Made by a program: the position numbers and the translations under genes
From: Candidatus Brocadiia bacterium
Lineage (GTDB): Bacteria > Planctomycetota > Uabimicrobiia > Uabimicrobiales > JABWCH01
Assembly: GCA_013359215.1 (NCBI GenBank)
Contig: JABWCH010000010.1
Span: 1-34,588, forward strand
DNA: 34,588 bases
Reading direction: 5' to 3'
Part shown: piece after piece, positions 1-34,588 of the stretch
Layout: each line of letters starts with the position of its first letter
Position numbering within the stretch: the stretch's first letter is position 1
Notes under the pieces: model-generated
Databases searched by the model: none
Seen by the model: the letters and a program-made list of their open reading frames with translations, nothing else
What the model was told of the DNA's origin: nothing

Positions 1-56
1 TTTATAGAAATTTCATTCGCGTAATTTGTATATTCGTCTTATTCGTGATTAATACC
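1..56. repeat. Dispersed repeat family B, copy 1 (cut by window edge)
   Basis: The first 56 bases match positions 22912-22967 with three differences by eye. The shared core includes TTTCATTCGCG, TTTGTATATTCG and TCTTATTCG. The copy runs off the left edge, so the inverted partner end seen in the other copy (22873-22886) would lie outside the window. It is just beyond the 3' end of truA. Bases 57-104 hold nothing I recognise. Confidence 0.8.
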
Positions 57-104
57 AGCATCTCTTGAAATATGTTCAACAGCATTTTGACCAGAACACA
101 ATAT

Positions 105-842
105 TCAATATTCAATATACTCTAAACATAATCCACAAGCAGGAGCTGTGCTTGCTGCTAAAGTACGGTTTCGGGATTCCAAGACACGCTTTATATGCTC
201 AGGAGCATACTTCTTTTTCCCTACAGCAATGAGTGTTCCTGCAATATTACGAACCATGTGGTATAAAAAACCATCCGCTTCTACCCAGATTTTGACATAG
301 TCTTGCTTTTTTTCAACTCGTATCTCGTAGATTGTACGGACACTGGACTGGCGTGGAGAATTAGCAGCTTCAAAGGCCGAAAAATCATGCTTACCAAGCA
401 AATAGTTCGCACCTTCCTGCATCCTGTCTATATCCAGCAAAACCCACACCCAATGCATAAATTTTCTATCCATGGTAGGGCGAGTTTTTCTATTGATGAT
501 GTTATAGCTGTAGGCTTTTTTTTGGGCTGCAAATTGGGAATGAAAGCTATCAGGAACTTCGACTGAAGCTTTTATCGCTATATCTTCTGGTAGCAACGTA
601 TTCAAGGCTTTAGCAAAGGCATAGTCTGGAATTTTGCTCTCTGTCCGAAAGTTTGCTATTTGTGCTTTAGCATGAACTCCAGCATCTGTTCTTCCTGCAC
701 CATAGATAATCACATTTTCTTTGCATAAATCATAGATTGCCTGCTTAAGACACCCCTGAATGGTCTGGAGGTTGTCTTGTTCCTGCCATCCATGATAGTT
801 TGTTCCATCGTATTCTATTGTAAGTTTTATATTTCGGATCAT
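105..842 (-). CDS. truA: tRNA pseudouridine synthase A (TruA)
   Basis: This enzyme converts uridines 38-40 in the anticodon arm of many tRNAs to pseudouridine in the cytoplasm. The 245-residue length is normal for the family. The catalytic motif GRTDAGVHA is at about residues 50-58, with the nucleophilic aspartate at D53. The C-terminal family signature HMVRNIAGTLIAVG is also present. The N-terminal IKLTIEYDGTNYHGWQ is typical of TruA. The ATG overlaps the stop of the upstream kinase gene as ATGA, so the two are probably translationally coupled and share the promoter near 2130-2155. A housekeeping tRNA modification gene coupled to a signalling kinase is unusual but need not mean a functional link. 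The identification is firm. Confidence 0.97.
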   Translation of the reverse strand: MIRNIKLTIEYDGTNYHGWQEQDNLQTIQGCLKQAIYDLCKENVIIYGAGRTDAGVHAKAQIANFRTESKIPDYAFAKALNTLLPEDIAIKASVEVPDSFHSQFAAQKKAYSYNIINRKTRPTMDRKFMHWVWVLLDIDRMQEGANYLLGKHDFSAFEAANSPRQSSVRTIYEIRVEKKQDYVKIWVEADGFLYHMVRNIAGTLIAVGKKKYAPEHIKRVLESRNRTLAASTAPACGLCLEYIEY

Positions 843-2056
843 AGTACATTCTCTAAATCTTCAATCACATTTTCCATATTTTGATAGCGTTCATGTTTGT
901 TCTTAGCAAGCATCTTAGAAATAATTTCGGATATTTTCATTGGGATAGAAGGTTCTAAAACATGAGGAAGAACAAAATTTCCCTTAAGCTGGGCAAAAAG
1001 CTTTGTCAGGCTAGAGCCACCAAAGGGTTCTTTCCCTGTAATCGCTCTATAAAAAGTAGCACCAAGGCTGTAAATATCCGATGTTTCATCCAGAGATTGG
1101 TTTAAACATTGTTCGGGCGAAATATACCCAGGCGTGCCTAGAACAACTCCGTCTTTGGTGATTTCTTCTTCTTTTTTTACCCTTCTTGCCAGCCCAAAAT
1201 CAATAATCTTTACAATTTCGCCATCATTCGAAATTAAAATATTCGAGGGTTTAACATCTCTATGCAAAATCATTTGTTTATGGGCAGCAGCAAGCCCTCT
1301 GGCAACCTTTAAGATAATATTTCCAGCCTTATTGTAAGGAAATTTCCCTTCTTGTTTTAAAATATCCATAAGCGATCTGCCATGAATGTATCGCATTATC
1401 AGAAAATAGATTCCTTCCTGCTTATTTGCATCGAGAATCTGGATGATGTTAGGGTGCTGGATAGAGGCTAAAACTTTCGCTTCTCGCAAAAATCTCAATA
1501 TGGTTTCTGGTTCGTTATAAACACTAGGAGATAGAACTTTTACTGCAACGGGGATGTCAAGAACCTGGTGTACACCTAAATACACAATACCTGTACCCCC
1601 TATCCCAAGGATTTCTTTCAAAATAGCGTTGCCCAAGGGCTTCCCTAAAGCAGATCGATAGTCTCCGCTTAAAAAGCTTTCACTGAAGATTCCCTGGGGC
1701 AATATCCTCTCCACTTCTTCTAACAAAAGTTTTACATTTCCTTTTTTTTCTGGCAATACTTTCACATTTTCCATGTCTTTGAACTGTTTTTGGTATTTTG
1801 ACAAATACCTTGAAGCTAAAAAAATGATAGGGATTTTCTCTTGATGTGTCGTTAAATGAGCAACCAGATTTTTTCCGTGAATTCCATTCATTTCGATTTT
1901 AGAAATAATTAATTCTGGATTGTGTTTCTCGATTTTCTCCAAAGCTTTTTCTGATTTATTGCAGATAATCACTTGGTAGCTTTTCATGAGCAAAGCTTCT
2001 GCAACAATATCCAATAAATCCCAATTGTCGTTTACAAGTAAAACGCGCTTCATCAT
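839..2056 (-). CDS. Pseudo-receiver domain fused to Hanks-type Ser/Thr protein kinase
   Basis: This 405-residue protein is predicted soluble. Residues about 3-118 have the fold pattern of a response-regulator receiver (RVLLVNDNWDLLDIVAEAL, then PELIISKIEMNG). The phosphorylatable aspartate expected at about residue 53 is a lysine, and the usual Thr/Ser after the fourth strand is Ala (FLAS), so phosphoryl transfer from a histidine kinase looks impossible. Residues about 145-405 are a complete kinase: glycine loop GIGGTG (151-156), VAVK lysine K173, catalytic loop HRDVKPSN, DFGLA and GTPGYISPEQ. There is no membrane segment, unlike classical PknB. The ATG start is preceded by a modest AAGAG ribosome site. 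The kinase assignment is firm. That the receiver-like domain is a phosphorylation-independent interaction module is inference. Confidence 0.92.
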   Translation of the reverse strand: MMKRVLLVNDNWDLLDIVAEALLMKSYQVIICNKSEKALEKIEKHNPELIISKIEMNGIHGKNLVAHLTTHQEKIPIIFLASRYLSKYQKQFKDMENVKVLPEKKGNVKLLLEEVERILPQGIFSESFLSGDYRSALGKPLGNAILKEILGIGGTGIVYLGVHQVLDIPVAVKVLSPSVYNEPETILRFLREAKVLASIQHPNIIQILDANKQEGIYFLIMRYIHGRSLMDILKQEGKFPYNKAGNIILKVARGLAAAHKQMILHRDVKPSNILISNDGEIVKIIDFGLARRVKKEEEITKDGVVLGTPGYISPEQCLNQSLDETSDIYSLGATFYRAITGKEPFGGSSLTKLFAQLKGNFVLPHVLEPSIPMKISEIISKMLAKNKHERYQNMENVIEDLENVL

Positions 2057-2126
2057 CCGCTCTTACCCTTAAGGGAATTCTATTCTTTTAAGAAGAGTTA
2101 CAGACATAGTTTTGTGTATGCTGGCT

Positions 2127-2155
2127 ATTTTAGCAAATTCCCAAAAATCATACAA
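2127..2155 (-). promoter_or_regulatory. Sigma-70-like promoter for the kinase-truA pair
   Basis: Read on the minus strand there is a -35 TTGTAT (2150-2155), a 17-base spacer and a -10 TAAAAT (2127-2132). This would give a leader of about 65 bases before the kinase start. It lies between repeat copy A1 and the gene. The call rests on consensus match only. Confidence 0.55.
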
Positions 2156-2191
2156 CAAAAATATGCTGATCATTCCATTTTCCCTATAAGA

Positions 2192-2308
2192 GTTAGGCAA
2201 AAAGATTTTTATTTGTGGGGAAATTTTTGTAAAAATTTTCTCCCAAACTCCCTTTAAAAATTTTTATATATTTATTTTAAAATAGTTTATGAATCATTAA
2301 CAGAAACC
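2192..2308. repeat. Dispersed palindromic repeat family A, copy 1 (diverged)
   Basis: About 117 bases align with 14268-14385, 23742-23840 and 34501-34588. The central palindrome (2217-2244) is imperfect here, with GGGGAAATTTTT against AAAAATTTTCTCCC. The downstream part ending in ATTAACAGAAACC matches ATTAACATAAACC of copy 2. It occupies much of the gene-free stretch 2057-2416, beyond the stop of the minus-strand gene ending at 2417. Its extra substitutions suggest it is the oldest copy. Confidence 0.85.
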
Positions 2309-2322
2309 TTTTTTATTTTTGC

Positions 2323-2364
2323 GCCAGGCTCAAGAGTCGAATCAAATTATTTGATTTGCCAGGC
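2323..2364. other. Short palindrome flanked by a 7-bp direct repeat
   Basis: AATCAAAT-T-ATTTGATT (2340-2356) is a perfect 8-bp inverted repeat, and GCCAGGC occurs on both sides (2323-2329 and 2358-2364). It lies between repeat copy A1 and the stop at 2417. There is no T-run on either side, so a simple intrinsic terminator is not supported. A protein-binding site or the scar of a small insertion is possible. I see nothing else in 2309-2416. Confidence 0.4.
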
Positions 2365-2416
2365 GGAAACCTAAGCAAAATACTATTGTATTCTATTGGC
2401 TAAGAAATTATAGCAT

Positions 2417-4750
2417 TTATGCCATTCCTGTGAAGTCATAGCTAAGGCCAAGCTGGAAATCTTTGATTCTGATAAAGGCTTCTTTTATGGTTTTTTGTTC
2501 AATAGATGTAAGTTTGTTGGGATCAATGAAGTTATCAGGAACGTAGTTTTTTTTGATCGCTATAGATTGATGGCGGAGGCGGATCTCCATAAGAGCCTGG
2601 TATGCAATGCTGATTTCCTGAAAGTTTTGCTCTGATAGAATCCCTTTTTGTTTTAGCAATTCAAGCCTTTCCAGGGTATTGGTGGCATGAATTCCATGCT
2701 TAAGAGAGTAGATTCGGGCATAATCGACAATTTGAGCCACAACGCCTTTAATATCAAAAACCTTGCGGTGAGAATCAATGGTTTTTAAGGAAAAAGAATG
2801 GAAAAAATCTAAAGGTGGCGTAAATTGCAACACGTTTCTTGCCATAAAGAAAAAGAATCTTGGATTGCTTTGCAAATCTTCATAAAGAGAAGCCCGCAAG
2901 GAATGGATGAATTCTTGCTCTCCATACACACATCGGAAATCAAAGAAAATTTTACTATTGAGCAAGTCTTCCCCTTCCAGAGTTCTTGTCCAGTGTTGAA
3001 ACTGGTTAATCCATTCAGAAAGAGATTGGCAGCAAGACGACTCTCTAGCCATAATTTTTCCAGGGCAAAAAGAATATCCCATCTGGTCAAGCCAAAAGGT
3101 AACTTTTTCTCCTAGCTTTAAAAAATAGGATTTCACTGCATCCAGCTTTTCTATGGGAACATCCTGAAAAATAATAGCATTATCCTGGTCTGTACAAAGC
3201 GTTTGCTCCCATCTTCCCTGGCTTCCCATCACAATAAAAGCATATTTTACAGGAGCTTCGCCTAATTCCTTTTCTGCCATCTGGATACACTTGATCAAAA
3301 CAAGATCGGAAGTCGTTGTGATGAATCTTGTGCTGTGTTCCTGGCGTGTTCCGCTTTCCATCATTCCAACAGCAATTGTCGCAAGTCGGCGGACTACTTT
3401 GGCAAGCCCTTCAAACGAGCAAGAAGACTGGATTTCTCTATGGAAAAGAACAGGAGAGTATTGCTGCAACTGCATAAAATGGCGGACAGTGAGTACACCC
3501 ATAATTTTTTGATCCGAATCTGTAACCCAAACAGGCTCAAACTCGTTGCTTTCCGAGACGCGGTAGGCTTCAAATAAAAGAGACTGGCCTGGAATGGTAA
3601 TAGGAGATTGGGGCACAGCATACTGGGACAAATCGCGGTCGCAAACACGAGAAGATTCTTGTTCAAAAAAAGAAAGGGTGCTTTTTAGCTCGCCAATCAG
3701 ACGATTTTGATGGAGTTCTTTTTCTCTTTGTTTGGAAATATCGGTTGCAACGACAATCAAGCCCTTTTTTCCCTGGATTGCGATCTTGGACAAGGACAAA
3801 AGCACTTCTTGTCTCTGGCCTTCTTTGGTTTTCAAAAATGCATTGATTTTTAGGGTATCCATGCCTGAAATATTGTTTAAAAGCTTAGGAAATTCTTCCC
3901 ATATATCTTCGGGTTTAAGCAGGGCTATATCCTGAGAAGAGTAGCCAAGAGAAGAGAGCATGCTTTGGTTTGCAAACAATGTGCTGTCTTCTAAAATCAT
4001 CAGAATGCGTTCTACAGCCGATTCTACAAGCAAGCGATATTTTTCTTCTGATTTTTTCAATCGTTTTTCAGCAAAACCTCTTTCCTTTTCTGCTTTGAAT
4101 GCTTGAGAAAGCAGGTAAACCAGAAGCAATGCCACAATGACAAAAATACTCAGGGTAACGCCAAAAAGACGGTGTTTCAAAGAATCTATTTCTCTTTGCA
4201 CATCGTCCAGATACACACCTGTCCCAATCACCCATCCCCAAGGCTCAAACGCCTTAATATAGGATATTTTAGGGAGAATTTTCTTAGGGTCATCTTTCCA
4301 TTGCCACATATATTCAACATAGCCAGCACCGTATTCTTTGGCTATTTTTACAACCTCAACAAAGAGCTTTTTGCCCTGGGGGTCACAAAAATGGGCTAAA
4401 GATTTACCATTAAGGTCTGGGCGATAAGGATGGATAACCATTTTGGGAGACATATCATTCACCCAAAAATAGTCTTTCATCTGCTGACCATAGTGCAAAT
4501 TCTGGATTTGTTCAATTGCATGTTTCTGAGCTTCCTCTCGGCTAAGAATGTTAGCGCGTTCGCTATGTTCGAAGTTGGCAAGAACATTCCATGCTGAATT
4601 GGTAAGCTCTCGGATCATTTCTTGCTTTTGCTCCATTACGCTTTTTTCCATGGCTGGAATCATGATAACAAAAATCGCTATGAAAAAAAGCACAATGCTC
4701 AAGAAAGCAGGGAAAACCGCACCAAGTATGAAACGCTTCAGATTCATCAT
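2417..4750 (-). CDS. Membrane sensor: Cache, PAS, CBS-like and DUF294 nucleotidyltransferase-like domains
   Basis: This 777-residue protein has a TM helix at about 8-32, an extracytoplasmic Cache domain at about 50-185 (DYFWVNDMSPKMVIHPYRP, EPWGWVIGTGVYLDDV), a second TM at about 195-216 and a PAS region at about 230-345 opening with EEKYRLLVESA. A single CBS-like half follows at about 380-428 (VTDSDQKIMGVLTVRHF). The C-terminal part is a DUF294-type nucleotidyltransferase with GSQGR (509-513), E515 and TDQDNA (520-525), plus the helical DUF294_C region. DUF294 proteins resemble GlnD-type nucleotidyltransferases. Their usual partners are CBS and cyclic-nucleotide domains, so coupling to a Cache receptor is unusual. 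I infer that an external ligand controls nucleotidylation or protein binding in the cytoplasm. It starts 15 bases after the antiporter gene and is probably co-transcribed with it. Confidence 0.88.
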   Translation of the reverse strand: MMNLKRFILGAVFPAFLSIVLFFIAIFVIMIPAMEKSVMEQKQEMIRELTNSAWNVLANFEHSERANILSREEAQKHAIEQIQNLHYGQQMKDYFWVNDMSPKMVIHPYRPDLNGKSLAHFCDPQGKKLFVEVVKIAKEYGAGYVEYMWQWKDDPKKILPKISYIKAFEPWGWVIGTGVYLDDVQREIDSLKHRLFGVTLSIFVIVALLLVYLLSQAFKAEKERGFAEKRLKKSEEKYRLLVESAVERILMILEDSTLFANQSMLSSLGYSSQDIALLKPEDIWEEFPKLLNNISGMDTLKINAFLKTKEGQRQEVLLSLSKIAIQGKKGLIVVATDISKQREKELHQNRLIGELKSTLSFFEQESSRVCDRDLSQYAVPQSPITIPGQSLLFEAYRVSESNEFEPVWVTDSDQKIMGVLTVRHFMQLQQYSPVLFHREIQSSCSFEGLAKVVRRLATIAVGMMESGTRQEHSTRFITTTSDLVLIKCIQMAEKELGEAPVKYAFIVMGSQGRWEQTLCTDQDNAIIFQDVPIEKLDAVKSYFLKLGEKVTFWLDQMGYSFCPGKIMARESSCCQSLSEWINQFQHWTRTLEGEDLLNSKIFFDFRCVYGEQEFIHSLRASLYEDLQSNPRFFFFMARNVLQFTPPLDFFHSFSLKTIDSHRKVFDIKGVVAQIVDYARIYSLKHGIHATNTLERLELLKQKGILSEQNFQEISIAYQALMEIRLRHQSIAIKKNYVPDNFIDPNKLTSIEQKTIKEAFIRIKDFQLGLSYDFTGMA

Positions 4751-4765
4751 TGTTTGATTCCTTTA

Positions 4766-6457
4766 CTAACCATTTGCTTTTGCTGTCTTTATAGCAGCCA
4801 GAAATTCCGTAAAATTCAGAGATTGTAAAGTTCTATGGATGGATTCTTTGCTTTCCAGAGTTTTGGCGATGTCTGCTATGATTTCCAATTGGCTTTGCAT
4901 TTCATGCTTTGGGGTCAAGATAAGAAAAATCAAGTGCGATAGTTCGCCATCAGGGCTATTGAAGTCGATTCCTATTTCTGATTTCCCTACGGCAATGACA
5001 GGCTTAGACAATCCAGAAACGCGGACATGGGGTATGGCTACTCCGTTTTCAAGCCCAGTGGGCATGGTTTCTTCTCTTCCAATGCTTTCCTCTACAATCT
5101 TTTTTCTTTCTTCAGGAGTAAAAAATGCAAAGGTATTGGCGAGTTCTTCTATGGCTTGAGAAAGATTGTTGGCTTTCAGAGAAGAAATAAAATGCTTAGA
5201 AGACAAGTATGAGGTGAAACGTTGCTTTTTGGAGAGGTGGAGTACTTTTTGCATCCCAGGCCCGCTCATCATGGATGTGAGAATGGACATAATCAAAAGG
5301 CTTACAAAAAGGGTTTCATTGATCAGATTCATTTGCAAAGCAACCAAAGCAAGGATAATTGCCATCGCTCCGCGTGCATTCATGGCAAAGGCCAAAGCCC
5401 AGGATTCCGATGATGTGAGCTTAAAGGCTTTTCCGCCCATGAGGCATCCTGAAATTTTTCCCAAAAAGGCTATAGCCGTAATTACAACTGTCAAAAGAAG
5501 ATCAAAATTTTTGAGGAAATGAATTCCAAGCCCAATGCTCCCAAAAAATAAGGGAGTAAAGAAAGAAGAAACAAATTCGTGGATAATGGTTCTTGTATGC
5601 TCTCGAAGGTGATGAGAATCTCCTATGGCAACGCCTGCAACGAAAGCTCCGAATATGGCATGAATGCCGATCCATTCTGTAAAAGCAGAGCAAAAAAGAG
5701 CCACCACCAAAATAAAGCTGAGGACTCCACTAGGCCAGGTGAAATGGGCTTTTAGCCACGGGAGAATCTTATGAATATAGTAGCGTCCTACGGTGAGCAT
5801 GAAAATAGTAAAGGCAAAGAACATAAGAATAGTGTACAGAATAGGAAAATGGGCTGCCTGGTCTTTTCCTGCCAGGCTAAGAATCAAGGCGAAGATAATC
5901 CATCCTAAAATATCGTCGAAAACAGCACAGGCAATGATCATCATCCCTGTGTCTGTACGATATATCCCTAAATCCATAAGAGTTTTAGCGATGACAGGAA
6001 GAGCAGAAATGGAAAGCACTGTAGCAAAAAAAAGAGCAAAAATTCTCTTATCTCCTCCTGCCTGTATCCCTAAAAAATCAGGAAAAGACCATGCGAGAAT
6101 AAAACCTACTAAAAAAGGCATGATAAGCCCTGATATGCCTATGCCAATCGCTGTTTTCCCCTGCCTGAAGACAGTCGCCAGATCTAATTCCATACCAGCG
6201 ATAAGCAAGAAAAGGCTTGCCCCTATTGTCGTGATGCTGTTTAAAACCAGGCTGTTATTTCCTGTGGTGGGAAAAAGAAAGTTTTCGAGAAAAGGCAACC
6301 ATGTTCCTAAAAAGGTAGGGCCTAACAGTATCCCTGCCATAATTTCCCCGATTACTGCAGGTTGGTGATACCTCTTGGCGATTTCCCCCAAAAGCCTGCT
6401 AAAAAAAAGCAAAGTAGCCAGAGATAAAAACAATATTATAATTTCTTGCGACTGCAT
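4766..6457 (-). CDS. CPA2-type cation/proton antiporter with C-terminal PTS EIIA domain
   Basis: This 563-residue inner-membrane protein has about 12 hydrophobic segments of Kef/NapA-type exchangers, including GEIMAGILLGPTFLG and the ion-site acidic pair in AVFDDILGW (D181, D182). Instead of the usual RCK nucleotide-binding domain, the C-terminus (about 425-560) is a fructose/Ntr-type PTS EIIA domain with the phospho-histidine motif GVAIPHVRVSG (H477). Ion flux may therefore respond to phosphotransfer or to binding of PTS components. An upstream in-frame TTG (6487) exists, but GGAGG at 6465-6469 lies 7 bases before the ATG at 6457, which decides the start. It is 15 bases upstream of the Cache-DUF294 gene and 74 bases downstream of the FadE-like gene. 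Transported ion and direction cannot be told. Confidence 0.92.
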   Translation of the reverse strand: MQSQEIIILFLSLATLLFFSRLLGEIAKRYHQPAVIGEIMAGILLGPTFLGTWLPFLENFLFPTTGNNSLVLNSITTIGASLFLLIAGMELDLATVFRQGKTAIGIGISGLIMPFLVGFILAWSFPDFLGIQAGGDKRIFALFFATVLSISALPVIAKTLMDLGIYRTDTGMMIIACAVFDDILGWIIFALILSLAGKDQAAHFPILYTILMFFAFTIFMLTVGRYYIHKILPWLKAHFTWPSGVLSFILVVALFCSAFTEWIGIHAIFGAFVAGVAIGDSHHLREHTRTIIHEFVSSFFTPLFFGSIGLGIHFLKNFDLLLTVVITAIAFLGKISGCLMGGKAFKLTSSESWALAFAMNARGAMAIILALVALQMNLINETLFVSLLIMSILTSMMSGPGMQKVLHLSKKQRFTSYLSSKHFISSLKANNLSQAIEELANTFAFFTPEERKKIVEESIGREETMPTGLENGVAIPHVRVSGLSKPVIAVGKSEIGIDFNSPDGELSHLIFLILTPKHEMQSQLEIIADIAKTLESKESIHRTLQSLNFTEFLAAIKTAKANG

Positions 6458-6464
6458 AAAAAAA

Positions 6465-6469
6465 CCTCC
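6465..6469 (-). promoter_or_regulatory. Shine-Dalgarno site that fixes the antiporter start
   Basis: GGAGG on the minus strand lies 7 bases before the ATG at 6457. It falls inside the longer frame opened by the TTG at 6487, so the shorter start is preferred. Confidence 0.75.
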
Positions 6470-6531
6470 ATTTCTATTTCTATTCAAACTAATGCAAGAT
6501 AAGGTTTTGTGTATTTTTCATCCATCGCCAG

Positions 6532-8808
6532 CTAAAGCGAATAGTATTCCGAGCGTGGAAAGCTGTCTATCTGGAGTAAATCGTTACGCTCGCAATAGAA
6601 TTTATAAAGAGTTTGGGATTCTTCTCGTGTTATTATACTTGCTTCTAATGCTGTGTTTTCCCATTCTTCCCATTCGCCTGAATTCATGGCAGGAAGTTGT
6701 TTGCCTGGAAAAGCATCTTGCATTTTTTTTTGTATTTTTTGAGCCTCAGAAGCCAGAAAAAAAACCTTTTCCCAGTGCGCTAGAAGATGGGAAGCATTCT
6801 GAGGTATATAAAGGTTCTCTGATAACAAATTTCTATGAGAACCTGGGGTTTGCATGGTTTGTGATATGAATTTTTCTGCCGTTCCTTGATTCCAGTTTCT
6901 AAGGCTCTGGAATCGTATCCACCAAAAAAGGGGATAGTGAAAGATAAAGCCAAAAAAAGGGATTTGCAAGCTTTTTAGGATGGTTTCTATAGAATTTTGT
7001 ATGGACAAAAAACAATACTCCATACTCCATTCAAGAAAAGGCAAATTTTCTTTTTTTTCATTTTCGGCTTCATATCTTTTCAATATACAAATACTTAAAT
7101 AAAGATAAGAAAGAACATCAGAGAGATATGGCATAGTATTTATTTTGCCTTTTGATATATACGTAAATATGCTTATATCAGTTAGAAAAGAAAACGCGCT
7201 GCATGCGCGGGAGAGCCTGCAATCGTAGCCTTTTAGACTATTCTTTTGCGAAGCAAAGGAGAAAAATACCTGGGAAATGCTATGGAAACAATAGCGAGAA
7301 AGATTTTTAACAAAAGAGAATAGATGTTTACCAAAAGTTTTGTCCAACAAAAAACAGTCTTGCTTTTGAACTGCCATGATTTCCTCTCTGAAATAAGGAT
7401 GAGAAGATAGGACAGCCTGGAGAAAAAAAGTCGCATTGCGATGGGAAAAATGGGGTTCATCTAAAATTTTTGTTACAGGCATGCTGGCATAAAGAGATGC
7501 AATGCAATTTTTAGCACCACGCATGATAGCCTTTTCCCCTAAGAGTTCCATCGCATCATCTAGTATGCTTTTGGTAATCTTGATAGCATGATAATGCAAA
7601 ATATGGCTTATGGTTTCAGGAATAAAGCCTTGGTTTGCGTTTCCTAATGTATATTTTCTGCTTGCTTCCAAGATATACGAATAGCTGCCGATTCTCGCTA
7701 AAATTTCTTCTATTCCTTCCTGTTCCTGGCTTATTTCATGAAATGGGTTGCAGATAAGGGCGTATGCACCAGATATGCGGAAGAGCAACCTAGAAAAACC
7801 ATTGGCTTGAGAGCTGGCAAGCATAGCTCTTTTCCTTGCAATACATGGCTGGATCATGGGCCATCCTATGCCAATACTTTCTATCCCGCCGAGAATAGAG
7901 TCAACGCTGACAACAACATCATGGCCTTCGGAAGGAGCGCAGGAAAAAGGAATTCCCAAAGGATCATGCAGTCGATCCATGATAATTCCATGATGAGAGG
8001 CAGGAACAAGAGCAAAGCTCATACCAAGATTGTATTGCCCTTTCAAAAGACCATCGGGATCTCTTAAATCAAAGCCAATGCAAAAAAGCGTTGCCATATT
8101 AGCAAAGGGAATATTTCTCTCATTCCAGTTCAATCTTAGGAAAATTTTCCCATCCTTTTCTGAAAAAAGGATTCCTTGCGGTGTGTCCCAGACTTTTGAT
8201 AAACACGGTGTATGAAAAATCAAACAAGGAATTTCTTCTCCTGTTGCAATTCGATGCAAATATTTCTCTTTTTGTTCTTTTGTCCCATATTGAAGCAAGA
8301 GTTGGCTCAAGCCTGAAGAATTTTGGTTTATGATAGCGAGAGCTAATGGCGCGCTTCGGCTCGCTATTTTAGAATAGACTTCGCTCTCTCCAAAAGAACT
8401 AAATCCATGCCCATAAAAATCTTCAGGGATAGACATTCCCAAAAATTTGCGTTTTTTTATATAATCCCAAACCTCTTTGGGGATTTCTCTTTTTTTCCAT
8501 ATTTCCCAATCTTGAACCATAGCACAAAGGGTTTCTACCTGGCCTTCTAAAAAATCTTTTTCTTCTTCCTTTAAAACAGGATAGATTTCTGCCTTTAGCT
8601 TTTTATCGTCTATCTTTCCATCAAAAAACATCTCTTCTAGCCATCCCTTTTCGTGCTGTGTTATTTCGGGCGGCCATATTTTTTTCTGATTTTGATAAAG
8701 CTTGAATATCCATGATGACAAAAAAAATCGCCGTAAAACAGGAATGGAAAAGATCATTCCCAGAAAAAGCAATATATAGAATCCTGTGTATAGGATATAT
8801 TGTAGCAT
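6532..8808 (-). CDS. FadE-like acyl-CoA dehydrogenase homologue with decayed active-site motifs
   Basis: This 758-residue protein follows E. coli FadE (814 residues, as I recall it) nearly end to end: N-terminal hydrophobic segment (about 3-25), VETLCAMVQDWEI, YGTKEQKEKYLHRIATGEEIPC, IFLRLNWNERNIPFANMATL, EGIEEILARIGSYSYILEAS, LPFLEWSMEYC. The normally invariant FAD/substrate motif after EIPC (FALTSPEAGSDAG in FadE) is replaced by LIFHTPCLSKVWD (196-208), and the loop ECLSVGRGITLPS reads QPCIARKRAMLAS. The catalytic-base motif VEGANILTR has become LDEPHFSHRN, keeping E451. The reading frame is fully open, so it is under selection or recently decayed. It may be a catalytically dead or re-purposed paralogue in fatty-acid metabolism at the membrane. 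A start with AAGGA ten or so bases upstream is acceptable. Confidence 0.8.
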   Translation of the reverse strand: MLQYILYTGFYILLFLGMIFSIPVLRRFFLSSWIFKLYQNQKKIWPPEITQHEKGWLEEMFFDGKIDDKKLKAEIYPVLKEEEKDFLEGQVETLCAMVQDWEIWKKREIPKEVWDYIKKRKFLGMSIPEDFYGHGFSSFGESEVYSKIASRSAPLALAIINQNSSGLSQLLLQYGTKEQKEKYLHRIATGEEIPCLIFHTPCLSKVWDTPQGILFSEKDGKIFLRLNWNERNIPFANMATLFCIGFDLRDPDGLLKGQYNLGMSFALVPASHHGIIMDRLHDPLGIPFSCAPSEGHDVVVSVDSILGGIESIGIGWPMIQPCIARKRAMLASSQANGFSRLLFRISGAYALICNPFHEISQEQEGIEEILARIGSYSYILEASRKYTLGNANQGFIPETISHILHYHAIKITKSILDDAMELLGEKAIMRGAKNCIASLYASMPVTKILDEPHFSHRNATFFLQAVLSSHPYFREEIMAVQKQDCFLLDKTFGKHLFSFVKNLSRYCFHSISQVFFSFASQKNSLKGYDCRLSRACSAFSFLTDISIFTYISKGKINTMPYLSDVLSYLYLSICILKRYEAENEKKENLPFLEWSMEYCFLSIQNSIETILKSLQIPFFGFIFHYPLFWWIRFQSLRNWNQGTAEKFISQTMQTPGSHRNLLSENLYIPQNASHLLAHWEKVFFLASEAQKIQKKMQDAFPGKQLPAMNSGEWEEWENTALEASIITREESQTLYKFYCERNDLLQIDSFPRSEYYSL

Positions 8809-8952
8809 TTTTATTTTTTCCTTTCGATTTGGATTTCAGCATAAAAAAACAAGGAAAATAAGACTTAAGAACTTACAAAATGTAGCAAATTTTGTAGAAA
8901 ATTACCAGTCCTTTCCAGTCAATAAAATTTTCGAGGCCGTTTTTTCACAGGA

Positions 8953-8981
8953 TTGACAAAAGTGTTTTTTTTCGTTAGAAT
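8953..8981 (+). promoter_or_regulatory. Sigma-70-like promoter for the radical SAM gene
   Basis: A perfect -35 TTGACA (8953-8958), a 17-base spacer and -10 TAGAAT (8976-8981) lie about 65 bases before the ATG at 9047. They sit in the 238-base divergent gap with the FadE-like gene. No equally good minus-strand promoter was found there. Confidence 0.75.
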
Positions 8982-9046
8982 CTTACCACTTGAAATGATT
9001 CATTAAATCCTAATTTTTATGATAAAAAGGCTATTTTTTTTAAAAT

Positions 9047-10324
9047 ATGAAAAAGAAAACCGCTTTGGTTTTTTATTATACGCACGAAAATCGCTATAGC
9101 TATCATGCTCTTTTGGGTGCATTAGAAACACAAGAAGATTTGCAGGAACTGGACATCCTTTTTTTGGAAAAAGAAGACACTTTGGTTTCTGAACTGCCAT
9201 GTCTTTTAAAGCAATATGAAAAGGTTGTGCTAGGCATTTCCTTTTGCACTCCACAGCTATGGTCTACGGCTGCTTTGATGAAAAAAATCCAAAATACACA
9301 ACAAAATTTTTCAGATTCTTTTTATTGCATTGCAGGCGGACCTCATCCCACAGGCGATACTGTAGGTACTTTAAAGCTGGGATTTGATATTGTCGTGGTA
9401 GGGGAAGGAGAAGACACCTTAATAGAGTTTATGCAAAAAATTTCCCAAGATGAAGACCCTAGAGAAATCCAAGGGATTGCTTTCTGGAATGATAAGGGAG
9501 AGTTTGTTTATAACCAAAGACACCGCTTGGTGGATTTAGACAAGTATTCCCCTTTTTCTGCAAAGCATCATAAATATGGTGCTATAGAAATTACCAGAGG
9601 CTGCCCTTATGCTTGCAACTACTGCCAGACATCCCATCTTTTTGGATCAAAAATGCGTCATCGTAGTGTAGAAAAAATTTGCGAATTCATGCAAAATATT
9701 ATAGTGGAGCATCCTACAGTATTGCGTTTTGTTACCCCAAACGCTTTTTCGTACGGAAATGGACTGGCAGATCTGGAGTTTTTGCTTTTTTCTCTAAAAA
9801 AATCTCTACCTTCTTTTACTAAGATTTTTATAGGAACATTTCCTTCTGAAGTAAGACCTGACAGTGTGAATAAAGAAGCTATTTCTCTTGTCAAACAGTA
9901 TGCCTGCAATGATAATCTTACCATTGGTGCTCAGTCAGGAAGCCAGAGAATGCTGGATATGTGCCATAGAGGCCATACAGTTGAAGATATTTATCGATCT
10001 GTAGAACTGGCTCGCCAGAATAACTTTATGGCAAATGTAGACTTTATTTTTGGTATGCCAGACGAAACAGAAGAAGACATAGCAAAAACAATCCAGGTAA
10101 TGAATGATCTGGTAAAGATGGGTGCGAAAATACATGCGCATGCTTTTCTTCCTTTGCCACAAACCGCATGGAGAAAAGCATCCCATGCCAAGATAACTCC
10201 CGCCCTGAGAAAAAGCATTGAAAGGCTCATTTCCCAGGGAGACCTTTTTGGAAACTGGAATAAGCAGTATAGGCTTTCCACAAAGATTTTCCATTATCTT
10301 TGCACAGGAGAATTGGTTCAATAA
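9047..10324 (+). CDS. B12-binding-domain radical SAM protein
   Basis: The 425-residue cytoplasmic protein begins with a Rossmann-like cobalamin-binding-type domain (about 1-135; GISFCTPQLWS, IAGGPHPTG and DIVVVGEGEDTL are class signatures). A radical SAM barrel follows, whose CxxxCxxC cluster motif is C186, C190 and C193 in RGCPYACNYCQ. Downstream motifs TIGAQSGSQRMLDMCHRGH and NVDFIFGMPDETEED are typical of the MiaB/Elp3-like SAM fold. The architecture resembles the archaeal MJ_1487-type family, whose substrate is not established to my knowledge. The canonical cobalamin DxHxxG motif is not seen, so actual B12 binding is uncertain. It is monocistronic, with its own promoter and a weak ribosome site. 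The family is sure, the substrate unknown. Confidence 0.9.
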   Translation: MKKKTALVFYYTHENRYSYHALLGALETQEDLQELDILFLEKEDTLVSELPCLLKQYEKVVLGISFCTPQLWSTAALMKKIQNTQQNFSDSFYCIAGGPHPTGDTVGTLKLGFDIVVVGEGEDTLIEFMQKISQDEDPREIQGIAFWNDKGEFVYNQRHRLVDLDKYSPFSAKHHKYGAIEITRGCPYACNYCQTSHLFGSKMRHRSVEKICEFMQNIIVEHPTVLRFVTPNAFSYGNGLADLEFLLFSLKKSLPSFTKIFIGTFPSEVRPDSVNKEAISLVKQYACNDNLTIGAQSGSQRMLDMCHRGHTVEDIYRSVELARQNNFMANVDFIFGMPDETEEDIAKTIQVMNDLVKMGAKIHAHAFLPLPQTAWRKASHAKITPALRKSIERLISQGDLFGNWNKQYRLSTKIFHYLCTGELVQ

Positions 10325-10338
10325 TGATTTTTGAATTA

Positions 10339-10379
10339 CCAGCGGCGTTGCCCCTGGCTATTATATTTCGCCCTTAGGG
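10339..10379. repeat. Double-hairpin intergenic element after the radical SAM gene
   Basis: CCAG-C-GGC-GTT-GCC-C-CTGG (10339-10357) forms a 7-bp stem with one C:C mismatch. It is followed by CTATTATATTTCG and a second small hairpin CCCTTAGGG (10371-10379). The paired layout resembles intergenic palindromic repeats I recall from several bacterial phyla (GTTGCC...GGGCTATTATATTTCGCCC type), but it is the only copy I see here. No T-run follows, so a role as terminator is doubtful. Confidence 0.45.
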
Positions 10380-10400
10380 AATAAAAGGGGAGAATATAGA

Positions 10401-10430
10401 TTAAAGTGTATTTAGCACTAAAACTATAAT
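10401..10430 (+). promoter_or_regulatory. Possible promoter for the FHA-E2-DCC genes
   Basis: A perfect -10 TATAAT (10425-10430) has only a weak -35, TTAAAG (10401-10406), at 18 bases. It lies about 40 bases before the FHA gene start. Confidence 0.35.
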
Positions 10431-10471
10431 TTCCTATCCATTAAATTACATCCGAGAATAGGACGGGAATC

Positions 10472-11275
10472 ATGACTTCATACTCTGATGAAGAATTTTT
10501 ACAACTTGCTATAGAAAGAAACTTTATAACACAACAAAATGCCCAGGAAGCACAAAAGCTTCAATCTCAGATGGCAGAAAAAAAAGAAATAGGCGACATT
10601 CTTCTGGAAAATAAATGGATACAGGAATCGCAATACAATGTTGTAAAGATTTTTTTGCGCTACAGAACCAGAAAACTTCCTCAGGCTGGTCCCATGGAAA
10701 GAAAATGGGAAATGGAAAAGGAGCATGAATTAGCCCAAAAAGCCTTAAAAGAAGGGCTAATCAGTACAGAAAAATTGATAGAATGTGTTTTCAAACAAAA
10801 AGAAATGGCCTGCCAGGGAAAAAATATTTCTTTATCCACTATCATGGTTGAAAGAGGATATATTCTTCCTGCGGATTTAGAATATCTGGAAAAGGGAGGA
10901 AGTGCTGCAACAGGGCAATATCCTGTTCAACCGCAAGAAAAATCATTATCCGACAACCCCATCAATTCTCAATTTCACTTTCTCGCTCCTATTTTGGTTG
11001 GTTTGAGCGAACCATGCAAAAGCAAGGTTTTTCCTTTAAACAAAAGAGAAAATTTTATTGGAAGAGCACGTGGCGCAAACATTCATATTGAACATAGCAG
11101 CGTTTCCCGCATCCATTGTAAACTACATTATATAGAAGCGCAAGGATGGGAAATTATAGATATGATGAGTACTCACGGTATTTTTGTGAATGGAAACAAA
11201 ATTAAAAAGCATTTGTTGCGAAATCGTGATAAAATTCAGTTAGGCGAAGTTTTTTTAGAAATTCGAGGAATCTAG
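10472..11275 (+). CDS. FHA-domain protein with tandem N-terminal helical modules
   Basis: This 267-residue soluble protein has a C-terminal forkhead-associated domain (about 180-267) with the phosphothreonine-binding residues FIGRARGANIHI, SSVSRIHC and NGNKI. It should recognise a phosphothreonine made by a Ser/Thr kinase, of which the window encodes two. The N-terminal 140 residues contain two similar helical units (about 7-66 and 84-140; FITQQNAQEAQ...LLENKWI and LISTEKLIECV...MVERGYI). They resemble the N-terminal domain of type II secretion ATPases, also seen in the protein at 18683-19612. It lies 16 bases before the E2 gene, so it is probably co-transcribed with it. The FHA assignment is firm; the link to the E2 is contextual only. 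Confidence 0.88.
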   Translation: MTSYSDEEFLQLAIERNFITQQNAQEAQKLQSQMAEKKEIGDILLENKWIQESQYNVVKIFLRYRTRKLPQAGPMERKWEMEKEHELAQKALKEGLISTEKLIECVFKQKEMACQGKNISLSTIMVERGYILPADLEYLEKGGSAATGQYPVQPQEKSLSDNPINSQFHFLAPILVGLSEPCKSKVFPLNKRENFIGRARGANIHIEHSSVSRIHCKLHYIEAQGWEIIDMMSTHGIFVNGNKIKKHLLRNRDKIQLGEVFLEIRGI

Positions 11276-11291
11276 CTAAGGAGTTTAGAAT

Positions 11292-12515
11292 ATGGCGGAA
11301 AAGATCTTAATGCTGGCACTTTCTCCTACTATGCAAAATGGGAAAATTATCCGCTGGCACAAGAAAGAAGGCGATACCATAAGCAATGGTCAGACTCTTT
11401 GCGAAGTAGAAACAGACAAGGCGACTATGGAATATGAATCTCCTGTAGATGGTACACTTTTGAAAATTTTGGTAAAAGAGGGGGGATCTGCAAGCATTGG
11501 AGAAAGCATTGCGGTTTCTGGTAAAAAAGGGGAAAATATAGAAGAATATCTTGGTCAGCAGTCTCTTTCTTCTTCAACTGCTAAAGCACAGGTTGATCCA
11601 AAACCCATGGACAAAAATGAATCCATACCGCATATAACAGAAAGCCGTTATAAAGCATCTCCTCTAGCTAGAAAGATGGCACAAGATGCCCATGTTCCTT
11701 TGCCTTCCGTCCAGGGAACAGGACCAGAAGGAAGAATTGTAAAAAAAGATATAGAAAAATTTTTGCAAGAAAATAAGAGCGTCCCACTCAGTCCTATCAA
11801 AGAAAGACCTTTGGCTTTATCGGAAACAAAAACAGTGGATTCTCAAAGAGTTCCTTTATCCCAGAAAAGGAAAATCATTGCACAACGCCTTACACAATCG
11901 AAATTTACAGCACCACACTATTATCTGAAAACAAGCATTGCAGTGAAAACGCTTTTGGAAGCCCGAAAAAAGCTCAACCAATCGCTTACGCAAAAGCTTT
12001 CTCTAAATGCTTTTTTAGTTAAATTCTGCGCAGAGGCACTGAAACGGCATCCCCAGGTTCATTCTGGCTGGCGAGAGGATTCTATAGAAAGATTCTCTCA
12101 AATAGACATCGGCCTTGCTGTAGCTCAAAACGATGGTCTTATTACTCCTGTTGTACGGAATTGCGGTGCTAAAGGGATAGCCGAGATAGACGGCGAACTG
12201 AAAATATTGGTTGAAAAAGCCCTGAGCAATAGGCTATTGCCAGAAGAATTTCAAAATGCTACTTTCACCATAAGCAATCTCGGATCTTATGGAATCGAAG
12301 AATTCACAGCCATCATCAATCCTCCAGGCTCTGCCATTCTTGCCGTAGGCGAAGTAAAAAAACAGCCTGTGGTCATTGAAGACAAAGTTGCAGTAGAAGA
12401 CATCATGAAAGTAACACTTTCTTGTGACCACAGAGTAATTGACGGAGCTGTAGGTGCGTCCTTTTTAAAAGATTTAAAAGAAATGATAGAAAATCCTATC
12501 TTGGCAATTCTATAG
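11292..12515 (+). CDS. pdhC: Dihydrolipoamide acyltransferase, E2 of a 2-oxoacid dehydrogenase (probably pyruvate)
   Basis: The 407-residue protein has the complete E2 order: one lipoyl domain (1-78, lipoylated lysine K43 in EVETDKATMEYES), a flexible linker, a peripheral-subunit-binding domain (about 119-158; ASPLARKMAQ, VQGTGPEGRIVKKDI) and the catalytic acyltransferase domain ending in TLSCDHRVIDGAVGASFL (H380, D384). The N-terminus LALSPTMQNGKIIRWHKKEGD matches pyruvate-dehydrogenase E2s better than oxoglutarate ones. A strong AAGGAG site precedes the ATG. No E1 or E3 gene is adjacent, which is unusual, since E2 is commonly clustered with them. It would act in the cytoplasm to make acetyl-CoA. 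Branched-chain E2 cannot be excluded. Confidence 0.9.
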   Translation: MAEKILMLALSPTMQNGKIIRWHKKEGDTISNGQTLCEVETDKATMEYESPVDGTLLKILVKEGGSASIGESIAVSGKKGENIEEYLGQQSLSSSTAKAQVDPKPMDKNESIPHITESRYKASPLARKMAQDAHVPLPSVQGTGPEGRIVKKDIEKFLQENKSVPLSPIKERPLALSETKTVDSQRVPLSQKRKIIAQRLTQSKFTAPHYYLKTSIAVKTLLEARKKLNQSLTQKLSLNAFLVKFCAEALKRHPQVHSGWREDSIERFSQIDIGLAVAQNDGLITPVVRNCGAKGIAEIDGELKILVEKALSNRLLPEEFQNATFTISNLGSYGIEEFTAIINPPGSAILAVGEVKKQPVVIEDKVAVEDIMKVTLSCDHRVIDGAVGASFLKDLKEMIENPILAIL

Positions 12516-12533
12516 TAATACAGCCAAAATTTT

Positions 12534-12538
12534 AAGGA
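12534..12538 (+). promoter_or_regulatory. Shine-Dalgarno site pointing to a rare start codon
   Basis: AAGGA lies 5 bases before ATT (12544) and 8 before CTG (12547). No ATG, GTG or TTG lies in the right frame between the upstream stop (12487) and the conserved CxxC motif of the next gene. Confidence 0.6.
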
Positions 12539-12543
12539 AAGCG

Positions 12544-12954
12544 ATTCTGACAAAAGAAAATAGCAAAATTGTTCTATTTGATGGAGAATGCAATCTTTGC
12601 AGCTTTAGTGTTGCTTTTATCTTGAAGAGATCTCCCAAAAAGCAATTCCAGTTTGCTTCTTTGCAATCGGATTTTGGGCAAAAGCTTCTGGAAAAATTTT
12701 CTCTGCCCAAAAATTCCTTTGACTCTGTTGTTCTTGTCGAAGGGAATCAAGTTTATACAAAATCTACAGCGGCTTTAAGAATCGCCATGAGGCTACAAGG
12801 ACTATGGCCGCTTTTGCGTATTTTTTTCCTTATGCCTTCTTCTTTACGAGATTTTTTATATTCTTTTGTAGCCCAAAATCGCTATGCCTGGTTTGGTAAA
12901 AAAACGAGCTGTCTTTTGCCTAAAGAAGAATGGAAAGATTGTTTTTTATCTTAA
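12544..12954 (+). CDS. DCC-family (DUF393) thiol-disulfide oxidoreductase-like protein with a rare start
   Basis: The predicted product has about 136 residues. Its N-terminus carries the family signature VLFDGECNLCS (DGxCxxC). This is followed by the thioredoxin-like FASLQSDFGQKLLEKF, the SVVLVEGNQVYTKSTAALRIA segment and a C-terminal FVAQNRYAWFGK, as expected for the small DCC/YuxK family. The first ordinary start codon in frame (TTG, 12622) lies after the CxxC motif and would delete it, so translation probably begins at ATT 12544 or CTG 12547 behind the AAGGA at 12534. A sequencing error or local mutation of an ATG is the alternative. It is about 30 bases behind the E2 gene and a large perfect inverted repeat follows its stop. 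The family call is good; the redox partner is unknown. Confidence 0.8.
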   Translation: MLTKENSKIVLFDGECNLCSFSVAFILKRSPKKQFQFASLQSDFGQKLLEKFSLPKNSFDSVVLVEGNQVYTKSTAALRIAMRLQGLWPLLRIFFLMPSSLRDFLYSFVAQNRYAWFGKKTSCLLPKEEWKDCFLS

Positions 12955-12956
12955 AA

Positions 12957-13004
12957 CCTATCCGAAAAATCCTTATGTTCGCCTAAAATTATTTTTCGGA
13001 TAGG
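12957..13004. terminator. Large perfect inverted repeat, probable end of the E2-DCC unit
   Basis: CCTATCCGAAAAAT (12957-12970) pairs perfectly with ATTTTTCGGATAGG (12991-13004) across a 20-base loop, 3 bases after the DCC stop. The plus-strand tail is CTCTTAG, not a proper T-run, so it may end transcription weakly or protect the mRNA 3' end. Confidence 0.5.
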
Positions 13005-13084
13005 CTCTTAGTACCTAACCAGGATAAACCAGAATCAGCCAGGTAAGAAAACCATAGATGAACATGGAAATAATCAGGTTTTTT

Positions 13085-14266
13085 ATGAAAAAAAATACTT
13101 TGCTTTTATATTTTGTTTTTGGCTTAACGATGCTTTCGCGAATTTTTGCAGGTGAGACCAATATGACTTTATCTGCGGACAGAATTGCCAGAAGATTGGA
13201 AAAAATCTTTTGTGCTTTTTTAGAAAAAACAACACAACGAAAGGGCATTTCTTTAGTTCTGGAAAGCAAAATTAGCCAAGATGGAATTTCCTTTGCTCCC
13301 TCTGCCAGGAATGAAAGAGAAATTTTAATTTCTTTAAATTTATCCAAAATAGAAAAAGGCTACAAATTAGAAGGAAATTGGTTTCCAGAAGTTCCAGAAG
13401 AAGAATTAATGGCTGTTTTTGCAGAAGAAATGCCACAGGAAAAAATATTTTTTTCCTGCCAAAAAGCATTACATGGCTATGGGATTGTCCATGTAGCCTG
13501 TGCAGATCTTTATGCAAAGCCTGTTTTAGAAAAAGGCGATAATCTGGCAAGCCAGCTTCTATATGGCGTGCCTGTAATCCTGCTGGAAAGCACTCCTGAC
13601 AAAAGCTTTTTCCGTATTCAGGGACAACAGGATGGCTATATCGCCTGGATAGCTTCCCAAAGCATAAAACAAATGTCCAAAAAAGATTGGGATGCCTGGA
13701 AAAATCTTCCTAAATCATACCTGGAAGAGGAATGCGAAGGATTCTTCCCAGGCTCTACTTTGGCATATATTTATGACGATTGCTATCCCTATTTCTCGCA
13801 AGAAAAAGAAAAGAAAAAAATTTCTCTACCTTGGACAAAAAAAGAATCCAGCCAAACACCACAAGAAAAAATCCTTTCCACTGCCAAAAAATTTTTACAA
13901 AAAGACGAATGGAAGAAGACAACCTATCTATGGGGGGGAACGTGTATTCCCAAGCTAGATTGCAGCGGATTCGTACAAACCGTTTTCCGTATGAACCATA
14001 TCCTGCTGCCCAGAGATTCAGACCAGCAATACCAGTTCAGCACTCCCATAACCAAAGAACAATTGCAACAAGGAGATCTTGTTTTTTTTAGCCAACATGG
14101 CCGCTACCCTACTCATGTTGGCATTTACATCGGAAACAATCTCTATATTCATTGCTCACCAGCAGGCGAATATTCTGGAATTAAGATCAACCAGCTTAAT
14201 GGAGCAAAGGAATACGAGAAACTGCTAGACAGACTTTTTTTTGCAGCAGGAAGAATCCTGCGGTAG
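13085..14266 (+). CDS. Secreted NlpC/P60 cell-wall hydrolase with SH3-type domains
   Basis: The 393-residue protein begins with a signal peptide (KKNTLLLYFVFGLTMLSRIFA, cleavage near AGE). A region of unknown fold follows (about 25-125), then a bacterial SH3-like stretch (about 137-195; LYAKPVLEKGD...GYIAWIAS), a second poorly defined SH3-like segment, and the NlpC/P60 domain (about 265-393). The catalytic residues are visible: C293 in KLDCSGFVQ, H344 in THVGIYIG and H356 in YIHCSP. It should cleave gamma-D-Glu-diamino-acid or related peptide bonds of peptidoglycan. An upstream ATG (13058) is possible, but the ATG at 13085 puts the signal peptide at the N-terminus and has AGG six bases before it. 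Its presence indicates a peptidoglycan wall. Confidence 0.9.
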   Translation: MKKNTLLLYFVFGLTMLSRIFAGETNMTLSADRIARRLEKIFCAFLEKTTQRKGISLVLESKISQDGISFAPSARNEREILISLNLSKIEKGYKLEGNWFPEVPEEELMAVFAEEMPQEKIFFSCQKALHGYGIVHVACADLYAKPVLEKGDNLASQLLYGVPVILLESTPDKSFFRIQGQQDGYIAWIASQSIKQMSKKDWDAWKNLPKSYLEEECEGFFPGSTLAYIYDDCYPYFSQEKEKKKISLPWTKKESSQTPQEKILSTAKKFLQKDEWKKTTYLWGGTCIPKLDCSGFVQTVFRMNHILLPRDSDQQYQFSTPITKEQLQQGDLVFFSQHGRYPTHVGIYIGNNLYIHCSPAGEYSGIKINQLNGAKEYEKLLDRLFFAAGRILR

Positions 14267-14267
14267 A

Positions 14268-14385
14268 TTACGCAAAGATATTTTTATTTGGGGGAAAATT
14301 TTTGTAAAAATTTTCCCCCAAACCCCCTTTAAAAACTTTTATCTATTTATTTTCCAATAGGTTATGCTGAAAATTAACATAAACC
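14268..14385. repeat. Dispersed palindromic repeat family A, copy 2 (full length)
   Basis: This 118-base copy fills the space between the convergent stops at 14266 and 14394. The palindrome arms GGGGGAAAATTTTT (14290-14303) and AAAAATTTTCCCCC (14306-14319) are perfect, with a 2-base centre GT. A further CCCCC tract follows at once. It begins TTACGCAAAG and ends AACATAAACC. Here it could end transcription from both sides, although no U-run follows the hairpin. Confidence 0.92.
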
Positions 14386-14393
14386 TTTAAAAA

Positions 14394-17300
14394 TTATTCC
14401 CCTAAGATCCAGACGATGTTGTCTTTGACGACCCATAGGTTGCCACCTGCGATTGTCATTTCGGAATAGGTTCGCCCACGGTCGCCGCCTTTGACTTTTT
14501 CTTCTTTGACCCTTTCGCCATTGCTTTTTTGAAAAACATAGAAAGCGGATTGATAGCCTTGGGCATAGCGATTCATCATCGCAACCAGATATTCTTCAGA
14601 AAGAAGGATGTCTATTGTAGCAAAAACATCAGGCAAAGACGCAATCCATTGCATAGAGCCTTCCCTGGAAGACAAAGACCATATCTGGTTGCCTTCTTCT
14701 TTTCTGACTACAACATATATTCCCTGAATACCAGACAAAATCTTTCTTATGCTGTAGCTCTGGCATGCCAGTTTCCATTGCGTTTCGCCTTGGCTCACAG
14801 ACAGGCTGGTTATGCTATCTTTTTCTTCGAGAAAAACAATAGAATCATCCGTCGCAGATAAAAATGGCTTGGATGGAACAGCACCACTAGGAATGAAAAG
14901 GCTTTCTGCATCGTGTTTCCAAAGCATTTTCATGGAAGAAATTTCATAGCATTCTATCCACCTGTTTTCTACCACTACACAAAGGTATTGGCCGCAGAGT
15001 ACAGGGTAATAGTCCCAATACCTTCTCGCGCCTGGAATGGTTGGGAATTCTTTCATAACCTTGCCTTTGTCGATGTCATAAATCTTTAAAACAGAAGGGT
15101 TTTGACTAAAGACAATCACAAAATTATCCGCTATGATAGCATCGCCTGTGATTTTCCCTGGAAAATTGTCTTTCCAAAGGACTTCCTGTGACTCAGCAGA
15201 TCGGACATAGAGCGTGGAAGTGTTTTGTCCATAGTTTTCGCAAATAACGGCTATTTTACGCGATCCTAATGCTATAGAAGCAAACCGATAAGGGATTGAT
15301 GCTTCCCAAAGCACCTTTCCTGTGTTAGCATCCAGACGAAAAAGCTGGTTGTTGCTCCAGGCAAAAAGAGAGCTGTCCAGGAATCCTAAAGAATATATCC
15401 AGCCCATGTCAGAATTGGCCCAAATCTTTTCGCTTGTTTTGGCATCTCTGCAAATCAAAGTATTGCCTAAACTAAAAAAGACTTTTTGGCTTTGCTGGCT
15501 AGGGGTGATTCCTGTAATAGAAAGAAGCCTCAATGTCGTATGGTTTGGCTCGCTAAAGGTATGTTTAACATTGCCTTCTTTCCAAATGCTTAAAACTGGC
15601 GAGCTTTTTTCCTGTATTTTCCTATATTCAGGATGGTCTGTTTTTTCCTGAACAAAAGCATTCACATCCAGATCCTCTTTTTGCAAAGCAAAACGCTGCC
15701 CTTCGTATTTTGCTTTAAACCTTTTTAAAAGAATTTTAGCATGGCTAAAGTTCTTATAGCTTTCGTATGTCTGGATCAAAAGTTTATATATATAGGGGGT
15801 TTCTGGTGCGTCAGGGTATTCTCTCAAAAAGTATTCCATTTCTTCAACAGCAAGGCGCACAGTGCCTTCCTCAAGAATCTTCTGGATCATGGTATAATAA
15901 ATCATGGAAGCATATTGCGTATTAGGATAATGAGATAGAATTCTTTTGAGTGAGCTGCTGTTATAATCAATTTGCTGCAATTTTCTATAAGCTTCTAAAG
16001 CTTCTTCATCGTACTTTTGGTAGATTGCCTGCCCAAACTTTTGTATCAATCTTGCTATGTTTTTTTTAGCCCAGTCTTGTGCTGAAATACCTTTATACTG
16101 CTTGTCTGAATAGGTTGTAAAGATAGTATAAAAAATATTCATGGCATTTTCTGCCTGGCCGAGTGTTTCATATTGGTTCGCAAGAAGACTGTAAGCATAT
16201 ATAGCCAAAAGAACATTGCCTTCTTGGCGCAAAGAATAGGTTTCCCTGCCATACTTATTGATCAATTCTTCCAGGCATTCTTTGGCCTTTGTATATTCTT
16301 TGTTTTGAAAGTAGTATTCATACATTCTCAAGAATAAAGGAATACAGACAAAGGGATCATCCGATAGAGCAAGGGCTTTAAGATCGTATTCATGCGATTT
16401 CCTTCTGTTTCCTTCCCTATCTCTTTGCTGAGAAAAAGTCTGGTATGTGAGCAAAAGCCCCTTTTGCGCTTTGGATGTCTGTATATTGGCATTGCTGTCT
16501 TCTGATGCTTTCAAAAGATCCAGGCTTTTTAAATAAAGCTCTTCTGCTTTTATTAGCAAACCTTCCTGGGAATCTTTGGAGTATAGTTGCAAATACAAAT
16601 CAGCAAGTTTGATATAGGATGTTGAATCTTGGCTGTTTTTTTCCAGTTGTTTTTGGAGAATAGTAGCAATAGCCTGCAAATCATAAAAGACATTTAGATA
16701 TTCGCGAGAAACGCTTATCAAGGCAGAATCTACCATTACAATGTTGCCAGGGTATACCATGCTATGATTCCATTTCCAGGAATCTTGGATTTTTTCTTTT
16801 GCAATATCAATGCAATATAAGCTTTTGTTGCAAGGACAGTAGAACAGATTGCCACTCCTTACTCCCATTCCTTCAACATTTTCGGAGTTAAGGGAGAGAA
16901 TAGAGAGAATATCGCCTGTGGAAGCATCCAGAAAAGCAATGGATTTTCCGCCTAGAAGAATTTTATTTTCTGCTGCCAGCATAAAATACTGATAGCCAGA
17001 TCGGAATTTTTGCCATATTCTTTCCCCTGTCCTGGCATGGAGGCAGTATATATATTCCGAATCCACAGGAGCAAAGTATACTTTGTCTTCATATAGAATG
17101 ACAGGGCTGTTGTGCCAGCTTGCATGGCGATAGATCGTTTCAAACAAAGGGTTGTTTGGCTTTTGCAATTTAATACGGTCATAATTATAAAGCCATAGAA
17201 GGTTACCAGATATAGGATCTATGCAACTAAATGCACCAAGATTGTTGAGGTAATATAGGCAGCCATTTCCGCCAGCAAGAGGTGTCCCCACGGTTTCCCT

Positions 17301-18677
17301 TACAGGATTGCCAAACATATTCAATTCCTGCTGTGCAGAGCCTATCAAAGTTTTCCAGGCAATCTTTCCATTTTCAGGATGAACGGCTACAACATAGCTA
17401 TTGAAAAGACCGCTCAATTCAGAAGCACCAGCATAAAGATATTTTCCCCAAACCAAAGGAGGAGTTACAAAGCTGGCTTTGTTTGCAAAAGCCTCTTCAT
17501 CCCCTTTTTCGTCTTTGACCTGCCATAGAAATCTTCCATTGGAAGCATCTAGCTTTATCAATCGCCTTTCGGCAATTACATCCTTTATTTTATAAGCATT
17601 CCATGTGTCTTTTTGCTGCCCAGGAGTATCCCCTTCTATGTTAGCATACAAATATCCATTGTGGTACGTCAGCGTATGTATCACTTGCTCATGCTTTTCT
17701 GTTTTGAGCTGCGGAATCAGACCAGCGAACTCCCACCTGAGGTTTGACAAAAAGAGATCGTAAGCCTGTATTTTTTGTCCATTGTTTATAAAAATGCTGC
17801 CATCCCCTACAATCGGATACATGCTTACAGGCCCTTCTGCATTGCGAGGTCTTTCATTATAAAAATAGCGTGGCTCTTGGGGCCGCTCAGGATAAGGAAG
17901 TTTTTTGGAGTAGCTTTCCCTAAGAGAGGAAAGAGTTTGCTTTGTAGAAAAGTTGCCAGATAGATTCTTTCCATATAGATGCCATGATGTTTCAGGAGAA
18001 AGCAAGGCTTGCCTTTCTTGGATTTTTTGGGACAGGCTTTCTATATAGTCTGTCAATTTTATTGGATCTTTGCCAAGAGCAATCGAAATAGCCTTGTTTT
18101 TTTCATAAAATTTTTTCCAGAAAGCAAGCTGGTCTTCGTATCCAAGGGCATAATAGCAAAAAGCAAGCTTGGCTCTGCCTGAATGGGTTATAGAATGGTT
18201 AAAGAGAGGGTTGGCAAGGTATTGTAAATAAGAAATGCAGTTTTGGTATTCTTCTTTAAGAAAAATTTCAGCAATCCATTGCATCCAGACTTCTTGTCCT
18301 TTTTCTGTAGCAAGAAAAGGATACAAAAAGGGAAACGGATTGGTTTGCTTATTTTTGGCTTGTTTGAGCAAAATATTGATTTTATTGCTCAGGATGATTT
18401 GTGCTTCTTTGGGCAGAGAAGAAAGATTTTCCACAGCAAGATTTGATGCGTTTACATAAAGCTTGTTTTCCAAGAAAACAAGCTTTTCAGGATATTTTTG
18501 CAAAATCAGCAGATAGGAATCAATCGCGCTCTCCCAATCTTTGTTTTTAGCCTTTTGAGCCGCCTCCTGAAAGAGTTCTAAGGCTTCTTCTGATTTTAAA
18601 GGCAGAAGAAAAATTTCTTGAACCTGGATGCAATAGGAAAAGATAAAGAAAAGGAAAAAAAAAAGATATTGTTTCAT
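14394..18677 (-). CDS. Giant secreted protein with two quinoprotein-like beta-propellers around TPR repeats
   Basis: The 1427-residue protein starts with a hydrophobic signal peptide (MKQYLFFFLFFIFSYC) and a short TPR-like region (about 30-225). A first PQQ-type beta-propeller follows (about 285-680; ASNGRFLWQVKDEKGD, PENGKIAWKTLIG, PISGNLLWLYNYD, ARTGERIWQKF). Next comes a long TPR region (about 690-1020; KAEELYLKSLDLLKA, AKECLEELINKYG, AVEEMEYFLREYP) and a second propeller (about 1075-1427; ANTGKVLWEASIPY). These are the structural W-repeats; I see no evidence that PQQ itself is bound. Such proteins are common in Planctomycetes, probably as periplasmic scaffolds, and have no assigned function. 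Its start lies 5 bases after the stop of the upstream gene, so the two form one operon. Repeat copy A2 lies 9 bases beyond its stop. Confidence 0.85.
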   Translation of the reverse strand: MKQYLFFFLFFIFSYCIQVQEIFLLPLKSEEALELFQEAAQKAKNKDWESAIDSYLLILQKYPEKLVFLENKLYVNASNLAVENLSSLPKEAQIILSNKINILLKQAKNKQTNPFPFLYPFLATEKGQEVWMQWIAEIFLKEEYQNCISYLQYLANPLFNHSITHSGRAKLAFCYYALGYEDQLAFWKKFYEKNKAISIALGKDPIKLTDYIESLSQKIQERQALLSPETSWHLYGKNLSGNFSTKQTLSSLRESYSKKLPYPERPQEPRYFYNERPRNAEGPVSMYPIVGDGSIFINNGQKIQAYDLFLSNLRWEFAGLIPQLKTEKHEQVIHTLTYHNGYLYANIEGDTPGQQKDTWNAYKIKDVIAERRLIKLDASNGRFLWQVKDEKGDEEAFANKASFVTPPLVWGKYLYAGASELSGLFNSYVVAVHPENGKIAWKTLIGSAQQELNMFGNPVRETVGTPLAGGNGCLYYLNNLGAFSCIDPISGNLLWLYNYDRIKLQKPNNPLFETIYRHASWHNSPVILYEDKVYFAPVDSEYIYCLHARTGERIWQKFRSGYQYFMLAAENKILLGGKSIAFLDASTGDILSILSLNSENVEGMGVRSGNLFYCPCNKSLYCIDIAKEKIQDSWKWNHSMVYPGNIVMVDSALISVSREYLNVFYDLQAIATILQKQLEKNSQDSTSYIKLADLYLQLYSKDSQEGLLIKAEELYLKSLDLLKASEDSNANIQTSKAQKGLLLTYQTFSQQRDREGNRRKSHEYDLKALALSDDPFVCIPLFLRMYEYYFQNKEYTKAKECLEELINKYGRETYSLRQEGNVLLAIYAYSLLANQYETLGQAENAMNIFYTIFTTYSDKQYKGISAQDWAKKNIARLIQKFGQAIYQKYDEEALEAYRKLQQIDYNSSSLKRILSHYPNTQYASMIYYTMIQKILEEGTVRLAVEEMEYFLREYPDAPETPYIYKLLIQTYESYKNFSHAKILLKRFKAKYEGQRFALQKEDLDVNAFVQEKTDHPEYRKIQEKSSPVLSIWKEGNVKHTFSEPNHTTLRLLSITGITPSQQSQKVFFSLGNTLICRDAKTSEKIWANSDMGWIYSLGFLDSSLFAWSNNQLFRLDANTGKVLWEASIPYRFASIALGSRKIAVICENYGQNTSTLYVRSAESQEVLWKDNFPGKITGDAIIADNFVIVFSQNPSVLKIYDIDKGKVMKEFPTIPGARRYWDYYPVLCGQYLCVVVENRWIECYEISSMKMLWKHDAESLFIPSGAVPSKPFLSATDDSIVFLEEKDSITSLSVSQGETQWKLACQSYSIRKILSGIQGIYVVVRKEEGNQIWSLSSREGSMQWIASLPDVFATIDILLSEEYLVAMMNRYAQGYQSAFYVFQKSNGERVKEEKVKGGDRGRTYSEMTIAGGNLWVVKDNIVWILGE

Positions 18678-18682
18678 TATTT

Positions 18683-19612
18683 TTAGTTCCCTGAAATTCC
18701 TTTTTTCGCTTCTGGGTTATTCGGATCAAGTTCCAAAATATAGTTGTAGCAATTGACTGCGCCATCCATATCCTGGTTTTGTTTTAGCCCTCGTGCAAAG
18801 AGTAGCAATTGGTTAATAGCAGATTGCTTATCATTTAAAGCTAAAGATATAGCAACATATTGGTTTACAGCATCATAGTCAAAGGGATCTTCCATCAGCC
18901 TTTGTGCAAGACGAATCAGTTCCTGCTTTTGTGCATCAGGCGCATTGATGCTCCCAGAGACTTCTTTAGTATAAGCTCCACTGTATTGCTGGGAAGCACT
19001 AGATCCTCCTACATTGGTAGAGCTTACGCTATGAAGTCCACTGTCGATAGCTTTTTGTTTTAACTCATCCATAACTGCCTGATCTGCAACGTCAAATATA
19101 GATTCCCATCCTGCTGTTACCTGGGCATCTTCTGGGATTACCTCTGTGTTGATCGCTTCTTGTTCTTCTTCTGTGATATATTCGTCTATGGTTTTTCTAA
19201 GCTGAGAAGGAAGACCAATGTATATAAAAAGATTGGTTTGTGTTTCTGTTTGTATTTCTGTGATCATTTCCAGAGTAAAGGTAGTGCCAACTAAGACGCA
19301 TAGAATGTTATCAAAACGATCTAATGGTATAAATTGGTATTTCACCATGAGGCTTTTAGGAATTTCCTGGATAAGATCTGCTGAAACAGGATGGTTTTCT
19401 AAAGACAAAAAAGGCAATTGCAATTCTGTACACAAGGCATGAGTAAACGTGGATTCATCGATAAAACCTTTTTCTAACAAAATAGCATCCACTGTTTTAC
19501 CAGAGACCTGACTTTCGTTTGCAGCTATTTTCAGCTTGTCTAATTCTACATATCCGCCATCTGCTAAAATTTGCTCTAACTTTTTTTCTGCAAGTTTTTC
19601 AAGATTTTTCAT
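18683..19612 (-). CDS. Free-standing secretion-ATPase N-domain (MshEN-like) protein with TPR tail
   Basis: The 309-residue soluble protein opens (about 1-155) with the two-part N-terminal domain of GspE/PilB-type ATPases: KLEQILADGGYVELDKL, ILLEKGFIDESTF, LCTELQLPFLSLENHP, EIPKSLMVKYQFIPLDRFDN. No Walker motifs follow. Instead there is an acidic/Ser-Gly-rich linker and a C-terminal TPR unit (about 235-309; MDGAVNCYNYILELDPNNPEAKKG). In other bacteria some MshEN domains bind c-di-GMP; the conserved binding residues look degraded here, so that is uncertain. It leads a two-gene operon with the giant propeller protein from the promoter at 19669-19697. AGG about 8 bases before the ATG is the likely ribosome site. 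Confidence 0.82.
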   Translation of the reverse strand: MKNLEKLAEKKLEQILADGGYVELDKLKIAANESQVSGKTVDAILLEKGFIDESTFTHALCTELQLPFLSLENHPVSADLIQEIPKSLMVKYQFIPLDRFDNILCVLVGTTFTLEMITEIQTETQTNLFIYIGLPSQLRKTIDEYITEEEQEAINTEVIPEDAQVTAGWESIFDVADQAVMDELKQKAIDSGLHSVSSTNVGGSSASQQYSGAYTKEVSGSINAPDAQKQELIRLAQRLMEDPFDYDAVNQYVAISLALNDKQSAINQLLLFARGLKQNQDMDGAVNCYNYILELDPNNPEAKKGISGN

Positions 19613-19668
19613 ACTAGAACCTATGCCTTAATGCCATTGTCTTATTAATAGAATTATAATCGGGAATC

Positions 19669-19697
19669 ATTTTATGCTGAAATTTCTATTTTGTCAA
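19669..19697 (-). promoter_or_regulatory. Sigma-70-like promoter for the MshEN/propeller operon
   Basis: On the minus strand -35 TTGACA (19692-19697), 17 bases and -10 TAAAAT (19669-19674) lie about 57 bases before the ATG at 19612. Confidence 0.7.
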
Positions 19698-19741
19698 GAA
19701 AAAGAACAATCTCTAAAAAATAATCATATCCATTTAAATGC

Positions 19742-19770
19742 TTGACGTTTATTTTAACTCATGATATACT
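19742..19770 (+). promoter_or_regulatory. Sigma-70-like promoter for the STAS-HATPase gene
   Basis: The -35 TTGACG (19742-19747), 17 bases and -10 TATACT (19765-19770) lie about 65 bases before the GTG start. It is divergent from the promoter at 19669-19697, with the two -35 elements 44 bases apart, so the pair could share a regulator. Confidence 0.7.
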
Positions 19771-19835
19771 TTTTTTATGATAAATGGGAGATTGAAGTTA
19801 TTTTTTTTTAAAGCAAACTTGCAGGAGGTTTAGTT

Positions 19836-20897
19836 GTGGCGGATTTGAATTTTAATGTTGAACCTCTAGGTAACCTGGAACATGCTGCGTTGGTCAAGAT
19901 CAATGGGGCTATTGATGCCAAAACCGTTGTGATTTTTCAAGAAAAACTCGATCAACTTCAGCAAGAGGGCTATACTCGTTTTATATTGGATATGGAAGGC
20001 ATTAAATACGTAAACAGTGCAGGTCTTGGTATTTTAGTCAATGTTGCCGATGCTTTAGAAAATCGTGGGGGCGGAATTGCCCTTGTAAAGATTCATCCCA
20101 AGGTCAAGGTTGTTTTTGATATGCTTGGGTTGAATGCCTTTTTTAAAATTTTCTCCAATGAAGATGAAGCTTTAGTCCATTTCCAAAAATCGGACAAACC
20201 TTCTTCTAAAGGACATGATATTACTAAAACAGCGCCAAGCATTACAACAAGTGCGGCAGACAATCGTCCACCCAGAATTACCCAGACAAAACCAGCACCC
20301 ATGAATGTTCCTCCACCCCCTAGTGTTCCTGTAGCTGCTGCCCCTACCAATGTATTAACAACCAAGGTCAGCCCTCCTACAGAACCAGGTGCTCCTTTTT
20401 CTTTAGTCTGTGCTATGTGTAAGGTTAAACTTACGATTCCCAAACCAGGTAGCTATAAATGCCCTCGATGCGCTACTTTTTTCAAGCTGTATGACGATTG
20501 TCGTGTAACATTCTCTGAAAGAAAAAAGGCTTCGCCTCTACAAATGAAACTTTCTTGTACAGAAGATTGTATGATAGGCTTGTGCGAATTTACAGGCGTG
20601 TTGGCAAATACAATTGGCTTTCCTTATGAGGAAGTTGTTGCCATTAAAGATGCTTTGAAAGAGGTTTGCTCTGCTGTGATCGAAAGAGCATACGAGAATA
20701 AGCAATATCTTTCTTACAATGTAGTCATCAATCCCTCTTCTATGGATATAAAAATTCAGATTTCTGATTATGGCAAATTCATCTACGATGAAAAAGTTTT
20801 CCAAAAAACCATGCAAACTATGGAAGAGTTCGAGCATAAGCAGCATCCCAAAGGCGGCAATATTATCAACTTTGGTAAAACGGTTAAATTGCATTAG
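19836..20897 (+). CDS. STAS, zinc-ribbon and degenerate HATPase-like fusion protein (partner-switch type)
   Basis: This 353-residue soluble protein starts at GTG behind a strong AGGAGG. Residues 1-112 form a STAS (anti-anti-sigma) domain with the phosphorylatable serine in KYVNSAGLGILVNVADAL and the C-terminal FDMLGLNAFFKIF. A Pro/Thr-rich linker (about 118-185) leads to a zinc-ribbon-like CAMC...CPRC (about 192-212). The C-terminal part (about 228-353) has the spacing of an RsbW-like HATPase: VAIKDALKEVCSAVIERAY resembles the N-box with its Asn replaced, and ISDYGKF resembles the DxGxG box. Classical systems keep antagonist and kinase on separate proteins. Here they are fused and the kinase half looks weakened. 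The STAS call is firm; the HATPase call is moderate. Confidence 0.85.
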   Translation: MADLNFNVEPLGNLEHAALVKINGAIDAKTVVIFQEKLDQLQQEGYTRFILDMEGIKYVNSAGLGILVNVADALENRGGGIALVKIHPKVKVVFDMLGLNAFFKIFSNEDEALVHFQKSDKPSSKGHDITKTAPSITTSAADNRPPRITQTKPAPMNVPPPPSVPVAAAPTNVLTTKVSPPTEPGAPFSLVCAMCKVKLTIPKPGSYKCPRCATFFKLYDDCRVTFSERKKASPLQMKLSCTEDCMIGLCEFTGVLANTIGFPYEEVVAIKDALKEVCSAVIERAYENKQYLSYNVVINPSSMDIKIQISDYGKFIYDEKVFQKTMQTMEEFEHKQHPKGGNIINFGKTVKLH

Positions 20898-20924
20898 GTT
20901 TTTTTATGCACAAGAGAAGGATGG

Positions 20925-20955
20925 AAAAGCCTAGATTTTCTATCTGGGCTTTTTT
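20925..20955 (+). terminator. Intrinsic terminator after the STAS-HATPase gene
   Basis: AAAAGCCTAGAT pairs with ATCTGGGCTTTT (12 bp, one G-U) across a 5-base loop, and the run of T ends the structure, 28 bases after the stop. This is the cleanest Rho-independent terminator in the window. I see nothing further in 20956-21103. Confidence 0.8.
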
Positions 20956-21103
20956 CAAATCAAAAAGAGGTTTTCTCTGGATGGTTTATTGAAACCAAGC
21001 CCATACAGAAGATTTAAGTTAAGTAAGTTTGTGAGAATAGCAGAGATTTGCAATCTTTTGAGGCATCTTGTTGGGTTTGATAAATCGTTCTGGTTTGGTT
21101 TTA

Positions 21104-21177
21104 CGTGCCTGTTGGGATTCGAACCCAAGACCTACAGCTTCGGAGGCTGCCACTCTATCCATCTGAGCTACAGGCAC
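21104..21177 (-). tRNA. tRNA-Arg (anticodon CCG)
   Basis: On the minus strand a full cloverleaf can be drawn. The acceptor arms GTGCCTG/CAGGCAC match perfectly. There is a D arm GCTC...GAGT with one G-U, an anticodon arm GCAGC/GCTGT around CT-CCG-AA (CCG at 21141-21143 complement) and a T arm TTGGG-TTCGAAT-CCCAA. The discriminator base is G and CCA is not encoded. It reads the arginine codon CGG. Confidence 0.95.
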
Positions 21178-21203
21178 TTAAAATATACATTTTTGAGTTT
21201 GTT

Positions 21204-21231
21204 ATTCTAACAAATTTTTCTTAAAAAGCAA
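21204..21231 (-). promoter_or_regulatory. Probable promoter of the tRNA-Arg gene
   Basis: On the minus strand -35 TTGCTT (21226-21231), a 16-base spacer and -10 TAGAAT (21204-21209), the same -10 as at 8976-8981. It lies about 26 bases before the mature tRNA 5' end. Confidence 0.5.
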
Positions 21232-21260
21232 GAAAAATTTCAAATATATTGTAACTACTT

Positions 21261-22076
21261 ATGAAACAATTTATTGAAGAAATTTTATGGGAAATGATCG
21301 AGAATTTTTATCAGGCAATGCTTTTGTTCCAGCAAGAACACCAAGAGTTTAAAAAGAAAATTGAAACCATTTCTAAAAACAAAGATAAAATGGTAGATCT
21401 GATGGAAATTCTTAGCGTAGAGGAAGTATTATCCCTGCTCAATCTTAACAATATAGAAGATCTAAGAGAAAAATACATCCAGCCTTTAATTAAGCTTTCC
21501 TCTCAATTTAAGCAAGTATGCTACTGCAATGACGCTTTCAATCATGGTATACAAGACATTTACCATGAACTTTCTATTTTACAAAGCGAATTTTCCAAGC
21601 TAGGGGTGATTGCCCCAGGGTTGATGGAATTCAAAACAGAAAAACGATACAAAAGCATTGTCGGTGGATACCATATTTGCTTGCCGCTCAAAGTATTCCA
21701 GCTTTCCCATAAAATGGAAACCGCACAAAAAGAATTAGAAAAAATGATTTCACCCTACAAAGAAAGAGACATTCTTGTAAGGTCTATTTTTTTGTTTGGA
21801 GAAGAGATCATAGGACGTTTGTCAGAAAATTCTTTTTTGGACTTTGTCAAGCGCATTTATCCATCAGACCATCTGCTAGAACTCTATACACGCGCAAGCT
21901 ATGCTTTTCTGAAAGCAGGCTTTTATGATTTTACCAAAGTTGCAGTAAGGAAAGCCAAGAACATTTTAGAAGAAGAAAGATACAATTTTAGCGACATTTG
22001 GACACAAAAGCTTCAAACTATTTCTTTCTTGGTTTGCGAAACACAAAAAAAAATCATCCCAGCGGATTTACTGTGA
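21261..22076 (+). CDS. Hypothetical mostly helical protein
   Basis: I do not recognise this 271-residue protein. It has no signal peptide or membrane segment. It is rich in Lys and Glu and predicted mostly alpha-helical, with a possible coiled coil near the start (LFQQEHQEFKKKIETIS). The second half (about 160-270) has a pattern like helical repeats (LYTRASYAFLKAGFYDFTKVAVRKAKNIL), which may be TPR-like. There is no clear Shine-Dalgarno before the ATG, only AT-rich sequence. It is divergent from the tRNA and converges on the TPR/STAS remnant with 11 bases between stops. The codon use and long open frame suggest a real gene. Confidence 0.65.
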   Translation: MKQFIEEILWEMIENFYQAMLLFQQEHQEFKKKIETISKNKDKMVDLMEILSVEEVLSLLNLNNIEDLREKYIQPLIKLSSQFKQVCYCNDAFNHGIQDIYHELSILQSEFSKLGVIAPGLMEFKTEKRYKSIVGGYHICLPLKVFQLSHKMETAQKELEKMISPYKERDILVRSIFLFGEEIIGRLSENSFLDFVKRIYPSDHLLELYTRASYAFLKAGFYDFTKVAVRKAKNILEEERYNFSDIWTQKLQTISFLVCETQKKIIPADLL

Positions 22077-22087
22077 AAAAAGTAGAG

Positions 22088-22344
22088 TCAATTCTGTTTT
22101 TGAGAAGACTTTTCTAAAATCTGGAGTGCTTCCTCTTCTGTCTGGCATAGGGGAATGAAATCTTTCAAGCCGAGCATATCCCACAAGGCAGCCATTTTCT
22201 CAGGCAGGCCCACAAATACTGCGTTGCTGCCTTTTTCGGACAGCTTTTCGATTTCTTTTAAAAACAATCCCATGCAGGATGTTGCAGAGCCTATTTTGAA
22301 ATTGGAAAAGGTTACAATCATACAAGGTTTTTGAGACAGCCCCT
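22088..22344 (-). pseudogene. C-terminal half of a STAS domain, out of frame with the TPR gene
   Basis: In the frame one base off from the upstream TPR gene, the translation reads MIVTFSNFKIGSATSCMG, then LSEKGSNAVFVGLPEKM and ALWDMLGLKDFIPLCQTEEEAL. This is the second half of a STAS domain and closely parallels FDMLGLNAFFKIFSNEDEAL at 19836-20897 and FNMLGLVPLLKIYATEKEAI at the end of the large kinase. The first half of the domain is missing, no good start codon exists (only a TTG at 22390 in unrelated sequence), and the upstream frame belongs to the TPR gene. I read it as the remains of a TPR-STAS gene damaged by deletion and frameshift. A programmed +1 shift is less likely. Confidence 0.7.
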
Positions 22345-22829
22345 GCTGTCCGAAAACAATCCTTTGCTTTCTTATAATACTGGATAGCAACTTCCAGGCT
22401 ACTTATCAGGCTGTGCTGGATTAGATTTTTCTCGTATATCTTGGCTAACTTAGAATAGAGAGATGCGGCAAAAAGAGGTTGTCTGGTGTCTTCCCAGGCT
22501 TTGGAAGCAGATCTATAATGCTCTATAAATCTATAATCACAGTGTATGCTTGATGTATCTAAAATGGATTCGTAAAGATTGCCCAAAATTTCGAGAAGAA
22601 TAGCAAGCATTTCTCTATTTTCGCTCTTTTCTACTATTTTTTTTGCTTCTTGGTAATGAGCAATCGCTCTATCCATCTCTCCATCGCGAATAGCCTGGTT
22701 TCCCATCATGGCTTCTTCTTCCCATGCTTCTTTTTGGCATTCCGCCTGGACAAATGCACCTATCGCTTTTCTCCGACCCAGCAAACTTTCAATGCAGACC
22801 AAAATGGGTATATTTTTGGGAACTTCCAT
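22200..22829 (-). CDS. TPR-repeat protein, C-terminus frameshifted
   Basis: The frame gives 209 residues from the ATG at 22829, which has GAGGA just upstream (a longer start at 22850 has none). Residues about 30-160 are TPR-like (AIRDGEMDRAIAHYQEAKKIVEK, AASLYSKLAKIYEKN, VAIQYYKKAKDCF). After CFRTAG the frame runs on for about 46 basic residues (KRNRKAVRKRQQRS) that are the wrong-frame reading of the STAS remnant. The natural protein therefore probably ended or continued differently. A GACAGC/GCTGTC hairpin sits exactly at the junction (22335-22350). It may be a scaffold or signalling protein, now perhaps non-functional. Confidence 0.6.
   Translation of the reverse strand: MEVPKNIPILVCIESLLGRRKAIGAFVQAECQKEAWEEEAMMGNQAIRDGEMDRAIAHYQEAKKIVEKSENREMLAILLEILGNLYESILDTSSIHCDYRFIEHYRSASKAWEDTRQPLFAASLYSKLAKIYEKNLIQHSLISSLEVAIQYYKKAKDCFRTAGAVSKTLYDCNLFQFQNRLCNILHGIVFKRNRKAVRKRQQRSICGPA
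22335..22350 (-). other. Hairpin at the TPR/STAS frame junction
   Basis: GACAGC-4 bases-GCTGTC is a perfect 6-bp inverted repeat where homology switches from one frame to another. It may mark a deletion endpoint. A frameshift-stimulating structure is possible but no slippery sequence is evident. Confidence 0.4.
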
Positions 22830-22872
22830 AGATTCCTCTTTATGATTCATAGCTACGTAAGCAAAGATTTTT

Positions 22873-22967
22873 ATCGCGAATAAGACAAATGGTCGAATGG
22901 CACGAATAGTTTTTATAAAAATTTCATTCGCGTAATTTGTATATTCGTCTTATTCGCGATTCATACC
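22873..22967. repeat. Dispersed repeat family B, copy 2, with terminal inverted repeats
   Basis: ATCGCGAATAAGAC (22873-22886) is the exact reverse complement of GTCTTATTCGCGAT (22947-22960). Between them lies an ATTCG-rich segment, including ATTTCATTCGCG. Positions 22912-22967 match the window's first 56 bases. It lies in the 195-base gap between the TPR gene and the PEP-CTERM gene and could be a tiny non-autonomous mobile element or a structured repeat. Confidence 0.8.
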
Positions 22968-23024
22968 TTTTTATTTTCGGCTTGTCCAAGATAGGACATA
23001 AACTTTCGAACACCTACCTATTTT

Positions 23025-23702
23025 TTATGCTCTATTATAAAATAAAGCACTCAGTGCGATTAGTCCCAAACATAATGCTACCCATGTTGCTGGTTCTGGT
23101 ACTACTTCTGTGATAGTCATATTCAACGTAGCGATAGTGCCAGGTACATAGCCAGCCGACTTGCGTATTTCCAGGGATAGTATATCGCCAGCATTGACGT
23201 ATAGGTTACTAAAAGACAAAACTAATTTTGTCGCTTCATTATAGTGATTTGCATAAGAAACTGTATCTGTAAGCAAGGTGGTGGTCATAAGTTTTAAAAT
23301 GACATCATTGCTTCTGGACAGACCAGTTTGCCCATAGTAGATGAAACCACTTAAATCAATGTACCCGCTTTTCTGCGCTGTCCATCGGAGAAAGGCTTCC
23401 CCTTGTGCGCCCTGTCCATTTCCATCATCTCTGGAATGCACATAGACTACTTGATTCCCTTTCCAAAAAACGGGCAAAAAGTATCCATTGCTAGGGGATG
23501 GGGCAAAACCAGGCGCATTTCCCAGGGCAGCGATGCTAGACTGATAAGGCAGATAACTATTCCCATGCATGTACGCCCAAGGCGTATTGGGATTAGATGT
23601 ATTCCAGTCGTTTGCAAGATTGTATGTCACAGCAAAGACTGTAGAGCTAAAGGAAAAAAAGATAGCTATGACCACAAACAAAAAAAAGAATTTTTTTTCC
23701 AT
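23025..23702 (-). CDS. PEP-CTERM sorting-signal surface protein
   Basis: This 225-residue exported protein has a signal peptide (KKFFFLFVVIAIFFSFSSTVFA), a beta-rich passenger domain of unknown function and the tripartite PEP-CTERM tail: EVVPEPATW, a hydrophobic helix (VALCLGLIALSALF) and basic residues (YNRA). Such tails are cleaved and processed by exosortase, usually with a linked exopolysaccharide system. No exosortase is encoded here. A longer frame starts at 23735, but AAGGAG (23710-23715) sits 7 bases before the ATG at 23702, so that start is preferred. The gene stands alone, between repeat copies B2 and A3. Confidence 0.88.
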   Translation of the reverse strand: MEKKFFFLFVVIAIFFSFSSTVFAVTYNLANDWNTSNPNTPWAYMHGNSYLPYQSSIAALGNAPGFAPSPSNGYFLPVFWKGNQVVYVHSRDDGNGQGAQGEAFLRWTAQKSGYIDLSGFIYYGQTGLSRSNDVILKLMTTTLLTDTVSYANHYNEATKLVLSFSNLYVNAGDILSLEIRKSAGYVPGTIATLNMTITEVVPEPATWVALCLGLIALSALFYNRA

Positions 23703-23709
23703 TTTTTGT

Positions 23710-23715
23710 CTCCTT
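23710..23715 (-). promoter_or_regulatory. Shine-Dalgarno site that fixes the PEP-CTERM gene start
   Basis: AAGGAG on the minus strand, 7 bases before the ATG at 23702, favours this start over 23735. Confidence 0.75.
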
Positions 23716-23741
23716 AAAATAGTTTTTTTGAACAAAAAGAA

Positions 23742-23840
23742 TTACGCAAAGAGATTTTTATTTGGGGGAAAATTTTTGTAAAAATTTTCCCCCAAACCCC
23801 CTTTAAAAACTTTTATATATTTATTTTGCAATAGGTTATG
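23742..23840. repeat. Dispersed palindromic repeat family A, copy 3
   Basis: It is nearly identical to copy 2 from TTACGCAAAG to AATAGGTTATG, then diverges. The palindrome arms at 23764-23777 and 23780-23793 are perfect. It lies 38 bases beyond the stop of the minus-strand gene at 23879 and 39 bases before the PEP-CTERM start. Confidence 0.92.
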
Positions 23841-23878
23841 ATAAAAACAAATTCGAGAAGTTATTTAATTCTTGTTGC

Positions 23879-25027
23879 TTATCTATGAAAGCGGTCATAA
23901 ACCCAAATCACTAAAAAAAGTACAGCAAAGATGCAAAAAGCAATGAGTGTTCTGAAATAGCAAGGTTTTGAGGATACTTCACACAAATAGGGAGAAAAGA
24001 TAATTTCAAATGCCTGGGAAAAGCCGAAAAGAAAAACAGCAATGGCTAAGGCCCAACGGTTAGATTGGATAAAAAATGCGATAGTCTGAGATGCTATAAC
24101 ATTGTCCTGGTATTCTATTTCCAGAGGAATGACAGCCTGGTTGCTTAGCATGGTAGAATCCAAGACATAGACATCGTATTCAAAATTTTGATCCTGGCTG
24201 TTTCCTTGTTTGACAAAGAGAATGCGGTTGTCTTCTTTGAAATGGATAGCTCGGATTGGGATATTTTCATCACAATGGCGAGCCAAAGTCAAGAAATATT
24301 TTTTGCCTGGCACAACCCAAAAGGCTACATTTCGCTCTTTTACCTTTCGCCCTTTAGAATCTATCAACTTTCGGGTCATAGGGCGACGAGGTTCTGTTAA
24401 CCCCTTCAAACCTGTCGAGTTAGCTAAAGGCCGCAAGCAAATGTTTTTTTGCAGCAAGAGATCTTGCGATTGTTTTTTTACAAATATCTCAAAATCCTCT
24501 TTTCCCCATATCCAGAAGCGGACAGGGGGCGATATTTCCCCTGCCCTTAGATTGGGGATGGGATTCAGGGAATAGCCTCCTGCAATTCGGCTGGAATCTG
24601 CAATTTCCAGAAAGCTATTCTCCAAAGCATCCTGGCTATTGTTTTGGAGAGTGAGGGAAATCCCAAAAATATGCTCCTGGCCTGCTAATGTTTCCACTTT
24701 GTAGTCTATATCCAAACAAGGGGATATAAAAATTTTTGCTCCCTCTATCTTTTCTTCTTGTTGTATCCCGTCCTTTGCATAAAAAAGTTGTCCTTCTCCC
24801 AAAACAACCTCTCCTGCTTTTTCTGGCAAAGTATAGTTTTCTAACCAGGAGAGGCTCTGTTTAGGGTATAGGATTCCTGGCGAAAAGGTCTTGCATGCTG
24901 GACGCAAATCCAAAATAGCTACAGGAGAATCACCCGCTGTTATGGTAAACCGAACAGAGACTTTTTGTTTTGGGAAATAGGGTTTTTCTCCCAGAATCTC
25001 GCTCTTCCCTTGTAAAGGTCTGGACAT
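23879..25027 (-). CDS. Unknown protein with two C-terminal membrane segments, last gene of the ATPase module
   Basis: I do not recognise this 382-residue protein. It has no N-terminal signal peptide. Residues 1-310 look beta-rich (SVRFTITAGDSPVAILDL, FGISLTLQNNSQDALENSFLEI), suggesting Ig-like sandwiches. The C-terminus has two membrane helices (about 322-345, 357-377) and a short basic tail. The helical-hairpin anchor at the end would leave the large domain in the cytoplasm, unless an unusual signal is used. Its ATG is 3 bases after the ATPase stop, and its GGAGAG ribosome site is formed by the last codons of that gene. This argues for coupled expression and a shared complex, with this protein as membrane anchor. 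Repeat A3 follows it. Confidence 0.7.
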   Translation of the reverse strand: MSRPLQGKSEILGEKPYFPKQKVSVRFTITAGDSPVAILDLRPACKTFSPGILYPKQSLSWLENYTLPEKAGEVVLGEGQLFYAKDGIQQEEKIEGAKIFISPCLDIDYKVETLAGQEHIFGISLTLQNNSQDALENSFLEIADSSRIAGGYSLNPIPNLRAGEISPPVRFWIWGKEDFEIFVKKQSQDLLLQKNICLRPLANSTGLKGLTEPRRPMTRKLIDSKGRKVKERNVAFWVVPGKKYFLTLARHCDENIPIRAIHFKEDNRILFVKQGNSQDQNFEYDVYVLDSTMLSNQAVIPLEIEYQDNVIASQTIAFFIQSNRWALAIAVFLFGFSQAFEIIFSPYLCEVSSKPCYFRTLIAFCIFAVLFLVIWVYDRFHR

Positions 25028-25030
25028 GGT

Positions 25031-27343
25031 TTAGCTCTCCAGGATACGATTGATCAAATCTTTTTTAGTACCATAGGTAGGAAGATTGTAGCGTGAGCAT
25101 AAAGCCCTAAGATCCGAAAGCGTGCAATTGATCTCGATGCATTCCATGATTTCTTCATGGTTGAGAGCATCATACATCTCATCTAAGGTATTCTGTCTGC
25201 CAGTGGATGCCACTTCACATCCATGACTTCCCATATACTGGCGGACTTTCACGATAGGAATGGTGTGTGTATTAAAAATGCGTTCATAATTATTTGGAAT
25301 ATGGCTGCGGTCAACTTTTTTTAGTTTCTCTTTTAAATCCTCGATAATTTTCAACAGATTCTTTTTCTCTTCTTCGTAAGAAAATCGCTCCTTGTGCCAT
25401 GCTTTTTCTTTTTCTTGCCAATCTTTCTCTTTTTCTTCCCAATCTTTTCTCTCTTTTTGCCATGCTTTTATTTTTTCTGTGAATTCAGCAATATCCATTT
25501 CCTGCTGGAGCAGACATTTTTCTTTTTCCAAAAGCTTTTTTTCTTGCTCTAGCTGGCTGTGTTCTCTGTCGATCAGCTTTTTTTCTTTTTCTATCAGAGC
25601 TTTTTTCTTTTCTTCCCATTGCTGTTGGGTAGTTTGCTGCTGGGCTTCGATAGATTGCTCTTTTCGGAGCAAATCCTGCTTTTCCTTTTCCAGCTTTTGC
25701 AATTCTTCCAGATTTTGGTTCTTTAAGGATTCCAGCTTCGAAATCTCTTCCTTTAGCTCTTCTTGTCTCTTCTTTTCTTTTAAAGCGATTTCTTTTTGTT
25801 CCTCGATTTCCGTGGCTCTTTTCTTTTCTGCTTCTTCTTTTTCTCTTTGGATGATCTCAGCGCGATGCAAAAAGAAATGCACGTTTCTGCCTTCCCTGAC
25901 TTCCTGCATTCTTTCATCAAAAAGGGTTCCCAGTATTTTCAGAATATTGCCTAAGGTATCTTGAGCAACTGTGGGGTTTTCCTTTCTAAAGCATAGGTCT
26001 CTGAGTTCTTTTTTGGTAAAAGGAAAAATCATTTCTGGATGCTCTGGTATGCTAAATTTTTTTTCCTTCCAGAACAGACGAAGACGTTTTTCTACAAGGC
26101 TGAACAGATCGGCTTCAGAAGGGGAAATCAAATTAACAGGAGGCTTGATTCTTCTTTGCACCTGGGCAGGAAGCCTTCTCGATATATCCATCCAATCGTT
26201 GAGCTGGCAACTAAAGAAAAGGGCTGTACCCTTACCATAGTTGAAGAGCTTGGCAAGGTCTGTGAAGAAGCTGGCCAAAATTCCATCGTATCTTGCAGAA
26301 TCAATATGGCGTTCTTTGAGCCGAGTCAAAGTTTCTTCGAATTGATCCATACTCAGGCAAATCACTTTTCGGCTTAGGCTGATGAGGGCTAATAGAGCTT
26401 TTAGTCTATCGTCCTGGTATTGAATGACATCTTCCTGTCCAGGGCCTATTTCATTTTCCTCGCTGCGATCCAGGGCAAACATGCTTTCGAAAGCAATATC
26501 CGATTCTTTCCCTGGGCGACAAAGGGCAAGCTTCAAGAGCTGCTGGAATGCTTTGGAAGGGATGCTCCCTGAAGTAAGAGATACACGATATGTATGCAAG
26601 GTTTCATTGACTATCTTTTCTATGTCAAATCTATTTTGCAGCAAAGGTATCAGCTCTTCTGGATTTTGTGCCTTTTTTTGAACATCCAGGCAGTTTGTGT
26701 TTGAATTGTCGAATCTGGAAAAAAAGCCGTTTGGCTTAAGGAAAAGTCTGCTGGCCCATTCTGGATCACCGCTCTGGCAAACTTGCTGTATCGTGGTTGT
26801 AAAAAGAGGCATTGCCATAGACAAAAGGGCTGGATAGTCTTCGTTGAGAAAAGATCGGCTTCTCAATTCATCCAAAAGATTGCGTACAAGATAGTATACA
26901 ACAGAGCCTTTGCCCACAAAAGGTCGGAAGTTCAGATAAAAAGCCCCCATTTCCTGGACAGGCTTTTCCAGAAAGCGAAGAAGGTGTGTTTTCCCAGAGC
27001 CTGCGCTTCCTACTAAAACGATCCATTCATTGCCGCCTTCGTCGTTTTTCTGGACACTATGGAACATCCTCTGTATTGCCCCCATCAATTCTTCCCTGCA
27101 AGCTTTATTGATGTTATGGATATTGCTTTCCCAGACAGCTTCTCTGGACATATTGTCTGCTGCGATAAGAGAAAAAGGATTGTGTCTGGTTTGTGCAATT
27201 TCACACAATAAAGCATCATCAGCAGGAAACTGAAGCCAGCCACTGTTGATTGCTTCTTCTGGCTGAGTAACCAAAGAAAAAGAAATCTCTTCTTTTTCTG
27301 GTAAAGTATGGTTTGTGTTCGTGCTATTTTCTCCAAGAGACAT
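25031..27343 (-). CDS. P-loop ATPase with long coiled coil and C-terminal SAP-like motif
   Basis: This 770-residue cytoplasmic protein has an N-terminal ATPase domain (about 60-480) with Walker A GSAGSGKT (112-119) and a Walker B-like KVICLSMDQFEE (D333 then Q334), as in STAND/Orc-like or conflict-system ATPases. A highly charged coiled coil spans about 497-690 (repeated EKEKKLI, KDWEEKEKDWQEKEKAW units). The C-terminus (about 736-770) reads TLSDLRALCSRYNLPTYGTK, then KDLINRIL, a good SAP (DNA-binding helix-extension-helix) motif. Together they suggest an ATP-driven or ATP-switched machine that touches nucleic acid. Its start overlaps the end of the upstream gene by 20 bases with AGGAG before the ATG, and the next gene follows after 3 bases. 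I cannot assign it to a named family. Confidence 0.8.
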   Translation of the reverse strand: MSLGENSTNTNHTLPEKEEISFSLVTQPEEAINSGWLQFPADDALLCEIAQTRHNPFSLIAADNMSREAVWESNIHNINKACREELMGAIQRMFHSVQKNDEGGNEWIVLVGSAGSGKTHLLRFLEKPVQEMGAFYLNFRPFVGKGSVVYYLVRNLLDELRSRSFLNEDYPALLSMAMPLFTTTIQQVCQSGDPEWASRLFLKPNGFFSRFDNSNTNCLDVQKKAQNPEELIPLLQNRFDIEKIVNETLHTYRVSLTSGSIPSKAFQQLLKLALCRPGKESDIAFESMFALDRSEENEIGPGQEDVIQYQDDRLKALLALISLSRKVICLSMDQFEETLTRLKERHIDSARYDGILASFFTDLAKLFNYGKGTALFFSCQLNDWMDISRRLPAQVQRRIKPPVNLISPSEADLFSLVEKRLRLFWKEKKFSIPEHPEMIFPFTKKELRDLCFRKENPTVAQDTLGNILKILGTLFDERMQEVREGRNVHFFLHRAEIIQREKEEAEKKRATEIEEQKEIALKEKKRQEELKEEISKLESLKNQNLEELQKLEKEKQDLLRKEQSIEAQQQTTQQQWEEKKKALIEKEKKLIDREHSQLEQEKKLLEKEKCLLQQEMDIAEFTEKIKAWQKERKDWEEKEKDWQEKEKAWHKERFSYEEEKKNLLKIIEDLKEKLKKVDRSHIPNNYERIFNTHTIPIVKVRQYMGSHGCEVASTGRQNTLDEMYDALNHEEIMECIEINCTLSDLRALCSRYNLPTYGTKKDLINRILES

Positions 27344-28526
27344 AGTAGATCACTCCTGAATGAGTATAGATAGCGAATTCTGACTCTCTGGCTGCATGAG
27401 GGTCATTGATATGATGCAAATCGATCTTTTCTTGTCCACAAAGTTTATTTAAGCTCATCAGATATTGGCTGACACTCAGCCCAGGCAGGTGAGGCAATGC
27501 CTCTCTATATACTTCAGGGAGTTCAGGGCATATCAGAAGTGGGTTTTGATCTACGATTCGGCGGTAGGCTTTTTCTAGTTCATGGGCTATTTTCTCTTCG
27601 GAAATCTCCGCCTTATCTTTTTCCTGAAATTTGGGCTGCTCTGAATTTAGTCTGGATTCTTTTGGCTTTTCAGCGAAAACAAGATTCTTTTTATCTGGGA
27701 GAGCAGAAGGAATTTGCTCTGTTGCAGTTTTGGGCAAAGAAGGCTGCTCAGGAGATTTCTGCACAGGTGCTTCTTCTTTTCTTACCATAGCAATGTCGGT
27801 TTTCTCTAAAGTCGAAGTGGCCTGCGAAGGCGAGGAGAAAGATTTTTCTACGATCTCTCTAAGCCTCGAAATTTCTTTTCGCTGGCTGTCAATATGGGTT
27901 TGCTGCTCCTCTTGCTGAAGTTTCAGCTTTTCAATACACTCCTTATATTGCTGCTCTTGCTTCTGGGCAGATTCCACAAAAGACGATCTGGCTTTCTCTA
28001 CGATACTCCTAATGGAAAGCATTTCCAAGCCAATATGAGAAGCGTTCTGGAAATCTTGGATCAATTTTTTGCAATCGTTTTCCATGGTTTGGAGCGATTT
28101 TTCTAAAGCCAGAGGCTCTATGGCCGCTATTTGCTGGTTGATATTGCAAAAAAATTCTTGAAACTGGCATGCTGTTTTCTCTATTTCTTCTTTCATTCTA
28201 TCCAAAGAAGAACAAAATTTCTGGTATTTTTTTTCCAGAGGAAGCTGCTTGTGGTATTCTATGATTCCTTTTTCTGTAAGCTCAACCACTTGAGACTTTC
28301 CTATTTTTTTTATCAGCAAAATACCCATTTTCTGTGCTTCTTCAAGGACTTCTTCTTGCTGCATTTTCCATTTTTTCTGGGAAGATATGATTTCTTTATA
28401 AGAAACACATCCAGAAGCTTCCCCGCACTGGATCAATATTTGTTGGAGATATTGTGCTTTATCTAAAAGCATTTCAGATTTGGGAGGCTTGCTCTTTTTG
28501 CCAGTCTGTGCAGAGTTTTTTTTCAT
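27324..28526 (-). CDS. Winged-helix-like, coiled-coil protein, first gene of the ATPase module
   Basis: This 400-residue soluble protein is unassigned. Residues about 20-95 look like a winged helix (ILIQCGEASGCVSYKEIISS, a helix, then MGILLIKKIGKSQVVELTEKG as wing). A coiled coil covers about 100-235, including KQEQQYKECIEKLKLQQEE. A Pro/Lys/Ser-rich linker (about 245-325) follows. A compact C-terminal domain (about 330-400) ends in FAIYTHSGVIYYVSWRK, possibly a second winged-helix-like fold. A GAGGA site lies 7 bases before the ATG, about 80 bases downstream of a strong promoter. Its partner is very probably the coiled-coil ATPase that overlaps its 3' end. DNA binding is inferred, not shown. 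Confidence 0.7.
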   Translation of the reverse strand: MKKNSAQTGKKSKPPKSEMLLDKAQYLQQILIQCGEASGCVSYKEIISSQKKWKMQQEEVLEEAQKMGILLIKKIGKSQVVELTEKGIIEYHKQLPLEKKYQKFCSSLDRMKEEIEKTACQFQEFFCNINQQIAAIEPLALEKSLQTMENDCKKLIQDFQNASHIGLEMLSIRSIVEKARSSFVESAQKQEQQYKECIEKLKLQQEEQQTHIDSQRKEISRLREIVEKSFSSPSQATSTLEKTDIAMVRKEEAPVQKSPEQPSLPKTATEQIPSALPDKKNLVFAEKPKESRLNSEQPKFQEKDKAEISEEKIAHELEKAYRRIVDQNPLLICPELPEVYREALPHLPGLSVSQYLMSLNKLCGQEKIDLHHINDPHAARESEFAIYTHSGVIYYVSWRK

Positions 28527-28613
28527 GAAAATTTCCTCACATTATCAAAATAAATTGAACAGCTATAATACTTTATCACCCTTAAATATATTACTCCTAT
28601 GTTTCTGTTTCTC

Positions 28614-28642
28614 ATTATATCTTTTTTGGACTAAAATGTAAA
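28614..28642 (-). promoter_or_regulatory. Sigma-70-like promoter for the three-gene ATPase module
   Basis: On the minus strand -35 TTTACA (28637-28642), 17 bases, and perfect -10 TATAAT (28614-28619). Together with the inverted repeats just upstream, it fills the 228-base gap between the kinase cluster and the module, so the module can be expressed separately. Confidence 0.7.
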
Positions 28643-28645
28643 TAG

Positions 28646-28688
28646 TTTTGCAGAACGATTGCAAAATTACCGCTTAAGAACGGTTCTT
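28646..28688. promoter_or_regulatory. Two operator-like inverted repeats upstream of the module promoter
   Basis: TTTTGCA-7 bases-TGCAAAA (28646-28666) lies directly beside the -35 element. AAGAAC-G-GTTCTT (28676-28688) follows 9 bases further out. Their size and place suit regulator binding. The winged-helix protein encoded downstream is a candidate for autoregulation (inference). Confidence 0.5.
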
Positions 28689-28754
28689 CTGAAATGCTTT
28701 CAACTTTCAAGAAAATTTCTGCATTTTGGAAACAACTATGAGATAAGCTGCTTC

Positions 28755-28982
28755 TCAGGGAAGCTTTTTAGCCGTGAGCTGTACTTCCAAAACCCAAGGT
28801 TCTTCCGAAGGTCTGATAATCTCTTTTCGCTCTTTTATGCTTTGATCCTTTATCCAGGAAAGAAGTACAGGGAGACTAAACAAAAAGCAAAAAAAGGGTA
28901 TCAAAACACAACCTGCCTTGATATATAAAGGAATTTTTTTATTTGATAAAAACTTCAATAGAATTTCTATAAAAATTTCCAT
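28755..28982 (-). CDS. Small membrane protein of the kinase cluster
   Basis: This 75-residue product has one or two hydrophobic stretches (IFIEILLKFL weakly, then AGCVLIPFFCFLFSLPVLLSWI) and a polar, charged C-terminal half. No family is recognised. The ATG is 8 bases after the kinase stop, and a GGGGG ribosome site overlaps that stop, so it is probably translated with the kinase. It could be a partner of the kinase's membrane segment. A real gene is likely but not certain, given its size. Confidence 0.55.
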   Translation of the reverse strand: MEIFIEILLKFLSNKKIPLYIKAGCVLIPFFCFLFSLPVLLSWIKDQSIKERKEIIRPSEEPWVLEVQLTAKKLP

Positions 28983-28990
28983 TTTGCCCC

Positions 28991-31900
28991 CTATGGATTT
29001 TCATAAGTTTCTATGGCTTCTTTTTCTGTTGCATAAATTTTCAACAACGGAACTAAGCCCAGCATATTGAAAAGAGACTTGATTTTGTCTGATACTTTTA
29101 CTATTTTAATAGTTCCGCCCTTTTGTTGGAATTCCTCTGTCATTTTAACCAAAAGCCCCATTCCTATACTGTTTATATAGTTTACCTCGGAAAAAACCAA
29201 AATCTGGTCTTTCATGCCTTGCTGGAAATATTCCAGCAATTGCTTTTCACATACTTGCGATGTATAGGTGTTAATAGGCCCTGCGAGTTGAACCAAAGCC
29301 ACCTTATGATTCTTTAAAGGGATTTCTTTTACAGAAAAGGAAAGATTGTCTTTTTCAGAAGTATTTTGCTTTTCTTCACTATAAGAATTTTTTTCTTCCT
29401 TATCTTCATCTGCTTTTGTCTCTTGAATAGAAGCAAAGTCTGCTTTATTATCTGGTAGACTCCAAAAATCATCGCTTATAGAATTTTGCAACAAGACCTC
29501 CAATGTTTCTGTCACTTCACCTCCAAAGAAAAATTTGGTCATGTATTTTGGAGCTTTTTTTACAGCATATTCCCAAAACCATCCTGGTATCCCGACAAGA
29601 TAGTCAAAGCGAGAATCATGATGATTGGGACAGTCCTTCTGCTCTAATAAGGTTTTTCCCCAAGACGGAAATACCATCTTAGAAGGATAAGCCCTTTTCT
29701 CTTTTTCCATACTCCATACTTTGACTGCACCATCCAGAAAGCCTGCTGCTAAGAGGTTGTCATCTTTACTAAAAGCTAAAGCTTGTATATTTTGCGTATT
29801 TTCTATTGGAAATCGTATCATCTCGCTTGCGCTAATAGAAGAAAATACGATAATATGATCTTTCCATACACCTGCTACTAGAGTTTTTGTATGGTTAAAA
29901 GTCAAACAATTCAAAAGATGATTTTGAAGTATTTTGGGCTGTTTTGGAAAAGATTCTTCAGACATATCTATTTCCTTATCTGCATTTGTACCTATAATCT
30001 TTTCTTTTGTCCAATCTACCTTGCCTATCAATGTATTGCCATCTTGTTGATACAAAACGCTTTTCAGATCGTGAGAAAGAGCAATAACAGGTTCTTGAAA
30101 AAATTGACGGTCATAAGTTTGTAGAGGAACATCCCATACCTGAACAGTATAGCCAATAGCAGACTGCATTTCATTTTCAATGATATATCCTACTTTTTGG
30201 CTGTCCAAACTCCATTCCAAAGAAATTACAGTCCCTTGTGCAATCCCATAATTTTGTACATATTGACTTTTGGATATTAACCCCATTCTGGTTTCCAGGA
30301 GTTTAGAGTGGAATTCTTTTTTTTCTGTATCCCATACTTTTACCACTTCATCTCCTATTGCCAGGAATTTATCGTCAGGGCTGAATTTTAGGTTGTGTAC
30401 AGTGCTTAGATTGTCTTGCAATGTCCAAACAATCTTCCCCGTTTCTGCATCCCATAATTTTACAGTCTTATCATAAGAACCAGAAGCTATCCATTTTCCC
30501 GAATTGCTGAATACAGCACAGGAAATAACATCGGCATGCTCTCCGATTTGCTTTTTTTCTCCTGTCTCAAGATTCCATATTTTTACTGCCCTGTCGTCTC
30601 CAGCAGATAGGATATTTTTGCTGGAAGCACTAAAGCACAAGCTTCGAATGCCTCCATTATGCTGTTTTCCCTGGTATACACATTTGGGTGTTTTAGATAA
30701 CAAAGCAGAAACATCCCTGACTACAACCATATTGAAACCACACCCTTCACCTACTGTCCCAGTATCCTTTGTTCCTTCCTCAAAAGAGTAAACGATCTGT
30801 TTGGTATCTGGATTCACATGCAAGTCCAAAGTATTGTATTTTCTCATAAAAGCATTGCAAAAATTATTCTCCATGCTTGCCAGGGTTTGTCCAGATAAAA
30901 GATCATATATTTTGATTGTGCGATCCTTTTCTTTTCTTGCATCTATGCTTTCCGAAGCAGAAACCAATATAGAATTATCCATAAAGGCCAGAGCTACAAT
31001 CGGGGCAGAATGATAATGCAAATTATGCAAAAGTTTAGGAGGTTTTGACATATTGCATACTAAAATTTTGCCATCCTTACCACCCAGTACGATATTTTTT
31101 CCATCAGGGCTAAAAATCAAACGAGAGACATCCAGGTTTATTTTAAATTTTTGTACGCTTTTTTGTTTTTCTATATCCCAGATAACAAGGATTTTATCCT
31201 GTGTTGCAAAAGCGATAAACATGCTGTCATGGCTTATGGCTACGTTTGTATAGTTAGAAATATCATGAAGGTATTTTTGGCTGATACCAGCACTGCGATC
31301 CCAGATTTCTATGCTATTCTTAGAACAAAGCAGTATAATGCTGTTGTTGGCTAAAATTTTTTCATCAAATTTAATTTCCTTCTCAAAGGTATGAAGGCAT
31401 TTTCCAGAGGCAACATCCCAAACCTTACGATTTTTATATCCTGCGCCATAGGCGATTTCCCCATCTTGGGTTATTCCTTCAAAGAACCTGGCATCTTTTA
31501 TTTTCGCAGTTTCATGATATTCTCCAGAAACCAAGTCATAAAATCGAAAATAGCTATTGGAAAAAGAATTATTTGGAACCATCAGGGTTCGTCCATCTTT
31601 ATGTAACTTTGCGCCTACTAATCCTCCTACGACATTCATTTCTTTCACCCATATCAAGCCATACTTTAGAAATGCACTCAGCAATAAATCATCCGCCTGG
31701 CGGCGCAGATCTTCTACTTCATCTCCCGACAAATTCATAACAAACTGAAGACATGCCCCGCATAGAATCCCTGACTGCCTCCATTCTCTTCTTTCGTGAG
31801 CCTCTTGTGCCTTTGCCAGTGATATTTTAGCCAGTTGAATCTTTGCCATATAGGCATCTTTTTCCTGCATTTTTCTGGATTCTTCAGCCTTAATTTGCAT

Positions 31901-33292
31901 AATTTTCGCTTTTTCCTTTTCTATTTCTGCCTTTTTTTCGTTATCTTGTGCCATTTGACGTTGAATTATTTCACTTTTTTTCGATTCTTCGGCTTTCCAC
32001 CATAAAAAGGTAGATACAGTAATCCCCACTATAAGACTCAGAAAAAGCAGCACAACAGAAAACGATACTGCTTTATTTCTCATTACCAATTTTTGGAAAC
32101 GGCGAAGGTTGGTAACAGGCTGCGCTTTTATGGGGCGATTTTCCAAAAAATTTTGTAGATCTTCTGCCATTTCCTCTGCACTAGAATAACGTTGCAATAT
32201 ATTTTTTTCCAGGCTCTTAAGACATATAGCCTCCAGATCTGGATGAATATTAGGATTCATGGCTCTTGGACGGATAGGCTCGCATTTGCTATTGATTACC
32301 TGGGAAAGGATATTGATGTTCGTTTCTCCCTGATAAGGCGGACGGCCTACTAGCGATTCATATAGCGTAGCTCCTAATGAATATATATCGCTACGAGCAT
32401 CCACTGTTTCCCCCATAGCTTGCTCTGGTGACATATAAGCAGGTGTACCCATAATATCGCCTGATTTAGAAAGCCCCGCCTGTGTATTTTGTTGCTTTGC
32501 CAGCCCGAAATCCATAATTTTAGGGATAAAATTCTTCATTACCATAATATTGTGTGGTTTAAGGTCACGGTGGATGATTCCCTTTTCATGAGCTGACTGG
32601 ATAGCGCGAGCGCATAGTATAAAAAGAGGCACTACATTTTTTAAGGTAATTTTGCCCTGCTGGTTCAAAGCTTTTAATGTTTTGCCTTCAATATACTCCA
32701 TAACAAAATATGGCTTAGGCTTCTCTCCTACCTCAAAAATCTGGACAATGTTAGGGTGCTGCAATTGAGCTGTTAGTCTGGCTTCTTGCAAAAAACGGGC
32801 TATTTCCTTTTCATGGATATTGATACTGTTCAAAACCAGCTTGATTGCAACAGTGCGGTGAAGCTTAATATCCCATGCTTTATATACAACACCCATGCCT
32901 CCTTTTCCCAGTTCAGACTCTATATTATAATGCTCCAAAGATGCTCCAGGCAACAGGACAGGCTGCTTTTTAGGTTGTACCAAAGGCTCTTGCGATTTAG
33001 CACAAGATCTATCTCTCTTTTCTGGCATAGGATCTTCTGATTCAACAATCCTTTTTGTAGCAAGGTCTGGGATTACAGATTCTTCTATTTTTACCGTATC
33101 TTCTTCTGTGACTTCATTATCTTCAATGCTACTATTTTCCACTATTTCTATCTTGTTACCCATAGAAGGAAAATTTTTTCTTTCTGGTATAAGGTATTTT
33201 TTCCAGACTGTATCCTGAGGCTGGATAGAAGGTAAATCCCTATCATAATTTTTGACTTCAGAGTCTTGATGAATATTGTTATTTTGATTCAT
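28991..33292 (-). CDS. Membrane Ser/Thr kinase with coiled coil, WD40 propellers and C-terminal STAS domain
   Basis: The 1433-residue protein has an acidic N-terminal tail (1-120) and a full Hanks kinase (about 121-385): GKGGMG loop (129-134), K151 in VAIK, HRDLKPHN (D243, N248), DFGLA (D261), GTPAYMSPEQ. A TM helix (about 408-431) and a charged coiled coil (about 433-510) follow. About 750 residues of WD40-type repeats come next (SAGDDRAVKIWNLETGEK, ASGSYDKTVKLWDAETGK, AAGFLDGAVKVWSMEKEK), probably two propellers. The protein ends in a STAS domain (about 1320-1433) with the phospho-acceptor-type serine in NYINSIGMGLLVKM and FNMLGLVPLLKIY. WD40-carrying kinases are known in Planctomycetes, but a built-in STAS domain is unusual. 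A longer start at 33346 overlaps the upstream gene by 32 bases; 33292 is 22 bases past that stop and preferred, though its ribosome site is weak. Confidence 0.92.
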   Translation of the reverse strand: MNQNNNIHQDSEVKNYDRDLPSIQPQDTVWKKYLIPERKNFPSMGNKIEIVENSSIEDNEVTEEDTVKIEESVIPDLATKRIVESEDPMPEKRDRSCAKSQEPLVQPKKQPVLLPGASLEHYNIESELGKGGMGVVYKAWDIKLHRTVAIKLVLNSINIHEKEIARFLQEARLTAQLQHPNIVQIFEVGEKPKPYFVMEYIEGKTLKALNQQGKITLKNVVPLFILCARAIQSAHEKGIIHRDLKPHNIMVMKNFIPKIMDFGLAKQQNTQAGLSKSGDIMGTPAYMSPEQAMGETVDARSDIYSLGATLYESLVGRPPYQGETNINILSQVINSKCEPIRPRAMNPNIHPDLEAICLKSLEKNILQRYSSAEEMAEDLQNFLENRPIKAQPVTNLRRFQKLVMRNKAVSFSVVLLFLSLIVGITVSTFLWWKAEESKKSEIIQRQMAQDNEKKAEIEKEKAKIMQIKAEESRKMQEKDAYMAKIQLAKISLAKAQEAHERREWRQSGILCGACLQFVMNLSGDEVEDLRRQADDLLLSAFLKYGLIWVKEMNVVGGLVGAKLHKDGRTLMVPNNSFSNSYFRFYDLVSGEYHETAKIKDARFFEGITQDGEIAYGAGYKNRKVWDVASGKCLHTFEKEIKFDEKILANNSIILLCSKNSIEIWDRSAGISQKYLHDISNYTNVAISHDSMFIAFATQDKILVIWDIEKQKSVQKFKINLDVSRLIFSPDGKNIVLGGKDGKILVCNMSKPPKLLHNLHYHSAPIVALAFMDNSILVSASESIDARKEKDRTIKIYDLLSGQTLASMENNFCNAFMRKYNTLDLHVNPDTKQIVYSFEEGTKDTGTVGEGCGFNMVVVRDVSALLSKTPKCVYQGKQHNGGIRSLCFSASSKNILSAGDDRAVKIWNLETGEKKQIGEHADVISCAVFSNSGKWIASGSYDKTVKLWDAETGKIVWTLQDNLSTVHNLKFSPDDKFLAIGDEVVKVWDTEKKEFHSKLLETRMGLISKSQYVQNYGIAQGTVISLEWSLDSQKVGYIIENEMQSAIGYTVQVWDVPLQTYDRQFFQEPVIALSHDLKSVLYQQDGNTLIGKVDWTKEKIIGTNADKEIDMSEESFPKQPKILQNHLLNCLTFNHTKTLVAGVWKDHIIVFSSISASEMIRFPIENTQNIQALAFSKDDNLLAAGFLDGAVKVWSMEKEKRAYPSKMVFPSWGKTLLEQKDCPNHHDSRFDYLVGIPGWFWEYAVKKAPKYMTKFFFGGEVTETLEVLLQNSISDDFWSLPDNKADFASIQETKADEDKEEKNSYSEEKQNTSEKDNLSFSVKEIPLKNHKVALVQLAGPINTYTSQVCEKQLLEYFQQGMKDQILVFSEVNYINSIGMGLLVKMTEEFQQKGGTIKIVKVSDKIKSLFNMLGLVPLLKIYATEKEAIETYENP

Positions 33293-33314
33293 TTTTTTTC
33301 TTGTTGAAAATATT

Positions 33315-34472
33315 TTATATCTCCATTTGATTAGCACAATGCGCATCTAAAATGGAGCTTTCTATCACCATATATAGCCATTCTAATTCCTGTATACAAA
33401 GCCCTCTGCCAAGATATATCTCCGCAATATTGGAGCATAGCATAATGCAATGCCCTGGCAAATGTATACCGAATCTATCTAAACCCAAAAACTGGTTCAT
33501 TTTATCCGAAATCTCCCATTCTATAGGTTCAGAAAGGAGCTGCATGTCTTCTATTTCAGAAAAAAGGAAATCTTTTTTCCTTGACCATAAAGCATTTTTT
33601 TCCAGGACACTCATCTTGTCTCTTGCTATCATAATTTTTATTTCAGTACCAAAAAGACTAAAATAAAGAACAATAAAAATTCCAAGAGTGCTAATACATA
33701 TAAAGGTCATTAACGATACTATAATTAGCCAGATATAAGGAAAAATTTTCCAGTGCATCAAAAAAAATGCAAGCCATATTCCTGCTATCAAACATGCTAA
33801 AAAAAGACCAGTGCCTTTCCAAAGCGAGGGGATCTCAAGATAAATATTTTTATCCTCTAATTTATACTGAAGTCGCGCAGAAGAAGGCAACTTTGCAGAG
33901 CGAGTTGCTTTTCCTTTCAGCCTTTTTGCCAAACATTTCTCATCAGCAGGTTCTATGATTCTTGTCTCGCCCCTTGTAGAATCCAATATCTTTAAGCTCG
34001 TAAAGTGAGAAATACTTTTTGCTATGATCTTCTGTTCAAAATAATGATAGCTTTCTCCCAAAACAAGCTCTTTCTCTACTCCCACCAACTTCAGGACAAA
34101 AAGAATATATTCAGAGTTTTTCCCCTTACCTATTTCTTTCGACAAAGCAACACCATCATAGTCCATAAGACTATGATGCTTTCTAAAAAAAGGTTTGTAT
34201 AATCCCCACCATTTTACCATAGCCTTTTCTTCTCTATAGAATTCTACCCCTTTTCTCTCTAAGCCCACAAGAATACCCACAACAACCAAAAAAATTCCCA
34301 AAAAAAAGGCCATAGGCAAGGGATACTGATTATCAAAACTCTGGCTATTCCAAAGGCATTCTTTTAAGGCAAAGATACCTATACATGCCATAGAAATACC
34401 TACCAATGTAAGGATAGTACTTTCCGTTCTAAAAATCAGTATGTTTGGATCAGAAGAGGATATTGGTTTCAT
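33315..34472 (-). CDS. Four-TM protein with PH-like regions, first gene of the kinase cluster
   Basis: This 385-residue membrane protein has two TM hairpins (about 20-38/52-71 and 222-241/246-272). Each is followed by a soluble beta-rich part: about 75-165 (GVEFYREEKAMVKWWGLYK, ELVLGESYHYFEQKIIAKSI) and 280-385 (ALWSRKKDFLFSEIEDMQLL, HCIMLCSNIAEIYLGRGL). This TM-hairpin plus bacterial PH-like layout resembles YdbT/DUF304-type proteins, but the match is structural rather than by clear motif. AAGGA lies 7 bases before the ATG. It directly precedes the large kinase and is probably co-transcribed, so it may position or sense for it at the membrane. No specific function is known. Confidence 0.7.
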   Translation of the reverse strand: MKPISSSDPNILIFRTESTILTLVGISMACIGIFALKECLWNSQSFDNQYPLPMAFFLGIFLVVVGILVGLERKGVEFYREEKAMVKWWGLYKPFFRKHHSLMDYDGVALSKEIGKGKNSEYILFVLKLVGVEKELVLGESYHYFEQKIIAKSISHFTSLKILDSTRGETRIIEPADEKCLAKRLKGKATRSAKLPSSARLQYKLEDKNIYLEIPSLWKGTGLFLACLIAGIWLAFFLMHWKIFPYIWLIIVSLMTFICISTLGIFIVLYFSLFGTEIKIMIARDKMSVLEKNALWSRKKDFLFSEIEDMQLLSEPIEWEISDKMNQFLGLDRFGIHLPGHCIMLCSNIAEIYLGRGLCIQELEWLYMVIESSILDAHCANQMEI

Positions 34473-34500
34473 GATGGTTCCTTATGTTTTTTAATAGGAG

Positions 34501-34588
34501 TTACGCAAAGAGATTTTTATTTGGGGGAAAATTTTTGTAAAAATTTTCCCCCAAACCCCCTTTAAAAACTTTTATATTTTTATTTTCC
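34501..34588. repeat. Dispersed palindromic repeat family A, copy 4 (cut by window edge)
   Basis: Nearly identical to copy 3 over 88 bases from TTACGCAAAG, with perfect palindrome arms (34523-34536 and 34539-34552). It starts 28 bases upstream of the membrane-protein ATG at 34472 and runs off the right edge. Confidence 0.9.

What the first reader, a model, noticed from the sequence alone, without database searches (positions are those of the whole stretch)
23879..34472. Candidate undescribed system: kinase-WD40-STAS hub next to a winged-helix/SAP-ATPase/membrane-anchor module
Six minus-strand genes lie together: a PH-like TM protein, a kinase-WD40-STAS protein, a small TM protein, then a winged-helix coiled-coil protein, a P-loop ATPase with coiled coil and SAP motif, and a C-terminally anchored membrane protein. 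The last three are packed with a 20-base overlap and a 3-base gap. A membrane sensor kinase placed beside a nucleic-acid-touching ATPase with its own promoter suggests a regulated effector, for defence, DNA handling or stress. The order and domains are seen; the function is inference.
Basis: partly seen in the sequence, partly recalled or inferred. Interest (0 to 1): 0.8.

Follow-up and report, generated by a model that had tools for sequence, protein, structure and literature searches.

The report
Membrane-anchored variant of DNA-defence ATPase cassette
Three of the six flagged genes form a real operon that pairs a DNA-binding protein with an ATPase, a pair elsewhere linked to predicted anti-invader DNA machines, but here joined to a membrane anchor; the neighbouring kinase is one of at least 154 in this genome and does not belong to it.

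Summary
Three (27324-28526 winged-helix/coiled-coil, 25031-27343 AAA+ ATPase/coiled-coil/SAP, 23879-25027 C-terminally anchored) form an operon with its own promoter-like site. The same three genes in the same order occur in another genus of the family (DeMMO2_28) and in a Gemmataceae MAG of another class. A neighbourhood survey puts a protein with the same C-terminal winged-helix domain directly upstream of 25 of 27 ATPase relatives in Planctomycetota and Verrucomicrobiota. In at least 12 relatives the ATPase is fused to a HerA/FtsK translocase; in others the next gene is a PD-(D/E)XK nuclease fusion or a GHKL ATPase. This matches the predicted 'HerA/FtsK capture' anti-invader systems (PMC10853773). 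The window's version has no translocase or nuclease: coiled coil, SAP and a cytosolic tandem-Ig protein with a two-helix membrane anchor take their place. Most likely it is a membrane-tethered variant of that cassette; the defence function is inferred. The kinase-WD40-STAS, small-TM and PH-like genes are not conserved neighbours: the genome has at least 154 kinases. In Ca. Uabimicrobium amorphum the SAP-ATPase stands alone. Verdict: new variant of a known kind; function unproven.

The parts
27324..28526 (-). winged-helix / coiled-coil protein (400 aa): N-terminal wHTH-like region (about 25-95), coiled coil, conserved C-terminal wHTH-like domain (about 310-400)
   Evidence: C-terminal domain shared with 22 proteins, each directly upstream of an ATPase relative; orthologue in DeMMO2_28; HMM hit to L031 E=1.2e-10; HTH_45 hit in homologue L024
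25031..27343 (-). AAA+-type ATPase (770 aa): ATPase core about 48-490, coiled coil 488-675, SAP motif 741-769
   Evidence: Pfam SAP and sub-threshold AAA_16; AlphaFold2 model; Foldseek AAA+ matches incl. Cdc6 1fnn, prob 1.00 but E=0.02; orthologues with 27-29% identity
23879..25027 (-). beta-rich, tandem Ig-like protein (382 aa) with two C-terminal TM helices (324-343, 355-381); no signal peptide, so probably cytosolic domains on a membrane hairpin
   Evidence: Hydropathy; AlphaFold2 model of low-to-medium confidence; Foldseek matches to Ig-like tandem domains; orthologue in DeMMO2_28; HMM hit to L031 third gene E=0.0018
28614..28642 (-). promoter-like site TTTACA-17-TATAAT, 88 bp upstream of the winged-helix start
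   Evidence: Best match (11/12) in 23000-34588; consensus match only
28755..28982 (-). 75-aa single-TM protein; follows the kinase by 8 bp; not part of the three-gene core
   Evidence: no counterpart seen beside the L008 or L031 cores
28991..33346 (-). Ser/Thr kinase - one TM - WD40 propeller(s) - STAS protein (1451 aa); neighbour, not part of the core
   Evidence: Pfam; at least 154 Pkinase matches in the genome; not adjacent in other three-gene loci
33315..34472 (-).
   Evidence: No Pfam hit; three homologues in unrelated neighbourhoods

Best explanation
The system is the three-gene operon 23879-28526 only. It is a translocase-less, nuclease-less, membrane-anchored member of a modular cassette whose constant part is a winged-helix protein followed by an AAA+ ATPase, and whose third part varies. 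Shown: the operon, its conservation in three genomes of two classes, the winged-helix/ATPase coupling, and the HerA/FtsK, nuclease or GHKL partners of relatives. Inferred: the winged-helix protein recognises DNA or an invader feature; it loads or switches the ATPase, whose SAP tail holds DNA and whose coiled coil oligomerises; ATP-driven assembly brings the DNA-bound complex to the cytosolic Ig-like domains of the anchored protein. There it either tethers and sequesters invading DNA at the membrane or disturbs the membrane as a cell-sacrificing effector. The kinase-WD40-STAS and PH-like genes are ordinary neighbours.
For: Same three genes, same order, overlapping or closely spaced, in DeMMO2_28 and Gemmataceae SKYG125 (WH E=1.2e-10, ATPase 2e-16, anchor 0.0018). 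WH directly upstream (overlap to +60 nt for the 23 measured) of 25 of 27 ATPase relatives, two of them found with a WH profile built without them. HerA-fused ATPases in ten relatives by profile (L028, L030, L063, L071 also by Pfam/PADLOC) and FtsK in L067 and L138. Downstream PD-(D/E)XK fusions in L065, L094, L095; SspH-like FtsK in L067 and L094. Published class with Orc/CDC6 AAA+, wHTH protein, HerA/FtsK and REase (PMC10853773). Patchy distribution within the order. Own promoter-like site.
Against: The window operon lacks the translocase and nuclease that make the relatives look like defence. No PADLOC model hits the core convincingly. U. amorphum keeps the SAP-ATPase alone in a closed genome. 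No match in phage, plasmid or viral-contig collections. The window is not an obvious defence island and base composition is not clearly foreign. The anchor gene was found in only 2 of 392 sampled genomes plus L031, and its homology to L031 rests on E=0.0018 plus position and topology. ORC/Cdc6 membership of the ATPase is unproven.
Confidence: 0.5

Rival explanations
1. A housekeeping DNA-membrane tether: the winged-helix protein and SAP-ATPase bind the host chromosome and the anchored Ig protein fixes it to the membrane, for nucleoid organisation or segregation in a large, deformable cell.
For: SAP motif, coiled coils and a C-terminal membrane anchor in one operon; no nuclease; Uabimicrobium cells engulf prey and move on surfaces (PMC11481906, title and abstract).
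Against: Patchy presence: anchor not found in four of six order genomes, including the closed U. amorphum genome; relatives carry HerA/FtsK and nuclease parts.
Confidence: 0.2
2. A kinase-controlled stress or signalling system in which the kinase-WD40-STAS protein phosphorylates the winged-helix or ATPase protein.
For: Same strand and adjacency; the kinase has a catalytic domain, TM helix and propeller.
Against: At least 154 kinase domains in 6.4 Mb make a neighbouring kinase unremarkable; 228-bp gap with a promoter-like site; no kinase at the other three-gene loci.
Confidence: 0.07
3. A transcription-control unit: a wHTH regulator with an ATPase coregulator and a membrane sensor, without conflict function.
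For: wHTH domains; ATPase with XRE-type HTH tail and TM partner in G004 (L024).
Against: Pairing of the same ATPase family with HerA/FtsK and PD-(D/E)XK nucleases in relatives points to DNA processing.
Confidence: 0.13
4. A decaying remnant of a fuller HerA/FtsK capture system that has lost its effector.
For: Translocase and nuclease missing; U. amorphum retains only the ATPase.
Against: All three frames intact with tight spacing and ribosome sites; same three genes kept in two other lineages at 17-28% identity.
Confidence: 0.1

Closest known systems
HerA/FtsK capture systems with Orc/CDC6 AAA+ ATPase, wHTH protein and REase (Rakesh, Aravind and Krishnan 2024, PMC10853773)
   Same: wHTH protein gene next to an AAA+ ATPase; homologous WH-ATPase pairs in L028, L030, L032, L063, L067, L071, L094, L096 and others carry HerA/FtsK, and L065, L094 also a PD-(D/E)XK nuclease
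   Different: Window operon has no HerA/FtsK and no REase; ATPase has coiled coil plus SAP; third gene is a membrane-anchored Ig-like protein
SspB-SspC / DndFGH phosphorothioate systems
   Same: SspC is described as an ORC/Cdc6-clade ATPase and SspB/DndG as multi-wHTH DNA readers (PMC10853773); FtsK parts of relatives L067 and L094 match SspH
   Different: No sulfur-modification genes, no SspH or DndH in the window
BREX and BREX-related systems (BrxC/BrxD; PMC12839542)
   Same: ORC/Cdc6-type ATPase with wHTH and coiled-coil parts as scaffold; weak BrxC_BrxD hit in homologue L008
   Different: No PglZ, BrxX methyltransferase, BrxL or BrxB seen in the window
Planctomycete Ser/Thr kinases with WD40 arrays (PMC11032199)
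   Same: 28991-33346 has the typical kinase, one TM, then WD40 array
   Different: Extra C-terminal STAS domain; not part of the three-gene operon

Membership tests
HerA/FtsK capture systems (PMC10853773) | wHTH protein encoded with the ATPase | tested here: met
   Shared C-terminal wHTH-like domain, directly upstream
HerA/FtsK capture systems (PMC10853773) | Orc/CDC6-family AAA+ ATPase | tested here: inconclusive
   AAA+ core modelled; Cdc6 1fnn matches with prob 1.00 but E=0.02, HslU scores better
HerA/FtsK capture systems (PMC10853773) | HerA/FtsK translocase domain | tested here: not met
   Single P-loop, no HerA profile hit in window ATPase, none in the operon
HerA/FtsK capture systems (PMC10853773) | active or inactive REase domain | tested here: not met
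   No Pfam nuclease hit; region after the AAA+ core is modelled as long helices plus SAP
HerA/FtsK capture systems (PMC10853773) | restricts invading DNA | not testable with these tools
BREX | PglZ plus methyltransferase beside BrxC | tested here: not met
   None among the window ORFs read or in the core's profile hits
MADS (methylation-associated defense) | mad1-mad8 gene set | tested here: not met
   Only a P-loop-level mad8 hit (E=0.03) to the ATPase and a generic kinase hit to mad6
Wadjet (JetABCD) | SMC-like JetC with kleisin JetA | tested here: not met
   Weak hits fall in coiled coils only
Planctomycete WD40 Ser/Thr kinases | Pkinase, one TM, C-terminal WD40 array | tested here: met

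The most novel reading that the evidence does not exclude
A previously undescribed membrane-tethered anti-invader system: a winged-helix reader and a SAP-tailed AAA+ ATPase capture invading DNA and hand it to a cytosolic Ig-like, membrane-anchored protein that replaces the HerA/FtsK translocase and nuclease of related systems, acting by sequestration or membrane damage.
Probability: 0.3. Interest if true: 0.7.

Novelty: new variant of a known kind. Interest (0 to 1): 0.47.

Why it matters
If true, it shows that the sensor half of a predicted DNA-capture defence (winged helix plus AAA+ ATPase) is a plug-in module whose output can be a translocase, a nuclease, a GHKL ATPase or a membrane-anchored protein. 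It would give a small, three-gene version suited to testing how such ATPases recognise invaders. It also comes from the order of bacteria that engulf prey, which are constantly exposed to foreign DNA (that link is speculation).

Tried and rejected
Kinase hub: rejected on kinase abundance, spacing and promoter and absence at the other three-gene loci. PH-like/kinase pair as a conserved unit: rejected; homologues in G000:C524, G001:C545 and G004:C56 have no kinase, ATPase or WH neighbours in the stretches read. Phage or plasmid origin: no tblastn match and no viral-contig relative. tRNA-borne island: the tRNA-Arg at 21104-21177 has only one chance 12-mer repeat. Wadjet/MukBEF reading of the coiled coils: hits restricted to coiled coils. 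Direct sequence match to solved structures: winged-helix and anchor profiles found nothing useful, ATPase profile only P-loop matches. First genome-contig scan with the single ATPase sequence found nothing; the alignment-based scan worked. Generic STAND P-loop hits with E of 1e-3 to 1e-5 were not counted as relatives. The WH domain is not exclusive to the cassette: of 17 WH hits outside the training set, about 12 had no ATPase right behind them.

Full report
SETTING. The window is one whole contig (C13, 34,588 bp) of a metagenome-assembled genome of 6.39 Mb, 576 contigs and 84.7% completeness. Its relatives place it in the order of Candidatus Uabimicrobium: genome G005, 'same order', is U. amorphum SRT547, and G003, 'same family', is MAG DeMMO2_28.

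OBSERVATION. All six ORFs, the 20-base overlap and the 3-base gap are as described. Pfam confirms kinase, WD40, STAS and SAP; AAA_16 is below the curated cut-off for the window ATPase. The AlphaFold2 model of the ATPase (8-sequence alignment, mean pLDDT 66) has a core with the strands and helices of an AAA+ ATPase, a large helical insert between the second and third strands, two long helices at 488-675, and a small helical SAP end. Its best PDB matches are AAA+ proteins (HslU, Cdc48, ORC, Cdc6) with probabilities up to 1.0 but E-values above 0.001; I do not claim the ORC/Cdc6 clade. The anchored protein models as tandem beta domains plus two C-terminal helices (mean pLDDT 57) and matches Ig-like tandems such as transglutaminase barrels, complement and filamin. 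There is no signal peptide, and the C-tail is positively charged, so the Ig domains are probably cytosolic (inference).

WHAT IS ONE SYSTEM AND WHAT IS NOT. The three core genes carry ribosome-site-like sequences, and the strongest promoter-like site of the region lies 88 bp before the first of them. DeMMO2_28 has winged helix, ATPase and anchored protein in the same order with 17- and about 25-base overlaps. A Gemmataceae MAG, from another class, has the same three genes (L031: 8958-9923, 9920-11998, 12069-13349). Profiles made only from the order's own sequences (window and DeMMO2_28, plus U. amorphum for the ATPase) find all three L031 proteins: E=1.2e-10, 2e-16 and 0.0018 in a database of the fetched ORFs. 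The upstream neighbours differ (PolX in DeMMO2_28, a divergent ThiF-type gene in L031), so the kinase and PH-like genes are not part of the unit. This genome has at least 154 kinase-domain matches, and kinase-WD40 fusions are a hallmark of the lineage (525 kinases, 49 with WD40 arrays in U. amorphum; PMC11032199). Homologues of the PH-like protein stand in unrelated neighbourhoods.

NEIGHBOURHOOD SURVEY. Profile searches of about 390 planctomycete genomes and of GTDB contigs gave 27 ATPase relatives studied in detail. In 25 a protein ending in the same winged-helix-like domain lies directly upstream, from overlapping to +60 nt for the 23 measured; for two (L039, L070) the domain was found with a profile built without them. 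The exceptions are U. amorphum and G054:C190. The third element varies. HerA is fused to the ATPase in ten relatives (L028, L029, L030, L032, L063, L071, L093, L096, L097, L100), and FtsK in L067 and L138. PD-(D/E)XK fused to HerA/FtsK follows in L065 and L094, and PD-(D/E)XK fused to a RuvB-like AAA in L095. A GHKL ATPase follows in L073, a zinc-ribbon/TM protein in L024, and the anchored Ig protein in the window, L008 and L031. The FtsK parts of L067 and L094 match SspH. The sampling is biased: these are the best profile hits, and the winged-helix domain also occurs without an ATPase (about 12 of 17 new hits; one in this genome, C299).

KNOWN COUNTERPART. PMC10853773 describes mobile 'HerA/FtsK capture' neighbourhoods with an Orc/CDC6 ATPase, a rapidly evolving wHTH protein, an active or inactive REase and HerA/FtsK, proposed to intercept invading DNA. 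The HerA/FtsK-bearing relatives fit that description. The window operon fits only in part: wHTH yes, AAA+ yes with clade open, HerA/FtsK no, REase no. I therefore do not file it as a member, but as a variant that shares the winged-helix/ATPase half.

MECHANISM. Shown: gene order, domains, coupling and partner swapping. Inferred: DNA recognition by the winged-helix protein, ATP-driven assembly, DNA grip by SAP, and delivery to a membrane-anchored Ig platform, ending in sequestration or membrane damage. Chance of an anti-invader role of some kind is about one half. A chromosome tether is the main rival (0.2).

LIMITS. The MAGs are incomplete, and the window and DeMMO2_28 contigs are short. The anchored protein was found in only two of 392 sampled genomes besides L031, so either it evolves fast or the variant is rare. 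The ATPase-alone state in the closed U. amorphum genome shows that the trio is not obligatory. Nothing here tests function.

Noticed in passing
window 22088-22850 (-): A TPR ORF (22200-22850) overlaps an ORF with only the second half of a STAS domain (22088-22390) in another frame: a decayed or frameshifted TPR-STAS gene, or an assembly error.
   Followed up: no
window 28991-33346 (-): The only predicted TM helix (426-444) separates the kinase from both WD40 and STAS, so the STAS domain would lie on the far side of the membrane from the kinase, unusual for STAS.
   Followed up: no
window 19836-20897 (+): STAS domain joined to a weak HATPase_c_2 domain in one protein, an anti-sigma-antagonist plus kinase-like fusion.
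   Followed up: no
window 23025-23735 (-): Small secreted protein with a C-terminal PEP-CTERM-like motif just downstream of the operon.
   Followed up: no
L095 1865-6122 (-): Winged helix plus ATPase followed by a PD-(D/E)XK nuclease fused to a RuvB-like AAA+ with RuvB_C domain: another partner for the same sensor pair.
   Followed up: partly
L073 127-3883 (-): Winged helix plus ATPase followed, with a 4-base overlap, by a 608-aa GHKL (HATPase_c_3) protein.
   Followed up: partly
L024 6861-10223 (-): G004 of the same order has a diverged three-gene operon: winged helix, ATPase with XRE-type HTH tail, and a zinc-ribbon/TM protein.
   Followed up: partly
L072 6049-8787 (+): DeMMO2_28 carries a second, diverged winged-helix/ATPase pair besides the three-gene locus.
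   Followed up: partly
L031 6183-7736 (-): The Gemmataceae three-gene locus lies about 1.2 kb from a divergent gene cluster with a ThiF/E1-like protein that matches E1-E2 defence models.
   Followed up: partly
L137 2-700 (+) (G000:C299): A second coiled-coil/winged-helix protein of this genome, cut by the contig start, is not followed by an ATPase.
   Followed up: partly

Follow-up and report, generated by a model that had tools for sequence, protein, structure and literature searches.

Our study identified a single polypeptide in which a Hanks kinase with intact catalytic motifs, one transmembrane (TM) helix, a WD40 array and a C-terminal STAS domain with an acceptor-type serine follow one another. 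It is encoded in a stretch of 34,588 nucleotides from a Candidatus Brocadiia bacterium (contig JABWCH010000010.1 of assembly GCA_013359215.1), to which we refer as the window. The nearest STAS family is that of the planctomycete STAS-Zn ribbon-RsbW-fold proteins, and kinase-STAS fusions recur in the order, to which Ca. Uabimicrobium amorphum also belongs. The explanation that we favour, with roughly even confidence, is that of a single-pass kinase-TM-WD40 receptor carrying an added STAS docking module that is not mainly a substrate of its own kinase. A Hanks receptor kinase of the kinase-TM-WD40 class, which is typical of the order, would have gained a C-terminal STAS domain, probably from the STAS-Zn ribbon-RsbW-fold family; its kinase domain would be cytoplasmic and active, and the WD40-STAS arm would act as a sensory and docking arm for a partner, be it a ligand or another protein with a STAS domain or an RsbW fold, whose binding would set either the activity of the kinase or which substrate reaches it. 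Phosphorylation of the STAS domain in cis would not be the main mechanism. Three sets of observations argue for the docking arm. First, the kinase motifs are intact, and the one TM helix has a positive-inside bias that agrees with the published topology of the class (PMC11032199). Second, the STAS domain is confidently assigned both by sequence and by model, and the sequences nearest to it are STAS domains at the N-terminus of STAS-Zn ribbon-RsbW-fold proteins. Third, STAS is an add-on module throughout the genomes, and none of ten other kinase-STAS fusions keeps both the kinase motifs and the serine. Against it stand the coexistence of both features in this protein, the cysteine content of 38 comparable arms, which is nearer to cytosolic-like than to exported-like proteins, and the presence of the architecture in one sequence only, so that no conservation backs a function of the STAS domain. 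Of the two possibilities raised in the first-pass annotation, phosphorylation of the protein's own STAS domain or tethering of a STAS-binding partner, we consider the latter to be the better half.

Reading frame and domains

The open reading frame (ORF) occupies positions 28991-33346 of the minus strand and encodes 1451 aa counted from the most upstream ATG; an alternative start at the Met at 33292, the one used in the first-pass annotation, gives 1433 aa, and no clear Shine-Dalgarno sequence favours one of the two. The frame contains no internal stop or gap. The Pkinase domain (residues 140-392; 32171..32929; Pfam PF00069, 5.2e-49) retains all of its catalytic motifs, with GKGGMGVV at 147, VAIK at 166, HRDLKPHN at 259, DFG at 279 and SPE at 306-308; the Lys of VAIK and the Asp of both HRD and DFG are thus present, as expected of an active-type Hanks kinase. 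A Kyte-Doolittle scan and a charge count located a single TM helix (residues 426-450; 31997..32071), the one hydrophobic segment C-terminal to the kinase, between the kinase and the STAS domain. The WD40 or beta-propeller region spans about residues 642-1250 (29597..31423; Pfam WD40 families, PF00400 2.7e-38), of which the part past about residue 1052 was assigned by reading the sequence and not by Pfam. A single TM helix followed by C-terminal WD40 repeats places the protein in the kinase-TM-WD40 class.

The STAS domain (residues 1346-1444; 29015..29311) scores above the curated cut-offs of both PF01740 (3.8e-15; 56 bits, cut-off 22.6) and NCBIfam TIGR00377 ant_ant_sig (58.0 bits, cut-off 53.45), and the profile search of the C-terminus, named beforehand as a possible refutation, confirms it. 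Its score against the SpoIIAA equivalog TIGR02886 (47.9 bits) is below the cut-off of 114.75, so the domain does not qualify as an RsbV/SpoIIAA equivalog. The AlphaFold model of this part has a mean pLDDT of 90.3, and its best PDB matches are SpoIIAA (1tid_B, 1th8_B) and RsbV (6m36_B). Ser1393 of the NYINSIGMG motif (29168..29170) aligns with the phospho-acceptor Ser of RsbV/SpoIIAA and opens helix 2 of the model as its first residue. The ORF, Pfam, motifs and model bear out the earlier description of a kinase, a TM helix, WD40 propellers and a STAS domain with an acceptor-type serine in one polypeptide. The acceptor Ser occurs in 60 of the 76 aligned STAS domains (74 from six genomes of the order and two of the window); we rejected Ser1393 as proof of a switch, since Ser is the default residue at this position.

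Membrane side and partner-switching genes

The TM helix is flanked by charges of +5/-0 on the kinase side and +4/-3 on the other side, and this positive-inside bias predicts that the kinase and the WD40/STAS part lie on opposite sides of the membrane. The published topology also predicts the WD40 arms of kinase-TM-WD40 proteins to be periplasmic (PMC11032199). On these two grounds, the WD40 and STAS domains are predicted to be extracytoplasmic, where neither ATP nor the kinase nor RsbW would reach them, although the cysteine content of such arms is cytosol-like. The C-terminal arms of 38 kinase-1TM proteins contain 1.44% cysteine (95% bootstrap 1.26-1.64), compared with 1.57% in cytosolic-like and 0.97% in exported-like proteins, sets that were sorted by our own hydropathy and signal-peptide rules and not by a trained predictor (Mann-Whitney, p = 0.0025 versus exported-like and 0.71 versus cytosolic-like). 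A looser first test gave 1.43% for 39 arms, 1.60% for cytosolic-like and 0.85% for exported-like proteins. In Ca. Uabimicrobium amorphum alone, the arms contain 0.99%, near the exported-like 0.91%, and the exported-like sets of genomes G001 and G003, too small at 4 and 3 proteins, go the opposite way. The kinase-STAS protein itself has 13 Cys in the 999 residues after the TM helix, a count that alone decides nothing.

If the arm were cytoplasmic, phosphorylation of the STAS domain in cis or in trans would be possible. The most probable of the alternatives, which we nevertheless regard as unlikely, is a cytoplasmic partner switch in which the TM helix does not separate the domains: an RsbW-type kinase would phosphorylate Ser1393, a SpoIIE-type phosphatase would dephosphorylate it, and the network would gate or recruit the membrane kinase. 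In addition to the cysteine content, the source genome favours it with matches to 25 STAS, 13 HATPase_c_2 (10 over the cut-off) and 20 SpoIIE-type domains (19 over the cut-off), and its closest STAS paralogue (C330) adjoins RsbW-type and RsbV-type genes. The TM charge bias and the periplasmic prediction stand against it, as does the lack of a free RsbW kinase or SpoIIE phosphatase in the window (Pfam, 16 of the 25 ORFs of at least 120 aa). Adjacent RsbW and SpoIIE genes, which would define an Rsb-type module, were not found among the 16 proteins scanned; the one such match, about 8 kb away, is a separate gene for a 353-aa STAS-Zn ribbon-RsbW-fold protein (19836..20897, plus strand), a member of the family closest to the STAS domain of the kinase, whose RsbW fold matches 6m37_C with a TMt of 0.92. 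Next in probability, and unlikely as well, is a broader reading in which the WD40-STAS arm is cytoplasmic and the published periplasmic topology of the class is at least partly wrong. The expanded Hanks kinome of the order would then be joined to partner switching within single polypeptides, with membrane kinases and kinase-like proteins plugging into RsbW-type networks through STAS modules; in the protein studied here, the active kinase and the acceptor Ser would share the same chain.

The gene context points to no signal for the kinase-STAS protein. The upstream gene (33315..34472, minus strand; 385 aa, with hydrophobic segments) overlaps the kinase ORF by 32 bases and is probably its operon partner; it has no Pfam or NCBIfam match. 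Its distant homologues occur in three other genomes and in one more copy in the source genome, and none has a kinase within about 1.5 kb on each side, so we rejected the neighbour genes as conserved partners. Directly downstream lies a 75-aa ORF with one hydrophobic segment (28755..28982, minus strand), preceded by AGGGGG.

Other kinase-STAS fusions and relatives

Across the genomes of the order, STAS appears as an add-on module in STAS-TIR-WD40, STAS-VIT-VWA, STAS-AAA-kinase and kinase-like-STAS proteins. A kinase-like-STAS protein of about 400 aa (family A) is present in six of six genomes, and four further kinase-STAS fusions carry the STAS domain N-terminally. We found ten other kinase-STAS fusions, none of which combines intact kinase motifs with the acceptor Ser; the two were found together only in the protein studied here. 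The absence of two intact halves in these ten suggests that STAS is not usually attached to a kinase fold for self-phosphorylation and argues against a general self-phosphorylating design. This bears on a further alternative, third in probability and doubtful, namely a self-switch: the Hanks kinase domain of the protein would phosphorylate Ser1393, in cis or in a dimer, and thereby alter STAS binding. An active-type kinase and an acceptor Ser do share one chain, the cysteine content of such arms is cytosol-like, and PknD of Mycobacterium tuberculosis is a Hanks kinase able to phosphorylate an anti-anti-sigma factor (review PMC4601284), but the residue on which PknD acts is Thr2 of its substrate, and in the ten other fusions one half is without the needed residues. 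The TM helix between the domains, its inside-positive kinase flank, the predicted periplasmic WD40 arms (PMC11032199) and a serine that is the default residue leave the earlier proposal of a kinase acting on its own STAS domain unsupported as stated.

The full Pkinase-TM-WD40-STAS architecture was found in one of the six genomes. Among 59 relatives there was no full-length one, the query alone extending past the kinase, TM helix and early WD40 region among the matches listed; none was found either by scanning the genome contigs with the WD40-STAS half or in the 19 loci retrieved with the STAS family. The architecture had been expected to be rare, and these searches agree. The best kinase match in a family member (G001:C138) stops at a contig end just after the TM helix and is a possible orthologue. 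Such a distribution would also fit a recent neutral fusion with STAS as a passenger without a role, which we consider rather improbable, given that the fold and site residues are kept despite only about 43-50% identity to the nearest relatives. An assembly artefact that wrongly joined two genes is very improbable: the source genome is a draft of 576 contigs and the architecture is known from a single example, but a single open frame spans the junction (29312-29596) without a stop, and the contig measures 34.6 kb or more.

Comparison with known systems

The kinase-TM-WD40 receptor kinases of Planctomycetota have been described for Ca. U. amorphum (PMC11032199), whose strain SRT547 belongs to the same order. 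Our protein shares with them the Hanks kinase, the single TM helix, a charged stretch and the C-terminal WD40 array; it differs from them in the STAS domain that follows this array, and the term STAS does not occur in the main text of that report. The same source credits Ca. U. amorphum, which engulfs prey, with the record Hanks kinase fraction for a bacterium. Kinase-attached STAS domains provide a concrete, testable link from the Hanks kinome to partner switching; the C-terminal STAS domain is also a handle for testing the membrane side of the WD40 arms.

With RsbV and SpoIIAA, our STAS domain shares the fold and the acceptor Ser that opens helix 2, but it is not a free single-domain protein, it falls below the SpoIIAA equivalog cut-off and no adjacent cognate RsbW or SpoIIE gene was found. 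It is closest by sequence to the STAS-Zn ribbon-RsbW-fold proteins (about 43-50% in the nearest group), in which an N-terminal STAS domain is combined with an RsbW-fold domain rather than with a Hanks kinase, and in which the acceptor Ser is followed by Thr (YINSTGMG) instead of Ile. Family A has in common a Hanks-kinase fold and a C-terminal STAS domain with the acceptor Ser; it differs in its size, in having no WD40 and no TM helix found, and in its degenerate HRD and DFG motifs (HLDLRPEH, DYxxG). CapK, according to PMC13373217, is an HTH-STAS-GHKL kinase activated by ssDNA; it likewise joins a kinase and STAS in one chain, but its kinase is of the GHKL (RsbW) type, whereas ours is a Hanks kinase of PF00069. 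The contrast drawn earlier with known partner switching, in which an RsbW-type kinase acts on a separate STAS protein, is therefore too sharp in view of PknD, CapK and the order's own kinase-STAS fusions.

Domain architecture of the window protein

The minus-strand ORF at 28991-33346 encodes a protein of 1451 aa. Its start may lie at 33346 or at 33292, a choice that alters no domain. Significant Pfam matches identify a protein kinase domain with intact motifs (residues 140-392), propeller families of the WD40 type and, at the C-terminus, a STAS domain (residues 1346-1444), and a single hydrophobic helix (residues 426-450) lies between the kinase and the WD40 and STAS parts. The STAS domain scores above the NCBIfam cut-off for the anti-sigma factor antagonist superfamily and far under that of the SpoIIAA equivalog; its AlphaFold model (16 sequences) has a mean pLDDT of 90.3, with SpoIIAA and RsbV as best PDB matches. 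These results bear out the first-pass annotation, which had joined the four elements in one polypeptide ending in STAS. The same annotation described a STAS phospho-switch domain with an acceptor-type serine: Ser1393 is indeed present, at the start of helix 2 in the model, but serine is the default residue at this position (60 of the 76 aligned STAS domains) and carries little weight by itself as evidence of a switch.

The proposed search for this architecture revealed no second example among the genomes and matches listed. For the 59 relatives, only the kinase, the TM helix and the early WD40 part aligned among the matches listed, and only the query itself aligned to its end. Of 392 phylum genomes searched with the STAS domain, 199 had matches; among those listed in frames above 700 aa, a kinase was in frame only in the window protein. 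A scan of genome contigs with the WD40-STAS half turned up no relatives, and the STAS family led to 19 loci, none with a kinase in frame with the STAS. The architecture is therefore a singleton among the genomes searched and the matches listed. The window's own genome (6.39 Mb, 576 contigs, 84.7% complete) belongs to the same order as Ca. Uabimicrobium amorphum SRT547 (NZ_AP019860.1).

Three genes lie downstream on the same strand (23879-28526): they encode a 400-aa charged, coiled-coil-like protein, an AAA - coiled coil - SAP protein of 770 aa, distantly homologous to proteins encoded in other genomes of the order, and a protein of 382 aa whose C-terminus has hydrophobic segments. The window also encodes a response regulator receiver - Hanks kinase fusion without a TM helix (839-2056).

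Kinase-STAS fusions in the order

Kinase-STAS fusions are recurrent in this order. The six order genomes hold 130 STAS matches (25 in the window's own genome and 105 in five relatives), of which 74, plus the window's two complete domains (Pfam) and four more, were checked for fusion; the remaining ones sit in frames below 350 aa. Besides the window protein we identified ten clear fusions, leaving outside the count two weak cases (G001:C647, 13 bits; G002:C66, 10.5 bits). Six belong to family A, a conserved signalling-type protein of about 400 aa with a kinase-like domain and a C-terminal STAS, present in all six order genomes (loci L168:1935-3116, L169:6975-8216, L170:6300-7487, L171:6532-7731, L172:6626-7810 and L173:5345-6550) and, in the five relatives, matched over its whole length at 50-63% identity; in 392 phylum genomes at E 1e-30, matches occurred in three others, in the kinase-like part only. 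All six keep the acceptor serine, and HLDLRPEH and DYxxG replace HRDLKPxN and DFG. Three STAS-pseudokinases (G003:C206, G004:C171 and, in Ca. U. amorphum, G005:9228282) have HGE or HGK, no DFG and no serine at the acceptor site, and one STAS-AAA-kinase protein of Ca. U. amorphum has intact motifs and alanine at that site. Thus intact motifs and acceptor serine coexist in none of the ten; among the fusions found, only the window protein has both, separated by a membrane helix.

In five of the six genomes, the gene before family A encodes a conserved protein that looks exported, and one of these proteins matches the squalene-hopene cyclase C-terminal family. Ca. U. amorphum has a kinase frame and, in the same reading frame and beyond a single stop codon, a weak STAS frame (L185:370-2601). 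Two proteins of about 1300 aa (L032:160-4092 and L034:3952-7752) combine STAS and WD40, with no TM helix detected, a GTPase-like N-terminal part by eye and, in one of them, a TIR match; three further genomes of the order have similar long STAS frames (L140, L153, L155). They are possibly a defence or signalling system.

Membrane side of the STAS domain

The kinase-side flank of the TM helix has five positive and no negative charges in about 20 residues and the other side four positive and three negative, a bias that predicts the STAS outside and recurs in most of 38 other kinases listed. Kinase-TM-WD40 proteins are a hallmark of Ca. U. amorphum, and a published survey (PMC11032199), whose main text makes no mention of STAS, predicts their WD40 domains to be mostly periplasmic. 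Contrary to that prediction, the arms after the TM helix in 38 kinase-1TM proteins from five genomes of the order are overall cytosol-like in cysteine content (1.44%, against 1.57% in 209 cytosolic-like and 0.97% in 55 exported-like proteins, classes built on simple rules; arms above exported-like, p = 0.0025). The corresponding values are 1.55, 1.54 and 0.88% in the window's own genome, and in Ca. U. amorphum the arms have 0.99% and exported-like proteins 0.91%. Because the cysteine control classes rest on such rules, we only lean towards a STAS outside the cytoplasm.

Role of the STAS domain and known systems

The closest STAS domains (43-50% identity in the nearest group) are N-terminal in proteins where a linker and a zinc ribbon lead to a C-terminal domain. 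One member, a STAS - linker - Zn ribbon - RsbW-fold protein, is encoded in the window (19836-20897); its model has RsbW as best PDB match (6m37_C, TMt 0.92) and SpoIIAA among the matches to its STAS part; by eye, the RsbW-like part has no recognisable ATP-binding motifs. Its relatives across Planctomycetota (19 loci) mostly carry the signature YINSTGMG. The closest paralogue in the window's genome (C330) has two partner-switching genes after it, one RsbW-type and one RsbV-type.

The reading we prefer, at about even odds, is that of a receptor kinase whose WD40-STAS arm would serve docking and sensing, its STAS binding a partner and not being mainly a substrate of the kinase. This favours the second of two earlier suggestions, that the kinase phosphorylates its own STAS or tethers a STAS-binding partner. 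A partner switch between this STAS and RsbW-type kinases is unlikely: the genome has 13 HATPase_c_2 and 20 SpoIIE-type matches, so parts of such a network exist, but the STAS would have to be cytoplasmic. Self-phosphorylation, for which kinase and STAS must share one membrane side, is somewhat less probable still, with the TM helix between them. We consider it likewise unlikely that the STAS is a passenger domain, and very improbable that the ORF is an assembly artefact.

The literature searched gave no account of a Hanks kinase-TM-WD40-STAS chain: nothing linked Uabimicrobium with STAS, and kinase-STAS phrases led only to work on Vibrio SypA/SypE. The contrast with known partner switching drawn in the first-pass annotation is nevertheless too sharp in view of two precedents: in M. 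tuberculosis, PknD acts on an anti-anti-sigma factor, Rv0516c, which it phosphorylates at Thr2 (review PMC4601284), and CapK (PMC13373217), like the window protein, joins a kinase and a STAS domain in one chain, although its kinase is of the GHKL type.
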